From positions 62,001 to 126,000 of the forward strand of contig JAKLJW010000001.1 in NCBI GenBank assembly GCA_023150935.1: a stretch of 64,000 nucleotides of DNA. Reading direction: 5' to 3'. The position numbers were made by a program, and so were the translations under genes. Origin of the DNA: Candidatus Binatia bacterium (GTDB taxonomy: Bacteria > Desulfobacterota > Binatia > HRBIN30). Under the pieces are notes generated by a model that searched no databases, was not told the DNA's origin, and saw only the letters and a list, made by a program, of their open reading frames with translations. This document shows positions 1-64,000 of this stretch, piece after piece (positions within the stretch are counted from its first letter, which is position 1; each line of letters starts with the position of its first letter).

Positions 1-50
1 GTCTTACAAACACGCTGGCCCGCGAACAGGATGGTCCTCTTGTTGCGGGC

Positions 51-93
51 GGGAAAGAAAAGGGGCCGGCGGCTTAAGCTGCCGGCCCCTTTT
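51..93 (-). terminator. Rho-independent terminator behind glnA
   Basis: Two 13-base arms (58-70 and 81-93) pair perfectly around a short loop that can itself extend the stem. Read on the minus strand, the stem is followed by a T-rich tract (TTTTCTTT). It lies about 30 bases after the glnA stop codon, so it most likely ends the amt-glnB-glnA transcript. The A and T flanks make it potentially bidirectional. Bases 1-50 hold nothing recognisable. Confidence 0.85.
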
Positions 94-120
94 CTTGACC
101 TGGCAATTCCGTCCTGGCGC

Positions 121-1533
121 TCAAGCGTCGTAGTACAGCGCGAATTCCCATGGATGCGGGCGGAGGCGCATGGCGCTCACCTCGTTCGCCATCTTGTACT
201 CGATCCAGGTGTCGATGACGTCCTGCGTGAACACGTCCCCCTGGAGCAGGAACTCGTGGTCGTTGCGCAGGTTGTCGAGGGCTTCGTCCAGACTTGCCGG
301 CATGCCCGGGACTTCCTTCAGTTCTTCCGGGCTGAGGGCGTAGATGTCCTTGTCGAGCGGATCGCCCGGGCTGAGACGCTTCTGAACCCCGTCCAGACCG
401 GCCATCAGCATGGCGGCGAAGGCGAGGTAGCCGTTGCTGCTCGGGTCGGGGAAACGGACCTCGATGCGCTTGGCCTTCGGGCTGGGGCTGTACATCGGGA
501 TGCGGACGGCGGCGCTGCGGTTGCGACTGGAGTAGGCGAGGTTGACCGGCGCTTCGAAACCGGGGACCAGCCTGCGGTAGCTGTTGGTGGTCGGGTTGGT
601 GAACGCGGCCAGCGACTTGGCGTGTTTGAGGATGCCGCCGATGTAGTGCATCGCCAGTTCGCTCATGCCGCCGTAGCCGTTACCGGCGAACAGTGGTTTC
701 TCGCCCTTCCAGATGCTCTGGTGAACGTGCATACCGCTGCCGTTGTCGCCGAAGACCGGCTTCGGCATGAAGGTTGCGGTCTTGCCGTTGCGCCAGGCGA
801 CGTTCTTGACGACGTACTTGTACCACATGAGAGCGTCGCCCATTTTCACCAGGGGCAGGAAACGCAGGTCGATTTCCGCCTGGCCGGCGGTCGCCACCTC
901 GTGGTGCTGCTTCTCGACGTGGTAGCCGAGCTGCTCCATTACCCGCACCATCTCCGCGCGGATGTCCTGCTGGCTGTCCGTGGGCGGTACCGGGAAGTAG
1001 CCTTCCTTGTAACGCGGCTTGTACCCGAGGTTCGGTTTCTCGTCCCGGCCGGTGTTCCACTGTCCTTCCCTGGAGTCGAGGAAGTAGAAGCCCTCGTGCT
1101 GGTTTTGCGCGTAGCGGATGTCGTCGAAAATGAAGAATTCGGGTTCGGGGCCGAAATACGACACGTCGCCGACCCCGGTCGACTGCAAGAAGGCTTCGGC
1201 CTTGCGAGCGATGTTGCGCGGATCGCGGGAGTAGTCCTCTTTGGTGATCGGGTCGACAATATTGCAGATCAGCGAAACCGTCGGTTCCTTGAAGAACGGG
1301 TCCATGACCGCGGTCGTCGGATCTGGCATCACGAGCATGTCGCTGGCGTGGATGGGCTGCCAGCCGCGGATCGACGAGCCGTCGAATCCCGAGCCTTCCT
1401 CGAATAGCCCCTCGGTAAGCTCGTTGATCGGCATCGAAAAGTGCTGCCAGATGCCGAGGAAGTCGTTGAACTTCAGGTCGACGACGGTCGCCTTCTGTTC
1501 CTTTGCAAACTTGATCACCTCTTTGGGAGTCAT
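121..1533 (-). CDS. glnA: Glutamine synthetase type I (GlnA)
   Basis: Cytosolic dodecameric enzyme that makes glutamine from glutamate, ammonia and ATP. The 470-residue length fits GSI. Family motifs are visible: GSGFDGSS near residue 50, [10 protein letters not shown] near 125 and GSGMHVHQS near 265. Tyr398 in the [10 protein letters not shown] segment matches the adenylylation site of GSI-beta enzymes (Tyr397 in E. coli), so activity is probably controlled by GlnE, which is not in the window. The frame is open 28 codons further upstream, but ATG 1533 is chosen because AGGAGG lies nine bases before it and family similarity begins there. The gene is third in the operon amt-glnB-glnA, 73 bases after glnB. 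Identity is certain. Confidence 0.97.
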
Positions 1534-1606
1534 CCCTCCGGTCCTCCTTTTCCGCTCTGTTGTGGGGCGCTCTGTCGCACCGGCGACGTCCCCCTTGCTC
1601 CTGCGC

Positions 1607-2038
<432 letters not shown>

Positions 2039-3364
2039 TCAAAGCGTGTAGGCATTCTCCCCGTGCTGGGAAAGGTCGAGGCCGACCACTTCGTCTTCCT
2101 CGTCGACGCGCAGTCCGATCGTCGCATCGACGAGCTTGAGAAGCACGAACGCCCCGACAAACGAGTACACGATACTGGCCGCGGTGGCGACGAGCTGAAT
2201 ACCGAGTTGGCCCGGGTTGCCGTACAGAAGACCGTCGGCGCCGGCGGAATTGACCGCTACGGAGGCGAAGACCCCGGTGAGAATCGCCCCTGTGGTTCCA
2301 CCAACGAAGTGTACCCCCACGACGTCGAGCGAGTCGTCGTAACCGAAGCGGCGCTTGACGTTGACCGCGGTGTAGCAGATCGCCCCGCCGATGGCCCCGA
2401 TTATCAGGGCCGCCATCGGTCCGACGAAACCCGCCGCCGGCGTGATGGCCACCAATCCGGCCACGGCGCCCGAGGCGGCGCCGAGGACCGTCGGCTTGCC
2501 GTGATGCGCCCACTCCGCGACCATCCAGCTCAATGTCGCCGCCGCCGCCCCGAGATTGGTGACCACAAAGGCGCTGGCCGCCAGACCGTTGGCGCCGAGA
2601 GCGCTGCCCGCATTGAAACCGAACCAGCCGAACCACAGCAGCCCGGCGCCGATGACCGAGAACGGCAGGTTGTGCGGCGGCATGGCTTCGTGGGGATAGC
2701 CGAGTCGCTTGCCCATGACCAGAGCCGCGGCCAGGGCGGAAATACCGGAGCTGATGTGCACCACCGTACCGCCGGCGAAGTCGAGCGCGCCAATGCCGCC
2801 GAGCAAACCCATCCACCCGCCCTTACCCCAGACCCAGTGGGCCAGGGGATCGTAGATGAGCGTTGCCCACAGTACGCTGAAGGCCAGGAAAGCACTGAAC
2901 TTCATTCGTTCGGCGAACGCACCCGTGATCAGTGCGGGGGTGATGATCGCGAACATGCACTGGAACACCATGAACGCCGTGTGCGGAATGGTCGGCGCGT
3001 AATCGCCGTTGGGTTCGGCGCCCACACCGTTCAGACCGACGAAGTCGAATCCGCCGATCAGGCCACCGTGATCCGTGCCGAAGGCGAGCGAGTACCCGTA
3101 CAACGCCCACTGCACGCTGATCACCGCCACGAGCACGAAACTCTGCATGATCGTGGCCAGACCGTTCTTGCGCCGTACCAGTCCGCCGTAAAACAAGGCC
3201 AGTCCGGGCGCCGTCATCAACAGCACCATGGCCGACGACACCAGCATCCACGCGGTATCGCCGGTATCGATCTTCGGCCCGTCCTCGGCCAGTGCCGCGC
3301 TCACCGTTCCAAGCAGTGCCGCTACCGCAGGCACACCCACACGCCAAATCTGGTTCGTCCGCAT
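2039..3364 (-). CDS. amt: Ammonium transporter Amt
   Basis: Inner-membrane ammonium channel of 441 residues. An N-terminal signal-like segment (about residues 8-26, ending SAALA) is followed by roughly eleven hydrophobic helices. Both pore histidines expected for AmtB are visible, in GGTVVHISSG and in DVVGVHFVGG, as is the WFGFNAGSALGANG region. ATG 3364 is preceded by GAGGGA. It is the first gene of amt-glnB-glnA, the usual amtB-glnK pairing extended by glnA, and a sigma-54-type promoter lies about 105 bases upstream, which fits nitrogen-limitation control by NtrC. Confidence 0.96.
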   Translation of the reverse strand: MRTNQIWRVGVPAVAALLGTVSAALAEDGPKIDTGDTAWMLVSSAMVLLMTAPGLALFYGGLVRRKNGLATIMQSFVLVAVISVQWALYGYSLAFGTDHGGLIGGFDFVGLNGVGAEPNGDYAPTIPHTAFMVFQCMFAIITPALITGAFAERMKFSAFLAFSVLWATLIYDPLAHWVWGKGGWMGLLGGIGALDFAGGTVVHISSGISALAAALVMGKRLGYPHEAMPPHNLPFSVIGAGLLWFGWFGFNAGSALGANGLAASAFVVTNLGAAAATLSWMVAEWAHHGKPTVLGAASGAVAGLVAITPAAGFVGPMAALIIGAIGGAICYTAVNVKRRFGYDDSLDVVGVHFVGGTTGAILTGVFASVAVNSAGADGLLYGNPGQLGIQLVATAASIVYSFVGAFVLLKLVDATIGLRVDEEDEVVGLDLSQHGENAYTL

Positions 3365-3467
3365 AATCGTCCCTCGGCTGGTATGCTCGTCGCGTTTTTT
3401 CGATTAACCAACGGGCCCGCCGTACACCCGACCCGCCGGGCAAAACGCGCTCGTCGGCGGATTACAG

Positions 3468-3483
3468 AGCAACGAAGATGCCA
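3468..3483 (-). promoter_or_regulatory. Sigma-54 (-24/-12) promoter for amt-glnB-glnA
   Basis: Read on the minus strand the sequence is TGGCATC-TTCG-TTGCT. It matches the sigma-54 consensus TGGCAYR-N4-TTGCW almost completely, with GG and GC exactly ten bases apart. The predicted start is near 3457, leaving a leader of about 93 bases before the amt ATG. Nitrogen genes are classic sigma-54/NtrC targets. No clear NtrC binding site was picked out further upstream. Confidence 0.65.
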
Positions 3484-3661
3484 GCGCGCGACCGTCTGCA
3501 ACCGGGCAGACCGGGCCGAGACCCCTTCGGTTGCGCCTCCCGCTGCTGCCGAAACCCCGGGCAGTGCGCGTTGGGCGGGCAGAACGCTCTCCTCCGGTCC
3601 TGCCCTCCCGCTCCACCGCCGGGCGCCCGCAACCCATGGCCTGACCAGGCATGCCTTTGGG

Positions 3662-3719
3662 GGGCGAGGCTCTTGCCGAGCCGTCATCGGACTGCCGCGG
3701 CTCGGCTGGAGCCTCGCCC
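3662..3719. repeat. Long imperfect hairpin (REP-like) between plsY and amt
   Basis: Two 21-base arms (3662-3682 and 3699-3719) are complementary at 19 positions around a 16-base loop. The arms carry GGCGAGGCTC and GCCGAGCC, a type of dispersed hairpin seen in several GC-rich environmental genomes. It sits just after plsY, so it may end that transcript, but it has no T tract. The rest of the 404-base gap between plsY and amt holds the amt promoter, a dispersed-repeat copy and no gene. Confidence 0.5.
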
Positions 3720-3730
3720 TCCCCATCCGA

Positions 3731-3769
3731 ATTCTTCGCGCCGTGCGCGCAAACTTGGAAATCGTAAAT
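3731..3769 (-). repeat. Dispersed repeat, copy 1 (about 40 bases)
   Basis: Read on the minus strand this segment resembles 9244-9284 and 9481-9520: all three carry TTACGA, a CGTTTG-like core and GGYGCGAAGAA. It ends at the plsY stop codon. Three copies of a short non-coding element within 6 kb indicate a dispersed family of unknown function. Confidence 0.5.
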
Positions 3770-4350
3770 CAGCGTCGTGCGACGCGAAATCGCGGTTCCG
3801 TGCCGGCCCACAGGCGTTCTAGGTTGTCACGGTGGCGGACTCCGACCACCACGGCAGCGACAACGGCGGCGCCGGTGACGTTTGGCCCGTAGCCGATCAG
3901 CGCACAGGCGACCGGGAGAACGAACGCCGCCGTCAGCGAGGCGGCTGACACGTAGCGGGTCGACGCCGCAACGACGACGAAGCCGAGCAGAGCGGGCAGC
4001 ACGGCCAGAGGGGCGAGGGCGAGGAAGGCGCCGAACGCGGTTGCCACGCCCTTGCCGCCGCGGAACCGGGCGAAGACGGGATAGATATGGCCGATCACGG
4101 TGGCGAGCCCCACCGGCGCGGCTTCGGCGCCGGCCATCTGGGCCGCATAGGCGGGGAGCAGGCCTTTGAGAACGTCGGCCGCGAGTGTGAGCACGCCCGC
4201 CCGCGCGCCGACCGTCCGCGCTACATTGGTGGCGCCGATATTGCCGCTGCCGCTTCCTCGCAGGTCGACCCCGGAGGCGCGGGCAAACAGTACCCCGCTC
4301 GGTATGGACCCGATCAAGTAGCCGATCGCGACAGCCAGGGCGGTAAACAC
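3769..4350 (-). CDS. plsY: Glycerol-3-phosphate acyltransferase PlsY
   Basis: Integral membrane enzyme that transfers an acyl group from acyl-phosphate to glycerol-3-phosphate, the first step of phospholipid synthesis. The three conserved loops are clear: GSIPSG near the N-terminus, GSGNIGATNVARTVG, and GHIYPVFARFRGGKGVAT. Five hydrophobic segments are seen. The frame has an upstream ATG at 4449, but that would overlap the preceding gene by 67 bases. GTG 4350 gives 193 residues, the normal size, and begins right before the first helix. It follows the SH3-anchor gene by 32 bases. The start is uncertain, the identity is not. Confidence 0.9.
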   Translation of the reverse strand: MFTALAVAIGYLIGSIPSGVLFARASGVDLRGSGSGNIGATNVARTVGARAGVLTLAADVLKGLLPAYAAQMAGAEAAPVGLATVIGHIYPVFARFRGGKGVATAFGAFLALAPLAVLPALLGFVVVAASTRYVSAASLTAAFVLPVACALIGYGPNVTGAAVVAAVVVGVRHRDNLERLWAGTEPRFRVARR

Positions 4351-4382
4351 GCTAATCGGCGGAAATGCCTTCCCGATGGGGT

Positions 4383-5309
4383 TTAGAATCGAATGCGTGC
4401 GCGCCGCGAGCGGTCGGTACGGCGCCCCAGCAACGTCCCAAGCAGCCACCCGACGGCGATCCCTAGCACGCCCGCGCCTACGGTAGCGCCGCTGAGCCCC
4501 TGACGCGCATCGGCCGCCGTCGCGGACGCACCCGGGGACGCGCGTCCCGCCCGATCCTTGAGCTGCTTCTGCAGGTCGTCGACCGCGGCGGTCAGACGGG
4601 TCAGCTCCGCGGATACGTCGCCTGCGGCGGGCGTAGCCACGGTTGCCCCGCCGGCGCGGGTGGCTGCCAGGGCGTCGAGCGCCACCCGCAGATCCCTCTC
4701 GAGACCCGCGTTGCGGGCGCTCAGGGCACTCAACTCGTCCGTCAGTTGTCGGTTGCGGTCGCCGATCGCGGTTGCGGTGGCCAGGGCCGGGTCCGGTTGA
4801 CGCGTCACCGTCGAACTCGGAGTCGGGGTCGCCCGCTTTCTCGGGGTCCGGGTCGGACTCGATGTCGGCGGGCGCTTACGTTCCGTGGGACGGGCCGCGG
4901 TTGCGGTCGGCGCGGGCCGGGGACTGTCGACCGTCGCGGCTGCCGCCGGGCGTGGCTCGCCCGGAATCTGCAGGAAGTTACTGTGTACGTAGCCGCGCTG
5001 GCCGCCCGGGGTGATCACCCGAGCCCACTCGCCCTCGATCTCCTCGATCTCGACGCGGCTGCCGGCCTTCAGCGAGTCGAAGGGAGGGAACTGTTTGCCG
5101 GGGCCGCGGCGCAATGCCAGTCGGTCGGCACCCACCACGGCGACCGTGTTGGTCTGGGCCGCGGCGGTGGGCACGCCCGGGAAACCGATGCCCGATACGG
5201 CCCACCCGATAAACAACACCAGCCCGGCCAGCCTTCGGCTCTTCCGTGCCACGGCCGGCACCCACCGGCCGACGATGCGCCGCGCTCTTCCGGGTGTCTT
5301 CTGCTCCAC
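4383..5309 (-). CDS. SH3-domain protein with C-terminal membrane anchor
   Basis: A 308-residue protein whose layout resembles the YgiM-type SH3-and-anchor family. An N-terminal hydrophobic export segment ends near AAAQ. A bacterial SH3 domain follows (about residues 55-112, with LALRRGPGKQFPP, WARVITPGGQRGYV), then a Pro/Thr/Arg-rich linker, a predicted coiled coil (about 185-265) and a C-terminal helix followed by an Arg-rich tail. SH3b domains often bind cell-wall material, so an envelope role is inferred. GTG 5309 is chosen because GGGGAG precedes it and the longer frame would run into the tRNA gene. No catalytic domain is seen. Confidence 0.7.
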   Translation of the reverse strand: MEQKTPGRARRIVGRWVPAVARKSRRLAGLVLFIGWAVSGIGFPGVPTAAAQTNTVAVVGADRLALRRGPGKQFPPFDSLKAGSRVEIEEIEGEWARVITPGGQRGYVHSNFLQIPGEPRPAAAATVDSPRPAPTATAARPTERKRPPTSSPTRTPRKRATPTPSSTVTRQPDPALATATAIGDRNRQLTDELSALSARNAGLERDLRVALDALAATRAGGATVATPAAGDVSAELTRLTAAVDDLQKQLKDRAGRASPGASATAADARQGLSGATVGAGVLGIAVGWLLGTLLGRRTDRSRRARIRF

Positions 5310-5348
5310 TCGCCACTCCCCCTGCCGCCGGCCATGCGAGGAGCGAAG

Positions 5349-5422
5349 TCGGGGTGACTGGACTTGAACCAGCGACCTCACGGTCCCGAACCGTGCGCTC
5401 TACCAGTCTGAGCTACACCCCG
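5349..5422 (-). tRNA. tRNA-Pro (anticodon CGG)
   Basis: The minus strand folds as a cloverleaf of 74 bases. The acceptor stem CGGGGTG pairs with CACCCCG, the D-arm carries GTAGCTCAG, the anticodon stem CACGG/CCGTG encloses TTCGGGA, and the T-arm carries GGTTCAAGTCC. The anticodon is CGG, so it reads CCG proline codons. No CCA end is encoded; the discriminator base is A. The SH3-anchor gene starts 39 bases downstream. Confidence 0.95.
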
Positions 5423-5509
5423 GCGCTCGATCGTGCAGTTGAACCGGCCCCAATTCGACCGGAAGCCGCTGCTTAACATACGGAAGTGAAATTGCAACCA
5501 AACCTCGGA

Positions 5510-6904
5510 TTACGTCGCGGCGTGCCGCACGAGCCGGACGGCGAAGAATCCGTCGAGTCCGTGCCGGTGCGGGAAGGTGCGCAGGATGCCGTCGCCACTG
5601 ACGAGTTCCGCTGCCCCGGCCGGCAGGACCCGGCGGGCGTCGTCGATGGCGAACTCGGATCGTTCGCGGAGGAAGGCCGTTACGTTGTCCTCGTTCTCCT
5701 CCGCCGACAGGGTGCAGGTGGCGTACACGAGAGTGCCGCCGGGGCGGACACAGTCGGCCAGACGTTCCAGGAGCCGGCGTTGCAGAACGGCGAGTGCCGC
5801 AACGTCGTCCGGCGTTCGCCGCCACCGCACCTCCGGATGCGCGCGCAACGTGCCGAGTCCCGTGCACGGCGCGTCGACGAGCACGCAATCGAACCGGGGG
5901 GGGGCGCCCGACGCGTCAGCGTGGGCTTCGACCCACGCGACGGCGTCGGTCGGAACCGTGTGGATCGCGGCGAGACCGAGGCGACGCGCCTGGGCGGCGA
6001 GACGCTCAAGTCCGGTTGCGTTGGGGTCCAGGGCGAGCAGTTCACCGCGGTCGTCGAGCAGCTCCGCGAGATGCGTTGTCTTACCGCCCGGGGCCGCGCA
6101 GGCGTCGAGGACCCGCTGCCCCGGCTCGACGCCGGCGAGCAGGCCAACGAGCTGCGAGGCCTCGCCCTGGACCGAACACAGACCCGCGGCGATGCCGGGA
6201 ATGCGCGACGGCGAACCCACATTGTCGAGGCGAATACCCAGCGGCGAGAACGCCGTCGGTGCGGCCGCGTAGCCCGCGCCGGTCAGCTCGGCGAGCAACG
6301 CTGCCCGGTCGCCGCGGCGTACGTTGACGCGCAGGACCGTCGGGGCGGGTTCGTTGTCGGCGGCAAGCAGTGCGCCGGTCTCCGCCTCGCCGTACGCGGC
6401 CAGCCAGCGCTCGACGAGCCACGTCGGATGCGAAAAGCGGACGGCAAGATGCGCGGCGGGGGCGCTCGCGGGCGGCAGGGCAACCTTGGCCCAGCCCTTC
6501 ACGGCGCGCCGGAGCACGGCGTTGACGAAGCCGGCGGCGATCCCCCCACGGTGCCGCTTGACGAGCTCGACCGCCGTGTCGACCGCGGCAAAGTCCGGCA
6601 CGCGCGCCAGCTTGCACACCTGAAAGAGGGCGAGGCGGAGCACGGCACGCACCGGCGGATCGAGTTCTGTCAGGGGCCGCCGCGAGAAGGCCGACAGCAC
6701 ATGATCGAGATACCCCTGCCAGGCGAGGGTCCCGTATACGAGACGGGTGACGAGCGCCTGATCGCGCTGCTCCAAACCCGAACCGTCCAACCGCGTTCCG
6801 AGGAGCGCATCGGCGAAACCGCCGTCGTCGACGAGTTGCAGGATTTCCCACGCCAGGGCGCGGGCATCGGGAGGCCGCGGTGCCGCCGCCCTCGACTTAG
6901 CCAA
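5510..6904 (-). CDS. rsmB: 16S rRNA (cytosine-967 C5) methyltransferase RsmB
   Basis: SAM-dependent enzyme that methylates C967 of 16S rRNA. The 464-residue protein has an N-terminal NusB-like RNA-binding domain (about 10-150) and a Rossmann methyltransferase domain. It carries DACAAPGGKTTHLAE for SAM binding, DAPCTGLG, and YATCTLSAEENE with the expected catalytic cysteine. TTG 6904 is the start; it overlaps the fmt stop codon by eight bases, pointing to translational coupling. It is the last gene of def-fmt-rsmB, the widely conserved arrangement. Confidence 0.94.
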   Translation of the reverse strand: MAKSRAAAPRPPDARALAWEILQLVDDGGFADALLGTRLDGSGLEQRDQALVTRLVYGTLAWQGYLDHVLSAFSRRPLTELDPPVRAVLRLALFQVCKLARVPDFAAVDTAVELVKRHRGGIAAGFVNAVLRRAVKGWAKVALPPASAPAAHLAVRFSHPTWLVERWLAAYGEAETGALLAADNEPAPTVLRVNVRRGDRAALLAELTGAGYAAAPTAFSPLGIRLDNVGSPSRIPGIAAGLCSVQGEASQLVGLLAGVEPGQRVLDACAAPGGKTTHLAELLDDRGELLALDPNATGLERLAAQARRLGLAAIHTVPTDAVAWVEAHADASGAPPRFDCVLVDAPCTGLGTLRAHPEVRWRRTPDDVAALAVLQRRLLERLADCVRPGGTLVYATCTLSAEENEDNVTAFLRERSEFAIDDARRVLPAGAAELVSGDGILRTFPHRHGLDGFFAVRLVRHAAT

Positions 6905-7823
6905 GGATAGTCCCCGTCTTCACGGTGCCACCGCGGCTGAACTCGCACGCCGGCAGGCGCTTGCGGCCTTCGAGTTGGACCTCATCGAGGACCAGGGTGC
7001 CGAGGCCGGTCGCGACCCGCAGACCGTCGTCCAGTCCGGCGACGCGTCCCGGGGGCCCGCCAATCGCCTCGGGTAGCGCGTGCGCGCGATGTATCTTGAG
7101 CAAACGACCTGCCGCCAGCGTGTGGGCGGACGGCCACGGATTGAAAGCTCGTACGACGCGAGCAAGCTGTTCCGCCGGCTGCACCCAGTCGAGGCGGCCG
7201 TCTGCCTTCCGGAGAAGCGGCGCGAGAGTCACGGCGGCCTCGTCCTGCGGGCGCGGATCGAGAGTGCCGAGTCGGAGCCGCTCGACGGCGTCGACCAGAG
7301 CCAGCGCTCCGAGTTCGGCGAGCCGCGTCTGGAGTTCCCCGTAGGTTTCATCCGCGCCGATGGAGGTGCTGCGCTGCAAGAGAATGTCGCCGGCATCCAG
7401 CCGCTCTTCGATTCTCATGATGGTGATCCCGGTGACGGTCTCGCCGCGCAGGATCGCCCACTGGATCGGCGCGGCGCCGCGATAGCGAGGCAGCAACGAG
7501 GCGTGGACGTTGATGCAGCCGTGCGCCGGCAGTTCGAGAACGGCCTGTGGCAGGATCTTCCCGTAGGCGACGACGACGATCAGATCGGGCTGCAACTCGC
7601 GTAACGCCGGCAGGAAATCCCCGGAACGCACTCGCTCGGGCTGAAACACCGGCAGGCCGGCGGCGAGGGCTTCCGCCTTGACGGGGGGTAGCGCAAGATG
7701 CTGGCCGCGTCCCGCCGGCTTATCGGGTTGACAGACCACGCCAACAACGGGCTCCGTGCCGGCGAGCAGCGCACGCAGCGAGGGTACGGCGAACTCCGGT
7801 GTGCCGAAAAACACGATGCGCAT
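6897..7823 (-). CDS. fmt: Methionyl-tRNA formyltransferase
   Basis: Transfers a formyl group from 10-formyl-THF to initiator Met-tRNA. The 308-residue protein starts MRIVFFGTPEFAVPSL, contains the formyltransferase motif HASLLPRYRG and the nearby PIQWAI and GITIMRIEERLDAGDIL stretches, and has the C-terminal OB-like domain. ATG 7823 is chosen over the upstream open frame because similarity starts there; the ribosome site is weak. It lies 41 bases after def and overlaps rsmB. Confidence 0.96.
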   Translation of the reverse strand: MRIVFFGTPEFAVPSLRALLAGTEPVVGVVCQPDKPAGRGQHLALPPVKAEALAAGLPVFQPERVRSGDFLPALRELQPDLIVVVAYGKILPQAVLELPAHGCINVHASLLPRYRGAAPIQWAILRGETVTGITIMRIEERLDAGDILLQRSTSIGADETYGELQTRLAELGALALVDAVERLRLGTLDPRPQDEAAVTLAPLLRKADGRLDWVQPAEQLARVVRAFNPWPSAHTLAAGRLLKIHRAHALPEAIGGPPGRVAGLDDGLRVATGLGTLVLDEVQLEGRKRLPACEFSRGGTVKTGTILG

Positions 7824-7864
7824 CGGCGGACGGATCTGCTGTTTCAACCCGGTTGACGGACGCC

Positions 7865-8407
7865 TCAGATACTGGCGGCGCCCTGCCTGGTTTCGAGTGG
7901 CACGCCTTCGCGCAGCCACTTCTTGACACGGCGCCGGTACAGATCGCGCTTCAGCTTGCTGATGCGGTCGATGAAAAGCTTGCCTTCGAGATGGTCGATC
8001 TCGTGTTGCAACGCCACCGCGAGCAGGTCCTCGGCTTCGATGGCGATTTCCTGCTCGTCCGTCGTCCAGCCCTTCACGAGAACGCGTTTGGCCCGGGTGA
8101 CGTCGGCCGTGTAGTCGACGACGCTCAGGCAGCCCTCCTCCCAGACGATCCTGCCCTCGGTTTCGACGATGACCGGATTGATGAGCTTGATGACGTGCCT
8201 GCCCTTGTCCTCGTCGTCGATGTCGATGACGATGACGCGCTCCGCTGCGCCCACCTGCGGGGCCGCGAGGCCAAGCCCGGGCGCAGCGTACATGGTCTCG
8301 ACCAGGTCGGTCACCAAATCGGCGATCGTGCCGTCGATGTTCTGCACCGGCGTTGCGGTGCGCTTCAGTGACTCGGCGGGATAAGTGAGGATTTTTCGCA
8401 GTGCCAT
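7865..8407 (-). CDS. def: Peptide deformylase
   Basis: Metal-dependent hydrolase that removes the formyl group from nascent proteins, the partner of Fmt. The 180-residue protein shows all three signature motifs in order: GLGLAAPQVG, EEGCLSV (metal-binding Cys) and HEIDHLEG (two His ligands and the catalytic Glu). ATG 8407 (MALRKILTYP) is the family start; the longer open frame has no similarity. It is the first gene of def-fmt-rsmB. Confidence 0.96.
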   Translation of the reverse strand: MALRKILTYPAESLKRTATPVQNIDGTIADLVTDLVETMYAAPGLGLAAPQVGAAERVIVIDIDDEDKGRHVIKLINPVIVETEGRIVWEEGCLSVVDYTADVTRAKRVLVKGWTTDEQEIAIEAEDLLAVALQHEIDHLEGKLFIDRISKLKRDLYRRRVKKWLREGVPLETRQGAASI

Positions 8408-8506
8408 GGTGTCGGGTGTTCGCCGCGTTCGTAGCAGCGCAGTTCGAACGTAACGGCCACTCGCCACACGGTCAACCGGCCGGCACCGGGGTTGCGGTCG
8501 CGCGCC

Positions 8507-8899
8507 CTAGAAGACAACGATCTCCAGCCCGATCGCCGGGGCTATCCTTTCGAAGTCGCGATCGCGGGTGATTACCGTGTGGCGCGCGTCGGCTGCGGTC
8601 AGCGCTATGGCCAGGTCGACGAGGTGGGTTTGGAACCCGCGGCGGGCCAGCGAGAAGCGGAGCTCGGCAATTCGAGGCCAGACCCGCGTGGGTTCGGCGA
8701 GGCTGGGCAGGGCCGCGAAGCGTGTCGTTAGCTCGTCGAAGAGTGCCCTGGTCCGCGCGCCGGACGTGACTTCGGCTGCAATCATCGGCGTTATGGCCGC
8801 CCGGTCCTCCGCCAAGAGCGGGTCGATGCGGTCGACGGCGTCGCGGTCCCCGCGCAAGAAGGCGATCCACGCGGAGCTGTCGACGAGCATGTCGCTCAA
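8507..8899 (-). CDS. vapC: PIN-domain ribonuclease toxin (VapC family)
   Basis: A 130-residue PIN domain. The acidic active-site residues are in place: Asp in VDSSAWI near the N-terminus, Glu in AAEVTSG, Asp in HLVDLAIA and Asp in TRDRDFE. VapC toxins cleave RNA, often tRNA or rRNA, and are held inactive by their VapB partner. Its start overlaps the antitoxin stop (ATGA). Other PIN functions cannot be excluded, but the pairing makes a toxin role likely. Confidence 0.88.
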   Translation of the reverse strand: MSDMLVDSSAWIAFLRGDRDAVDRIDPLLAEDRAAITPMIAAEVTSGARTRALFDELTTRFAALPSLAEPTRVWPRIAELRFSLARRGFQTHLVDLAIALTAADARHTVITRDRDFERIAPAIGLEIVVF

Positions 8900-9099
8900 C
8901 GCTTGCCTCGCTTACCACGCGAACGCGCCAGGTCGACGTCGAGGTCGACTTTGCCGGCGAGGCTCCGCAGTGCCTCCCGATGGGCCTTGCGCACGAGCTC
9001 CTGAAGCGCGGCAGTCAGCGTCTCCTGTTTCGTGCGGAAGTGCCAGAGGCGGCGCGCTTCCTCCATCAAGTCCTCGGGGAGATCGACGGTCGTTCGCAT
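8896..9099 (-). CDS. vapB: VapB-type antitoxin
   Basis: A 67-residue protein whose N-terminus (MRTTVDLPEDLMEEARRL) is a ribbon-helix-helix DNA-binding segment of the VapB/DUF2191 kind. The basic, partly helical C-terminus would wrap the toxin. ATG 9099 is preceded by AGGAG. It precedes and overlaps vapC by four bases. RHH antitoxins usually repress their own operon, and a dyad suited to this lies immediately upstream. Confidence 0.83.
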   Translation of the reverse strand: MRTTVDLPEDLMEEARRLWHFRTKQETLTAALQELVRKAHREALRSLAGKVDLDVDLARSRGKRGKR

Positions 9100-9106
9100 G
9101 GCTCCT

Positions 9107-9132
9107 GCATACGATTCGCATGTATCATATGC
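9107..9132 (-). promoter_or_regulatory. Dyad upstream of vapB (candidate autoregulatory operator)
   Basis: Inverted nine-base arms (9107-9115 and 9124-9132) match at eight positions around an eight-base spacer. It is AT-richer than its surroundings and ends seven bases before the vapB ATG. Position and symmetry suit a ribbon-helix-helix repressor. This is inferred; no -10/-35 pair was clear. Confidence 0.45.
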
Positions 9133-9134
9133 AA

Positions 9135-9673
9135 GGCCGGCATCCGGCCCGCGGGCAGGATGCCGGCCAGTCCGACCTCCAAGCTCCGAAGTCACCGGGA
9201 TCCGAGCCGTCAGCGGTCAGCCTTAAGCCCCGGGTGTTCCCCCGAATTACGATTTCCGCGTTTGCGCGCGCGGTGCGAAGAAATCTTCAGGCCATGGAAC
9301 GGCTGTGCCCTGCCGTTCGTCCCGAGTAGCAGCCGTCTTCTCGGGCGGCGTATCGAGGGCGTAGCGAGGGACAGGCTCGGCAGGGGCGCGCCCCTCGATA
9401 CGGAGCCCAGGGGAAGGGCTCCTACTCGGGGCGAACGGGCTGGTTGTTCGCTTTGGGCGGCGGGCGGTAGCCCGCGCTGATTTACGAATTCCGCGTTTGA
9501 TCGCATGGTGCGAAGAATTTCGGAATGCGGATTTCGGATTGCGGAAGACGGATTCATGAGTTCCGCAATCCGCATTCCGCAATCCGCAATGGGTTGCGGG
9601 CGGTAGCCCGCGCCGAATGACGAACAACCACCGACGACCGTTCTAACAACACCCCCCCAGGCCTCCACGCCCC
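9135..9673. repeat. Repeat-rich non-coding island between priA and vapBC
   Basis: No credible gene is seen over about 540 bases. The segment holds a hairpin with 11-base arms (9135-9145 and 9158-9168), two copies of the dispersed element also found at 3731 (9244-9284 and 9481-9520), two copies of a GCGGGC-GGTA-GCCCGC hairpin (9461-9476 and 9596-9611), and runs of short GGATTGCGGA-like units arranged as an imperfect inverted repeat (about 9522-9585). It looks like an accumulation site for short mobile or REP-like elements. Confidence 0.6.
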
Positions 9674-12133
9674 TCAAAGCATCGCATATGGATCCACATC
9701 GACGAGCACGCGGACGTCCGCGCTGCGGGCTTTCTTGCTGCTCGCTTCGCGGGCGGCCGCCGCGGCGCGGCGGGCCGCGGTGCTGGTGCGGCTGCGGATC
9801 AGCAGATGCCAGCGCTGCCGGCCGCGCAGCCGTTCGATCGGTGCGGGGGTAGGGCCGAGGACGTCGGCGCCGTTGCCCGCCACCCGACGCGCGTGCTCGG
9901 CGCAGGCGCGCGCCACCGCTTCCGTGGCCTGCGGGTTCGCACCTTCGCAGCGGATGAGAACGAAACGCGAGAACGGGGGATAGCCGAGTTCCCGCCTGTG
10001 GCCGAGTTCGACCTCGGCAAATCCGGCATAGTCGTGTTGCTGCGCGCAGGTCAGGCTGTAGTGCTCGGGTTGCAGGGTCTGAACGATCACCCGCCCCGGC
10101 CGGTCGCCCCGGCCGGCGCGCCCTGCCACCTGAGTCAGCAACTGGAAAGTCCGCTCGGCGGCGCGGAAGTCCGGGAAGTTCAACGCCTGGTCGGCAAGCA
10201 GCACGCCGACCAAAGTTACGCCCGGGATGTCGTGTCCCTTGGTGATCATCTGGGTGCCGACCAGGATGTCGTACTCCTGGCGTTCCCACGCCTCCAGGAT
10301 GCGCTGCTGCGAGCCTTTGCGGGCGGTGGTGTCGCGGTCCATGCGGCCGACACGCGCTCCGGGCACCAGCGCGCGGAGGGCGGCCTCGACCTGCTCGGTT
10401 CCCGCCCCCCATGCCGACAGGCTCAGTCCGCCGCACGACGGGCACGACGTCGGCGGTGGGATGGTGTGGTCGCAATGATGGCAACGCAGCGCCTGGCGGC
10501 GCCGGTGCCAGGTCAACGTGACGCTGCAGTTCGGACAGGCGAGGGCATCGCCGCACTGGACACACTGCAAGAAGTTCGCGAAACCGCGGCGGTTGAGAAA
10601 GAGCAGGCTCTGTCCGCGCACCGCGAGGTTGGCCTTGAGAGCGGCGGCCAGCGGTGACGACACCAGCACGACGCGGCCGAGTTTGCCGCCGCGTCTGAGG
10701 TCGACCAGGTCCACCGCCGGCAGTGGCCGCGCGGCGACCCGGGCCGGCAACTCGAGCACCGCGTAGCGTCCGCTGCGGCCGTTGTGGAAGGTCTCGATGG
10801 CCGGGGTGGCCGAACCGAGAACGATCGGGCAGCCGCTGAGGCGGGCGCGCACCACCGCGACGTCCCGCCCGTTGTAGCGAATGCCGTCGTCCTGTTTGTA
10901 AGCGGAATCGTGTTCCTCGTCGACGACGACGAGTCCGAGGCGTGGCAGCGGAGCGAAGACGGCCGATCTGGCGCCGACGACAATTTCGACCTCGCCGCGC
11001 TGAATCTTGCGCCACTCGTCCCACCGTTCGCCCTCGCTGAGCGCGCTGTGCAGGACCGCGACGCGGTTTCCGAAGCGCGCCCGCAGGCGCGCCACGAGCT
11101 GGTGGGTGAGCGAGATTTCGGGCACCAGTGCCAGCGCCGTCAGGCCGGCGTCGAGGCAGCGCGCGACAGAGCGCAGGTACACCTCGGTCTTGCCGCTACC
11201 GGTCACGCCCCACAGCAGAAACGGCTGATACGCGCGGCCGATAACGGCGCTTATCGTGTCGACGGCTTCCGCCTGCGGGGCGGTAAGGGTCACCGGCCGG
11301 TCCGCCGGCGGGGCTTCCGGCAGCACCTCCCGATACACCTCTTCGTCGATTGCTGCCACGAGGCGGGCTGCGATCAGGGCGCGCAGTTTGGCGGCAGCGT
11401 TGGGGAAGCTGGCGTTCAATTCGGCCGTTGCCGCGCGGCCGAGCGGATGCCGGTGCAGGTACGCGTAGATCGCGTAGCGGCCCGGTTGCGAACGCTGCAT
11501 GCGCTGCGCGGTGTCGGCATCGAGATCGGCAGTGACCCGGTAGAAACGCAGCCGCCGCGTCGGTCCCGCAGTCGGTTCGAGGCGCTCTTCGACGCGAACC
11601 CAGCCGCCGCGTCGCAGATGGGCGATCAACTTCGCGGTCGCGCCGCCACAATGCTCGGCAAGCGCCTCCATGCTCGCCGGTCCCCGGGTGCAGAGGTGGT
11701 CGATTACCGCCCGGGCGTCCGCGGGCAGCGTCGCCGGATCGCGGCCGTCGGTCGACACGACGAGCAGGCGCTGGACACCGACCCGGAGACTTCCCGGGAG
11801 GGCCGCGCCGAACACCTCGGCGAGCGGGCAGAGGTAGTAATCGGCGATCCAGCGGCACAGCAGCAGCCGCTTGTCGTCGAAGACCGGTTCTGAGTCGACC
11901 GTCTCGATTACGCTGCGCAATCGCGGATGTTGAGAGGCGTCGAGGAGATCGGTGACGATGCCGAGGCTGCGCCGCGCGCCGAGCGGCACGAGAACGCGCA
12001 TGCCCGGCCGTACCTTGCCGCGCAGTGGCGGGTCGATGGCGTAGTCGAGCGGCTCGGTCCTTCCGGCGGCCGGCACAATGGCCACGCGGCATACCGGGGC
12101 CCGGTCGTCCGGGGGCGTGCCTTGCTCGCTCAT
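9674..12133 (-). CDS. priA: Primosomal replication restart helicase PriA
   Basis: 3'-5' DNA helicase that reloads the replisome at stalled forks. The 819-residue protein has the N-terminal DNA-binding domain, Walker A GVTGSGKTEVYLR near residue 310, the DEEH box in VVDEEHDSAYKQDD, and helicase motifs ending QVAGRAGRGDRPGRV. A zinc-binding insertion has four CxxC pairs (CVQCGDALACPNC, CHHC, CPSC). Its start overlaps the upstream DUF4105 gene by four bases. priA-def-fmt-rsmB is a common cluster; here priA and def are separated by VapBC and a repeat island. Confidence 0.96.
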   Translation of the reverse strand: MSEQGTPPDDRAPVCRVAIVPAAGRTEPLDYAIDPPLRGKVRPGMRVLVPLGARRSLGIVTDLLDASQHPRLRSVIETVDSEPVFDDKRLLLCRWIADYYLCPLAEVFGAALPGSLRVGVQRLLVVSTDGRDPATLPADARAVIDHLCTRGPASMEALAEHCGGATAKLIAHLRRGGWVRVEERLEPTAGPTRRLRFYRVTADLDADTAQRMQRSQPGRYAIYAYLHRHPLGRAATAELNASFPNAAAKLRALIAARLVAAIDEEVYREVLPEAPPADRPVTLTAPQAEAVDTISAVIGRAYQPFLLWGVTGSGKTEVYLRSVARCLDAGLTALALVPEISLTHQLVARLRARFGNRVAVLHSALSEGERWDEWRKIQRGEVEIVVGARSAVFAPLPRLGLVVVDEEHDSAYKQDDGIRYNGRDVAVVRARLSGCPIVLGSATPAIETFHNGRSGRYAVLELPARVAARPLPAVDLVDLRRGGKLGRVVLVSSPLAAALKANLAVRGQSLLFLNRRGFANFLQCVQCGDALACPNCSVTLTWHRRRQALRCHHCDHTIPPPTSCPSCGGLSLSAWGAGTEQVEAALRALVPGARVGRMDRDTTARKGSQQRILEAWERQEYDILVGTQMITKGHDIPGVTLVGVLLADQALNFPDFRAAERTFQLLTQVAGRAGRGDRPGRVIVQTLQPEHYSLTCAQQHDYAGFAEVELGHRRELGYPPFSRFVLIRCEGANPQATEAVARACAEHARRVAGNGADVLGPTPAPIERLRGRQRWHLLIRSRTSTAARRAAAAAREASSKKARSADVRVLVDVDPYAML

Positions 12134-14010
12134 AAGGTCGGACGGCTCGGAAATCCGACCCTATATGCGCGCGGCACGTGGGGAAAGGTGCCCTTGCGGA
12201 GATTGAGGAACGCAAGCTCGGGGGCGCTGAAAACGACCCCGTGGAGGCCGGCCCGCAGGCGTTTGCCGGCGTCGAAGGGTGCGGTAAGCAGGCCGGCCGC
12301 TGCGGTAAGTGTGCCGGCGACGAGGTTGGCGGCTCCGAACAGGGGCCGCAACCACGGTGCGCCGTCGGTGAAGAAGAGGAACGCCGAGTCGTCGTCGCCG
12401 CCGGGGTGCAGGGTCGACGTCAGTCGGTTGCTCTCGCGCAGGTGAACGAGCCACGCCGGCTCGCGGGCGAGCATCTCGTCGATGCGCAGGCGGCGGTACG
12501 GCAGCGTGACCGTGGTGCCGTCGACTCGGTACGTTGCGGCGACGGCGGCGGCGGAGACGAACGGGATGAAGTTGGCAGTCCCGGCCATGCGTAGGTGCCC
12601 ACCGAGGAGCCGGGCCGAAGCGATGCCCACCTCCTCGCCAGCCCCGGCACCGGCGAGTGCCCGGTCGATCGTGGCGAAGATCGCCGAGACGCAGTTGTTG
12701 GTCAGGAGGTTGTAGCGATAAGCCGCAACCAGCCGCGTCCCGTACTGGTCTGCCACCTCGGCGGCATGTTCCCTTGTCGCTGGCAGGGCTGCGGGATCGA
12801 GGGCGGGGCGGGGCAGGTCGCCGACCCAGCCGGGGTGCGCCGGCAAGAGGCGGCCGCTCTGAACCCGCAGGTCGGCATGTTCGTGTGCGGCGCGGTGCAA
12901 CTCCAACCAGCGGTTCGCCGCCGCTTCGAGGTTCGCGTAGCCCGCCTCGTCGAGCGGCGCGGCGAGCTGTGCGCGCTGTGCGGAGAGCTGCTCGCCGGCT
13001 TCAGCGAGCAGCTCGGCGAGCACGTCCTCGCGCCGTGCGAGGTCGTCGGCGCGGAACGCCGGCGCGGCGGGCGAGAAGGCGTCGAGCACGACGAGCCTGC
13101 TGCTACTGACACTGCGCGCGAGCGCTTCGAGGCGGGCCATGCCGAGGAGCAGGGCAAAGCCGCGGTCCGGGCGTTGGGAGGTGACCAGCGCGGCGAGCTC
13201 GGCGGTCAGGCGGCCGGCGAAAACCCGGAGCGCCTCGCTTTGCGAGTGGTCGAGGCGAAGAGCCGGCGCAGCGACGTCGCGAACCACGCCGGACCGCAGC
13301 GGTGGCGCGGTGGCGAGGATCGTCAACGCCACACGTGTGGCGAGCAGATCGAGATACGTGGCGGCGAAGGTCGGTGGCGCCGCAGGTACGATCTCGGGCG
13401 CCGGTAGGTCACCGGGCAGAGTGACCGCCGGAACGAGGCGGGCGATAGCCTCGTCGACCGCGCGGCGCGCGGTCGACAGCGCCGCGGGGCCGTGGTCGGC
13501 GGCGACCCGTTCGCGCAGGGCGACCAGAACGGCGGAGTGGTGCGTGCCGGCCGTATCGAACAGGCCGGCGCCGCGTACCGGCACTGCGCCGGGCGGGGCG
13601 TCGCGGCCGATCGGCTGTCCGGCCAGCGCGTCCAGCACCTCGATGTTGCGCCGCAGATCGGCGTGCAGCTCGAACTGACTGTCCTGGGCGAGGGTGTGTC
13701 TGAGGAAGGTGTCGCGCAGGAGAGCATAGGTGTCGTCGCTGACGCGAATGTGGGTGGCGCGTACGGTGCGGTTCTGCAAGCGGCTGTAGTCGTGCAGGAA
13801 GCGTTGAGAATCGTCGCGGTGGATGCGCAGGGCGCCGCCCGGATGATGCTGGAAGTGGAACGTTTCGGCCCCGAACCGGATCGCCGTGTGGCCGCCCGCC
13901 GAGGAGCCTTCGTTGGCGTCCACGTACAGGTAGTCGACCGGCGGGGCGGCCGCCGCCACGGTGCCGGCGAGCGGTAAGAGCAGGACGAGCGCGCGCACCA
14001 CGGCGGCCAC
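12130..14010 (-). CDS. DUF4105 (Lnb N-terminal periplasmic domain-like) exported protein
   Basis: A 626-residue protein with an N-terminal signal sequence (LVLLLPLAGTVAAA). The segment GGHTAIRFGAETFHF near residue 45, and YNLLTNNCVSAIF near residue 445, fit the DUF4105 family, a proposed papain/NlpC-like fold with conserved His and Cys. Activity and substrate are unknown; an envelope hydrolase is possible. GTG 14010 follows AAGGA; two further in-frame GTGs nearby could also serve. It follows the small lipoprotein by seven bases and overlaps priA. Confidence 0.65.
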   Translation of the reverse strand: MAAVVRALVLLLPLAGTVAAAAPPVDYLYVDANEGSSAGGHTAIRFGAETFHFQHHPGGALRIHRDDSQRFLHDYSRLQNRTVRATHIRVSDDTYALLRDTFLRHTLAQDSQFELHADLRRNIEVLDALAGQPIGRDAPPGAVPVRGAGLFDTAGTHHSAVLVALRERVAADHGPAALSTARRAVDEAIARLVPAVTLPGDLPAPEIVPAAPPTFAATYLDLLATRVALTILATAPPLRSGVVRDVAAPALRLDHSQSEALRVFAGRLTAELAALVTSQRPDRGFALLLGMARLEALARSVSSSRLVVLDAFSPAAPAFRADDLARREDVLAELLAEAGEQLSAQRAQLAAPLDEAGYANLEAAANRWLELHRAAHEHADLRVQSGRLLPAHPGWVGDLPRPALDPAALPATREHAAEVADQYGTRLVAAYRYNLLTNNCVSAIFATIDRALAGAGAGEEVGIASARLLGGHLRMAGTANFIPFVSAAAVAATYRVDGTTVTLPYRRLRIDEMLAREPAWLVHLRESNRLTSTLHPGGDDDSAFLFFTDGAPWLRPLFGAANLVAGTLTAAAGLLTAPFDAGKRLRAGLHGVVFSAPELAFLNLRKGTFPHVPRAYRVGFPSRPTL

Positions 14011-14017
14011 CCGTTCC

Positions 14018-14440
14018 TTATCTGGCCATCTGCTCGTAGCCGCGCTGGATCTCCTGTGCCTTTGCGGGATCGCCGTGAGAGAGATTCTGCTTGAACGCAT
14101 CGAGCTCCACCGGTTTCACTTTGGCCTTCCCGAGGCCCTGCCCGATGCCGACGTAGGTCGCCGTGTTCGCCTCCCAGTTGGTGATGCCGTGCTGCTCGGC
14201 AATGGCGGCGAGCCGGGTCTGAAAGACCGTCGGATCGCCGCCGGAAATGACGTACGCGTAGGTGTAGTCGCGCACGTCGTCACGGTAGGCGGTTTCGCGG
14301 CTTGTGGGCGAGGAGCTCGAGAACGACGAGGAGCTGCTGGCGATCGAGTCGGAGCTACTCACCGAACTGTCGATGAACGAGCACGCGCCGGCGGGCAACG
14401 TCAGCCCGCAGGCGAGGGTCAGGATGAGCCAACGATTCAC
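14018..14440 (-). CDS. Small serine-rich lipoprotein
   Basis: A 140-residue protein with a clear lipobox (LPAGAC) after a short signal, a serine-rich low-complexity stretch (about 22-50), and a helical C-terminal part with RDDVRDYTYAYVISGG, GITNWEANTATYVGIG and GDPAKAQEIQRGYEQ. This pattern is known from putative lipoproteins of delta-proteobacteria; their function is unknown. GTG 14440 is chosen because AAAGGAG lies six bases upstream and the lipobox then sits at the right distance. The much longer open frame upstream is repeat DNA. Confidence 0.72.
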   Translation of the reverse strand: MNRWLILTLACGLTLPAGACSFIDSSVSSSDSIASSSSSFSSSSPTSRETAYRDDVRDYTYAYVISGGDPTVFQTRLAAIAEQHGITNWEANTATYVGIGQGLGKAKVKPVELDAFKQNLSHGDPAKAQEIQRGYEQMAR

Positions 14441-14574
14441 GGTCGCTCCTTTCGTCGGCGGACCGGCGTCCGCGTTGCCCCCGGCTTCGACCTTACGCCG
14501 CTCCGGGGGTGGGGTCCAGCCTGCCCGCGCGGCCCCGATCGTTACCCCGGTCTCGTCTCGCCGGACACGGAAGG

Positions 14575-14802
14575 CGCCCGCGCAACGGCAACAGGACCCC
14601 GCCACGAAGTCAGGTTCCTTTCCCGGCGGGAGTGCCCACGACCTGGCGGTCGTCTCAAGACGATGAAAAGGCGGTCCCCTCTGCGCAGTCGGGGTCGGAA
14701 TCGCTATCGGGATCGAGGGAATCGGATGGATACCGACGCCGATACCGACGCCGACCCCGATGGCTGCCCGGTCCCCGCCCCACCCACGCCGATTTTCGAA
14801 GC
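14575..14802 (+). repeat. Dispersed repeat, long element copy A
   Basis: About 230 bases similar to 48335-48587 in the same orientation. The shared core starts with GCGGTCGTCTCAAGACGATG (14646), continues through a GGGTCGGAATCG/GGGATCGAGGGAATCGGAT stretch and ends with GATGGCTGCCCG (14759) and GATTTTCGAAG (14791). CGTCT-CA-AGACG forms a small hairpin. The rest of the 524-base gap 14441-14964 holds no gene that I can support. No transposase is associated. Confidence 0.7.
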
Positions 14803-14964
14803 AGAGGGCGGGGCGACGGAGGCGATGATGGCTGACGATACCTGCAGTTTCGCGCTGCTCTGCCCGCACCACCGGCGTGGTGCGCCAATTCGGACGCTTC
14901 GGCCGGGGGGGTGGGTCCAAGTCGGCGCACGGTCCCACCCTCACCCATGGCATAGATTGGCATC

Positions 14965-16182
14965 GTGGTTGACAAGGCGTGCCCGGCTCGGTACCCGAAG
15001 GGCGTGATCGAACGCAACCTTGCGACTCCTCTGCGTAATCTCGCCGGACTCTACCCCGTCGTCACGGTCACCGGCCCGCGGCAGGCCGGCAAAACGACCC
15101 TCTGCCGCGCCGTCTTCCCCGACAAGCCGTACGTTTCGCTCGAACCACTCGACGTGCGCGAGGCCGCGACCGCCGACCCGCGCGGCTTTCTCGCCGAACA
15201 TGCCGCCGGTGCCGTCTTCGACGAGGTGCAGCACGTGCCCGGTCTACTCAGCTACCTCCAGGTCGAAGTCGACGAGCACCCCGAGCCGGGTCGCTTCGTG
15301 CTCACGGGCTCGCAGCACTTCGGCCTCACTCAGACCATCGCCGAATCGCTGGCGGGGCGAACCGGTGTTCTTCATCTTCTTCCGCCGAGCCTCGACGAAC
15401 TGCGCCGGTTTCCGCAGCCGCCGGACGATCTCCTCGCCACGCTGTGGATGGGCGCCTACCCCCGTATCCACGACCGCGGCATTCCCGCCGACCGCTGGCT
15501 CGCCGACTATCTCACCACCTACGTGCAGCGAGACGTCCGCCAGGTGCTGAACATCGGCGATCTGGCCTCGTTCACGACGTTCCTGGGCCTTGCGGCCGGC
15601 CGCACGGCCCAGGAGATCAACCTGAGCGCGCTCGGGGGCGATGCGGGCGTCGCGCACAACACGGCGCGCGCCTGGCTCTCCGTGCTCGAGGCGAGCTTCC
15701 TCTGTACCCGGATTCCCGCCTGGCACCGCAACGTGCGCAAACAGATGGTGAAGGCGCCCAAGCTGCACTTCCTCGACTCCGGCCTGGTCTGTCACCTGCT
15801 GGGCATCCGCGACCCGGAGCAACTCCGCCACCACCCGCAGCGGGGTGCCATCTTTGAAAGCTGGGCCGCCGCCGAGGTATACAAGGCACGCGCACACCGG
15901 GGCCTCACACCGCAACTGGCGCACTACCGCGACGCCAAACGCCTCGAGGTCGACCTGCTGGTCGAGCTGAAGAACTCCGTGGCTCTGCTCGAAGCGAAAT
16001 CCGGCGCCACGATCGCCGGTGACATGTTGCGGCCGCTCCATCGACTTGCCGAAGCCCTGCACGTCAGCGGCGAACATCGCGCGCTCGATCTGCGATTCGT
16101 GTACGGCGGCACCGACACCTCCCGGCGCGAACACGTCGCCGTCACCTCGTGGCGCGACATCCAGAACCTAGACTGGCAATAA
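14965..16182 (+). CDS. AAA+ ATPase of the DUF4143 family
   Basis: A 405-residue cytosolic ATPase. It has Walker A GPRQAGKTT near residue 38, Walker B-like AVFDEVQHVP, the sensor segment FVLTGSQHFGL, and a C-terminal DUF4143 nuclease-like domain (FESWAAAEVYKA, YRDAKRLEVDLLVE, VALLEAKSG). The E-D-EAK pattern resembles a PD-(D/E)XK core. Such proteins are common in environmental genomes and often linked to toxin-antitoxin or mobile regions, but their role is not established. GTG 14965 is used; GTG 15004 is an alternative. It stands alone. Confidence 0.85.
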   Translation: MVDKACPARYPKGVIERNLATPLRNLAGLYPVVTVTGPRQAGKTTLCRAVFPDKPYVSLEPLDVREAATADPRGFLAEHAAGAVFDEVQHVPGLLSYLQVEVDEHPEPGRFVLTGSQHFGLTQTIAESLAGRTGVLHLLPPSLDELRRFPQPPDDLLATLWMGAYPRIHDRGIPADRWLADYLTTYVQRDVRQVLNIGDLASFTTFLGLAAGRTAQEINLSALGGDAGVAHNTARAWLSVLEASFLCTRIPAWHRNVRKQMVKAPKLHFLDSGLVCHLLGIRDPEQLRHHPQRGAIFESWAAAEVYKARAHRGLTPQLAHYRDAKRLEVDLLVELKNSVALLEAKSGATIAGDMLRPLHRLAEALHVSGEHRALDLRFVYGGTDTSRREHVAVTSWRDIQNLDWQ

Positions 16183-16323
16183 CCTTCACCGGGGGCGGGG
16201 CGTCGATGTGGACGAATCGCCGGACCGGCCCGGGCGCATATCGGCGGGGGACCCCCGGGCGTTAGCCGGCGGCGCCCGGGCGACCGCGGAGCCGCTGCGC
16301 TTCCGGTCCCGTGCGATACCCCG

Positions 16324-16350
16324 TTGACTGTACCGTCTGGCCGGTATAGT
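16324..16350 (+). promoter_or_regulatory. Promoter and overlapping TetR-type operator for the tetR-devBCA operon
   Basis: TTGACT at 16324-16329 and TATAGT at 16345-16350, 15 bases apart, form a sigma-70-like promoter. A dyad with nine-base arms ACTGTACCG and CGGTATAGT (16327-16335 and 16342-16350, eight of nine matching, six-base spacer) lies across it. A regulator bound there would block RNA polymerase. Transcription would begin close to 16355-16361, at the start codon itself. The rest of the gap from 16183 shows nothing. Confidence 0.55.
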
Positions 16351-16354
16351 CGCT

Positions 16355-16933
16355 GTGGCCATGAGACGAGGCCGCAACGGGAACGCGCGTGACAAGCTGC
16401 TCGACGCGGCCGAGGCGCTGGTGCGCCGCGACGGGGTGGGCACCCTCACTCTGGACCGGGTGGCGGCCGAAGCGCGGGTCAGCAAGGGCGGCCTGCTCTA
16501 CCACTTCCCGTCGAAGGAGCGGCTCATCGAGGCGATGATCGAGCGGCACCTGCGCAATCACCTGGCTGGCCTCGATGCGGCGCTGCGGGCCGAGGCGGCG
16601 GGCCCGGGACGCTTTTCTCGGGCGGTGCTGCGGGCGGCCTTCGCCCAGTCGGCGCGGCCGCCGGAGCGCGAGCGGCGGATGGCGGCTGGTCTGCTGGCCG
16701 CGGTGGCGACCCGGCCGGCGCTGCTGGCGCCGGTGCGCCAGGCGTACCGGGGCTGGTTGAAGGATGCGCGTGCCGATGGGCTGCCGCCGGGGCAGGCTCT
16801 AACGGTGCTGGCGGCGCTCGACGGTCTCTGGTTCTGGGGGCTGTTCGGTCTCGTCGATCTGTCTCCCGCTCGGATCAAGGAACTGCGGCGCGCGCTCAAG
16901 GTGCTGGCCGGCACGGAAGGGGAGATGTCGTGA
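16355..16933 (+). CDS. TetR-family transcriptional regulator
   Basis: A 192-residue repressor-type protein. The N-terminal helix-turn-helix (about residues 12-58) includes TLTLDRVAAEARVSKGGLLY and HFPSKERLIEAMI, typical of TetR. The C-terminal ligand domain is unclassified. The start is GTG 16355 or ATG 16361; neither has a ribosome site, and the promoter placement suggests a leaderless mRNA. Its stop overlaps the membrane fusion protein start (GTGA), so it heads the efflux operon and most likely represses it. Confidence 0.88.
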   Translation: MAMRRGRNGNARDKLLDAAEALVRRDGVGTLTLDRVAAEARVSKGGLLYHFPSKERLIEAMIERHLRNHLAGLDAALRAEAAGPGRFSRAVLRAAFAQSARPPERERRMAAGLLAAVATRPALLAPVRQAYRGWLKDARADGLPPGQALTVLAALDGLWFWGLFGLVDLSPARIKELRRALKVLAGTEGEMS

Positions 16934-17991
16934 AGGTTGGCGCCTGGAAGCGGCGGGTGGCGGTGGCTGGCACGGTGGTGGGCACCGGCTTGCTGCTGAC
17001 GATCGGTCTTTCGCGGACGCCGCCGGGCGCACTGGAGGCAGCGCCGTTGACCGGATCGGCCGGCGTTGCCGGCGGCGGAACCGGCGTAGGGTGCATGGGA
17101 AGAGTCGAGCCTGCCTCGCGCGTTCGCCGGCTGGCGGCGCCGGAATCTCAGGGGGTAGTTACCCTGGCGGAGCTCGCCGTGCGGGAGGGCGAACGGGTGG
17201 AGCGTGGTCAGGTGCTGGGGTGGTTCAGCGGGCGCAGCTCGCGCGCCGCCGCCGTGCGCCTGGCCGAGGCCGAGCTGCGGCGGAGCGAAGCGCGTCTGGC
17301 GCAGGTGAGAGCGGGCGCCAAGAGCGGCGAGGTAGCGGCTGCCGAGGCGCGGGTCGCGCGCCAGCGGGCAGCCGAGGTCAACGCGCGGGCCGAACTGGAC
17401 AGGGCGATGGCGCTGGCCGAGAAGAAAGTCGTCGCCGACACCGAGCTCGATAGCCGTCGTGCCGCCTGGGCAGTCGCCGAGGCCGAACGGCGCGCCGCCG
17501 AGCAGGAGCTGGCCAGCGTCGCCGAAGTGCGCCGCGTCGACGTGGCCGTCGCCGAGGCCGAAGTGGCGCAGGCGCGGGCGGCCGAGGAGCGGGCGAAGGC
17601 GGAACTCGATCTGGCCGAACTGCGCGCGCCGATCGACGGTACCGTGTTGAAGATCCATACCTGGCCCGGCGAGAAGATCGACGAGCGAGGCGTGCTCGAC
17701 CTCGGCAATCTCGACGAGATGCACGTGGTGGCCGAAGTGTACGAAACCGACGTGGCGCGGGTTGCCGTCGGTCAGCAGGCCGACGTCATCGTGCCCGGCG
17801 ATGCCGAAGCGCTGCGCGGCGAGGTGGTCGATCTGGGTTGGCAGGTCCGCAAACGCGACGTGCTCAGCACCGACCCGGTCGAGGAGATCGACGCCAGGGT
17901 GGTCGAAGTGCGAATCCGCGTGAACGGCGACGGAGCCCGGCGCCTGGCACGCTTCAGCAACATGCGGGTCCAGGTGGTCATCGGCGGATGA
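16930..17991 (+). CDS. HlyD/DevB-type membrane fusion protein of an ABC exporter
   Basis: A 353-residue periplasmic adaptor. It has an N-terminal membrane segment (about 9-28), a lipoyl-like half (ESQGVVTLAELAVREGERVE), a long Ala/Glu/Arg-rich coiled-coil hairpin (about 100-220), the second lipoyl half (LRAPIDGTVLKIHTWPGE) and a beta-barrel part. The resemblance is to DevB-type adaptors of DevBCA exporters. It would bridge the ABC transporter to an outer-membrane channel; no TolC is encoded in the window. It is coupled to TetR upstream and to the permease downstream by overlapping codons. Confidence 0.87.
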   Translation: MKVGAWKRRVAVAGTVVGTGLLLTIGLSRTPPGALEAAPLTGSAGVAGGGTGVGCMGRVEPASRVRRLAAPESQGVVTLAELAVREGERVERGQVLGWFSGRSSRAAAVRLAEAELRRSEARLAQVRAGAKSGEVAAAEARVARQRAAEVNARAELDRAMALAEKKVVADTELDSRRAAWAVAEAERRAAEQELASVAEVRRVDVAVAEAEVAQARAAEERAKAELDLAELRAPIDGTVLKIHTWPGEKIDERGVLDLGNLDEMHVVAEVYETDVARVAVGQQADVIVPGDAEALRGEVVDLGWQVRKRDVLSTDPVEEIDARVVEVRIRVNGDGARRLARFSNMRVQVVIGG

Positions 17992-19178
17992 CGAGGCCGG
18001 CGGGTCGACAGCGCTGGGCCGCGGCGGCGCTGCCGGTGGATCTGGCCTGGCGGCAGCTCCGGCACGAGCCGCGCAAACTGATTGCCGGCGTCGCCGGGGT
18101 GGTGTTCGCCGTGGTGCTCATGCTCATGCAGTTCGGCTTCCGCGACGCGCTGTTCGACAGCGCCACCGCCGTGCAGCGCCAGATGTCGGGGGATCTGTTC
18201 ATCGTCCACCGGCAGAGCCAGACCCTGTGGCGCATGGCGCCGTTCTCCCGGCGGCGGGTATTTCAGGCCCTGGCGGTACCCGAGGTGGAGCGAGCCGGGT
18301 ACTTTTACGTGACCCTGGTCGATTGGCGAAATCCGTGGACCGGCCGGCACCGGCCCACGCTGATGTTCGGCATCGATCCGGCCGCCGGTCTGCTCGATCT
18401 CCCCGGGGTTCCGGAAAACCTCGGGGTTCTCAAGAACGAGGACGCGGTCATCTACGATGCGCACTCGCACGCGGAGTTCGGCCCCGTCGTCGAGACCCTG
18501 CTTGCGGGCCGTGCGTTGAGCGCCGAAGTGAACAACCGCAGAGTGGCGGTACGCGGGTTATTCCGGCTGGGGGCGTCGTTTGCCGCCGACGGCAACCTGG
18601 TGACCAGCCAGGAGAACTTTCTTCGCGTCGTCGCGGGTCGCACCCCGTCTCAGATCGACGTCGGCATTCTGCTGTTGAAGCCGGGCGCCGATCGCGCCGC
18701 GGTGCGCGACACCGTGCAACGGCTGCTGCCGGAAGACGTCGCGGTGGTGACGCGCGACGAGCTGGTGCGGCTCGAACGCGATTACTGGCAGACGTCGACG
18801 GGCGTCGGCTTCGTGTTCACCCTCGGGGCGATGATGGGATTCGTGGTCGGCGTGGTGATCGTGTACCAGATCCTTTTTACCGAGATCGCCAATCATCTCG
18901 GCCAGTATGCGACCCTCGCCGCCATGGGACATTCGCAGCGCTTCCTGCTCGGCATCGTCGCCGGCGCCGCGTCGATCCTGAGCGTCATGGGCTACGTCCC
19001 CGGTGTGCTGCTCTCTTTCGTGCTCTACCGCGTGACCGAAGGAGTTACGTTCCTCCCCATGACCCTGGGGATCGGCAAGCCCGCGACCGTGTTTGGCCTG
19101 ACCCTGCTGATGTGCGTGCTCTCCGGCGGCCTGGCGCTGCGCAAGCTGCGCGAGGCCGATCCGGCAGACTTGTTCTGA
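17988..19178 (+). CDS. DevC-type ABC transporter permease
   Basis: A 396-residue MacB/FtsX-like permease. It has a first transmembrane helix (about 35-55), a large periplasmic domain, and three C-terminal helices (VGFVFTLGAMMGFVVGVVIV, LGIVAGAASILSVMGYVPGV and FGLTLLMCVLSGGLAL). It ends KLREADPADLF, as expected for this family. ATG 17988 overlaps the adaptor stop (ATGA); an open frame further upstream is only a shadow of the adaptor gene. With the flanking genes it forms a tripartite exporter, with glycolipids, small lipids or drugs as possible substrates. Confidence 0.88.
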   Translation: MTRPAGRQRWAAAALPVDLAWRQLRHEPRKLIAGVAGVVFAVVLMLMQFGFRDALFDSATAVQRQMSGDLFIVHRQSQTLWRMAPFSRRRVFQALAVPEVERAGYFYVTLVDWRNPWTGRHRPTLMFGIDPAAGLLDLPGVPENLGVLKNEDAVIYDAHSHAEFGPVVETLLAGRALSAEVNNRRVAVRGLFRLGASFAADGNLVTSQENFLRVVAGRTPSQIDVGILLLKPGADRAAVRDTVQRLLPEDVAVVTRDELVRLERDYWQTSTGVGFVFTLGAMMGFVVGVVIVYQILFTEIANHLGQYATLAAMGHSQRFLLGIVAGAASILSVMGYVPGVLLSFVLYRVTEGVTFLPMTLGIGKPATVFGLTLLMCVLSGGLALRKLREADPADLF

Positions 19179-19187
19179 GGTGTACCG

Positions 19188-19868
19188 GTGACGGCCCCGG
19201 TGGTTGCGATCGACAGGGTGAGCCACTCTTACGGCGACGGTGTCGGCCGGAAGCGAATCCTCCACGACGTGTGCCTGGAGATCCCACCCGGCGAGATCGT
19301 TCTGCTGACCGGCCCGTCCGGGGCCGGTAAGTCGACGCTGCTGACACTGGTCGGCGGCTTACGTTCGGTGCAGGAGGGCAGCGTACGGGTCTTCGGTCAC
19401 GAGTTGCGCGGCGCCTCTGAGGAGTTGCGGCTCACCGTGCGCCGCCGCATCGGCTACATTTTCCAGGATCATAACCTGCTCCCGTTTCTGAGCGCCCGGC
19501 GTAACGTCGAGATGGCGCTGCACCTCGATCCGGACGCTGCGGGGACCGAGATTAAAGAGCGGGCGAAGACGATGCTGTCGGCGGTCGGACTGGAGCCGGA
19601 GATGGAGCGGGAGCCGGCTGCCCTCTCGGGGGGACAGAAACAGCGGGTTGCCATCGCCCGGGCTCTCGTGCACGGCCCCAATCTCGTCCTTGCCGACGAA
19701 CCGACGGCGGCGCTGGACCGCGTCAGCGGCCACCAGTGCGTCGATCTCATGCGGACCCTCGCCAAGCAGCAGCGATGTTCCATCCTGCTGGTCACGCACG
19801 ACAGTCGCATTCACGACATTGCCGATCGCGTCCTGCGCATCGAAGACGGTCAGATCGCGCCGACTTGA
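19188..19868 (+). CDS. DevA-type ABC transporter ATPase
   Basis: A 226-residue ATPase of the LolD/MacB class. Walker A GPSGAGKST near residue 45, the Q-loop FQDHNLLPF, signature LSGGQKQR, Walker B NLVLADEPTAALD and the switch His in VTHDSR are all intact. GTG 19188 has GAGGTG before it. It is the last gene of tetR-devBCA. It runs toward the convergent ArnT-like gene, with an 85-base gap that holds no clear terminator. Confidence 0.92.
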   Translation: MTAPVVAIDRVSHSYGDGVGRKRILHDVCLEIPPGEIVLLTGPSGAGKSTLLTLVGGLRSVQEGSVRVFGHELRGASEELRLTVRRRIGYIFQDHNLLPFLSARRNVEMALHLDPDAAGTEIKERAKTMLSAVGLEPEMEREPAALSGGQKQRVAIARALVHGPNLVLADEPTAALDRVSGHQCVDLMRTLAKQQRCSILLVTHDSRIHDIADRVLRIEDGQIAPT

Positions 19869-19953
19869 GGGGCGCCGCCCCGCGGACTCGGTGCATGGCA
19901 AGGAACGACGCGCGCCGAGCGACAACGGCGAACGACGACGCCGGCGCCGCGGC

Positions 19954-21756
19954 TTACCGGGCCGTGACGCGGCGCACCAGCATCAGCTTGTACGCCTCTC
20001 CCAGTGCGGCGTCGTCCGGTCGCAGCACCGGCTCGTAGCTGCGGCGCAGAGCCGCATCGCCCCCGGCCCAGTCGGCGCGGGTGATGACCAGATAGCGCGG
20101 ACCGCGGTCTGCCGTGCTGCCGGTGTACACTGGAATCGGGCGCCGCCAGTAGTACAGCACGGCGTAGCTGGGTGTACGGTAGAAGGCGACGCTCTCGCCG
20201 GCGGCGACGACGCGTTCGGCCCGGGCGACAAAGGTGCGGGCGCTTTCTTCGGTGGCGATCGTCGGCATCGCCACGACATTGGCGATGACGATGGCGGCTA
20301 CGGTGGTTGCAAGGAGGCCGCCGAAGGTCCCCACCCACCACCCGGCGCGCGCGGCGCGTACGCACATGCCTGCGCCCGCGAGGGCAACGGCCAGGGCACC
20401 GAAGAGCGCCGCCCCGCCACCGGCAAGTACGGCGGCGACGGCGGTGCCGTAAGGCGGCGAAGCGGCTGGCAGTAGGTGCTGCACCGCCACGCCGATCGGC
20501 AAGCCGAGCGCGGCGGCGGTACTGACCGCCGTGAGCGCCGCCACGGCCACGAACAACGCGGCCGCCGCCACCGCGAGCCCGCGCAGCAACCAGCGGTCGT
20601 CCGCCGCCGCCCGCTGCTGCTCCTCGAGCTGCCACGCGACCAGCAGCGCGATCGCCGGGTACAGACCGAGCAAGTACACGCCTCGCTTGCTGACCGCGAC
20701 GGCGTACAGCGCGAAGACCAATACCGCCCACACGCCGCAATAAATTGCCGGGTGATCCCGAGTCAGAGTCGCGCGGTTATGCCAGAGGCGAGACAGAACC
20801 CCGGGCAGGAACACCGTCCACGGCAGGAAACCGAGCAGCAACACCCCCGCCAACCACAACGCGGTATGGCGATGCCCCTGATAATCCCCGGGCCCGGGAT
20901 CGGCGTCGAAGACACGGAACACGTTCTCGCGCAGAATGTGCTGCACGAAGAAGTCTCGTCCCTCCCGATGCGCGGCGAGCGCGTACCAGCAACCCGCGAG
21001 CACGGCAACGACCAGCACGCCGCGCAGCAGACGCATGCGCAGCAGCGGAGAAAAGTCGCGCCGCACTGCCATAGAGGCCAGCGCGACCGCACCCGGCAGG
21101 ACGATCCCGACGGGTCCCTTGGCCAGAGTCGCGAAGGCGATGCCCAGGTACAGCGGCACCAGCCAGCGACCCGATCCGCTGCGGACGAAGAACAGCCAGG
21201 AGAGGAAAGCCGCCTCGAGGCCGACGGTCAGCGCCATATCGACGCGGGCCGTGGTGGCCGCGCGGACCCACTCGAAGCTGGTGGCCAGCGTCAGGGCCGC
21301 GACCACCCCCGCGCGTGCGCCCCACAGCGCGGCCCCCGTTACGTAAATCGCGAGTATGCCTGCCAGCGAGAGCAGCGCCGACGGCAACCGCGCGCTCCAT
21401 TCGTCCGTAGTGCCGCGCGCGAGGGCAACCAGCGCTCCGAGCCAGTGGAACAGTGGAGGCTTCGAGGGGATCTCGACCTCGTTGACCCGTGGCAAGACCC
21501 AGTTGCCGGTCAGCAGAATCTCCCGCACGACGAGCGCTTCGCGCGGCTCGCCCTTGGTGTGAAACGGGATCCCGGCCGGGCCCCACAGGGTGACGAGCGC
21601 CCACACGGCGAGTACGAGCGCGGCGCCGAGGGCGGTAGTGGCAGCTCCGAAGCGCGGCCCCGATTCGGTTGCCGACTCCGCTGCCGGAGCGGTCGCGGAT
21701 GCGCCGGGCGGAGATTCAGCCGGCGTCGCGCTCGGATCCGGGGAAGTTGACGACAA
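19954..21756 (-). CDS. ArnT-like membrane glycosyltransferase (second copy)
   Basis: A 600-residue polytopic GT-C enzyme of the ArnT/PMT superfamily. After a disordered Ala/Pro/Ser-rich N-terminus and the first helix come the family's periplasmic loop residues (TKGEPREALVVREI, EIPSKPPLFHWL). About eleven further helices and a soluble C-terminal domain follow. ArnT enzymes move aminoarabinose from undecaprenyl phosphate to lipid A. It starts with TTG 21756, supported by GAGGAAGG five bases upstream, and overlaps the first arnT by 41 bases. Its substrate may differ, since the loop has GEPRE where copy one has DPDEAR. Confidence 0.8.
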   Translation of the reverse strand: MSSTSPDPSATPAESPPGASATAPAAESATESGPRFGAATTALGAALVLAVWALVTLWGPAGIPFHTKGEPREALVVREILLTGNWVLPRVNEVEIPSKPPLFHWLGALVALARGTTDEWSARLPSALLSLAGILAIYVTGAALWGARAGVVAALTLATSFEWVRAATTARVDMALTVGLEAAFLSWLFFVRSGSGRWLVPLYLGIAFATLAKGPVGIVLPGAVALASMAVRRDFSPLLRMRLLRGVLVVAVLAGCWYALAAHREGRDFFVQHILRENVFRVFDADPGPGDYQGHRHTALWLAGVLLLGFLPWTVFLPGVLSRLWHNRATLTRDHPAIYCGVWAVLVFALYAVAVSKRGVYLLGLYPAIALLVAWQLEEQQRAAADDRWLLRGLAVAAAALFVAVAALTAVSTAAALGLPIGVAVQHLLPAASPPYGTAVAAVLAGGGAALFGALAVALAGAGMCVRAARAGWWVGTFGGLLATTVAAIVIANVVAMPTIATEESARTFVARAERVVAAGESVAFYRTPSYAVLYYWRRPIPVYTGSTADRGPRYLVITRADWAGGDAALRRSYEPVLRPDDAALGEAYKLMLVRRVTAR

Positions 21757-23449
21757 GGACCTTCCTCTGTTCGGCGGCGATCTCGCGCGGCGGCGGGTCG
21801 AGCAGCGGCGCGAGTTCCTCGAGCTCGTGGCGGTTGATGTTCAGGAATATCCGGCGGCCCGAGGCCCAGGCCTTCACGAGGTCTTCGTTGGTCGGCCAGA
21901 AAAAGGGCTGGCCCTCCGGTAAGCGGCGCCCGAAGTCGAGCTCGCCGTCGGCAAGCACCTGAATCACCCGCCGCTGCGAATACAGGGTGATGCTGTGTGC
22001 GTAATGGCGGTACCCTACGACCAGATCCTCGGGCGCGGCCTGCTCCTTGACGATGCGGCCAATCCGCGGGTAGCTGTTTGCCAGCGCACGCCCGGCCAGC
22101 GTCGCGGGTTGGAAGATCAGAACGCCGAGCAACATGACGGCAAGACTCGCCTCCGCGCTGCGGCGCAGGGTGGCGAGGCTGGCGATGGCCGTGACCAGAA
22201 CGATCGGCGTACTCGAGGCCAGAGCAGCCAGCACCGTTTCGCTGCGCCAGTCGTCGAGGAATTCGTCGGCTACAATCCCGCCCACGAGCGCGACGGCCGC
22301 GAAGACGATGACCGACACCAGTGCCCGCCGCAGCACGTCGACCCGACCGGCGTCGAGCAGGCCGCGGACGAAACGCGCCAGTAACACCGCCGCCGGGCAG
22401 ACCATGGGTAGGATGTACGTCCCCAGCTTGGAGCCCGACGCACTGAAGAAGCCGAACGTCACCGCGGCCCAGACGACAAGGTAGAGCGTGCCGGCGGAGA
22501 CCCGCAGCGCCGCCAGCCGCCGCAGCGCCTGCCAGACCGGCCCCGGCGCGTACGCCGCCAGGAGTGTCCACGGCAGCATCCCGCCAAGCAGGATCGGCAC
22601 GAAGAACCACAGCGGCTGGTGGTGTTCGCGCGGCTCGAGGTAACGCGCCAGATGCTGCTTGACGACGAAGAAGTGGACGAACTCGGGATTGCGCGCGCTG
22701 ACCAGCACGAACCACGGCATGCTCACGACGAGAAATGCCGCGATGCCCAGCGGTGACACCAGCCAGCGCAGTCCGCGCCACTCGCCGCGCAGGAGCAGGA
22801 AGAGCACGACCGTGCCGCCGTTCAACACCGCGGCGACGGGTCCCTTGACGAGCACGGCCAGCGCCGTGGCGACGTAGAAAGCCACCAGCCACTCGCGCCG
22901 CCGCTGCGGTAGCGCATAAGCCAACCAGAAGGCGCCGAGGGCGAGGTTCATGAGTCCGCTCAACGGCATGTCGAGGGTCAGGAACTGGCCGATACCGAAA
23001 TAGTACGGCGAGGCCGCGAGAATTGCCGCCGACAGAGCGCCGACCCGGGGGCCGTAAATCAATCGGCCGACCACGCCGGCGACGGCGATGCCGAGGAAGG
23101 CGAACAGCACCGGCCACAGACGCGCGACGAAATCGCTGCGGCCGAGGAGCCGGAAGCTTGCCGCGGTCAGCCAGTAGAACAGCGGCGGTTTCTCGAAGTA
23201 CTTGAAGTAGTTCAGGCGCGGCGTGACGTAATCGCCGGACTCGTTCATCTCGCGCGGGATCTCCGCGTAACGGGCCTCGTCCGGGTCGGACAGCGAGTAC
23301 CGCCCGATGGTGCCGAGGTAGGTGGCGCCGATTACGATTGCGAACAGGATAATCAGCCAGCGAGGGATCGGGCGCGGTCCCCGGATGGCTTCCCGGCTTT
23401 CGATTCCGGGTGCGGCGTTTCGGATCTCGGCGGCGGGTCTCGCGCTCAT
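21716..23449 (-). CDS. arnT: ArnT-like aminoarabinose transferase (first copy)
   Basis: A 577-residue inner-membrane GT-C enzyme. The conserved first periplasmic loop reads SLSDPDEARYAEIPREMNES, then FEKPPLFYWLTAASFRLLG, close to ArnT of enterobacteria (DETRYAEI, YFEKP). About eleven helices and a C-terminal soluble domain follow. The expected reaction is transfer of L-Ara4N (or a related sugar) from undecaprenyl phosphate to lipid A phosphate, lowering negative charge. ATG 23449 lies seven bases after arnD. Placement after arnC, arnA and arnD homologues strongly supports this assignment. Confidence 0.85.
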   Translation of the reverse strand: MSARPAAEIRNAAPGIESREAIRGPRPIPRWLIILFAIVIGATYLGTIGRYSLSDPDEARYAEIPREMNESGDYVTPRLNYFKYFEKPPLFYWLTAASFRLLGRSDFVARLWPVLFAFLGIAVAGVVGRLIYGPRVGALSAAILAASPYYFGIGQFLTLDMPLSGLMNLALGAFWLAYALPQRRREWLVAFYVATALAVLVKGPVAAVLNGGTVVLFLLLRGEWRGLRWLVSPLGIAAFLVVSMPWFVLVSARNPEFVHFFVVKQHLARYLEPREHHQPLWFFVPILLGGMLPWTLLAAYAPGPVWQALRRLAALRVSAGTLYLVVWAAVTFGFFSASGSKLGTYILPMVCPAAVLLARFVRGLLDAGRVDVLRRALVSVIVFAAVALVGGIVADEFLDDWRSETVLAALASSTPIVLVTAIASLATLRRSAEASLAVMLLGVLIFQPATLAGRALANSYPRIGRIVKEQAAPEDLVVGYRHYAHSITLYSQRRVIQVLADGELDFGRRLPEGQPFFWPTNEDLVKAWASGRRIFLNINRHELEELAPLLDPPPREIAAEQRKVLVVNFPGSERDAG

Positions 23450-23456
23450 GAGGTGT

Positions 23457-24362
23457 CTATTCCTGTACGGGTCCCTGCTGCGCCACGGTGCCGTGACGGC
23501 CCTCGATCGGGCCGGGGACGACCGTGGCAACGGGCAGCGCACGCAGGCCGCGGGCGATGTCGATCAGGCGATGCACCGGCACCTGGGGGCGGACGGCGGT
23601 GAGGAAGGCGCGCAGGTGCGCGAGCTGACCGATGCCCTCCATCTCGGCATGCGCCGTGTACACGTTGAGGCCGGGGCGGAGTTGGGCGGCGTAATAGCGC
23701 GCGACCTCGTGTGGACTGGTGCCGATCGTTCCGTAGGTCTCGTCGAGTGTGAGCAGGGTTGTCGGTAGCTCCGGAGTGCGGAAGCGAACGCCGTCCATCT
23801 CCGGTAGAAACGGCGCGCGGCCGCGCGTGTCGCTGTGGTAGGCGAGGCCGAGGGCGTCCTCGGCGGCAAGGCTGGTTGCAGTGCACTGCCAGCCGGGGGC
23901 GCCGAAGGCGAGTGGGGGGGTGCCGAGGATCTCTTCGTACACGCCCCGGGCCCGCTGCAGTTCCGCGGCGACGGCGGCTGCCGACAGTCGCGGCAGCCGG
24001 TCCTGCCAGTAGACGTGATCGTAGCCGTGCATCGCGATTTCGTGGCCTTCGGCGGCAGCGCGCCGCAGCACCTCGCGGCCCGAGCTGGCGATCTGCGGAC
24101 CGGGAAGCAACGTGCCGTAGAGCACGGTGCGCCAGCCGTAGGTGGAGACCGCCCGGGTCCGGCGCATCTTGGCGAGAAATCCGGGCCGGAAGAGGCGGCG
24201 GATCGCGCGCCCCGAATGGTCGGGACCGCAGGCAACGAAGAAGCTGGCGCGCAGTCCGAGGTCGTCGAACAGGCGCAGCAGGGCGGGTACGCCGTTGCGC
24301 AGACCTGCGTAGGTGCAGACGTCGACTTTCAAGCCGAGCTCGGCGCCGGCAACGACGCTCAT
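23457..24362 (-). CDS. arnD: ArnD-like deformylase (polysaccharide deacetylase fold)
   Basis: A 301-residue NodB-fold enzyme. Alignment by eye to ArnD is strong: LKVDVCTYAGLRNGVPALL, YGWRTVLYGTLLPG, MHGYDHVYWQ, FGAPGWQCT, YHSDTRGRAPF and VYTAHAEMEG all have counterparts. ArnD removes the formyl group from undecaprenyl-phosphate-formyl-aminoarabinose. ATG 24362 overlaps the epimerase stop (ATGA); the much longer open frame is a shadow. One oddity: the metal-site motif D-V-D of ArnD reads D-V-C here. Confidence 0.86.
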   Translation of the reverse strand: MSVVAGAELGLKVDVCTYAGLRNGVPALLRLFDDLGLRASFFVACGPDHSGRAIRRLFRPGFLAKMRRTRAVSTYGWRTVLYGTLLPGPQIASSGREVLRRAAAEGHEIAMHGYDHVYWQDRLPRLSAAAVAAELQRARGVYEEILGTPPLAFGAPGWQCTATSLAAEDALGLAYHSDTRGRAPFLPEMDGVRFRTPELPTTLLTLDETYGTIGTSPHEVARYYAAQLRPGLNVYTAHAEMEGIGQLAHLRAFLTAVRPQVPVHRLIDIARGLRALPVATVVPGPIEGRHGTVAQQGPVQE

Positions 24363-25318
24363 CTTTGCGTCGTGCGGAACCACTCGATCGTCTTGCGCAA
24401 GCCCTCGACCAGCGGCGTCTCGGCGCGGACGCCGAGGATGGTTTCCATACGGGCGACGTCGGGAACCCGGCGAGGGATGTCTTCGTAGCTGGCGCCGTAC
24501 ACCGACTCCTGGCTGACGAACTTGATCGTCGAACGGGAGTCGCCGGCTTCGATCATGGCTTTGGCGAGGTCCAGGACGGTCGTCTCGACGTTGGTGCCGA
24601 TGTTGAATACCTGACCGTCGGTGCCGGGCGCGATGCCGGCTGCCATGGTGGCACGGATGCAGTCGTCGATGTACGTGAAGCAGCGGGTTTGCGCGCCGTC
24701 GCCGATGACGGTCAGGGGCTCGTTGCGCAGCATCTGGCCCATGAAGATCGTGATGATGCGACCGACGTCGAGCCGATCGAGTCGCGGCCCGTAGACGTTG
24801 AAATAGCGGGTGATGGTAACCGGGAGACCCATGTGTCCGTAGGCGAAGCAGAAGTGCTCGCCGACGGCCTTCGAGGTCGAGTAGCACCAGCGATCGATGC
24901 GCGTGGAGCCGAGGACACGGTCGTCGTCCTCGCTCCACGGTACCTTCGGATTGCGGCCGTACACCTCCGAGGTGGAGCCGAAGACCACCTTCTTCTGGTG
25001 TTTGAAGGCCAGCTTGAGGACATTCTGCACGCCGTTGACGTTGACGTTGAGCACCTCGTACGGATCGCCGACGTAATGCTCGACGCCGACCACCGCGGCC
25101 AGGTGGTAGACGAGATCGCACTTGGCGATCAGGCCCTCGAGGATCTCGAGGTTGAAGATGCTGTCGCGCACGTAATGGAACAGCGGATTGCCCATCAGGT
25201 GCCTGGTCTTGATGACGCTGCCGGTGTCGATGATGAACACCTCGTCGCCGCGGGCCACGAACGCATCTGCGAGGTGCGAGCCCACGAATCCTCCGCCGCC
25301 GGTGATCAGAACCTTCAC
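24359..25318 (-). CDS. NAD-dependent epimerase/decarboxylase (stand-alone ArnA C-terminal half-like)
   Basis: A 319-residue extended SDR. It has GGGGFVGSHL for NAD, HLAAVVGVEHYV, the catalytic STSEVYG and YSTSK, and FNVYGPRLDRLDVGRIIT. Its C-terminus (VYGASYEDIPRRVPD) resembles the GYQDVEHRKP region of the ArnA UDP-glucuronate decarboxylase half. GTG 25318 overlaps the formyltransferase stop (GTGA). The context of arnC, arnA-N, arnD and arnT supports a role in making the UDP-4-keto-pentose precursor. A UDP-glucose 4-epimerase-like activity cannot be ruled out from sequence alone. Confidence 0.8.
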   Translation of the reverse strand: MKVLITGGGGFVGSHLADAFVARGDEVFIIDTGSVIKTRHLMGNPLFHYVRDSIFNLEILEGLIAKCDLVYHLAAVVGVEHYVGDPYEVLNVNVNGVQNVLKLAFKHQKKVVFGSTSEVYGRNPKVPWSEDDDRVLGSTRIDRWCYSTSKAVGEHFCFAYGHMGLPVTITRYFNVYGPRLDRLDVGRIITIFMGQMLRNEPLTVIGDGAQTRCFTYIDDCIRATMAAGIAPGTDGQVFNIGTNVETTVLDLAKAMIEAGDSRSTIKFVSQESVYGASYEDIPRRVPDVARMETILGVRAETPLVEGLRKTIEWFRTTQR

Positions 25319-26238
25319 TGTAGTCTCACTCCCTCCCGGACGGCGTGGTGCGCCGCCCATTCGCTTCCCGACATTTCCGCACCCGCCGCGAGCTGGACAC
25401 GTGCGAGCGTTACCGTTCCGCTACCGGCCTGTACCGCCAGGGTCGGGCTTACCTGCAGCACCGTGCCCGGGGCGGTCGCGCCGCGGCGCCCGTCGTGGTG
25501 ACCGGCCGCCCAGACGAACAGCTTTTGCCCGTTCCACGAGGTGAAGGCCCCGGGGTACGGGTGGGTTACGGCGCGCACGAGGTTGTACACCTGACGCGCG
25601 GTTACGTTCCAGTCGATGCGGCCGTCGGCCGGCTTGCGGCCGCCGAAGTAGGTTGCCGCGGCGTGGTCCTGCGGGCGGCGCGGCGCCGTGCCGGCACAGA
25701 GGGCAGGGTAGACCTCGCGCAGCAGTTCCGCGGCGGCGGCGGTCAGTTTGCGAAGCAGGGTGAGCGCGGTGTCGTCGTCGGCGATGGGGATGGCGCGCTG
25801 GGCGACGATATCCCCGTGGTCCGGTTTGCCGTCCATGTAGTGCAACGTGACGCCGGTCTGCGTCTCGCCGTTGACGAGCACCCAGTTCACCGGCGCGCGG
25901 CCGCGGTATCTGGGCAGCAGCGAACCGTGCATGTTCAGTGCCCCGCGCGGGGCGAGCGCGAGCAGTTCGGGACGGAGCAGTTTGCGGTAGTAGAAGGAGA
26001 AGATGACCTGCGGGGCGAGCGCCGCGATGCGGTCGATCCACTCCGGAGTGTTGACGTCGTCGGGCGCGAACGCGGGGACGCCGTGGGCTTCGGCCAGGGG
26101 GCGTACCGAATGGAACCAGACGTTTTCTCCGGGGTCGTCTTCGTGGGTGAACACGGCCGCGACGTCGGCGGCGGCGCGGAACAGCTCGGCGAGGCAGGCG
26201 TAGCCGACGTCGTGGTACGCGAAGACCACCACACGCAT
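25315..26238 (-). CDS. arnA: ArnA-type formyltransferase (stand-alone N-terminal half)
   Basis: A 307-residue formyltransferase matching the N-terminal half of ArnA much more closely than Fmt: VVVFAYHDVGYACL, FTHEDDPGENVWF, VIFSFYYRKLL, NMHGSLLPRYRGRAPVNWVL and GETQTGVTLHYM. It would N-formylate UDP-L-Ara4N. In enterobacteria this domain is fused to the decarboxylase; here the two are separate overlapping genes. ATG 26238 is four bases after arnC; the ribosome site is weak, so translation may be coupled. Confidence 0.9.
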   Translation of the reverse strand: MRVVVFAYHDVGYACLAELFRAAADVAAVFTHEDDPGENVWFHSVRPLAEAHGVPAFAPDDVNTPEWIDRIAALAPQVIFSFYYRKLLRPELLALAPRGALNMHGSLLPRYRGRAPVNWVLVNGETQTGVTLHYMDGKPDHGDIVAQRAIPIADDDTALTLLRKLTAAAAELLREVYPALCAGTAPRRPQDHAAATYFGGRKPADGRIDWNVTARQVYNLVRAVTHPYPGAFTSWNGQKLFVWAAGHHDGRRGATAPGTVLQVSPTLAVQAGSGTVTLARVQLAAGAEMSGSEWAAHHAVREGVRLQ

Positions 26239-26242
26239 CGAT

Positions 26243-27256
26243 TCACCGGCCCTGCTGGTGAATCGCCCGGATCCGATAGGTCGGGCGCCGGCGCACTTCG
26301 AGGTAGATGCGGCCAACGTACTCGCCGACGATGCCGACGGCGAGTATCAGCAACCCGATGAACACGAAGAGAATCGCGAACAGCGTAAACACGCCCTCGA
26401 CTTCCGGGCCGACGAACAGGCGGCGCACGAACAGAAAGCCGCCGAAGCCGACGCCGGCGGCGGCGACGAGCATGCCGACCAGGCTGACGAACTGAATCGG
26501 CAGCAGCGAGAATCCGGTGAGCAGATCGAAGGTGAGGCGCAGGAGTTTCAGCAGGCCGTACTTCGAGGCGCCGCCGAAGCGGTCGGAATGCCCGACCTCG
26601 ATTTCGGCGGTGCGTTTCGCCAACGAGTTAGCCAGCGCCGGGATGAAACTCGACCGTTCGTCGCAGTCGAGAATCTGACTGACGATGGAGCGACGATAGG
26701 CGCGCAGCATGCATCCGTAGTCCTTCATCGTCACCCCGACCGCCATCGAGGTCATGTGGTTGATGGCCCTGGAGGCCACGCGGCGAAACAGCGGATCGTG
26801 CCGCTCCTCGCGCCAGCCGCCGACCACTTCGTACCCCTCGTCGATCTTCGCGAGCAGTTGGGGGATTTCTTCCGGAGGGTTTTGCAGGTCGGCGTCGAGG
26901 GTGACGACCACGGCGCCGGTGGAGGCGGCGAACCCGGCGAGGACGGCGGCGTGCTGTCCGAAGTTGCGGGTCAGTTCGACCACCCCGACGTGTGGGTCCT
27001 CCGCGGCGAGCTGCCGCAGGATGTCGAGCGAGCCGTCGCTGCTGCCGTCGTCGACGTACCAGACCTCGTATGGCCGCTCGCGGGCTTTCATGACGGTCGT
27101 CAGCCGGCGATGAAGGGTGGGAAGGTTTTCGCGTTCGTTGAACACCGGCAGAACGACGGACACGAGGCCGTCGACCGACGGCGCCACGGTCGGCGATCGC
27201 GACGCGTCGTCGCGGGGTATGGCCGCAACCTGTGCACTCATGGAAGGCCCGCTCAT
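26243..27256 (-). CDS. arnC: ArnC-like undecaprenyl-phosphate 4-deoxy-4-formamido-L-arabinose transferase
   Basis: A 337-residue GT2 enzyme. It has VSVVLPVFNERENLP, VDDGSSDGS, RNFGQHAAVLAGF, TLDADLQNPPEEIPQL and KDYGCMLRAYRR, then two C-terminal membrane helices and EYVGRIYLEVRRRP. These segments match ArnC closely. The enzyme loads formyl-aminoarabinose on undecaprenyl phosphate on the cytosolic face. ATG 27256 or ATG 27241 could be the start; both lie in or next to a hairpin. It is the first biosynthetic gene after the regulator, 58 bases downstream of it. Confidence 0.9.
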   Translation of the reverse strand: MSGPSMSAQVAAIPRDDASRSPTVAPSVDGLVSVVLPVFNERENLPTLHRRLTTVMKARERPYEVWYVDDGSSDGSLDILRQLAAEDPHVGVVELTRNFGQHAAVLAGFAASTGAVVVTLDADLQNPPEEIPQLLAKIDEGYEVVGGWREERHDPLFRRVASRAINHMTSMAVGVTMKDYGCMLRAYRRSIVSQILDCDERSSFIPALANSLAKRTAEIEVGHSDRFGGASKYGLLKLLRLTFDLLTGFSLLPIQFVSLVGMLVAAAGVGFGGFLFVRRLFVGPEVEGVFTLFAILFVFIGLLILAVGIVGEYVGRIYLEVRRRPTYRIRAIHQQGR

Positions 27257-27272
27257 CCTTTCGGGGCCTTCC
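27242..27272 (-). promoter_or_regulatory. Hairpin enclosing the arnC translation start
   Basis: Nine-base perfect arms (27242-27250 and 27264-27272) enclose a 13-base loop that contains the ATG at 27256. The upstream arm holds the Shine-Dalgarno-like GGAAGG. There is no T tract, so it is not a standard terminator. It could sequester the ribosome site between the regulator and arn genes. This is an inference from base pairing only. Confidence 0.4.
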
Positions 27273-27314
27273 TGTACAGAGCGCGCGAACGGAGTGCAAT
27301 CGTCTTCTGCGGGA

Positions 27315-28685
27315 TCAGACCGCGTAGTCCTTGCGCTGAATGCCGAACTTGTGGAGCTTCTGGTAGAAGTTCTGCCGTTGCAGGCCGGCTTCGCGGGCGG
27401 CGCGGCTGACGTTGCCGTTGTTTCGTCTCAGGCAATCGAGGATGTAGACGCGCTCGAAATCCTCCCGGGCGGCGCCGAACGGTTTGCCGGTGGGGATGGC
27501 GGGAGCCGGCGCGGGCGCGGTGTTGGTGATTTCGACGGGCAGGTCGACAACCTCGATCCGCGTGCCCTGCGCCAGCAAGGCGGCGCGCTGCACGACGTTT
27601 TCCAGTTCGCGCACGTTGCCCGGCCACCGATAGCCGCGCAGCGCATCGCCGGCCCCCGGGTCGATGCCGTTGAGCCGCCCGTCGTCGTCGTACCGGCGCA
27701 GGAAATGCTGGGCCAGCGGCAGGATGTCGTCGGTGCGCTCGCGCAGAGGCGGCAGACGCAAGGAGACGACGTTCAGGCGGTAATAGAGATCGGCGCGGAA
27801 CTGCCCGGCCGCGATCCGCTCGGTGAGATCGGCGTTGGTGGCGGCGACGACGCGGACGTCGACCTTGATCGCCCCTTCGCCGCCGACGCGCTGCACCTCG
27901 CGCTCCTGTAAGACTCGCAGGAGCTTGACCTGCAGCAGCGGGAGGAGTTCGCTGATCTCGTCGAGGAACAGGGTTCCGCCGTTTGCCTGTTCGACCAGTC
28001 CTTTCTTGGCGGCATGGGCGCCGGTGAACGCTCCCTTCTCGTGGCCGAACAGCTCGCTTTCAAGCAGGTCGGCCGGAATGGCGCCGCAGTTGATGGCGAT
28101 GAAGGGCCCGCCGCTGCGCGGAGACCGCATGTGCAGTGCGCGGGCGACCAGTTCCTTGCCGGTACCGCTCTCTCCGGAGATGAGCACGGTGGCGGTGGAG
28201 CCGGCGACTCGCTCGACGACGCGCAGCACCTGCTGCATGGAGGAGCTGGCCCCTACGATGGTCTCGGTCCCGTAGCGGTCCACGAGCTGCTCCCGCAGGT
28301 TGCGGTTCTCTTCCCGCAACCGGAAGTGCTGCAAAGCGCGGTCGACATGCTGGCGAGCAACCTCGTTCTCGAAGGGCTTCTCGAGGTAGTCGAAGGCTCC
28401 CAGTCGCATGGCCTCGACGGCAGTCTGAATAGTGGCGTAACCGGTCATCATCACGACGAGAGTGTCGGGACTGACGCGTTTCACTTCGCGCAGGAAATCG
28501 ATGCCGCCCATTTCCGGCATGCGCAGGTCGACCAGAGCAACGGCGTAGGTCTCACGACCGGCCGCTTCGAGGGCGTCGGTGGCGCGGTTGAAGGTCGCCA
28601 CTGCGAGGTCCGGACGCTGCAGCGCGCGGCCAAGGGAGCGGCAGAGGTTCACTTCGTCGTCAACGAGCATCATCGAGTACATCAT
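27315..28685 (-). CDS. NtrC-family sigma-54-dependent response regulator
   Basis: A 456-residue regulator. The receiver domain (1-120) has Asp9/Asp10 and the phosphoacceptor Asp53 in VDLRMPEMGG. The AAA+ domain has Walker A GESGTGKE, the sigma-54 contact loop GAFTGA, and GTLFLDEISELLP. The C-terminal Fis-type helix-turn-helix has GNVSRAAREAGLQRQNFYQK. It activates sigma-54 promoters when phosphorylated. It lies one base after the kinase stop and is followed by arnC, so the arn genes are the likely target, together with its own operon. Confidence 0.95.
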   Translation of the reverse strand: MMYSMMLVDDEVNLCRSLGRALQRPDLAVATFNRATDALEAAGRETYAVALVDLRMPEMGGIDFLREVKRVSPDTLVVMMTGYATIQTAVEAMRLGAFDYLEKPFENEVARQHVDRALQHFRLREENRNLREQLVDRYGTETIVGASSSMQQVLRVVERVAGSTATVLISGESGTGKELVARALHMRSPRSGGPFIAINCGAIPADLLESELFGHEKGAFTGAHAAKKGLVEQANGGTLFLDEISELLPLLQVKLLRVLQEREVQRVGGEGAIKVDVRVVAATNADLTERIAAGQFRADLYYRLNVVSLRLPPLRERTDDILPLAQHFLRRYDDDGRLNGIDPGAGDALRGYRWPGNVRELENVVQRAALLAQGTRIEVVDLPVEITNTAPAPAPAIPTGKPFGAAREDFERVYILDCLRRNNGNVSRAAREAGLQRQNFYQKLHKFGIQRKDYAV

Positions 28686-28686
28686 G

Positions 28687-30207
28687 TCACACTGTCTGGC
28701 TGGCAAGGTCCGCCTGTATGGGCGCCGGGTGCCGCGGCAGCGTGATCGTGAACGCGCTGCCGTGCCCCGGTTCGGAGCGCACGGTGATCTCGCCGCCATG
28801 TCCGGTAATCAGACCGTAGCTCACGGCCAGACCGAGCCCGTAGCCGGACCCGCCTTTCTTGGTCGTGTAGAAGGGATCGAAGATGTGTTCGAGGTCCTCC
28901 GCGCCGATACCGCAGCCGTGGTCGGCAAACTCGATGAGGGCGCGGCGCCGGCCGCCATGGATCGAGTCGGCGGTGCGGATGGTAACTGTGCCGCTGCCGC
29001 CCATGGCGTCGGCGGCGTTGAGCAGCAGATTGAGAAACACCTGCTGGAGCTGGCGTGGGTCGGCGGTGACCATCGGCAAGCGCGGATCGAGTGCCCACGC
29101 CACCTGCAGTCCGGCGGCCCGCTCGTCGCGCACGGCGAGCGCGAAGGTTTCCCGCAACAGCTCGTTGAGGTCCACTTCCTCGGGCCGACTCTCGCCCGTC
29201 GCCGCAAAGTTCAACAACCCCTGGATGATCCGGCGGCAGCGCTGCGTCTCGTTGGCGATGATCTCGACGTCCTCGGCCACCTCCGGCCGATCGTGCAGAG
29301 TTTCCCGCAGGTTGCCGGCGGTCGCCAGGATGATGCCGAGAGGATTGTTCAACTCGTGCGAAACCCCGGCCGCCAACATACCCACGGCGCTCAGGCGCTC
29401 CGCACGCCCCAGACGCGCCCGCGCTACCTTGAGATTGCGATACAACCGGCGCGTCTCGGCCAGCACACGGTCCTTTTCCTGCAAGGTCTGTTGCAGCGAC
29501 TGCGCCAGCTTGTTGAAACTCGTCGCCAGGGTCGCCACCTCGTCGACCCCGACCACCGCTACCCGCGCGTTGAAGTCCCCCGCCGTGAAACGCTCCGCCG
29601 TCTCGGTGAGCTGCGACAACGGCGCCACCATCCGCCGACTCCACCACGAGATGAAGGCCAGAGCGCTGCCGATCAGGAGCGCGATGAAGAAAAGCAGACG
29701 ATAGCGCAGCCGCCCCATTTGCCGGTCGACGAGATGGAGCGAGATGCCGAGCCCCAGACCCGCGACACGCTGGCCGTTCACCGTCACCGGGGCAAGAATT
29801 TCGAGGTAGTTTCCCACCCGGTTGACAACGTTCCGGCGCGTCAGCTCGCGCACCGGTGGCAGCGGACCGTACGGTCCGGGCGTGACCCCGGGATCGTTGA
29901 GGGCGATCAGAACCCCCTTGTCGTTGAAAAGGAACGCGTACGCGAAATCGCTGTCCGCGAGAACCGGCTCGAACTCCTCGGTGAACGCCTGCAGGTTGGC
30001 CGGGTCGAAGTCGGTCGACAGACGGCGGTTGGTGATGTTCAGCGTCGTGCGTCCCTTTACCTCGAGGATGTCCCGGATGGCCTTTTGCTCGTCACGCATC
30101 GACAGCACCGTGGCGACCGCCAGGCCAAAAAGCAGCGTTGCCGTCATTCCGAAGGCGAGACGGCGGCCGATCGAAGCGCTCAGGTAGGTGGATACACGCG
30201 TCAACAC
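28687..30207 (-). CDS. Membrane sensor histidine kinase
   Basis: A 506-residue kinase. It has TM1 (about 20-38), a periplasmic sensor domain (about 40-165, Cache-like in size), TM2 (FFIALLIGSALAFISWW), a HAMP domain, a coiled coil, a HisKA box with the phosphorylated His in VSHELNNPLGI, and an ATPase domain (NLLLNAADAM, DHGCGIG, GSGYGLGLAVSYGLI). GTG 30207 is chosen because AGGAG lies eight bases upstream; the frame continues to GTG 30231. It is the cognate partner of the downstream regulator. Its stimulus is unknown; an envelope or cationic-peptide signal is a reasonable guess. Confidence 0.92.
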   Translation of the reverse strand: MLTRVSTYLSASIGRRLAFGMTATLLFGLAVATVLSMRDEQKAIRDILEVKGRTTLNITNRRLSTDFDPANLQAFTEEFEPVLADSDFAYAFLFNDKGVLIALNDPGVTPGPYGPLPPVRELTRRNVVNRVGNYLEILAPVTVNGQRVAGLGLGISLHLVDRQMGRLRYRLLFFIALLIGSALAFISWWSRRMVAPLSQLTETAERFTAGDFNARVAVVGVDEVATLATSFNKLAQSLQQTLQEKDRVLAETRRLYRNLKVARARLGRAERLSAVGMLAAGVSHELNNPLGIILATAGNLRETLHDRPEVAEDVEIIANETQRCRRIIQGLLNFAATGESRPEEVDLNELLRETFALAVRDERAAGLQVAWALDPRLPMVTADPRQLQQVFLNLLLNAADAMGGSGTVTIRTADSIHGGRRRALIEFADHGCGIGAEDLEHIFDPFYTTKKGGSGYGLGLAVSYGLITGHGGEITVRSEPGHGSAFTITLPRHPAPIQADLASQTV

Positions 30208-30252
30208 GGGATCGCTCTCCTGACACCGCACCCCAACGTTACAGACGCGTTA

Positions 30253-30268
30253 CGCAACCATCATGCCG
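30253..30268 (-). promoter_or_regulatory. Candidate sigma-54 promoter for the kinase-regulator-arn operon
   Basis: On the minus strand: CGGCATG-ATGG-TTGCG, with GG and GC exactly ten bases apart and an intact TTGC. Two consensus positions in the -24 box deviate. The predicted start (near 30243) leaves about 35 bases before the kinase GTG. The operon encodes its own sigma-54 activator, which fits autoregulation. The remaining gap to 30519 contains a GTCAAT-CGGA-ATTGAC palindrome at 30355-30370, a possible regulator site. Confidence 0.5.
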
Positions 30269-30519
30269 ACATCGCACGCATCTGCGCGTGACACGCTCGC
30301 CGGTAACCGAAACGTAGAAACCACACCAGAGACTGTCATCGTTTCGCGACATATGTCAATCGGAATTGACGCGCGTCGATGTGCGAGTGTCTCTCTGTCG
30401 ATACCCTCTCTACCGATACCTTGGACGGGCGGGGGGATAGGATGGACAGGCATCGTTTTGTGGCCTTTGCGGGGACCGTGACGGGTTGAGTCGTCGCAGG
30501 GTCAACGCATAATGCCTGC

Positions 30520-31521
30520 ATGAGAAGCGATTCCGGCGGCAGCCCGCTTATGCGCTTTTTCGGTCGTATAGGGAGCGTGATCGTCGATCCGACCATTGTG
30601 TTGTCGTTCGACCGCACGGGATACCTCGTGCATAGCCTGACCTTCGAGGCTGGCGATCTCGACGTCGATCTGCGTGGCAAGGTCTGTCTGGTTACCGGGG
30701 CCAGTTCGGGCATCGGGTTCGAAGTCGCCAGGGCTCTGGCGGAACGCCGCGGTGAGGTCTGGTTGCTGTGCCGCGACCGGAGTCGGGGCATGGCAGCGGT
30801 GGAGGAGATCAGGCGGCAGACGGGTAGCGACAGGGTGCAACTGGGGTTGGTCGATTTGGCGAGTCTGCGATCGGTGCGTGCGTTTGCCGAACGGTTCGAC
30901 GAGATGCGCGTAGACGTTCTGGTGAACAACGCAGGCATCCTGCCGGCGGCGCGCGAGGAGAGTGCCGACGGCATCGAGATGACCTGGGCGACCAACGTCG
31001 TCGGGCCCTTTCTGTTAACGCACCTGATGCTGCCGAAGTTGAAGGCGGCGCGCGGGGCGAGGGTCATCAACGTTTCGTCCGGCGGCATGTATTCGCAAAA
31101 GCTCGATCTGAGCGACGTGCAGGTCGAAAAGAAGCCCTTTGACGGCGTGGCGCAGTACGCTCTGACCAAGCGGGCCGAGGTAATACTGACCGAGCTGTGG
31201 TCGGAACGGCTGTCGGGTGCGGGCGTTACGGTGAACAGCATGCACCCCGGTTGGGCCGACACGCCCGGGGTGCGGGTGTCGCTGCCGGGGTTCTTCAAGG
31301 TCATGCGGTGGCTGCTGCGCACTCCGGCCGAGGGTGCCGACACCATCGTCTGGCTGGCGGTGTGTCGTCGCCTTACCGCGTCGAGCGGTCGGTTCTGGTT
31401 CGACCGGCAGGTGCGGGCGACGCACTACCTGCCGTGGACCCGTGAGGATCCGGCGGATCGGGAACGGTTGTGGCGTCTGTGCTGTTCCCAGGCGGGCATC
31501 GATCCGAGAGCGGTCGAGTGA
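30520..31521 (+). CDS. Short-chain dehydrogenase/reductase (DHRS12/retinol dehydrogenase-like)
   Basis: A 333-residue oxidoreductase. After about 50 N-terminal residues with a hydrophobic patch comes the classical SDR domain: TGASSGIGFEVA, VDLASLRSVRAFAERF, NNAGILP, INVSSGG and the catalytic YALTK. The C-terminal part (TVNSMHPGWADTPGV, FWFDRQVRATHYLPWT) resembles DHRS12-type enzymes. The substrate is unknown, probably lipophilic. ATG 30520 lacks a clear ribosome site; ATG 30550 is possible. The stop overlaps the thioesterase start. Confidence 0.85.
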   Translation: MRSDSGGSPLMRFFGRIGSVIVDPTIVLSFDRTGYLVHSLTFEAGDLDVDLRGKVCLVTGASSGIGFEVARALAERRGEVWLLCRDRSRGMAAVEEIRRQTGSDRVQLGLVDLASLRSVRAFAERFDEMRVDVLVNNAGILPAAREESADGIEMTWATNVVGPFLLTHLMLPKLKAARGARVINVSSGGMYSQKLDLSDVQVEKKPFDGVAQYALTKRAEVILTELWSERLSGAGVTVNSMHPGWADTPGVRVSLPGFFKVMRWLLRTPAEGADTIVWLAVCRRLTASSGRFWFDRQVRATHYLPWTREDPADRERLWRLCCSQAGIDPRAVE

Positions 31522-31970
31522 GTACTTCTGTTTCCGGTCGCGGCGGGCTATGGACTGCGGCCATGGCCGAACTGGAAGCGGGACTGACGAGTGAGCGCAC
31601 GTACACGGTGACCGACGAGATGACGGCGGCGACGCTGGCGCAGCGCGACCTGGCGGGAGGGCCGGCACTGCCGCCGGTGTGGTCGACCCCCGACATGATA
31701 GCGCGCATGGAGCTTACTGCGGCCGCCATGGTGGCGCCGTTGCTGCCGCCCGGGCAGATCACGGTGGGCGCCCGCAACGAGATCGGTCACCTCGGGGCGA
31801 CGCCGGTCGGTATGCAGGTGCGTGTGGTCGCAACGCTCGCGGCGGTCGAAGGCCGCAAGCTCGTTTTCACGGTCGAGGCTTTCGACGCCCGCGAAAAAGT
31901 CGGCGAGGGCGTCCACATCAGGTACATCGTGGATCGGGCCAAGTTCGACGCCCGACTGGCGGCGAAGTAA
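31518..31970 (+). CDS. Hotdog-fold thioesterase (FlK-like)
   Basis: A 150-residue protein with one hotdog domain. The segments TDEMTAATLA, PPVWSTPDMIARMELTAAA, VGARNEIGHLGATPVGMQVR and FDAREKVGEGVHIRYIVDRAKF match the FlK-type thioesterase family, including the conserved Glu in MELTA and His in GHLGATP. It hydrolyses a small acyl-CoA, which cannot be named. GTG 31518 overlaps the SDR stop; ATG 31563 would give a tighter start. The coupling suggests the two enzymes act on the same pathway. Confidence 0.83.
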   Translation: MSTSVSGRGGLWTAAMAELEAGLTSERTYTVTDEMTAATLAQRDLAGGPALPPVWSTPDMIARMELTAAAMVAPLLPPGQITVGARNEIGHLGATPVGMQVRVVATLAAVEGRKLVFTVEAFDAREKVGEGVHIRYIVDRAKFDARLAAK

Positions 31971-32054
31971 AACGCCGAGTTCCGCGTCTCGATGCCGAAG
32001 CCTCGAGACGCCAATCCCAGATATCGAGTATCGGCTTTCGGATCGCCCGGGCCT

Positions 32055-32627
32055 TCACTCCGGAAACGGCGTTGCCGTCGGGGTGTCGGTGGGGCTCGCA
32101 GTCGCGGGCGGGGTGAGCAACTCCGTGGCGGTGGGTGTCGGCGTGGCGGTCGGCGCATCGGTCGGCGTGGCCGTGGGTGTGCTCGTGCTCGTGGCTTCGC
32201 GGGTGGGGGTGTCCGTCGGTGAGGTCGTCGGCGTGGTCGTGGGGGTGTCGGTCGCCGTGGGGGTCGGCGTGGCGGTCGGCGTGGGGGTCGCGGTGCTCGT
32301 GGGGGTCGCAGTGGGGGTGGCGGTCGGCGTGGCGGAGGCTGTGGGTGTTGGCGTAGGAGTTGGGGTGCCGGTCGGCGAAGCGGTCGGGGTGTCCGTGCGC
32401 GTTGGACTTGGTGTCGGTGTAGGGGTCGAGGTTGGGGTTACGGTCGGGGTGGCGGTTGGCGTGGCGGTAGCGCTGGCGGTGGGCGTGGTGGTCGGTGTGG
32501 CGGTGGGTGAGGCGGTGGGTGAGGCGGTGTCGGTAGGCGTTGGCGTCGGCTTATCGTCGCGGAATACGCACCCGGCGGTGCCGAGCAACGCCAGCATCAA
32601 GGTCAGAGCGGCAAGAGGCGAACGCAT
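32055..32627 (-). CDS. Thr/Pro-repeat lipoprotein
   Basis: A 190-residue protein: signal sequence and lipobox (LLGTAGC), then about 160 residues of almost pure T-P-T-A type repeats. At DNA level this is a degenerate minisatellite of GTCGGCGTGGCG-like units. No folded domain is seen. It could be an extended surface stalk. The repeats hold a long open frame on both strands, so coding is supported mainly by the lipobox and by similarity to the linker of the neighbouring lipoprotein. The ribosome site is poor. Confidence 0.55.
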
Positions 32628-32642
32628 TCCGGCGCTATGTTT

Positions 32643-32676
32643 GACCCGGGCGCCGCGCCGTTGCGGCGCCCGGGTC
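32643..32676. terminator. Strong GC hairpin between the two lipoprotein genes
   Basis: Perfect 14-base arms (32643-32656 and 32663-32676) with a six-base loop lie just after the stop of the cohesin-like lipoprotein. No T run follows on either strand, so it is terminator-like rather than a standard intrinsic terminator. It could also protect the mRNA end. Confidence 0.45.
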
Positions 32677-32696
32677 GCGGTGGTGTCGGGGGGCGG

Positions 32697-33512
32697 TCAG
32701 TCGACTTCGACAGCGCCGTCCTCGTTGCCCGTGCACGGCGGATTGCCGGCAGCGGGTCCGCAGACACGGCCGCCGGTCGGGTCGCTCAGGATCGTGCCGC
32801 TGATCGTCAGTGGGTAGGTGCCGGAGGGTGCGTCAGCGGCGACCTGCACCTTGCACGTGTACAGCGTTTCCCCGTCCGCGATCGGTTCGACGTCCTCGGA
32901 CGAGAACACGATGGCGCGAACCGCGGTGCAGGTGTCGACCGTGCAGCCAGGCGGCTGGAAGGCAAAGGTGGTGCTGGTCTTGTTGATTTCCGGATTGACC
33001 GCGCAATCGGGTCGGTTGTTGGACTTGCGCACCACGGTCACCTTGCGGTTCTCGGCGGTGGCAAACGTGAAGTCGTTCTGAGTTCCGGCCACGTCGCCGC
33101 CGCCGGTGGCAAGCGTGGCGTCGACGGTGACGGTCTCGCCGGCTTGCGCGTCGACGGTTTCGAGCTGGATGCCGGGGCCGCCAGCCGCCTGGGTCGGGGT
33201 GGGCGTTGCGCCTTCTTCGGGCGTTGCCGTCGGGGTCGGGCTTGCCGCCGCCTCGGTCGCGGTTGCCGTCGGCGCCGGTGCCGTGGGCGTAGCGGTTGCG
33301 GCGGGTGCCGTCGGGGTCGCGGTCAGCGCCGGCGAGGTCGGAGTTGCGGTCAGCGCCGGCGACGTCGGCGTCCGCGTTGGGGCCTGCGGTCCGGAGGTAT
33401 TGGTCGGACCCGGCGTCGGGGTGGGGACCCCGTCGTTGTCGCCGCAGCCGCTCAGCATCAGGGGCGAAACCAATGCCGCAAGGGACAGGTAACGGACTAT
33501 TCGCATCTTCAT
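32697..33512 (-). CDS. Lipoprotein with Thr/Pro linker and cohesin-like domain
   Basis: A 271-residue lipoprotein with lipobox LMLSGC, a Thr/Pro/Ala-rich linker (about 25-108), and a C-terminal beta-rich domain (about 112-271). That domain starts IQLETVDAQAGETVTVDATL and contains NDFTFATAENR, VRAIVFSSEDVEPIADGETLYTCKVQ and DAPSGTYPLTISG, which resembles cohesin-like folds of surface proteins. Six cysteines in the domain may form disulfides. GGAG lies nine bases before ATG 33512. It is probably displayed on the outer membrane. No dockerin partner is seen in the window. Confidence 0.72.
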   Translation of the reverse strand: MKMRIVRYLSLAALVSPLMLSGCGDNDGVPTPTPGPTNTSGPQAPTRTPTSPALTATPTSPALTATPTAPAATATPTAPAPTATATEAAASPTPTATPEEGATPTPTQAAGGPGIQLETVDAQAGETVTVDATLATGGGDVAGTQNDFTFATAENRKVTVVRKSNNRPDCAVNPEINKTSTTFAFQPPGCTVDTCTAVRAIVFSSEDVEPIADGETLYTCKVQVAADAPSGTYPLTISGTILSDPTGGRVCGPAAGNPPCTGNEDGAVEVD

Positions 33513-33851
33513 GGTCTATGCTCCTCTCCTGGCCAGGTGGGCATCCCCGAGCGATCGCCGCGGGGAGTTACCACGATCTCGTCTCACGATGGCGGCGATA
33601 ATTGACAAGCCGAGGCCCGGCTGTCAACCGCGTCGCTCATTCACGCATGATCCTTAATCTGGCGGTAACCAGTACTCGGCAGCCCGGGGCAGGGGGCAGC
33701 GAAAACCGTGCGGGTGGTCGTCCAGCAGTCCCTTTTCGCGACTGCAACCCCACTGCGACCCGGGGATCGTCGCGACCGACTCTAAGAGAGCGGGTCCGGC
33801 CCGCCTTCAGAGCCGGTATCGGTATCCGACGATCGAGGTTGCGGGCGGGGG
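33513..33851. other. Intergenic region, no gene seen
   Basis: About 340 bases between two minus-strand genes. Several open frames cross it, but none has a start signal or recognisable protein. It must hold the promoter of the cohesin-like lipoprotein (a candidate was not picked out) and the end of the DHOD-like/nifJ unit. No terminator with a T tract was found. Confidence 0.5.
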
Positions 33852-34856
33852 TCAGAACGCGCGGCTGCGGTACCAGCTCTGCAAGACCCGCATGTAGTTG
33901 GCGCGTTCGAAGGCCCCCGGTTCCGGGCAACGGTCGAGGCCCATGCTGCCCTGCATCTGGCGGAGCGACTCGTATTCGTGCGCTTCGAGCCAGACGGCCA
34001 TTTGCTCCCGCACCTTGCGCAGCTCGGCCGGCCCCTTTTCCAGCAGGGCCGATACCATCTGCACGGCGTGTGCCCCGGCCATCACCGCCTTGATGGCGTC
34101 GAGATGCGTGTGCACTCCGCCGGTGACGGCCAGCGACGCACGCACTCTTCCGGACAGCACCGCCAGCCAGCGCAAGCGCAGGTTGAGCTCCGAGGAATCC
34201 GAAAGGTACAGGCTGGGCGTTACCTCCAACGCCTCGACGTCGATGTTCGGCTGATAGAAACGATTGAAGATCACCAGCCCGTCCACCCCGACCTTGTCGA
34301 GGCGCTGGGCGACGTTGGCCAGCGACGAGAAGAACGGCGACAATTTCACGGCCACCGGCAGTGCCGTCTCCTGCTTGACCGTATGCGCGATCTCGACCAG
34401 GCGCCGTTCGACCGCATCGCCGCTCTCGGCGGGATCGGTCGCCATATAATAGAAGTTGAGCTCCAGGGCGTCGGCCCCGGCCTGTTCCATCAGCTTCGCG
34501 TACTCGAGCCAGCCGGCCGGCGTCACGCCGTTCAGCGACGCGATCACCGGGATGCCGACGGCTTCCTTCAGGCGACGGATGCGTTCGAGGTAGTCATCCG
34601 GTCCCAGACGGTACTCGCTCGGCGTCGGGAAGTACGACAGAGCCTCCGCAAACGAGTCGGCGTGCATCTCCATGTGGTAGATGGTGCCGAGCTGCTCGAT
34701 CGCGATCTGTTCCTCGAACAGCGAGTGCATGACGATCGCCGCGGCGCCGGCGTCTTCGAGGCGGCGCACGTTGTCCAGGTCGTCGACCAGCGGCCCGGCG
34801 CCGGGCATGAGCGGGTGGGGCAGTTCCAAACCCAGATACGTCGTTGACAGATCCAT
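33852..34856 (-). CDS. Dihydroorotate dehydrogenase-like flavoprotein
   Basis: A 334-residue TIM-barrel protein of the PyrD superfamily: MDLSTTYLGLELPHPLMPGAG, GIPVIASLNGV, ADALELNFYY, LPVAVKLSPFF and LAVTGGVHTHLDAIKAVMAGA. It differs from true PyrD: the active-site region is altered and the length and N-terminus fit a subgroup encoded beside pyruvate:ferredoxin oxidoreductases. ATG 34856 has AGGAGG six bases upstream. It follows nifJ by 27 bases. The substrate is unknown; the link to NifJ suggests a ferredoxin-linked redox role. Confidence 0.87.
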   Translation of the reverse strand: MDLSTTYLGLELPHPLMPGAGPLVDDLDNVRRLEDAGAAAIVMHSLFEEQIAIEQLGTIYHMEMHADSFAEALSYFPTPSEYRLGPDDYLERIRRLKEAVGIPVIASLNGVTPAGWLEYAKLMEQAGADALELNFYYMATDPAESGDAVERRLVEIAHTVKQETALPVAVKLSPFFSSLANVAQRLDKVGVDGLVIFNRFYQPNIDVEALEVTPSLYLSDSSELNLRLRWLAVLSGRVRASLAVTGGVHTHLDAIKAVMAGAHAVQMVSALLEKGPAELRKVREQMAVWLEAHEYESLRQMQGSMGLDRCPEPGAFERANYMRVLQSWYRSRAF

Positions 34857-34883
34857 CGTCGCCTCCTCGCGGCGGGCCGGAAG

Positions 34884-38504
<3,621 letters not shown>

Positions 38505-38862
38505 CCGTTCACCTCTTCTTCTAAAGAGCGCTCCGCATCATGAGTTGCCGTAATCGTGCCGACCCTAGCACGCACGCGAATTGGCAACATCATCGAAATG
38601 CCTTCTCGCATGCGCGAATGAAGCGCCGGCCGGTCCGGCGGGACTTTCCCGGCGGCGCGAGAAGCCTGCGCGTCCTGCGGACGACGCCCCGGGCAAGGGG
38701 ATGGAAGGCGGCGCGGCCGGCCACTGACCGGGTCCGTGTCGATGGCCCGAGACCCGCCGGAAACCGTCATTTCCCTGACCGGCGATTCCGCCGGCGCGCC
38801 GTGATGACGAAGCAAGCGAAGGTCCGTCCGCGCTGGCATGCAGCCTGCTGCAGCAACTGGCG
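38505..38862. other. Intergenic region between divergent nifJ and pilin cluster
   Basis: About 360 bases with no credible gene. It must contain both divergent promoters. At 38834-38849, plus strand, TGGCATG-CAGC-CTGCT has the exact ten-base GG to GC spacing of sigma-54 promoters, with one mismatch in the -12 box. It would start transcription at about 38860, immediately before the first cluster ATG, so it is only a weak candidate. No sigma-70 promoter stood out. Confidence 0.35.
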
Positions 38863-39483
38863 ATGGGAGCCGTGCGTCAACCAGAAGCCCCCGACCCCGC
38901 CGCCGACAGTGGTCCGGAGCCCGGTGAACTGGTGCTCGTCGATGTGCTGCCGCCGCCCGTCGCCGACGCCGCGAGTGCGGAAGCAACGCCCACCGAGCCC
39001 GCTTCTGAAGCCGTGCAGGGGCTCGTCAATCAATACCTCGCCGAGCTGCGCACCGACCTTCAGACCCCGATTACCTTGCCGCCACCGCCTCCCGCGGTGC
39101 GGCGGGTGTACGGTGGCTTGGCCATCTCCGCAGCGCTCATGGTGGCGGCAGCGGCTGCGGTGGCGGTCGTGATCTGGAATACCGGCCTGCCGGTCTCGTC
39201 GCTCGAGGGAGTGTCTGCCGCCCCGGGCGGCGCGGCGTGCGTCGCGCGGCAAGAGGAGGTCATGGCGGCGCTGGCGGCTTACGCCGTCGATCACGGTGCG
39301 CCGCCGCCCACACTCGACAGCCTGCGACCGCAGTATCTGCTCGACCCGCCGGCCGATCCGACCACCGGCACGCCGTTTCGCTATCTGCACGACGGCGCCA
39401 GTGCGCTGTTGACCTGCCCGGATCATCCACTTGCACCGCACGTCGAGGCGCATGACATCGGCACCGGCGCCCCGCAAGGATAA
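38863..39483 (+). CDS. Bitopic membrane protein with pilin-like periplasmic tail (1)
   Basis: A 206-residue protein not assigned to a named family. It has a cytosolic acidic/proline-rich N-terminus (about 1-80) and one transmembrane helix (about 84-104). The periplasmic domain starts CVARQEEVMAALAAYAVDHG and continues TLDSLRPQYLLDPPADPTTGTPFRYLHDG. The Y-x-x-D-G...P.tL..L....l..P..D..tG..Y pattern recalls the C-terminal half of type II secretion pseudopilins. A similar protein lies at 42700-43158, on the other side of the pilin genes. The ribosome site is weak. Confidence 0.65.
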   Translation: MGAVRQPEAPDPAADSGPEPGELVLVDVLPPPVADAASAEATPTEPASEAVQGLVNQYLAELRTDLQTPITLPPPPPAVRRVYGGLAISAALMVAAAAAVAVVIWNTGLPVSSLEGVSAAPGGAACVARQEEVMAALAAYAVDHGAPPPTLDSLRPQYLLDPPADPTTGTPFRYLHDGASALLTCPDHPLAPHVEAHDIGTGAPQG

Positions 39484-39685
39484 TGGCATGGCGCCGCCAT
39501 GAGCCGGCCATCCGTGCAGCGACAAAATCTTTTGCAGCCGCGCCGAATTCGTCGCCGGGCCGCCGTCAGGAGGGTCGGGAGCTATGTCTGAGGGCGGCGG
39601 GAACCACGGTACGTGCTTTGCTGCTTGGCCAGTCAGCGGAGTGGAAGCCGGCGGAGCGGTCGCCGCGCAGGGCGACGGCGGAACC

Positions 39686-40072
39686 ATGGTGACAGGGACA
39701 CGCACGCAGCGTGGCATGACGGTGGTCGAGGTTATGGTAGGCCTCGGCCTCATGGCGCTGGCCGTGATGGGACTGAACTCTCTGGCAGTCTCGGCGATAC
39801 GCAACAACCTGAGTGCGCGCCTCGTCGACAATGCCACGCTGCTGGCACAGCAGAAGATCGAACAGATCAAGCGCAACGGTTATGCCGCGGCGGTGCCGGG
39901 TACGACGGTCGAGAGCAACCTGGATGCGGCCGGGAACCCGGGTGGCGGTTATCGCCGCACCACCACAATCGCGGCCGGGGCGCTCGGGACCACGCGCAAC
40001 GTGACGGTGACGATCGGGTACACCGACAACGGTATGCGCCAGGTGAGCTTCATGACGGAGTTGGCGCAATGA
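39686..40072 (+). CDS. Type IV prepilin-like protein (PilV/GspI class)
   Basis: A 128-residue minor pilin. It has a short basic leader with the prepilin peptidase site RG|MTVVEVMVGLGLMALAVMG, the Glu at position 5 of the mature helix, and a small C-terminal domain (GGGYRRTTTIAAG, GYTDNGMRQVSFMTEL). ATG 39686 is chosen because it gives a nine-residue leader; an open frame continues upstream without signals. Its stop overlaps the PilW-like start. Minor pilins prime pilus or pseudopilus assembly. The gap 39484-39685 shows no gene. Confidence 0.85.
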   Translation: MVTGTRTQRGMTVVEVMVGLGLMALAVMGLNSLAVSAIRNNLSARLVDNATLLAQQKIEQIKRNGYAAAVPGTTVESNLDAAGNPGGGYRRTTTIAAGALGTTRNVTVTIGYTDNGMRQVSFMTELAQ

Positions 40073-40827
40073 GCCCGCCGGGTGCGTGTCCGGCGCGATG
40101 GCAGGCCCGGGCGGGCCTGTCGATGGTCGAGTTGCTGGTTGCAACGGCGCTGCTCAGCCTGGTGATGGCCGCCGCCTACAGCAACCTGATCGCGCAGATC
40201 CGCACGCATGCGACGCAGCAGTTGGTGACGGAGTCGATGAACGACGTGCGCACGGCGATGCGCATCATGTCCGAGCAGATCGGCATGGCGGGTTTCGGCG
40301 TACCTCTCGCCACGACCCCGTCCGCGGCGGCGCGTCTGGTGACCGCCGCGCCGGCGAAGTTGGCGTTCTGGACCAAAGTCCCCGTTACCCACACCTACCT
40401 CAGCGCCGCCGCAGCCGCCGGGACCAGCACGATCGGCGTGGTGTCCGCCGCCGGGCTCAAGGCCGGCATGTCGGTGTACATCAGCGACTCGACGCGCTGG
40501 TACTTCGGCTCGATCCGTACCGTCAGCGGCAACACCGTCCTGCTTTCCTCGACGCTCGCGTACTCCTTCGCGGCCGGCTCTCCGGTGACGCCGGTCGAAC
40601 AGGTCACGTTCGAGCTGGTCGGCAGGGACCTTATGCGCAACGGCAAGCGCTTCATCACCAACGTAACCGGCCTGTCGTTCACGTACGACTCGACGACGCT
40701 GTCCGCGATCCGACAGATAAACATCTCCCTGTCCGTCGAGACACGGGCGAACGACCTGGCGACGCGCAAGCGGTTGCCGTTTACGCTGACGACACGCGTA
40801 GCGCCGCCGAATCTGGGGTTCTCATGA
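40069..40827 (+). CDS. PilW-like minor prepilin
   Basis: A 252-residue prepilin. The leader is followed by LSMVELLVATALLSLVMAAAY, where the residue before the helix is Ser rather than the usual Gly, then the PilW-like segment MNDVRTAMRIMSEQIGMAGFG. The C-terminal beta-rich domain ends with a FELVGRDLMRNGKRF, TGLSFTYD and TRKRLPFTLTTRV stretch, as in PilW/GspJ-type proteins. ATG 40069 overlaps the previous stop (ATGA) and its own stop overlaps the next gene. The non-Gly cleavage site may make processing poor or place it one residue away. Confidence 0.8.
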   Translation: MSPPGACPARWQARAGLSMVELLVATALLSLVMAAAYSNLIAQIRTHATQQLVTESMNDVRTAMRIMSEQIGMAGFGVPLATTPSAAARLVTAAPAKLAFWTKVPVTHTYLSAAAAAGTSTIGVVSAAGLKAGMSVYISDSTRWYFGSIRTVSGNTVLLSSTLAYSFAAGSPVTPVEQVTFELVGRDLMRNGKRFITNVTGLSFTYDSTTLSAIRQINISLSVETRANDLATRKRLPFTLTTRVAPPNLGFS

Positions 40828-42083
40828 GCGACGAACGACGGCATCCGGCAAACACGCGCGGGTCGGCGCTGGTGTTCGCGCTCGGTTTCATGTCGGTGGT
40901 GCTTATCATTGCGCTCGGGATTCACACGCTGGTGACCACGCAACTCCGGGCGGCGGGAACATTGCGGCAGCGCGCTACCGCGGAGTACCTCGCCGAGGGC
41001 GGTGTGCAGCGTGCGACGGCGTGGTTCAAGACCCAGGGTTACAGCCTGCCGAGCGCGACGCAGCTCACGGCAACCGTGCCGGTCAACCTTACCAGCAACA
41101 GCAAGCCGGTGACCCTGCCCGGCAATCACCCGAACAACTACACCGACACCGGTGGCCTCGCGAAGAGCGGTGTGGTTACGGCATACAACGGTTCGCTCAC
41201 CGGTCAGTCCGTGGGGGGCGGCCGCTACAGCGTCAACGCCGCGTTGATCGCGACCAATCCCGAGACGTGGGAACTCCTCGCCACGGGCACCGTTGGCAAG
41301 GTGTCCCGTCAGGTCGGCGGTCTGCTGGTGCGTCAATCGCAGCCGCTCTTCCAGGACGGCTTGTTTGCGCGCGACTCCGTCCAGATAAGCGGCAACGCGT
41401 ACACCGACAGCTACGACTCGAAGAAAGGGGCGTACGGCCCCAGCAATCGTACGAACGACGGAAACATGCGCAGCAACGGCAGCATGGCCCTGAGCGGCAA
41501 CGCCACCATCGGCGGAAACGCCATCCCCGGGCCGAGCCAGAAAGTGAGCCTGTCCGGCAATGCCAAGGTCACCGGCTCGACCACGCCGGCTGCGTCTCCG
41601 GCGGCGTACGCGCCGGTCACCGTTCCGGGAGGTATTACCAACCTCGGCGCCCTGTCGCTCAGCGGCAACAAGAAGCGCACCCTGACCGCCGGCACCTATC
41701 TCGTCAGTTCCATCTCGATTACCGGCAACGCCCAGTTGATCATCAATGCCGCGGCTGGGCCGGTTAATCTATATGTGACCGGGAGCATCTCGGTTGCCGG
41801 CAACGGCATCGCCAACGGCAGCCAGTTGCCTTCGAACCTGATGATCTACCAGAGCGGGTCGAAGGGCATCGGTTTTTCGGGCAACGCCGATTTCTACGGC
41901 ACGGTCTATGCCCCGGAGTCGCCACTCATGGTCAGCGGCAACGGCAACATGTTCGGGGCCTTCGTGGCCTCGACTCTTCAAAATAGCGGCAACGGCGGAA
42001 TCCACTTCGACCAGGCGCTGAAGTCGATCCCGGGCGGTCCCGGGGTCGTCAAGCTGACTTCGATGTGGACACTGCCGTCGTAG
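40824..42083 (+). CDS. PilX-like pilus assembly protein with SGNA-repeat domain
   Basis: A 419-residue protein. The N-terminus (GSALVFALGFMSVVLIIALGIHTLVTTQLRAAG, residues 13-45) is the PilX-type membrane helix with an AEYLAEGGVQRATAWF segment after it. The C-terminal 240 residues carry many S-G-N-A/G-N motifs (ISGNAYTDS, LSGNATIGGNA, LSGNAKVTG, ITGNAQLI, FSGNADFYG, VSGNGNMFG), which predict a bactofilin-like beta-helix, as in DUF7305-type proteins. It may be a minor pilin with an adhesive or structural tip. It is coupled to pilW by ATGA. Confidence 0.78.
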   Translation: MSDERRHPANTRGSALVFALGFMSVVLIIALGIHTLVTTQLRAAGTLRQRATAEYLAEGGVQRATAWFKTQGYSLPSATQLTATVPVNLTSNSKPVTLPGNHPNNYTDTGGLAKSGVVTAYNGSLTGQSVGGGRYSVNAALIATNPETWELLATGTVGKVSRQVGGLLVRQSQPLFQDGLFARDSVQISGNAYTDSYDSKKGAYGPSNRTNDGNMRSNGSMALSGNATIGGNAIPGPSQKVSLSGNAKVTGSTTPAASPAAYAPVTVPGGITNLGALSLSGNKKRTLTAGTYLVSSISITGNAQLIINAAAGPVNLYVTGSISVAGNGIANGSQLPSNLMIYQSGSKGIGFSGNADFYGTVYAPESPLMVSGNGNMFGAFVASTLQNSGNGGIHFDQALKSIPGGPGVVKLTSMWTLPS

Positions 42084-42099
42084 AGGCAGGAGGGTACTT

Positions 42100-42522
42100 A
42101 TGCGCTTGCACCGGTATAGCGGACACGAGTCCCAGAAGATGAAACGGGTCGGCGGCTTCTCGTTGGTGGAGTTGCTCACCGCGCTGGCCGTTCTGTCGAT
42201 TCTGGCTGCCCTGGCCGTGCCGGCGTACCGCAACGTGAGACGGCGGGCGTTCGATTCGGTCGCGCTGTCCGACGCGGTCAATGTCGGCAAGGCGATCGAC
42301 GGTATGGACTCGACCGCGACCTTCTCGCGTACGGTGCGCGGGCCGGGCCGCGTAACCAACGTGCCCGGTGCCTACGTGTCGCGCGGCACCACGCTGGTAA
42401 TCCAACGCACCCGCAGTCGTGCCGGTATCTACTCGACCTACGTGCGTGGGACGCACGCGAAGGGCGTCGCGACATTTTACTACAGGGACGGGCGCACGAC
42501 GGCGACTAACGCGCGCTTGTAG
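42100..42522 (+). CDS. Type IV prepilin-like protein (major-pilin or GspG/H class)
   Basis: A 140-residue prepilin with a basic leader and a canonical site GG|FSLVELLTALAVLSILAALA, Glu5 present, then YRNVRRRAFDSVALSDA. GGAGGG lies six bases before ATG 42100. The C-terminal domain is short (YVSRGTTLVIQRTRSRAG, GVATFYYRDGRTTATNARL) and lacks the usual pilin cysteines. It could be a pilin or a pseudopilin; no pilus ATPase, secretin or platform gene is in the window. Confidence 0.8.
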   Translation: MRLHRYSGHESQKMKRVGGFSLVELLTALAVLSILAALAVPAYRNVRRRAFDSVALSDAVNVGKAIDGMDSTATFSRTVRGPGRVTNVPGAYVSRGTTLVIQRTRSRAGIYSTYVRGTHAKGVATFYYRDGRTTATNARL

Positions 42523-42699
42523 GCAGCTTATGGCCAATCGCTTTCGCGTCGGACCGGAGATGAAGCGCGGGGGATCCGCTACCGGGAACGTCACCCCGTT
42601 CGAAATGCGGTTCCGCATTTCCGGTTTCGTTCCACCGGTTTGCCGCTTGCCGGTCGCATCATCGCCCAATCCGGCTCTGCCGGGCGAGAGAGGGAAGGC

Positions 42700-43158
42700 A
42701 TGGACGAAGGACACGTAGCTCAGGACGTGCGAGCGCTCGCGCGGCAGTTCGCCGACGAAGTGCGCTTGCAGGGGCCGCCGCGGGTCGATGAAGTGCCCCG
42801 CACCCGTCGCACCGAGACGGTGGTGCTGGCGATCCTGCTGCCGATTGCGCTGCTCGTCGGCGGGGTGGAGGTGGCGGTGCTGATGCGTGCGAGTACCGGC
42901 GGGGCGTTGCCGTCTCCCGACCCGGAGGTCTTGCGGATCGAATCCGAACCCTGCATGCGCCGCATGGCGTCTATCGGCCGCGCGGTCGAGGCGTACATCG
43001 AGGAGCACGGGACAGCCCCGCGCACCCTGGGCGACCTTCCCGCCGGTGCCTTGTCCGAGCCGGCCGTCGAGCCGCGCTCGGGACGGCCGTACGAGTATAA
43101 ACCCGACGGTAACGGGTATACGTTGGATTGCCCGAACGTCGGGGGGCACGGGGTTTGA
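42700..43158 (+). CDS. Bitopic membrane protein with pilin-like periplasmic tail (2)
   Basis: A 152-residue protein with the same plan as the one at 38863: a charged cytosolic N-terminus (1-42), one helix (about 43-66), then CMRRMASIGRAVEAYIEEHG, PRTLGDLP and PRSGRPYEYKPDGNGYTLDCP. The two tails share C...A..AY...HG..P.TL..L and a final sugar-like P-Y-x-Y-x-x-D-G element. ATG 42700 has GGGAAGG upstream. Function unknown; encoded with the pilin genes, so a role in assembly is inferred. A perfect GAAATGCGG-TT-CCGCATTTC hairpin lies at 42602-42621. Confidence 0.65.
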   Translation: MDEGHVAQDVRALARQFADEVRLQGPPRVDEVPRTRRTETVVLAILLPIALLVGGVEVAVLMRASTGGALPSPDPEVLRIESEPCMRRMASIGRAVEAYIEEHGTAPRTLGDLPAGALSEPAVEPRSGRPYEYKPDGNGYTLDCPNVGGHGV

Positions 43159-43191
43159 CGGTGCGAGTGCGCGGGAGACGCTGAGGCTGCC

Positions 43192-44052
43192 ATGGGCTAC
43201 GAGATTCGGGCGATGTCGTTCGGCGAGATCCTCGACGCCGGATTTCAGTTACTACGCGACCACTTCGTCTTGCTGGTCGGCACGGCCTCGGTGCTTTACG
43301 TCCCGACGGCGATCTTGAATGGCTACCTCGGCCGGGAACTTCGGGACCCGGCTCAGGGCGCCCTTGCCGCGGCGGTTGGTGCCGGTGCGGGTTTGCTCTT
43401 GCTGGCGCTGGTGGCGGCGCCGATCGTGCAGGTGGCCGTCACCTACGCCATCGGCGAGGTCTACGTCGGCCGCCAACGCACGATCGGGTCGGCCTTGCGT
43501 TTCGGTCTGTCGATTCTGCTGCCGCTGGCCGGGACGGCGGCCCTGGTGTATCTCGCGATCCTATGCGTTCCGACGGTGGCCGGTGGAGTTCTCGCCGGCG
43601 TGACCCTGTGGTTGGGCCCCGCGCTGGGCATGGAGGCGTTGACCTTCCTGGGTGTCGGGGTTGCCGGGTTGGTGGCGGGGGCCGTGCTGGTGTACATCTC
43701 TTTGAGCTTTCTGATCGTCTGGCAGGTTATGGTGTTGGAGCGCGTCTTCGGAGTTGCCGCCATGCGCCGCAGTCGCGCGTTGATGCGCGGCCACCTGATG
43801 CGTGGCTTTGGCGTCATGCTGGTGAGCGCTCTCGTCATTCTGCTGCTGGTCGGTGGCGTCGGGTTCGTTCTCGCCTTTATCCCGTGGCTCGGATCGGTTG
43901 GTGCGGGTGTGGCGCAGGCCGCCGGCGCGGCTTACGGCGCGGCGGTCGGGGTGGCGCTGTATTTCGATCTGCGCTGCCGGAAGGAAGCGTTCGAGATCGA
44001 ACACCTGGCGCAGAAGGTGCTGGCTGGTGCGCCGACTGTGCAGTCGCAATAG
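43192..44052 (+). CDS. Polytopic membrane protein (DUF7847/GDPD-membrane-domain-like)
   Basis: A 286-residue membrane protein with an amphipathic N-terminal segment (MSFGEILDAGFQLLRDHF) and about six transmembrane helices. It contains VVWQVMVLERVFGVAAMRRSRAL-like features (read as WQVMVLERVFG and AMRRSRALMRG here), known from the membrane domain of glycerophosphodiesterase-like proteins. No catalytic domain is attached. It heads the run of genes leading to MoxR and DUF58, as is common in other genomes. Function unknown. Confidence 0.75.
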   Translation: MGYEIRAMSFGEILDAGFQLLRDHFVLLVGTASVLYVPTAILNGYLGRELRDPAQGALAAAVGAGAGLLLLALVAAPIVQVAVTYAIGEVYVGRQRTIGSALRFGLSILLPLAGTAALVYLAILCVPTVAGGVLAGVTLWLGPALGMEALTFLGVGVAGLVAGAVLVYISLSFLIVWQVMVLERVFGVAAMRRSRALMRGHLMRGFGVMLVSALVILLLVGGVGFVLAFIPWLGSVGAGVAQAAGAAYGAAVGVALYFDLRCRKEAFEIEHLAQKVLAGAPTVQSQ

Positions 44053-44211
44053 AGTGCGGGGCGGATGTGCAACCTGAGAGCACGGGGCAGGTTGCCGGTC
44101 GCTCGGATGGGGAATCCGCACTGACGCCGCTTCCGGCCGGGACCCGGCATGGGGTCAGCCGCCTGCGCCACGTTGGGTCGGTTCCCGCAACGGGCTGCTG
44201 ATGCGGCCGTC

Positions 44212-44838
44212 ATGACGATCCCACCGCTGCCGCCCGACGATCGTATCCGTGCCCTGGCAGCGGACGTTCTGGGCCGCGAGGAGTACGCGCGCTGGCGCGC
44301 GGCGCCGGTGCGCGGTTTCTTCGATCTGCTGATCGCGATCGAGCGCTGGCTCGATATTGTCCGTGCCTGGCTGGCCGTCGTGGCCGACACGCAGCCCGTT
44401 CTGTACTCGGCGTTGCTCGTGGCGCTCCTGCTTGTGGGGGTCGGTCTGCTCGTGCACATCGCGTACGCCGTACACCGCGCCCTGGGGGCGGCATCCCGCG
44501 GTGTGCGGCCGATGGCGGAGGAGACGGCGCCTCCGGCATGGCTGAACGAAGCCGAGGGCCTGGCGCGTGCGGGGCGCTCGCTGGAGGCGGCCCATCGGGT
44601 ACATCTTGCCGTCCTGACGTTGTTGCTCGAAGAGCGTGGCCTCCGCCTCGACCGTGCCGAGCCGAACCGGGTACTGCGCCGGCGTTTGACCGCGGCGCGC
44701 CTGGGCGACGCGGAGCGGCGTGAGCTGCTCCGGTTACTCGACCGGTTGGAGACCCGTTGGTTCCGTGACCGCGCCGACGATCCGGGCCTCTACGAGGCCT
44801 GGCGCACGTTATACGCGCGGGTCGCGGCGCTTACTTAG
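44212..44838 (+). CDS. DUF4129 membrane protein
   Basis: A 208-residue protein with an N-terminal cytosolic part, one clear helix (about 59-82) and a C-terminal helical DUF4129 domain (AEGLARAGRSLEAAHRVHLA, LDRLETRWFRDRADDPGLYE). DUF4129 proteins accompany MoxR, DUF58 and DUF4350 genes and are thought to act in envelope-linked complexes. ATG 44212 is chosen as the start of the family-like region; an upstream in-frame ATG exists at 44149. It is five bases before the DUF4350 gene. Confidence 0.75.
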   Translation: MTIPPLPPDDRIRALAADVLGREEYARWRAAPVRGFFDLLIAIERWLDIVRAWLAVVADTQPVLYSALLVALLLVGVGLLVHIAYAVHRALGAASRGVRPMAEETAPPAWLNEAEGLARAGRSLEAAHRVHLAVLTLLLEERGLRLDRAEPNRVLRRRLTAARLGDAERRELLRLLDRLETRWFRDRADDPGLYEAWRTLYARVAALT

Positions 44839-44843
44839 TTCTC

Positions 44844-46052
44844 ATGACGACTGCGGCGCGCATATCTGTAGTCGTACTTCTGGTCGGGCTCGTGTTGTTT
44901 GGACTGCTGGGCGAACCGGCCGGCGTTCAGGTGTCGCACACGTCCTTCGGTACGGTGCCGCGGGGGTACCGGGGCGCGTACGAAGTACTGGCGGGGCTAG
45001 CTCTGCCCGTGCGGCGCGAGGTCGTCCCGCCGTCCCGTCTGGAGCCTCAGGCCACCGTCTGGTGGATCGAGCCGCAGGGCCTGTGTGGAGATGACGTGGC
45101 CGAGCGGACGTTGCCCGGAGAGCCGGGCCCGATTGGCACCGCGGGGTGGCCGGGCCGTGCGTGGATAGAGGCCGGCGGCACCGCGGTGGTGATGCTGCCG
45201 CCCGGCGGCGCCGCGTGTACCGCGGTAGCAGGCCTCGCCCTGCCGGCTCGGATCGACCCGGACTTGCCGGCCGAGGAGGGTGATGCCGCGAGGGACCGCA
45301 AGCCGAGCCCGGCCGATCGGTTTTACGCGGAGACCGCGGGGGTCGAGCAGGAGATAGACGGTCCGGCGCGGGTGCGGATGATACGTAGCGCGGGCCTGAC
45401 GACCTTTGCCGAGGCCGGCGACTGGCAGGTGCGGGCGCGGGTCGGTGCGTTGCCGTTTCTGCTCGAACGGGCGCTGGGCCGCGGCCGTGTGGTTGTCGTT
45501 GCCGATGCGGGGCCGCTGCGCAACGCGTGGTTGAGCACCGCGGATGGGGCACCGTGGATGATCGATCTCGTGCGCGCTTTCGGCGTGCCCCGCTTCGACG
45601 AATACTCGCATGGGGTGAGGACCGACTCGGGTGCCGTGGGGTTCATTGCCGGTTCGGCGGCGGTGTGGCTGTTTGCGGGTCTGGCGGTACTCGGTTCGCT
45701 GGTGGCGTGGCGGGGGGCGATGCTGCCGCCCCGGAGTGCTGCGACGGGTGAGGCTGCGGCCCCCGTACTCGATCCATTCGTCGATGCGCTCGCGGATCTG
45801 TACGCGCGCAGCGGCGACTACCGGCGCGTGGCGGATCGCTACCGAGATCTGGCGGTGATGCGGCTATGCCGGCGACTGGGGCTGCCGCCGGGGACATCGC
45901 CGCAGGCCGTGGTCGAGCGTCTGGGTGCCGGCGGCGACGTTGCTGGGGCAGAGGCGCTGCTGGCGACGGATAGCCGGCATGTCGGTTCCGAACGCGAGCT
46001 GCTAACGCTGGTGCGCGGTTTCGAAGCGCTGTCGAAGGAGGTGGGTGGATGA
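44844..46052 (+). CDS. DUF4350 membrane protein
   Basis: A 402-residue protein with an N-terminal helix (about 8-25), an extracytoplasmic DUF4350 domain (about 30-265) in which GRGRVVVVADAGPLRNAWL is characteristic, a second helix (about 270-292), and a cytosolic helical tail (ADLYARSGDYRRVADRYRDL). Its stop overlaps moxR (ATGA). Function unknown; probably part of the MoxR/DUF58 complex. Confidence 0.75.
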   Translation: MTTAARISVVVLLVGLVLFGLLGEPAGVQVSHTSFGTVPRGYRGAYEVLAGLALPVRREVVPPSRLEPQATVWWIEPQGLCGDDVAERTLPGEPGPIGTAGWPGRAWIEAGGTAVVMLPPGGAACTAVAGLALPARIDPDLPAEEGDAARDRKPSPADRFYAETAGVEQEIDGPARVRMIRSAGLTTFAEAGDWQVRARVGALPFLLERALGRGRVVVVADAGPLRNAWLSTADGAPWMIDLVRAFGVPRFDEYSHGVRTDSGAVGFIAGSAAVWLFAGLAVLGSLVAWRGAMLPPRSAATGEAAAPVLDPFVDALADLYARSGDYRRVADRYRDLAVMRLCRRLGLPPGTSPQAVVERLGAGGDVAGAEALLATDSRHVGSERELLTLVRGFEALSKEVGG

Positions 46053-47008
46053 ACGACGGGCAAGCCGGGGTTGGGTTGGTGACCAGCGCATTCGAGGCCC
46101 TGCGGGAGAATGTCGGGGAGATAGTCGTCGGTCAGGAAGCGGCGGTGCGCCTCGCTTTCGTTACCCTCCTGTGCAGTGGGCACAGCCTGATCGAGGGTGT
46201 TCCGGGGGTGGCGAAGACCTTACTGGTGCAGACCCTGGCCGCGGCGGTAGCGGTGCGGTGCGGGCGAGTGCAGTTCACGCCCGACCTGATGCCGAGCGAT
46301 ATCGTCGGGACGAGCATCCTCGACGTGCAGACCGGGGCGGCGCGTTTTCGGCAGGGACCTCTGTTTACGGATTTGCTGCTGGCCGACGAAATCAACCGGG
46401 CCTCGGCGAAGACGCAGGCGGCCCTGCTCGAAGCGATGCAGGAGCGGGCCGCGACGGTGGACGGTACGCGCTACCCGCTCGGGGCATACTTCACGGTATT
46501 TGCGACCCAGAATCCGGTGGAGCACGAAGGCACGTACCCGCTGCCGGAGGCGGAGCTGGATCGGTTTCTGTTCAAGATCGTCATCGATTATCCGTCGGCG
46601 GCGGAGGAGGCGGATATACTGCGACGCCACCACGGCGAGGCGCACCCGGCGGGATCGGTGCGCCCGGTGCTCGATGCGGAGGGCCTGGCCGCCGCGCGTT
46701 CGGCCGCCGGCGGCGTGATCGTGCGCGACGAGATCGTTGCGTACGTCGCGGCCCTCGTGCGAGCGACGCGCACCGACGTCAACTTCGCGCTCGGCGCCTC
46801 GCCGCGGGCCGGAGTGATGTTGCTGCGGGCGGCGAAGGCGGCCGCCGCCCTCGCGGGGCGCGATTACGTATTGCCCGAAGACGTGCAGGAGATGTGGTTG
46901 CCGGCGGCGCGTCATCGCGTGCAGCTCGATCCGTCGGCCGAAGTCGAGGGCCTGACGGCCGAAGTCGCCTTGCGACGAACCCTGGCGAGTGTGGCCGTGC
47001 CGCGATGA
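46049..47008 (+). CDS. MoxR-family AAA+ ATPase
   Basis: A 319-residue chaperone-type ATPase. Walker A GVPGVAKT near residue 52, Walker B LLADEINRASAKTQAALLEA, sensor 1 FATQNPVEHEGTYPLPEAEL and the C-terminal lid with GASPRAGVMLLRAAKA are all intact. MoxR proteins remodel partner proteins, commonly those with VWA or DUF58 domains. It is coupled by ATGA overlaps to DUF4350 before and DUF58 after. Confidence 0.94.
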   Translation: MNDGQAGVGLVTSAFEALRENVGEIVVGQEAAVRLAFVTLLCSGHSLIEGVPGVAKTLLVQTLAAAVAVRCGRVQFTPDLMPSDIVGTSILDVQTGAARFRQGPLFTDLLLADEINRASAKTQAALLEAMQERAATVDGTRYPLGAYFTVFATQNPVEHEGTYPLPEAELDRFLFKIVIDYPSAAEEADILRRHHGEAHPAGSVRPVLDAEGLAAARSAAGGVIVRDEIVAYVAALVRATRTDVNFALGASPRAGVMLLRAAKAAAALAGRDYVLPEDVQEMWLPAARHRVQLDPSAEVEGLTAEVALRRTLASVAVPR

Positions 47009-48324
47009 GCCTGTTTCCCACCCGGCGCTTGCTCGCTGCCGCCGGTCTGTGGACGGCCGCGGCTCTGGTTGTCGTCGTCTTGCCGATCCTGTGGCCGGCG
47101 TTGGCCGCCGCCGGCTTGCTGCTCGGAGGCCTGGTGGCGTGGGATGTCCGATCGATATCGCGGCAGCCTCCGGTGCGCTTGCGCCGGCGGCTGCCGGCGC
47201 GGGCCTTCGCCGGCCGCCACGCCGCAATCGGCGTTTCGGTCGAGTACGACGGCGACCCGGCGTGGGTCGAGGTCTTCGAGGATGCGCCGGCAGTGCTGGT
47301 CGAGAGCCAACCGGAGTTCGCGGCCGTCAGGGCGGGTGCCGGCAATCCCGGGGCTTTGTCTTACCCGGTGCGGCCGAAGCAACGGGGCGATTTCGCGTTT
47401 GGTCCGCTTATCGGCCTGCTCGTGTCGCCACTTGGAATGTGTTGCCGGCGGGTGGTCGGCGGGGTGGGCGATACGCTTGCCGTGTACCCGGACATGACGC
47501 GCTTCTTACGGCCGGAGGCGCTGGACCCGCGGCGGGTGCTTGCGGTGGCGGGGGCGCGGCCGCGGCGGCAGCGTGGCGAGGGCATGGAGTTCGAGTCGTT
47601 GCGGGAATACGTTCCCGGGGACGACCCGCGTCGGGTCGACTGGGCGGCCAGCGCGCGGCGGGGGCGGCTGATCGCGCGCCAGTACCGGCACGAGCGCAAC
47701 CACACCGTCTTGCTGGCGCTCGACGCGAGCCGGCTGATGGGCGCACGGGTGGGAGGGCAGACCAAGTTGGATCATGCCGTCGATGCCGCTCTGGCGCTGG
47801 CGTACGCGGCGCTGGTGTCCGGGGATCGGGTCGGACTCGTGGTCTTCGATCGTCAGGTACGCGGTACTGTGGCGCCGCGCGCGCACCGGCGGGCGCTCGG
47901 TCCGTTGGTCGAGGTTCTGCGCAATGTAGCGCCGCAACTGGTGGAGGCGGACTACCGTGCGCTCGTCCGCGATCTCGGGGCGCGTCAGCGACAGCGGGCC
48001 CTGGTTGTCGTGCTCACCGACTTTGTGGAGGCCGACGCGGCGCTGCTGACGGCGCCGCTGACGGTACTGGCAGGGCGGCATCGGGTGCTGCTCGTTGCGC
48101 TGCGCGACCCCGCGTACACGACGGTCGATGCGGCGCTGCCGGCCGAGTTCCGGGTTGCCGACGTCTATCGGCGTCTGGTGCTGGAGGACCTGCTGGCGGA
48201 GCGCGCGCGGGCACTCCACGCGCTTGCGAGAAGCGGCGTGCAGACGCTCGATCTGCCGCCGCCGCAAGTGACCGCCGCGGTCCTCAACCGCTATCTCGTG
48301 CTGCGCGGCGAGGGGACGATCTGA
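47005..48324 (+). CDS. DUF58 (VWA-like) membrane-anchored protein
   Basis: A 439-residue protein with two N-terminal helices (about 8-48), a beta domain, and the DUF58 region with EFESLREYVPGDDPRRVDWA. A VWA-like fold follows: VLLALDASRLM is a partial MIDAS, since it has DxS, and DRVGLVVFDRQV comes after it. DUF58 proteins are the standard partners of MoxR. ATG 47005 overlaps the moxR stop; it ends a five-gene set starting at 43192. Confidence 0.9.
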   Translation: MSLFPTRRLLAAAGLWTAAALVVVVLPILWPALAAAGLLLGGLVAWDVRSISRQPPVRLRRRLPARAFAGRHAAIGVSVEYDGDPAWVEVFEDAPAVLVESQPEFAAVRAGAGNPGALSYPVRPKQRGDFAFGPLIGLLVSPLGMCCRRVVGGVGDTLAVYPDMTRFLRPEALDPRRVLAVAGARPRRQRGEGMEFESLREYVPGDDPRRVDWAASARRGRLIARQYRHERNHTVLLALDASRLMGARVGGQTKLDHAVDAALALAYAALVSGDRVGLVVFDRQVRGTVAPRAHRRALGPLVEVLRNVAPQLVEADYRALVRDLGARQRQRALVVVLTDFVEADAALLTAPLTVLAGRHRVLLVALRDPAYTTVDAALPAEFRVADVYRRLVLEDLLAERARALHALARSGVQTLDLPPPQVTAAVLNRYLVLRGEGTI

Positions 48325-48334
48325 GTCACGATTG

Positions 48335-48587
48335 GCGCGCCTGCGCGCAAGGCGCGGCAGGCAGTGACGTAATCGGGTTGTCCGGGTGGAACGTGCGCTC
48401 CGCGCGCGTTCGCCACCGATGACCGGGCGGTCGTCTCAAGACGATGAAGACGCGGTCCCCGCCGCGGGGTCGGGGTCGGAATCGCGATCGGGATCGAGGG
48501 AATCGGATCGATCCTGCTGCCGATAGCGATGGCTGCCCGCCATTGCGCTTGCCCACCCCCGGTCCTACGCACCCCGATTTTCGAAGG
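48335..48587 (+). repeat. Dispersed repeat, long element copy B
   Basis: Same orientation and order of blocks as 14575-14802: GCGGTCGTCTCAAGACGATG at 48427, a GGGATCGAGGGAATCGGAT stretch ending near 48508, GATGGCTGCCCG at 48528 and GATTTTCGAAG at 48576. It fills the gap between the convergent DUF58 and acyltransferase genes. No gene lies here. Confidence 0.7.
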
Positions 48588-48608
48588 AGGAGCACCGTCC
48601 CGAACGGT

Positions 48609-49571
48609 TCAACGATAGGCCGCCGTCCGTGCCGGCCGCGGGGTCGCCGCCGGTGTCTGCGCAGCCGGGGCGGCTGCGGCCGGCCAGAACGGCGAGAACT
48701 GAAACCACTGCGTCGGGAACTCGCGCACGACCTCCTCGAAGGCGCGCACGACGGGCAACATGGTGCCGTCCAGCGAGCGGTCGTCGCGCGCTACCGAGAA
48801 TCGGCCGCGTACGCAGACCCGGTAGTGACGGACACCCAGACGCGGCACGAACACCGGAACGATCGGGGCGCCGGTGAGGCGCGCCAGCACGAACGGGCCG
48901 GTGGAAAAGGCCGCCGGCGCGCCGAAGAACTCGATATCGCGCGTGCCGCCCGTGCCCATGGGCCGGTCGAGCTGAATGGCGACGATCTCGTTCTCCCGCA
49001 GCGCTCTGACGATATTGATCGAAGAGAACACCGACGTGTCCGAATAGATGACCCGAACTCCGGCCTGCTCCCGGGCGGCGCGTACGAACTCGTGCGTGGT
49101 CGCGTTTGCCTCGCGCGCCATCACCACGTTCATCGGCCGCCCGTAGCTCTGAATCATCTTCGCGGCGACGTCCCAGTTGCCGAAGTGACCGGTGACGACG
49201 ATCGCCCCGCGACCGGCGCGCAGCGCGTGTTCCAGGTCGTCGTCACTGGCGACGTCGATGCGCAGCGGGTGCGGGCGCGGACCGTAACATTCCATCGTCT
49301 CGGTCATGCAATGAGCGAACTGGGCGTACATCCCGAGCGTAGCCTGCGTTAGCCGCCGGCGGCCGGGGTCTCCGAGCACCCGTGCGAGGTTGACCATGGC
49401 GCCGCGACGGTTGCGCCCGACGAGCAGGAAGATGATCGCTGCGATCGCCGGAGGAGAATGCCGCTTCCACCAGTCGGGCCCGTAGACGCAGCCCAGGTAG
49501 GCAAACTTGCGCCACCACAGACCGTCGAACCGCAGGCTCGCCCGCAGCCTGTCCAGCGGTGCGCCGGTCAA
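48609..49571 (-). CDS. Lysophospholipid/lipid A-type acyltransferase (LpxL/HtrB-like)
   Basis: A 320-residue membrane-associated acyltransferase of the LPLAT superfamily. The catalytic His-Asp motif is VTGHFGNWDVAA, followed by GRPMNVVMARE, DTSVFSSINIVRAL, VAIQLDRPMG and PTQWFQFSPFW. Similar enzymes occur in aryl-polyene and flexirubin clusters and in lipid A synthesis. TTG 49571 overlaps the stop of the radical SAM gene (TTGA), giving a normal length; the longer open frame is a shadow of that gene. Acceptor unknown. Confidence 0.82.
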   Translation of the reverse strand: MTGAPLDRLRASLRFDGLWWRKFAYLGCVYGPDWWKRHSPPAIAAIIFLLVGRNRRGAMVNLARVLGDPGRRRLTQATLGMYAQFAHCMTETMECYGPRPHPLRIDVASDDDLEHALRAGRGAIVVTGHFGNWDVAAKMIQSYGRPMNVVMAREANATTHEFVRAAREQAGVRVIYSDTSVFSSINIVRALRENEIVAIQLDRPMGTGGTRDIEFFGAPAAFSTGPFVLARLTGAPIVPVFVPRLGVRHYRVCVRGRFSVARDDRSLDGTMLPVVRAFEEVVREFPTQWFQFSPFWPAAAAPAAQTPAATPRPARTAAYR

Positions 49572-51085
49572 CGGGCCACCCCTACCGCCGGCCGGTAACG
49601 GCGCGGCAGCCGACCGATGGCATAGCGGCCGGCGGCGAACTTGCCCCGCACATAAACCTGTGCGGAGGCGCTCAGGCGCCGCAGGTACCGAGGGTGGCGG
49701 GCGATCATGCGGCAGAGGCCCCAGAGAACGTCGGAGCGCGAGTAGAACGAACGGTAGAAATGATCGAAGTAGGTCTCGAGCGCATCCTCGGTCAGCCCGG
49801 CCGGCACGAACACGAAATTCATGGCGTTCATGCGTTCCCAGTCCTCCTCGAACCTGCCGTGCCGGTCGATCGTGGCGTAAGCGGGCGTGCCCGGATACGG
49901 GGTGAACTTGGTGATCTGACAGATATCCAGTTCGACGCTGCGCAGGAACGCCGCCGTCTCGGCGAGGCTGTCGAGGCCTTCGGTCGGGTGGCCGACGATC
50001 ACGAAGCCCTTGGCCCTGATCCCGGCGGCGCGGGTCATCGCCAGCGTCGCGCGCATCTTCGGAATGCGGACCTCGCGTTTGACGACATCGAGTACCCGCT
50101 GCGAGCCGGATTCGATCCCGTAAGCGATCTGCCAACAGCCCGCGCGTTTCATCAGCCGCAGCGTGTCGGGATCGAGGAGGTTCGGATGGCTGTTGCAGCT
50201 CCACGAGAACCTGAGACCCGCATCCAGCAGGGCCGTGCAGAGATCGATAACGCGCTGCCGGCGCACGGTGAACAGATCGTCCACGAAGAGCACGTGCCGG
50301 ACGCCCGCATCCACCAGATATCGGCACATGGCGACGACGTAATCGACGCCGTGCATGCGGCCGCGGCGTCCGGACGTCGAGCGATCGCAGAACGAGCACG
50401 AGAACGGGCAGCCGCGCGACGTCATTAGCGTCGCGACCGGCGTGCATGGGTAACTGAAGAGCGAAGGCTGAAAGCGGTGCGGGAATTCCGGCAGCAGGTC
50501 CCAGGCCGGGAACGGCAGCTCGTCGAGGTTCTCGATGTACGGGGCACGCGGGTTCGCGGCCGGCCGGCCGTCGCGGCGGAAAGCGAGGCCGGGGACGTCG
50601 TCGAACGGTCGGCCGTGCTCGAGCCGTTCGAGCAATGCGAACAGCGACACCTCGCCCTCGCCGGCGATGCCGAAATCGATATCGGGAAACGCCGCGAGTG
50701 TGCGTTCGGGCACGGCGCTGACGTGGGCGCCGCCGAGGATGGTGGTTACCTCCGGCGCACGCGCCTTAACCTGCGCGGCGATGCGCGCCGCGTTCGTGAC
50801 CGATACCGTGGTCGCCGACAGTCCGAGATAATCCGGCCGCAACGCCAGGATGCGGCGCGCCACGTCCTCGACCGAGGCACCCTGCCGCTTGGCGTCCACA
50901 AGCCCCACCCGATAACCGCGTTGACGGGCAACGGCGGCGAGGGTCAGCAGACCGATACCGGGAATCGTTTCCTCCCCCTCCCGTAAACGGTCCATGCCGC
51001 GATCCCAGAACAGGAACGGCGGTTCGCAGAGCACGAGCGTGCGCGGCCCGGGTGCGCCTGGCGGCTCGGCAACGGGGGCGGTCAT
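49568..51085 (-). CDS. B12-binding-domain radical SAM enzyme
   Basis: A 505-residue protein. The N-terminal cobalamin-binding-like domain (about 1-175) has GIGLLTLAAVARQRGYRV, GLSATTVSV, ILGGAHVSA and GEGEVSLFALLERL. The radical SAM barrel has CPFSCSFCD for the 4Fe-4S cluster and YGIESGSQRVLDVVKR. The cobalamin motif DxHxxG reads D-A-K-R-Q-G, so the lower-axial His is missing. Members of this class include methyltransferases, cyclases and methylthiotransferase-like enzymes; the reaction is unknown. It is coupled to the acyltransferase. ATG 51085. Confidence 0.85.
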   Translation of the reverse strand: MTAPVAEPPGAPGPRTLVLCEPPFLFWDRGMDRLREGEETIPGIGLLTLAAVARQRGYRVGLVDAKRQGASVEDVARRILALRPDYLGLSATTVSVTNAARIAAQVKARAPEVTTILGGAHVSAVPERTLAAFPDIDFGIAGEGEVSLFALLERLEHGRPFDDVPGLAFRRDGRPAANPRAPYIENLDELPFPAWDLLPEFPHRFQPSLFSYPCTPVATLMTSRGCPFSCSFCDRSTSGRRGRMHGVDYVVAMCRYLVDAGVRHVLFVDDLFTVRRQRVIDLCTALLDAGLRFSWSCNSHPNLLDPDTLRLMKRAGCWQIAYGIESGSQRVLDVVKREVRIPKMRATLAMTRAAGIRAKGFVIVGHPTEGLDSLAETAAFLRSVELDICQITKFTPYPGTPAYATIDRHGRFEEDWERMNAMNFVFVPAGLTEDALETYFDHFYRSFYSRSDVLWGLCRMIARHPRYLRRLSASAQVYVRGKFAAGRYAIGRLPRRYRPAVGVAR

Positions 51086-51139
51086 GCGTTCGGACGCTAC
51101 AATCCCCGGGCGCAGGTCGCAAGCCAGGCGCGCGGCGAA

Positions 51140-51697
51140 CTACCACAGGAAAGGGATCAACCGCGGCACTTTTCTGCAGTAGGCGGCATACTGGTCGCCC
51201 AGTTGCGCGTGCAGGCGCCGTTCTTCCTCGACGGCCCGCACGGCCAGTGCCGCCACGCAGAGCAAATACGTAAACGCCAGCAAGGGGCGGGGCACCACGA
51301 CCAGGGGGGCGAGGATCATCGCCAGCAGGCCCAGATAAAGAGGATTGCGCACCAGTCCGAACGGGCCATCGCGGCGCAGACGGTTCGGCGGCTCGTGGGG
51401 CAGACGCGAAACGAGCAGCGGTCCGATCTGCGTCCGTGCCCACACCCAGAAGGACATACCGGCGGCGAAGATCGCCAGACTCAGTGCCGCTGTCGACGCC
51501 GAGACGCCCGGCAGTCCGCTCAAGGTCAAGCACGCCAGCGTGACGTGTACGGCGATCAGTACGGGCGCCACGATCACCGACAGGCGCTCGGTAGCGGAAT
51601 AGTGCGGTAGCGCCTCGGGAAGCGACTCGGCACGCAGGACGAAGAGAGTGGCCAGTCCGAGCGTGTAGAGGATCGCCAGTACCGTCCCCAGCGTCAT
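51140..51697 (-). CDS. Isoprenylcysteine carboxyl methyltransferase-family membrane protein
   Basis: A 185-residue protein with about five helices and the C-terminal ICMT/PEMT signature: FGLVRNPLYLG, EERRLHAQLGDQYAAYCRKV and RLIP. Bacterial members methylate carboxyl or amino groups on lipids or quinones; substrates are mostly unknown. ATG 51697 overlaps the flippase-like stop (ATGA). It lies in the lipid/polyketide locus and may tailor its product. Confidence 0.82.
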   Translation of the reverse strand: MTLGTVLAILYTLGLATLFVLRAESLPEALPHYSATERLSVIVAPVLIAVHVTLACLTLSGLPGVSASTAALSLAIFAAGMSFWVWARTQIGPLLVSRLPHEPPNRLRRDGPFGLVRNPLYLGLLAMILAPLVVVPRPLLAFTYLLCVAALAVRAVEEERRLHAQLGDQYAAYCRKVPRLIPFLW

Positions 51698-52764
51698 GTC
51701 GCCGCTCGCCCGGTCCACCAGAGAGGTCGCAGCCGCAGCAGCGAGACGCCCTGGACCCACAGAGCGACCAGCCCGCCGCCGAGCCACAGACACTCGTGGA
51801 GCCGCAGCAGTGTGGCCACCACCAACCCGACCTGCGGACTGCTCCCGGTTGCCGTCAGAACGGCGACCTGACCGGCTTCCATGGCGCCGAGGCCCGCCGG
51901 CACCGGCGCCGCGCGCGATAACCCGGTCGTCAGGAGCACCATCAGCAGTGACGGCAGGTCGAGGGAAACGCCAAAGGCGCGAAACAAACAGTAGTGTTCC
52001 GCAACGATGACGCCCTCGATGAACAGGGAACCCGTGAGACCGCAGAGCACCAGGAGGGGATGCGCACCGCACAGGCGGCCGAGATCGTCTTCGGTTTGCC
52101 GCAACGCCACAAGCCAGCGCGCCCAGCGCCGGCGGCGCTGCAGTCGGAGAGTGCCGGCGACCAGGGTCAGCGGGCGCATCCCGTGGCGCCATTGCGCGAG
52201 CAGGAGCAGCAACGCCAGCAGCGGTAGCACGAGCGCCCCGACGACGGCCGGCGCGGTGGCCGCGGCCGGCCCGCCCGCATAAGCGACCGCGCATACGGTG
52301 ACGTACCCGATCGCCGCGAACGAATTACCCATGATCTCGACGATCCGATCGATGACCACACCGGCCCCCGCTCGCGTGCCGCCGACGCCTTCCCCGTAGA
52401 GCAACCCGATACGCACGGGATCGCCGCCGACGCGGCCGACCGGGGCAAGCGCCGAGACGGCATCGCCGGCCAAACGCGCCCCGGCGAACTTCGAAAACGA
52501 CGGCACCGGGCCGAGACGCCGTGCCAGTAGCTGCCAGCGCAGGCTGTAGGCGGCGCGAACGATTACCGCGATGGCGATGTACACGAGCAAAATGGGAAGA
52601 TTGATCGCTCTAAGAGCGGCCCAGACCGGTTGCAGCCCGAGGCTCGAGTACAGGACCAGCAACAAGAGCGAACCCACGGCCACCCCGGTCGCCCCGAGTG
52701 GCGGGGCGGTCAGCCGCCGGCGCGGTGCGCCCGCGGCGGTTGCCGTGCCCGACTCAATTGCCAT
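51694..52764 (-). CDS. Flippase-like membrane protein (LPG synthase TM-region/UPF0104)
   Basis: A 356-residue protein with about eight helices and UPF0104 landmarks: RAAYSLRWQLLARRLG, VGRVGGDPVRIGLLYGEGVG, AGVVIDRIVEI, RAAPVPAGLGAMEAGQVAVL and LLRLHECLWLGGGLVAL. The family resembles the flippase half of MprF. ATG 52764 (GGGGAG upstream) overlaps the deacetylase gene end by 11 bases. In this setting it may flip a lipid-linked intermediate. Confidence 0.82.
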   Translation of the reverse strand: MAIESGTATAAGAPRRRLTAPPLGATGVAVGSLLLLVLYSSLGLQPVWAALRAINLPILLVYIAIAVIVRAAYSLRWQLLARRLGPVPSFSKFAGARLAGDAVSALAPVGRVGGDPVRIGLLYGEGVGGTRAGAGVVIDRIVEIMGNSFAAIGYVTVCAVAYAGGPAAATAPAVVGALVLPLLALLLLLAQWRHGMRPLTLVAGTLRLQRRRRWARWLVALRQTEDDLGRLCGAHPLLVLCGLTGSLFIEGVIVAEHYCLFRAFGVSLDLPSLLMVLLTTGLSRAAPVPAGLGAMEAGQVAVLTATGSSPQVGLVVATLLRLHECLWLGGGLVALWVQGVSLLRLRPLWWTGRAAT

Positions 52765-53596
52765 CGATCGTCTCCCCCGGTCCCGCATCGACATCCAGAA
52801 GTTGCCGGTGAAACACCTCGACGATCGGCCGGAAGCGCACGTGGCGCATCAGGGTACTCAGACGCCCGGCCAGCCGCCGGCGCCCGATGCGCAACCACAG
52901 GTGGCCGAGCCGCGGACCGCTCCGTGCGTCGGGGTCGAGTTCCCACGGGTGCAGGTAGAAAACCCCGACCCCGACGTCGCGCTCGAAACGGCGCAGGCAA
53001 CGGTAGAACAGGCGCTGCGGCAGTATGCGCAACCCGCTCCCGCTGGCCAGAGGCAGATGCCAGAAGTGCAGCATCTGCATCACGGCGACCGGGACCTCCC
53101 ACAGCCCGTTGGGGTGGCGAAACGGCCGGCGCGGACAAACGAGCTCCAAACCGGGCGGGCGGTCGATCGCCAGCACACTGGCGTCGTACCGCAGCCCCAG
53201 CTCGGCGAGCGCGGCGAACGGCCAGTGGACGCCCGCCTTGAGCGAGAAGTACGGCGCACGATAACCGACCGGACGATGGCCGCAGGCGTCTTCGATGACG
53301 CGCAACGAACGCTCCACGTCGGCGTGAAACTCGCGGCGCGTCAGGGCGCCGACGGGACGGTGGGCGTAACCGTGACTGCCGATCTCGTGCCCCTGGGCCA
53401 GCGTCCGCCGCGCCAGTGCCGGAAAGCGCTCGGCCACCTCGCCCAGAAAGAAGAACGTGGCCCGCGCGCCGTGCGCCGCCAGCAGATCGAGCAGCAAATC
53501 CATGTTACGTTCGATGCGGCTCTCGCGTCCGACCGGCCCGCCTTCCGGGTAGTCGTGGTACCAGTCCTCGACGTCGACACTGAGCGCGTGCACCAT
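52754..53596 (-). CDS. Polysaccharide deacetylase (NodB fold, XrtA/PEP-CTERM-locus type)
   Basis: A 280-residue carbohydrate deacetylase. It has the metal-site motif ALSVDVEDWYHD, FFLGEVAERFPALARR, GSHGYAHRPV (two His ligands), GYRAPYFSL and a C-terminal DUF3473-like end with FYLHPWELD. Such enzymes are found beside exopolysaccharide and exosortase loci. ATG 53596 is used; an in-frame GTG lies at 53623. It would remove acyl groups from an amino sugar. It is the first gene of the minus-strand run 53596 to 48609. Confidence 0.85.
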   Translation of the reverse strand: MVHALSVDVEDWYHDYPEGGPVGRESRIERNMDLLLDLLAAHGARATFFFLGEVAERFPALARRTLAQGHEIGSHGYAHRPVGALTRREFHADVERSLRVIEDACGHRPVGYRAPYFSLKAGVHWPFAALAELGLRYDASVLAIDRPPGLELVCPRRPFRHPNGLWEVPVAVMQMLHFWHLPLASGSGLRILPQRLFYRCLRRFERDVGVGVFYLHPWELDPDARSGPRLGHLWLRIGRRRLAGRLSTLMRHVRFRPIVEVFHRQLLDVDAGPGETIDGN

Positions 53597-53733
53597 GTCT
53601 GCCTGCCGGGCGATCCATGGCACTCAGCACGAATGGTCCTGGCCATGCAAGCGCCACCCGCTACCCGATACCCGCGGTTGACCCCGTGCGCACGGGCCAA
53701 TATACACAAGCCGTTGTCGTTGAGGCCGCGGAT

Positions 53734-54900
53734 ATGAGCAGGTTCCAGTTGGACGAAGCGGCGGTGCACGCCGTGGTGGAAAGAGCCGCGGAGCAGGCCG
53801 GAAGAGAAGCCGGCGAAGATCTCGAAAGGCGCATGGAAACGGGCGTCGGCCTCGGACCGGCCGAGGTCGCCCCGTTGTGGTTCAGTCGTATCGAGACCCG
53901 GAGGCTTTATGAAGTCGCCCGGCGCCGGCACCGGGGACGGGCCGGCGTGCTCGAGACCTTCTCGCCGCTTTACATGACCAACACCTGCGATGCTGCCTGC
54001 CGCATGTGCGGTATGCGGCGGGACAACGCCGCCTTGCAACGCGAGACCGCCGAACCCGGGGAGATCGAGGCCCAGCTCGAGCTGCTCCTGCGTCGCGGTA
54101 TGCGCGGCGTGGCTTTGCTCACCGGCGAGTACGCGTCCGCGCGGCGCGAATGGGCTATGGGATACGTGAATCGGGCGCTGCGGACGACGCAGGCGCTCGG
54201 ATTCGATCACGTGCTGGTCAACATCGGTGCGGTCGACGACCAAGAGTTCGAGGTCCTGCTCGATGGACTGCCCAGGCTCGTCGACGGGAGCCTCGTCCAG
54301 CGGCTGACGATGTCGACTTTCCAGGAGACGTACGATCCCGCCGTATACGCGAAGTTCATGGGCAACGATTGCAGCAACCCGCGAGCGAACTTCGTCCGCC
54401 GGCTGGAAAACCTCGATCGCGCCGCCGAGGCCGGCCTGCGCGGCGCCAATCCCGGCGTGCTGCTCGGACTCAACCCGGACGTCGCGTACGAAGCGACGGC
54501 GCTCGCTTATCACGTCACGCACCTCGTCGGGCGTGGGATGGACGTGTACGTTTCCGTGCCCAGGCTACGTCGCGTTGCAGGCAGTGGCGGTCCACGCGCC
54601 ATCGGCGACGCCGACTTCGTCCGCCTGGTTGCCATCCTGTCTCTTACCCTCTCGGCGGCAAAGATCGTCATCACCACGCGCGAGGACTCGAGCATGCAAC
54701 AAACGCTGGCGCCGATCGTGTCGGTGATCTCCGCCGGATCGGCGGCGGTGGCTCCCTATACCGATACGGGAGCGCGCTTCCCGCTGGAGACGAGCCAGTT
54801 CGAAGTCATCGACCAGCGTCCGTTCGAAGCGGTGCTCGACGACCACCGGCGCCGGGGCTGGCGGATCCTCAACTTCGACCCGCCGCCGGCGGCGGCGTGA
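53734..54900 (+). CDS. ThiH/HydG-like radical SAM enzyme
   Basis: A 388-residue radical SAM protein. It has SPLYMTNTCDAACRMCGM with the cluster cysteines Cys85, Cys89 and Cys92 (CX3CX2C), GVALLTGEYA, and a C-terminal BATS domain with IVITTREDSSMQQ and SVISAGSAA, as in ThiH and HydG. ThiH splits tyrosine into p-cresol and dehydroglycine for thiamine. No thiamine or hydrogenase genes are near, so another tyrosine- or amino-acid-derived product is plausible. The start is ATG 53734 (GAGG upstream); ATG 53617 is possible. It is transcribed opposite to all its neighbours. Confidence 0.82.
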   Translation: MSRFQLDEAAVHAVVERAAEQAGREAGEDLERRMETGVGLGPAEVAPLWFSRIETRRLYEVARRRHRGRAGVLETFSPLYMTNTCDAACRMCGMRRDNAALQRETAEPGEIEAQLELLLRRGMRGVALLTGEYASARREWAMGYVNRALRTTQALGFDHVLVNIGAVDDQEFEVLLDGLPRLVDGSLVQRLTMSTFQETYDPAVYAKFMGNDCSNPRANFVRRLENLDRAAEAGLRGANPGVLLGLNPDVAYEATALAYHVTHLVGRGMDVYVSVPRLRRVAGSGGPRAIGDADFVRLVAILSLTLSAAKIVITTREDSSMQQTLAPIVSVISAGSAAVAPYTDTGARFPLETSQFEVIDQRPFEAVLDDHRRRGWRILNFDPPPAAA

Positions 54901-54983
54901 CAACGGAGACGTGGCGCGCGGGAAGTCGAGGAAGTGGGCGTGTTCGATCCTTCGATCGCTCGGCTCCTCAACCCATCGATTCG

Positions 54984-56381
54984 TCAATTCTTCGCGTCGT
55001 CCTCCCGCCGATCCTCGCGCAACCAGCGGCGCCGGCGCAGCGCGTTGCGCACCTGGCGCCGCAGGATGTGAGCCAGCGTCGACAGATCGAAACGCGGCCA
55101 TTCCAGCAGCGCTTCCATGATGGTGATCGTCTTACGGCCCTCGGCGCGCCAGTCGCCGATCTGGCCCGGCTTGTAGATCTTCGGGACCCGGAACAAGGCG
55201 CTGCGGTCCAGGACCTCGTTCTCCCCAAGATACTCGATCCATAACGGGACGCCGAGGCGCGCCCGGCAACGCTGTTCCGCCGCGCCGCCGCGCGCTCGCT
55301 CGGGATTCTCCACCTCGATCAGGACCCGGATGCCCCGGCGGAGCGCGAGCACGAAGAACGCTCGAGTGTCGAGCGCCTCCGCCAGTTCGTAACAGGCATC
55401 CAGTATTTCGTGATGGCTCAGCGATCGGCCGCGGAAGTCGAAGACGTCCTGATAACGGCCGAGAACGTCGGCCGTCTGTCCGGGACGACCGCAGGGACAC
55501 GGTTCGGCGGAGACGCGAACCAGATCGTCCGTACAGTAACGCACCAGCGGCATGACCGTGTGTACGAGGCTGGTTACCGCGAGCAGGCCGGGCTCATTCG
55601 ACGGCGCCGGCTGCCGTGAGTCCGGGTCCAGAACCTCGAACTCGAGCAGCTCGTGCGCGAGATGCAGGCGGCCCTGAAGGCAACCGACGCCCATGAGCAG
55701 CGTTTCGTTCGAACCGTATATTTCGACGATCCGGGCGCCCCAGTCGCTTTCGATGACACGGCGCATCGCCGGCGGCAGGACGGCCCCCCCGAGAAAGATG
55801 ACTTGCAACGATCCCAGATCGCGCTGCGGGTCCAATCCCTCGACGCGCGCCAGCTCGCGCAGGAGAATCGGCTCGAACGGCAGACTGCTCAGGGCGGTGA
55901 CCCGGAGGCGCTTGATGAAGTCGAGCGCGCGCGAGAACGGAACGTCCCAGCTCAGATTGCCGGCCGGTATGTGACAGGCGCCGGCATGGCGGATCGCTTC
56001 TTCGAAGACGAACGATACCGGGGCGAAGAGCGGAAAGCGGTTCAGCAGCACCGTCGGTGCCGCCAGCTCCGGGACCATCCCGGACACGAGCGCGCCCATG
56101 GCCTGCAACTCCGGCAGACCGCACCACGTTGCGATTGGCTCTCCCGTCGTGCCGCTGGTCTCGTGATAGTGCCACGCCTTGTGCGGCGGGACAATGAGCA
56201 TACCGTACGGGCTGGCATCGCGCAGATGATCCTTGAAGGTAAGAGGCAGGCGGGCGAGGTCGGTGCGCCCGGTGCACTCGTAACCGTGGAGATGCTGCCG
56301 GTAGAACGCACTCTGCCGGGCCCGCGCCACGGCGGCCCGGATCCGTTCGTCGCGCTCGGTAAAGTCAGCTCGCTGTTCCAT
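54984..56381 (-). CDS. Phenylacetate-CoA ligase/CapK-like adenylating enzyme
   Basis: A 465-residue AMP-forming ligase of the PaaK/CapK type. The P-loop-like HETSGTTGEPIATW, VFLGGAVLPPAMRR, EIYGSNETLLMG, GLLAVTSLVH, YCTDDLVRV and CPCGRPGQ are visible. It would activate a carboxylic acid, perhaps aryl, as an acyl-AMP and load it on CoA or on the ACP. ATG 56381 (GAGG nine bases upstream) overlaps the MMPL stop by 17 bases, so it is the last gene of the KS-ACP operon. Substrate unknown. Confidence 0.83.
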   Translation of the reverse strand: MEQRADFTERDERIRAAVARARQSAFYRQHLHGYECTGRTDLARLPLTFKDHLRDASPYGMLIVPPHKAWHYHETSGTTGEPIATWCGLPELQAMGALVSGMVPELAAPTVLLNRFPLFAPVSFVFEEAIRHAGACHIPAGNLSWDVPFSRALDFIKRLRVTALSSLPFEPILLRELARVEGLDPQRDLGSLQVIFLGGAVLPPAMRRVIESDWGARIVEIYGSNETLLMGVGCLQGRLHLAHELLEFEVLDPDSRQPAPSNEPGLLAVTSLVHTVMPLVRYCTDDLVRVSAEPCPCGRPGQTADVLGRYQDVFDFRGRSLSHHEILDACYELAEALDTRAFFVLALRRGIRVLIEVENPERARGGAAEQRCRARLGVPLWIEYLGENEVLDRSALFRVPKIYKPGQIGDWRAEGRKTITIMEALLEWPRFDLSTLAHILRRQVRNALRRRRWLREDRREDDAKN

Positions 56382-58839
56382 CGACGGTGTCCTCGTTCGC
56401 GGCGCCGACCGCCAGCGTGGCCGGCAGCAATGTGACCGCGGCCACAAGACAGCCCAGCAGGCTTGCGGCTGTCAATTCCCCCATCGCGGCGAGGGCGGGA
56501 TACTCGGAGAGCGCGAGAAAGCCAAAGCCGGCGATCGTCGTCAGTGCGCTGACGGCGAGTGCCCGTCCCACGTGCCGCACGGCCCGTGCGGGCGAGTCCC
56601 CGCGCTGCACGCGCTCCGCGACGTACACGCAATGATCCACGCCGATTCCGAGAACGAGCGGTACGACGATGACGTTAACGGGGCCGATACCGATGTCCGC
56701 GGCTCGCATCAGCGCCAGCAGCGCCAGACTGACCAGCGCTTCGGGCAGGAGAATCGCCGCCGCGGCGGTCAGGCGCGGGAAGCGGACCAGAACGAGCAGG
56801 AAGTTGACTCCGAACGCGGCGACGAAGAACCAGAGCAACTCCCAACGCAGCAGCTTACCCAGTTCGGCTTCGAGCAGCGCTCTGGAGGCGACGACAAAAG
56901 GGGTGGCCGGCAGAACGGCGCGCAGCCGCCCCTCGATGACGGTCATGTCCACCCCCGGCGCGGGCTGGAGGTAAGTCGCCACGATCGCCTCCTCGGGCCG
57001 CAGGCGAACGTAGCGCTGCAGCAGCGGCTCGAACGCAGCCAGCGCCGGATCCCCCGGGCGGACAATCGCGTCGTGTGGGCCGACCAGGTCGGCGAGGAAC
57101 GGGTCGAAGAGAGCGGGCCGGAAGCCGTGGCGGGGCAGCGCAGCGCGAAGCGCCGCCGCCGCTTCGTGGCGCGGCAGCGCCGCGAAGGCCTGCAGGCGCT
57201 CTCGCTGCGTGCGCTCCGACGGGAGCAGTGCGGTCACGCTGAGCGGCGCGCCGACCAGACCCTCCTCGCGCAGGCGCTCGCTGGCGGCGGCAACCGCTTC
57301 GCTGTGCTCCAGCGCCGAATCGACGTCGGGCCCCCGCACGAGCACCGCCGCGGTGTCGGGACGGGTTCCAAACCGCCGGGCGATCTCCTGCTCGATCCGC
57401 AAACCTGGGCTGTCCCGCGGCCGTAGGTGCATGAGATCGACGTCGAAACTCACGCCCGCGGCCAGCCACAACAATACTGGTACCGCCATGATGCCGGTGG
57501 CGAGAAGTGGCCGGCGGTGCCGCACGGATGCCAGGGCCACCCGGCCCAGCAGCGGTGCGTCGAGCGGGCGCGGCGCAGTCATTGCCGCCGGCCACCGGAA
57601 ACTGAGGGCGGGGTAGAGGACGAAGAACTCGACCGCGTTCACCAGCATGCCGAACGCCGTCAAGGTCCCGAGCTGGCTTACGCCGCCAAGGTTCGAGAAG
57701 CCGATAACCGCAAATGCCGCGGCCGTGGTGGACGTTGCCAGCAGGGTCGCGCTGCCGAGCGCGCCCAGAGACCGGGTTACCGCGGTGCGTAGATCGAAGT
57801 GTTGTCGCTCCTGCATCAGACGGGTGTAGTAGTGGATCGCCGAGTCGATCGAGAGACCATAGAGCAACGCCGCAAAGCTCAGCGAGACGGCGTTCAACGT
57901 GCCGTACGCAATCAGCGCCGCAAGAAAAGTGAGCAGCGTAGCGAGAACGAGGCCGTACGCGACGCAGGGCAGGATGCGCAACTGCCTGTAACCCGCCGCG
58001 AACACCGCCAGCACGCCGGCGAGGGCCAGAACCGTGTATTGCGCGATGTCCCAGCGGATCGTGGCTTCGTCTTCGAGGGCGAACGCGTAGCCGCCCGTGT
58101 AGCCGACGCGCAGCGCCGCCGGAAAGTCGAGTGCGGCGCGCGCCTTCGCCTCCGCGGCGCGCACCTCCGCCATGAATGCTTTGGTGAAGGCGATGTCGAA
58201 GGGGCTCTGCACGGGCCGGACGACGAGCAGCAGCGCCAGGCCGTCCGCCGAACGCAGGTAACCCCCGGCGACGTCGATGCGGTTGTCTCCCAGTGCGGTC
58301 GCCAGCGACCGACCCGCCAGCGCGGCGATGCCCAGAGGATCGCGCTGCACCCACGCCGCCGCTTGCAGATCGAACGGGGCTTGCAAGATCGCCCGATTGG
58401 CGGCGACCGCGGCGTCCACTCCGGCCGGGCTCAGGCGGCGCCGCAACTCGTCGTGGACCGCGAGCGGTAGGTAGTTGTACACGTACCGACCGAGAATGCC
58501 CGTCGAGACCTCGTTGGCGTCGACCCTGCCCTGGACGGTCCGCACCGACCGCAGGCGGCGCAACTCCGGCACGAAGACGTCGGCGAAAGCGCTGGCTGTG
58601 TTTTCGTAGTTGGCGGTGACGAGCACGACGAGTTCGTCCAGTTGCCCGAACTCGCCAACGAACTGCTTGAAGTTGTCGAACGCCGGCGCTCCGGTCGGCA
58701 GCATGTCGAGTACATCGAGATCGAGCCGCAGGGCGCGCAGCGATAGCGCCGAAACGAGCGCCAGCACGAGCGATCCGGCGAGGATCGCACGATGATGCCG
58801 TTCGACGAACGCCACCCACCGCGCGTACCCGTGGCTCAA
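56365..58839 (-). CDS. MMPL/RND-family exporter
   Basis: An 824-residue transporter. It has two halves, each with one helix, a large periplasmic loop and five helices. Conserved stretches include VSLSFAALLYGLSIDSAIHY, TSTTAAAFAVIGFSNLGG in half one, and VPLVLGIGVDHCVYVAERV, ALTTIAGFGFLALSEYPAL in half two. The start is TTG 58839, overlapping the lipoprotein stop (TTGA) with a strong GGAGGT five bases upstream; a longer open frame upstream is a shadow. Such exporters pair with LolA homologues in aryl-polyene clusters and probably move the finished lipid to the periplasm. Confidence 0.92.
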   Translation of the reverse strand: MSHGYARWVAFVERHHRAILAGSLVLALVSALSLRALRLDLDVLDMLPTGAPAFDNFKQFVGEFGQLDELVVLVTANYENTASAFADVFVPELRRLRSVRTVQGRVDANEVSTGILGRYVYNYLPLAVHDELRRRLSPAGVDAAVAANRAILQAPFDLQAAAWVQRDPLGIAALAGRSLATALGDNRIDVAGGYLRSADGLALLLVVRPVQSPFDIAFTKAFMAEVRAAEAKARAALDFPAALRVGYTGGYAFALEDEATIRWDIAQYTVLALAGVLAVFAAGYRQLRILPCVAYGLVLATLLTFLAALIAYGTLNAVSLSFAALLYGLSIDSAIHYYTRLMQERQHFDLRTAVTRSLGALGSATLLATSTTAAAFAVIGFSNLGGVSQLGTLTAFGMLVNAVEFFVLYPALSFRWPAAMTAPRPLDAPLLGRVALASVRHRRPLLATGIMAVPVLLWLAAGVSFDVDLMHLRPRDSPGLRIEQEIARRFGTRPDTAAVLVRGPDVDSALEHSEAVAAASERLREEGLVGAPLSVTALLPSERTQRERLQAFAALPRHEAAAALRAALPRHGFRPALFDPFLADLVGPHDAIVRPGDPALAAFEPLLQRYVRLRPEEAIVATYLQPAPGVDMTVIEGRLRAVLPATPFVVASRALLEAELGKLLRWELLWFFVAAFGVNFLLVLVRFPRLTAAAAILLPEALVSLALLALMRAADIGIGPVNVIVVPLVLGIGVDHCVYVAERVQRGDSPARAVRHVGRALAVSALTTIAGFGFLALSEYPALAAMGELTAASLLGCLVAAVTLLPATLAVGAANEDTVDGTAS

Positions 58840-59597
58840 GCGCCACCTCCGGACGGGTCGAAGAGTGCGTCGTCGAGCTCCGGGTTCAGCTCGTAAGCGC
58901 GGACCCGGATATCCGTGCTCGCCCCCGAACGCGGATAGGCGAGGCGGAGCCGAAAGGGCAGGGGGACATTGTCGACGACGCCGTAGTCGCTCAACTCCAT
59001 GACCACGGCGACGTCGCGGTCTGCGTAAGCCACCTCGCGAGTCACCGTGGCGGTGGTGGGATCGATGGTGGCGCTGCGGAGGAGGGAGCCGTCGCTGCCG
59101 ACGCAGTCGACGACGATCGCTTCGCCGTCGTGTCGCGGGGTGCATCGCGCCGCGGGATCGTCGCCGAGACGCAACAGCAGCCGGCCGAAGTCGGCGGGCG
59201 CAGCGAGTCCGTCGCTCGCCCCGGCGCTGCCGTCGATAGTGCGCCCCTCCAGGGGCAGAAGAAGGCGCGAGCGGTCGCCGACCCGGGTGTAATCCAGGAC
59301 GGTCAACCCGAACGGCGAGACAAGACGAAGGCGCACCCGGTCGGGCCGCTTCACCAGCATGACGCCGTCGGCTCGGCGGGTTTCCTCCTCGACCACCGCG
59401 GCGACGACGAACCGTGCCCGGATTGTTTGCACGGAGCGCTCGCGGGCCCGCACGGCGGCAAACACGCGGGCGGGGTCGTCGGACCGGACCACACGATCTG
59501 CGACCGGCCCCGGTGCCGGTCGGGCGCAACCTCCCGGGACGAGGGCGAGCAGAGCCAGGAGGAGCGCTGGCGGTCGGCCGGCGCGAATCGCACTCAT
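58836..59597 (-). CDS. LolB-like outer-membrane lipoprotein
   Basis: A 253-residue lipoprotein with lipobox LVPGGC. It has a LolA/LolB-type beta fold: IRARFVVAAVVEEE, MLVKRPDRVRLRLVSPFGL, DYTRVGDRSRLLLPLEGR, then ALFDPSGGGA at the end. It occupies the place of the DUF3261 lipoprotein of aryl-polyene clusters. A role as outer-membrane acceptor of the product carried by the LolA homologue is inferred. ATG 59597 overlaps the dehydratase stop. Confidence 0.75.
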   Translation of the reverse strand: MSAIRAGRPPALLLALLALVPGGCARPAPGPVADRVVRSDDPARVFAAVRARERSVQTIRARFVVAAVVEEETRRADGVMLVKRPDRVRLRLVSPFGLTVLDYTRVGDRSRLLLPLEGRTIDGSAGASDGLAAPADFGRLLLRLGDDPAARCTPRHDGEAIVVDCVGSDGSLLRSATIDPTTATVTREVAYADRDVAVVMELSDYGVVDNVPLPFRLRLAYPRSGASTDIRVRAYELNPELDDALFDPSGGGA

Positions 59598-60028
59598 GCC
59601 GGCTCCGAGACGGCAGCCGGCGACGTCGGGTTTCCGAGGCGAACCGCGATTTCCGCCGCCGCGCACCGGCGGCCGCCGACGGTGACGACGCCGCGTGCCA
59701 GGGCGGTGGGGCCGAACGTGCGAACGATGCGGACGGAAATCGTCAGCCGGTCGCCGGCGGTCAGGCGGCCGCGCGTGCGAAACCGATCGATGCGGGCGAG
59801 CACGCCGGGTTGCGGCTGCCCTTGCCCGCCGGCCGCCGCGAGCGCGAGGCCGGCAGCCTGCGTCAACGCCTCGACCAGGAAGATCGCCGGCAACACGCCG
59901 TTCGGTTGCAGCAGCGGGTCGGTCGAGGTCAGGTTCTTCGTGGCCACGATGGATCGTCCGGGCTCGAGGTCGACCACCCGATCGAGCATCAGGAACGGGT
60001 AGGCATGCGGCAGATCGGGAAGGTTCAT
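59594..60028 (-). CDS. FabZ-like 3-hydroxyacyl-ACP dehydratase
   Basis: A 144-residue hotdog enzyme. The catalytic His8 (LPHAYPFLMLDRV) and Glu52 (AIFLVEALTQAAG) are in the FabZ positions. It removes water from 3-hydroxyacyl-ACP. Together with KS, ACP and KR genes it forms a type II elongation set. It is coupled on both sides by ATGA overlaps. Confidence 0.87.
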   Translation of the reverse strand: MNLPDLPHAYPFLMLDRVVDLEPGRSIVATKNLTSTDPLLQPNGVLPAIFLVEALTQAAGLALAAAGGQGQPQPGVLARIDRFRTRGRLTAGDRLTISVRIVRTFGPTALARGVVTVGGRRCAAAEIAVRLGNPTSPAAVSEPA

Positions 60029-60663
60029 GGCGGCGAATCCGTAAGGTCGAAGAGATGCGCGGGTACGGCGTCGTTGCGGCGCACGTCGAAGAACCGCACC
60101 TCCAGCCGATCGCCCAGCGGGTCTTCGAGTCGGAATGTCCCGATGGTGTAGTCGGGCGGCGTGAAGGCCAGATCGATGACCGTGGCGACCCGCTTCCACT
60201 CGGGTCGCCGGGGCACCAGACGAACGCGCAGTAGATCGCCGTCCGCGCGCGCCTCCACCGAGAAATCCTTCTGAACCTCCGCGAGCGAGCCGGAGAACAG
60301 GCCACCGATGCCGCGGAACAGGCCGCCTACGGGTGCAATGGCGTCGACGTCGGCCTTGCTGACGGCAGCGTTGAGCACTTGCAGTCCGGCTCGGTCGATG
60401 CGGACCGTCGTGCGCGGCTCGTCGACCTGCCAGACGACCGTATCGGGCCGCTTGAAGGCGAACTGCCCGCGGGTGTGCAGCGGTTGGGTCATGAGACTGA
60501 TGTACTTGGTCTGTTCGAAGCGCGCCGCCAGGGCGTGGGTGTCGGCCTGCCGCGACTCGATCAAGCCCAGACAGGCCGCGGTATCGCCGCACATTACTGC
60601 CGCTGCGGACTGTGCAGCCAGTCCTACCAGAAGCGCGCCGAGGGCCAGTGTGCGAGTAGTCAT
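60025..60663 (-). CDS. LolA-like outer-membrane carrier protein
   Basis: A 212-residue exported protein with a signal peptide (GALLVGLAAQSAAA). LolA-fold segments follow: ALAARFEQTKYISLMTQPL, GQFAFKRPDTVVWQVDEP, AEVQKDFSVEARADGD and VIDLAFTPPDYTIGTFRLED. These cluster-encoded LolA paralogues are believed to carry a lipid product across the periplasm rather than lipoproteins. ATG 60663 overlaps the upstream KS-like stop. Confidence 0.88.
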   Translation of the reverse strand: MTTRTLALGALLVGLAAQSAAAVMCGDTAACLGLIESRQADTHALAARFEQTKYISLMTQPLHTRGQFAFKRPDTVVWQVDEPRTTVRIDRAGLQVLNAAVSKADVDAIAPVGGLFRGIGGLFSGSLAEVQKDFSVEARADGDLLRVRLVPRRPEWKRVATVIDLAFTPPDYTIGTFRLEDPLGDRLEVRFFDVRRNDAVPAHLFDLTDSPP

Positions 60664-61895
60664 TGGGATGGCCGCCTGAGGCGCAAGGCGCCGGCTCCGC
60701 CACCGCGGGCGAACGACAACATTACCACGTCGCGCAGGTCGCGGCGCAGCGCCGTGTTCGGGAAGTGCAGGGGAGCGCCGGCAGGCGCCCGCCGGAAGTG
60801 GCAGAGGGGCGGGATGGTGCTGGAATGGATCGCGAGACATGCCGCCGCGGCGGAAAGTGCTCCAGCCGCACCGAACTCTCCGCACGCGCCCTTGATCGAC
60901 GTCAGCGGCAGGCCGGCCGCCGCATCGCCCAACGCGTCCACGAGGACTCCGATTTCGCAGGCGTCTAACCGGCGCGACGAGTTGCCGGCGCCGAACACGC
61001 AGTCCACGCCGGGACGGCCGCCGTCCGCGGCACGTTCGAGGAGTCCGCGCAACGGTTGGGCTGCCGCCGGCGCCATGGCGGGCCAGTCATACGCCGGTGC
61101 CGGCACGGCGAAGCGCACGTAACCGTCGATTTCCGCGTACACCCGGGCACCACGCGCGCGAGCACGGGTGGCAGGTTCGAGCACGAGCATCGCGGTGCCC
61201 TCGCCGAGCACCACCCCGTTTCGGTCGGCGTCGTAGGGGCTGCACCACTCCGGTCCGCCGCGCTGGGACGACAGGGCTCGAAAACGGCGATAGCCCAACA
61301 CGACGGCACTGCCGGCTTCGTCCGCGCCGCCGGCCACGACGACGTCGGCGCGGCCGCTTTGCAGCAGTTCGCAGGCGGTTGTGATGGCTTGTTCCCCCGA
61401 CAGCTCGCCGTGGCTGACGGTGAGATTGGGGCCGGTACAGCCCACCAGCATGGCGGCGTAGCTCGCGGCTGCGTTGAGTACGAGGTTGGGGAACGCGAGG
61501 GGACTGGCGAGCGACGGCCCCCTGGCGAAGAGGCGGGCCAGGTACGCCAGAGAGTCGGTAATGTTCCCTAGCGCGGAGCCGACCACCACGCCGACCCGTT
61601 CCGGCGCAGCCAACGGCAAGCCGAGGCCGGCATCGTCCAGCGCGCGACGGGCGCAGGTGGCGACGCCGAGCGACAGCCGGTCGGCGCGGCGGAGTTGCGG
61701 CCCGGGCCGGGCATCGTCCAGAGCCCCGGCCGGCAGACGGGCGCCGATGCGCGGCGGTTCGTTGCCCGCTTCCGGCAGCGGCGCAATGCCCGAACGGCCC
61801 GCGCAGAGCGCCTCCCAGAATGTTGCCGCACTGGCGCCGATCGGGCTCAGCACCGCGATGCCGGTCACGGCGATCGCGCCCCCGGCGTCACCCAT
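60660..61895 (-). CDS. Catalytically dead ketosynthase (chain-length-factor-like)
   Basis: A 411-residue thiolase-fold protein of the KAS II type. The active-site Cys is replaced by Glu164 (LTVSHGELSGEQ), the first active-site His region reads VFGAGNSS instead of HGTGT, and the second His is lost (KGACGEFGAAGA). It cannot condense by itself, so it most likely pairs with the active KS that precedes it as chain-length factor. Its start overlaps the active KS stop by eight bases. Confidence 0.87.
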   Translation of the reverse strand: MGDAGGAIAVTGIAVLSPIGASAATFWEALCAGRSGIAPLPEAGNEPPRIGARLPAGALDDARPGPQLRRADRLSLGVATCARRALDDAGLGLPLAAPERVGVVVGSALGNITDSLAYLARLFARGPSLASPLAFPNLVLNAAASYAAMLVGCTGPNLTVSHGELSGEQAITTACELLQSGRADVVVAGGADEAGSAVVLGYRRFRALSSQRGGPEWCSPYDADRNGVVLGEGTAMLVLEPATRARARGARVYAEIDGYVRFAVPAPAYDWPAMAPAAAQPLRGLLERAADGGRPGVDCVFGAGNSSRRLDACEIGVLVDALGDAAAGLPLTSIKGACGEFGAAGALSAAAACLAIHSSTIPPLCHFRRAPAGAPLHFPNTALRRDLRDVVMLSFARGGGAGALRLRRPSQ

Positions 61896-63102
61896 CCGGC
61901 GCCCCCAGGATCAAGCTGCTGTTGTTGCCGCCGAAGCCGTACGAATTCGAGATGGCGATGCGCACCGGATGCGCGCGGCTGCGACGTGGAACGTAGTCGA
62001 GGTCGCACTGCGGATCGGCGACTTCCAGCGTCGCCGTTGCGGGCACGAAGCCGTGGCCGATCGCCAGCACCGTGGCAAGCGCTTCGATCGCCCCGGCGGC
62101 GGCCAGACAATGGCCGATCATCGACTTGGTCGAGCTTACCGGCACCATGTCGGCGCGGGCGTCGAGGACGGCCCGCAGAGCACGCGTCTCGAGAACGTCG
62201 TTGCTGGGCGTGCCGGTGCCGTGGGCGTTGACGTAGTCGACGGCGCCGGCGTCGATGCGTGCATCCGCCAGGGCCTGCCGCATCGCCTGCAGCATGCCGG
62301 CACTGTCCGGCCGACCGTGCGTGATGTGGTAAGCGTCGGCGCTGTTACCGTAACCGAGCACTTCGGCCTGGACGGTAGCGCCGCGCGCACGGGCGTGCTC
62401 GAGATCCTCGAGCACGAACATCGCAGCGCCTTCGCCGAGCGTAAGCCCGGCCCGATTGCGGTCGAAAGGACGGCACGGAACCGCGTCGAGGGCCTGCAGG
62501 GCGTTGAAGCCCGAGTAGGTCATGCGGCACAGGGAGTCGGCCCCGCCGCAGAGGACGGAGTGCGCCTGGCCCCGGCGGATCCAATCGGCCGCCACACCGA
62601 TGGCGTTCGCTCCGGAAGAGCAGGCGGTCGATACCGTGAGGCGCGGGCCGGTACACCGAAATACGTGCGCCAGTTTGTCGGCGCCCACGGACACCGGCAC
62701 CGCGAGAATCGCGCTGTGACGGCGCAGCGGCTCGCCGGCCAGCAGGCGGCGATAGTACTCCTCGCCGTCAAACATGCCCCCCGTCGTGGTTCCCAGTACG
62801 ACCCCGATCCCGGGGTTATCCCGTTCGGTTGTCGGCAGCCCGGCGCCGGCAAGGGCCTCGTGCGCGGCAGTCAGCGCCAGCAAGTCGGTCCGTGACGCAT
62901 GGCGTGCGGTGCCCGGAGCCATCCACGCCGGTGGCCCCGGGTCGTGCACCTCGGCGGCGATGGTGCTGCGATAGCCCGCGGTGCTGAAACAGGTCAGCGG
63001 ACCGATCGCGCAACGTGCCGAGCGCAAGCCGGCAAGGAATGCCGGGACGCCGGCGCCGAGAGCGTTTATGCTGCCGGCGCCCGTGACCACCACCCGTCGC
63101 AT
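61888..63102 (-). CDS. Beta-ketoacyl-ACP synthase (FabF-like, active)
   Basis: A 404-residue condensing enzyme with intact Cys161 (VSTACSSGANA), His294 (NAHGTGTPSND), Lys326 and His331 (TKSMIGHCLAAAGA). It extends acyl-ACP with malonyl-ACP. ATG 63102 (AGGAA upstream) starts the family-like sequence MRRVVVTGAGSINALG. It forms a KS/CLF pair with the next gene. The layout is that of aryl-polyene and type II polyketide clusters rather than housekeeping fatty acid synthesis. Confidence 0.92.
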   Translation of the reverse strand: MRRVVVTGAGSINALGAGVPAFLAGLRSARCAIGPLTCFSTAGYRSTIAAEVHDPGPPAWMAPGTARHASRTDLLALTAAHEALAGAGLPTTERDNPGIGVVLGTTTGGMFDGEEYYRRLLAGEPLRRHSAILAVPVSVGADKLAHVFRCTGPRLTVSTACSSGANAIGVAADWIRRGQAHSVLCGGADSLCRMTYSGFNALQALDAVPCRPFDRNRAGLTLGEGAAMFVLEDLEHARARGATVQAEVLGYGNSADAYHITHGRPDSAGMLQAMRQALADARIDAGAVDYVNAHGTGTPSNDVLETRALRAVLDARADMVPVSSTKSMIGHCLAAAGAIEALATVLAIGHGFVPATATLEVADPQCDLDYVPRRSRAHPVRIAISNSYGFGGNNSSLILGAPDG

Positions 63103-63162
63103 GCTGTTCCTGCCTTCGAGAGCGGGATTGGACGGGTCTCCCCTCCGCATCCGACCCGCGGT

Positions 63163-63450
63163 CTATGGCGCCGGCGCTGGCTGCCCCGCCGGCGGCTGGT
63201 GCGCGAGGATGTAATTGGCGAGCGCGTCGATCGACGCAAACGCTTCCTTGCCGGCCTCTTCGTCCGGGATCACGACTCGGTAATGCTCTTCGACCAGGAC
63301 CACCAGTTCGAGTGCGTCGATGGAATCCAGGCCGAGCCCCGCCACAAAGATGGGTTCGCGGTCCCCGATCTCATCCGGCCGGACATCTTCAAGCTTGAGC
63401 CCCTCTACGAGCAGGCATTTCAGCCGTTGCTTCAACTCGTTACGATTCAC
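63163..63450 (-). CDS. Acyl carrier protein
   Basis: A 95-residue ACP. Ser43 in GLGLDSIDALEL is the phosphopantetheine site, and the VLVEEHYRVVIPDEE stretch is typical. GTG 63450 is the start. The C-terminus is Pro/Ala-rich (AHQPPAGQPAPAP). It lies between the KR and KS genes and should carry the growing chain. Confidence 0.92.
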   Translation of the reverse strand: MNRNELKQRLKCLLVEGLKLEDVRPDEIGDREPIFVAGLGLDSIDALELVVLVEEHYRVVIPDEEAGKEAFASIDALANYILAHQPPAGQPAPAP

Positions 63451-63494
63451 GGTTCCGCCCTTCGTGCGTCTCAATCGCAGATAACGACGCGATT

Positions 63495-64000
63495 TCACAT
63501 CATCGTGAGGCCGCCATCCACAGTCAAGGTTGCGCCCGTGATGTAGCGGGCCCGGGGTGACGCCAAGAACGCCACCGCCTCGGCCACGTCCTCCGGTGTG
63601 CCGAAGGTTCCCAGCGGGATCTGCCCGAGGTGACGTTCGCGCACGGCGGCGGGCAACTCGCCGACCAGTGAGGTCTCGATGACGCCCGGGCACACCGCGT
63701 TCACGGTTATCTGGTACCGGGCTACCTCGCGTGCCAGTGACTTGCCGAGGCTGAGCAAGCCGCCTTTCGAGGCGGCGTAGTTGGCGGCGCCCTCGAGGCC
63801 GACCAGCCCGGCCGGCGAGACGATATTGACGATGCGGCCCCAGCGGCGCGCCACCATGGTGCGCAATGCCTGGCGGGTGCAGAGGAAGGCACCGCGAAGA
63901 TTGGTCGCCAGCACCGTGTCCCAGGCGGCTTCGGAGAGGAGCATCAGGTAGCCGTCGCGCGAAACCGCGGCGTTGTTCACCAGGATGTCGACGCCTCCCC
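63495..64000 (-). CDS. 3-oxoacyl-ACP reductase (FabG-like), truncated by window edge
   Basis: The 5' end lies outside the window. The visible 168 residues contain VNNAA, the catalytic Ser in NIVSPAG, YAASKGGLLSLGKSLA, TVNAVCPGVIETSL and the C-terminal ITGATLTVDGG, all typical of FabG-type SDRs. It reduces 3-ketoacyl-ACP. It is 44 bases upstream of the ACP gene and likely co-transcribed. The NADPH-binding N-terminus is not visible. Confidence 0.9.
   Translation of the reverse strand, partial: GGVDILVNNAAVSRDGYLMLLSEAAWDTVLATNLRGAFLCTRQALRTMVARRWGRIVNIVSPAGLVGLEGAANYAASKGGLLSLGKSLAREVARYQITVNAVCPGVIETSLVGELPAAVRERHLGQIPLGTFGTPEDVAEAVAFLASPRARYITGATLTVDGGLTMM

Follow-up and report, generated by a model that had tools for sequence, protein, structure and literature searches.

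In the 64,000-nucleotide stretch of Candidatus Binatia DNA analysed here (the window), a run of pilin genes is bracketed by two genes for similar bitopic proteins, A and B, which are members of a family covered by no Pfam or NCBIfam entry. We find this family to be real, conserved and unnamed, with a cytosolic tail, a single membrane helix and a leaderless, pilin-like periplasmic half. All the genes of the run lie on the + strand. Protein A (203 aa) occupies 38872-39483, its GTG start at 38872, preceded by GGGAG, being more likely than the alternative ATG at 38863. There follow a PilV-like prepilin (39686-40072; N_methyl 22.6 bits at G000:C1:101701-101775, above the cut-off), a PilW-like prepilin (40069-40827; N_methyl 29 bits, also above it), a PilX-like protein (40824-42083; DUF7305 67 bits, E 2.2e-18, with PilX_N at 17.6 bits and E 0.0037, under its cut-off of 25.5) and a further pilin (42139-42522; N_methyl above cut-off) that is paired with B. 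Protein B (152 aa) closes the set at 42700-43158, its start being the ATG at 42700 and not the TTG at 42640 of the longest frame. Just 3' of B, at 43192-48422, lie genes for a membrane protein, a DUF4350 protein, a MoxR-type AAA ATPase and a last frame that we take to be DUF58-like, a common type of cassette that shows no evident tie to pilins.

A and B align with 35% identity across 62 residues (E 5e-11), and the stretch they share is the periplasmic half, in which two cysteines stand 59 residues apart and a helix and a turn lead to a strand pair closing with Cys-Pro. Each protein has one hydrophobic helix, at residues 83-101 in A (39118-39174, mean hydropathy 2.67) and, from hydropathy and the table of members, at residues 42-60 in B (42823-42879), and K and R are more numerous on the N-terminal side of the helix than on its C-terminal side, from which the tail is predicted to lie inside; one membrane helix with the K/R excess on its inner side recurs in 18/18 members. 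Within the helix of B lies Glu57; an acidic residue at this place was rejected as a universal trait of the family, being found in just 7 of the 18. The putative cytosolic tails carry a conserved helix, EAVQGLVNQYLAELR in A (39007-39051), from a block kept in seven tails of the order, and QDVRALARQFADEVR in B (42721-42765), assigned from the model and the conservation of the same block. On the outer side are the periplasmic domains, 39208-39480 with C123 and C182 in A, and 42922-43155 with C85 and C144 in B.

Profile searches leave the family without a name. Protein A has no Pfam match at E up to 1, the sole match of B in that range is a sub-threshold FixS, all NCBIfam matches of the two are far under cut-off, and N_methyl is absent from both. 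The Pfam sequence profiles of PilN and PilO gave no match at E up to 10. An anti-sigma or CU044_5270 identity (E 0.006 and 0.0036) was rejected, as it lies far under the 100-bit cut-off. A literature search, with most subscription journals outside its coverage, turned up no account of bitopic pilin-domain proteins without a leader as a family, nor of a receiver-bearing PilB together with such a pilin-domain protein.

The fold of the outer half was approached through an AlphaFold2 model of B from a two-row alignment, whose second half is confident (block pLDDT means run from 67 to 90 over residues 81-150) and whose membrane part is poor. Foldseek against the PDB returned no significant E-value, the best, 0.29, being a Thermus pilin. 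In a VIA structural alignment of residues 75-152 (76 candidate chains, 21 rows), PulG came first, with Z 8.3, rmsd 2.4 and 77 aligned residues, and pilins and pseudopilins, PulG/GspG among them, make up all of the top 14 of the 21 rows. The model of A is poorer, and PulG again came first with a Z of only 4.3. On this modelled evidence we read the periplasmic half of B as a GspG-type (GspG/PulG pilin) domain, and that of A likewise by its homology to B. By hhalign, homology between the family and the pilins of the same operons was not found (probability 2.4). The first-pass annotation had described here two similar bitopic proteins bracketing a minor-pilin cluster, each with a cytosolic tail, one helix and a pseudopilin-like C-terminal half lacking a prepilin leader, and had recognised no described family; its description stands throughout, the structural match of A being the weak one. 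PilN is also bitopic and binds a partner in the cytosol through a short segment on that side, and its periplasmic domain is ferredoxin-like; A and B resemble it in the first respect and differ from it in their modelled GspG-type domain and in having no PilN Pfam match.

The fold of the periplasmic half is thus held in common with the major pseudopilin GspG/PulG and with PilA4-type pilins, and the family differs from these in having neither prepilin leader nor Glu5, in a linker that interrupts the long N-terminal helix, and in a tail of 41-162 residues (range over the 18 members). A pilin domain without a cleavage site should not be matured by prepilin peptidase for extraction into the fibre. 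None of the 18 members has the peptidase motif, with its Gly(-1) and Glu5, at the membrane helix, A and B included; the pilin-like outer half is therefore probably not cut free, and both proteins should stay in the membrane and not enter the fibre. One could still see in A and B odd minor pilins that are processed and built into the fibre, the long tail being removed by an unusual cleavage, as their fold and their location among minor pilins would allow. The motif does have two loose matches in the family, at residue 96 of L022 and residue 17 of L025; both lie away from the membrane helix. With no motif at the helix in any of the 18 members and with tails of such length, this reading is very improbable.

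Within the order, profile searches placed the family in 5 of 15 genomes, with A and B in the window's genome (G000), two proteins in G001 and one each in G008, G010 and G012. In the class, 7 of 148 genomes matched at E up to 0.001, the search adding only weak matches, and two of the seven, G004 and G028, have no family member; the weak matches of G004 and, within the order, of G008:C18 were rejected as leader-bearing pilins, and that of G028 as a multi-helix protein with a pilin-like end. A tree groups the seven proteins of the order as a clade next to those of G160 and G260 (support 97/96), and the order of A and B within the clade is not settled by it. In four of four cases (the window, G001, G008 and G010) a B-type gene lies directly 3' of one kind of pilin gene, the close relatives of the pilin at 42139-42522, with gaps of 177 bases in the window, 14 in G001, 12 in G008 and 17 in G010. 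A profile of these four pilins found no fifth copy in the 148 genomes, the next match scoring 79 bits against at least 205 for the four themselves, whose scores are high by construction, the profile having been built from them. The A-type gene of G001, as in the window, is 5' of PilV, PilW and PilX-like genes, and is divergent from the gene of a PilB ATPase that bears a double zinc ribbon and a receiver domain; between the two lies a single small pilin homologue without a leader. This homologue (L023 9101-9433, just 5' of the A-type gene) resembles the B-paired pilin minus the GFxLxE leader and the C-terminal part, and might be read as a pilin in decay or put to another use. The family gene of G012 is directly 3' of a PilB ATPase gene (L025 10210-12627) whose product ends in an HATPase_c_2 domain. 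No PilB gene adjoins A or B in the window's genome, where the PilB-receiver gene is on contig C4.

Searches at phylum level, of 395 genomes each, gave 11 further family genomes at E under 1e-12, and one more, G527, was found among 46 genomes. The distant and own-order proteins align by hhalign with probability 98 and E 2.5e-13 and, judged by these profiles, are one family. Among the distant loci, G160 and G260 have the gene order PilB, family gene, prepilin; G194, G335, G157 and G229 have the same order with a terminal receiver domain on PilB, preceded in G194 and G157 by kinase-like and HPt genes; and G383 and G527 have a hybrid kinase, the family gene, a prepilin, an HPt gene and a PilB with receiver domains. 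In G286 a PilB-receiver-like gene, of which the contig edge leaves only the end, is followed by the family gene and a prepilin; in G398 a run of N stands between PilB and the family gene, and a prepilin comes after; G294 has the family gene and then a prepilin, and G299 the reverse. An apparent fusion to PilB in G398 (L105) was set aside, as its frame crosses the N stretch at 6822-6907 and is not evidence of fusion; this genome is for our purposes in the count of loci and outside the table of 18 proteins. Domains were checked with Pfam in the G194 and G383 cassettes and in the ATPase and prepilin of G398, the remaining neighbours being assigned by BLAST and motif matches.

Counted over 19 loci, that is, the 18 with complete family proteins and G398, a prepilin gene adjoins the family gene in 18, the exception being G012. 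A PilB gene lies at most two genes away in 12 (G001 A, G012, G160, G260, G194, G286, G335, G398, G157, G229, G383 and G527), and no PilB is nearby in the other seven (G000 A and B, G008, G010, G001 B, G294 and G299). One family (f27) supplies six of the 19 loci and one genus supplies two, which leaves about five independent lineages. For rough comparison, N_methyl has 15 matches at E up to 1 in the 5.3 Mb genome of the window, and few genes picked at random would therefore lie beside one. In three distant lineages the PilB, family and prepilin genes are neighbours, mostly inside a phosphorelay cassette with a hybrid kinase, an HPt protein and an ATPase with fused receiver domains, and the family protein of these lineages usually has a zinc ribbon in its tail.

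None of the 17 genomes with a best E of 1e-12 to 1e-4 was counted among the 19 loci. We inspected the protein or neighbourhood in 11 of them (G028, G155, G176, G182, G261, G278, G336, G379, G391, G439 and G476) and, to the extent that they were readable, rejected these as true prepilins or as pilin-domain-like proteins of another kind; the six left out are G208, G367, G387, G424, G509 and G516. Other architectures were seen on the way. Near the G278 prepilin (L062 / L117 3867-4688), a membrane helix and leaderless pilin-like domain are joined to what looks by eye like a PilP-like part, and L061, L063, L065 and L017 hold proteins, TPR-like by eye, that end in a leaderless pilin-like stretch. 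A TPR-like protein of G007 with a leaderless pilin-like C-terminus is encoded about 24 kb from the PilB-receiver gene. Multi-helix proteins, presumably DUF5671-like, have a leaderless pilin-like domain either fused to them or after them in L037, L064 and L113, where no adjacent pilus gene was seen. Small pilins with the leader GFSFVSVL or GLSFVSIL, without Glu5 and with a ComGC-like cysteine pattern, are found at L034 1453-1842 and L028 4931-5275.

The tails are of several kinds. CxxC pairs resembling a zinc ribbon are present in 10 of the 18 proteins, those of G383 and G527 included, and are absent from the tails of G294 and of the order's seven. In G383 and G527, which belong to one genus, the tail also bears an Hpt-like domain (PF01627, 31.5 bits against a cut-off of 24.6 in G383) whose phospho-accepting histidine is replaced by T or S; the histidine is kept in the five separate HPt genes aligned to these tails (G000, G008, G002, G194 and G383). 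The Hpt-like tail without its histidine is the best hint of a tail that grips a receiver domain, and suggests a docking domain for a receiver such as that of PilB; receiver domains are carried by PilB of the same cassettes. In the order the tails are short conserved helices, a 15-column block across the seven scoring 13.4 against a shuffle mean of 3.96 (sd 1.30, max 10.4), a score attained by 0 of 200 shuffles. A double zinc ribbon is there found on the PilB-receiver ATPases themselves (G000, G001, G008, G010 and G007), and that the ribbon moved from adaptor to motor is only a guess. PilB-type ATPases with MshEN, T2SSE, double zinc ribbon and C-terminal receiver were seen at L038 6192-8741, L039 5911-8367, L040 5586-8009, L042 5447-7992, L043 5862-8255 and L023 6456-9110, the domains having been Pfam-checked in all except L042. 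An HPt gene is 3' of the PilB-receiver gene in G000, G008 and G002, and with a receiver-bearing PilB-type ATPase and an HPt protein a phosphorelay may gate the motor in cis.

With its tail in the cytosol and its pilin domain on the outer side, a protein encoded beside motor and pilin genes would suit the part of an adaptor at the pilus base. We put at about even the chance that A, B and their relatives are pilin mimics held in the inner membrane, the tail docking on the assembly ATPase (of PilB type, often with receiver domains) and the outer domain engaging cognate pilins at the base of the pilus. In this model the cognate pilin or the minor pilins would be engaged by the membrane helix and pilin domain and offered for polymerisation, B serving the pilin encoded just 5' of it and A the PilVWX set encoded just 3'. 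To the computed homology, topology, fold of B, missing leader and conserved linkage, this model adds docking, pilin contact and direction of action, which we infer. Counted against it are the want of PilB nearby in seven of the 19 loci, those of A and B of the window among them, the Hpt-like tail of one genus only, the near full-length PilB-receiver ATPase matches of G002, G004 and G007, genomes of the order with no family member, and the Foldseek and hhalign values given above. Such an adaptor mechanism is plausible and testable; the earlier suggestion of a possible role at the base of the pilus has withstood the tests and is kept within it, and linkage to pilins elsewhere is borne out by the neighbouring prepilin genes. 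More tentatively, and with rather poor odds, the cassettes may describe a phosphorelay-gated motor, in which the hybrid kinase and HPt protein would phosphorylate the PilB receivers, the tail (zinc ribbon, Hpt-like or helix) would grip the motor, and the pilin domain would be a non-extractable first subunit starting the fibre.

The nearest functional analogue of A and B is TfpY. In PMC11841053, TfpX, TfpY, TfpZ and FimB share with the family a gene 3' of the pilin gene, a membrane protein with a periplasmic domain, and a proposed priming of assembly without fibre entry; TfpY there promotes assembly without being found in the fibre, a precedent for that part of the adaptor model. The same text gives TfpY three membrane helices and a mixed beta-sheet domain, and by that description it is set apart from A and B, with their one helix and GspG-type domain. 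Measured by the features of TfpY and FimB, B-type genes are directly 3' of a pilin gene in the window, G008, G010 and G001, and 18/18 members have one hydrophobic segment, not three N-terminal membrane helices; relatives of A and B are also linked to PilB, unlike those proteins as described. A pilin-specific chaperone or accessory of TfpY type, which would hold or present its own pilin and the minor pilins within the membrane with no role for the ATPase, is accordingly a rival, and one that we consider doubtful. It would account for the four of four B-type genes that follow their pilin and for a membrane protein of G010, with a sub-threshold GT87 match, whose gene overlaps the B gene, and TfpY itself, according to that source, gives two-hybrid signals with PilA, PilE and FimU. 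A cytosolic partner is indicated instead by the PilB genes near 12 of the 19 loci, by the conservation of the tail and by tails of zinc-ribbon and Hpt-like kind. The same cassettes could be turned round into an outside-in sensor, whose pilin domain would sense how much pilin is on hand, or in what state the pilus base is, and whose tail would report to the phosphorelay of hybrid kinase, HPt protein and receiver-PilB, these being in one gene run with the family gene in G194, G157, G383 and G527, with an Hpt-like tail in the last two. This we hold to be unlikely, since the family protein has no kinase or catalytic domain, the Hpt-like copy lacks its histidine, and no signalling gene adjoins the window's locus. 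Control of an extension ATPase through a receiver domain has a parallel in the Pil-Chp system, where, according to PMC12632253, PilG acts on PilB; in the relatives studied here the receiver is likewise on the side of the extension ATPase, and differs from PilG as there described in being fused to PilB, while the pilin-domain protein may carry an Hpt-like domain.

The link of these relatives to PilB-type ATPases and phosphorelay genes goes beyond the first-pass annotation and is new. Debate continues on how pilins across the membrane are acted on by the cytosolic ATPase of type IV pili. If the adaptor model is true, a bitopic protein with an outer pilin domain and a motor-linked tail would provide a direct handle on the coupling of ATPase and pilin, and the receiver-PilB cassettes of its relatives suggest that pilus extension may be gated in cis by a phosphorelay.
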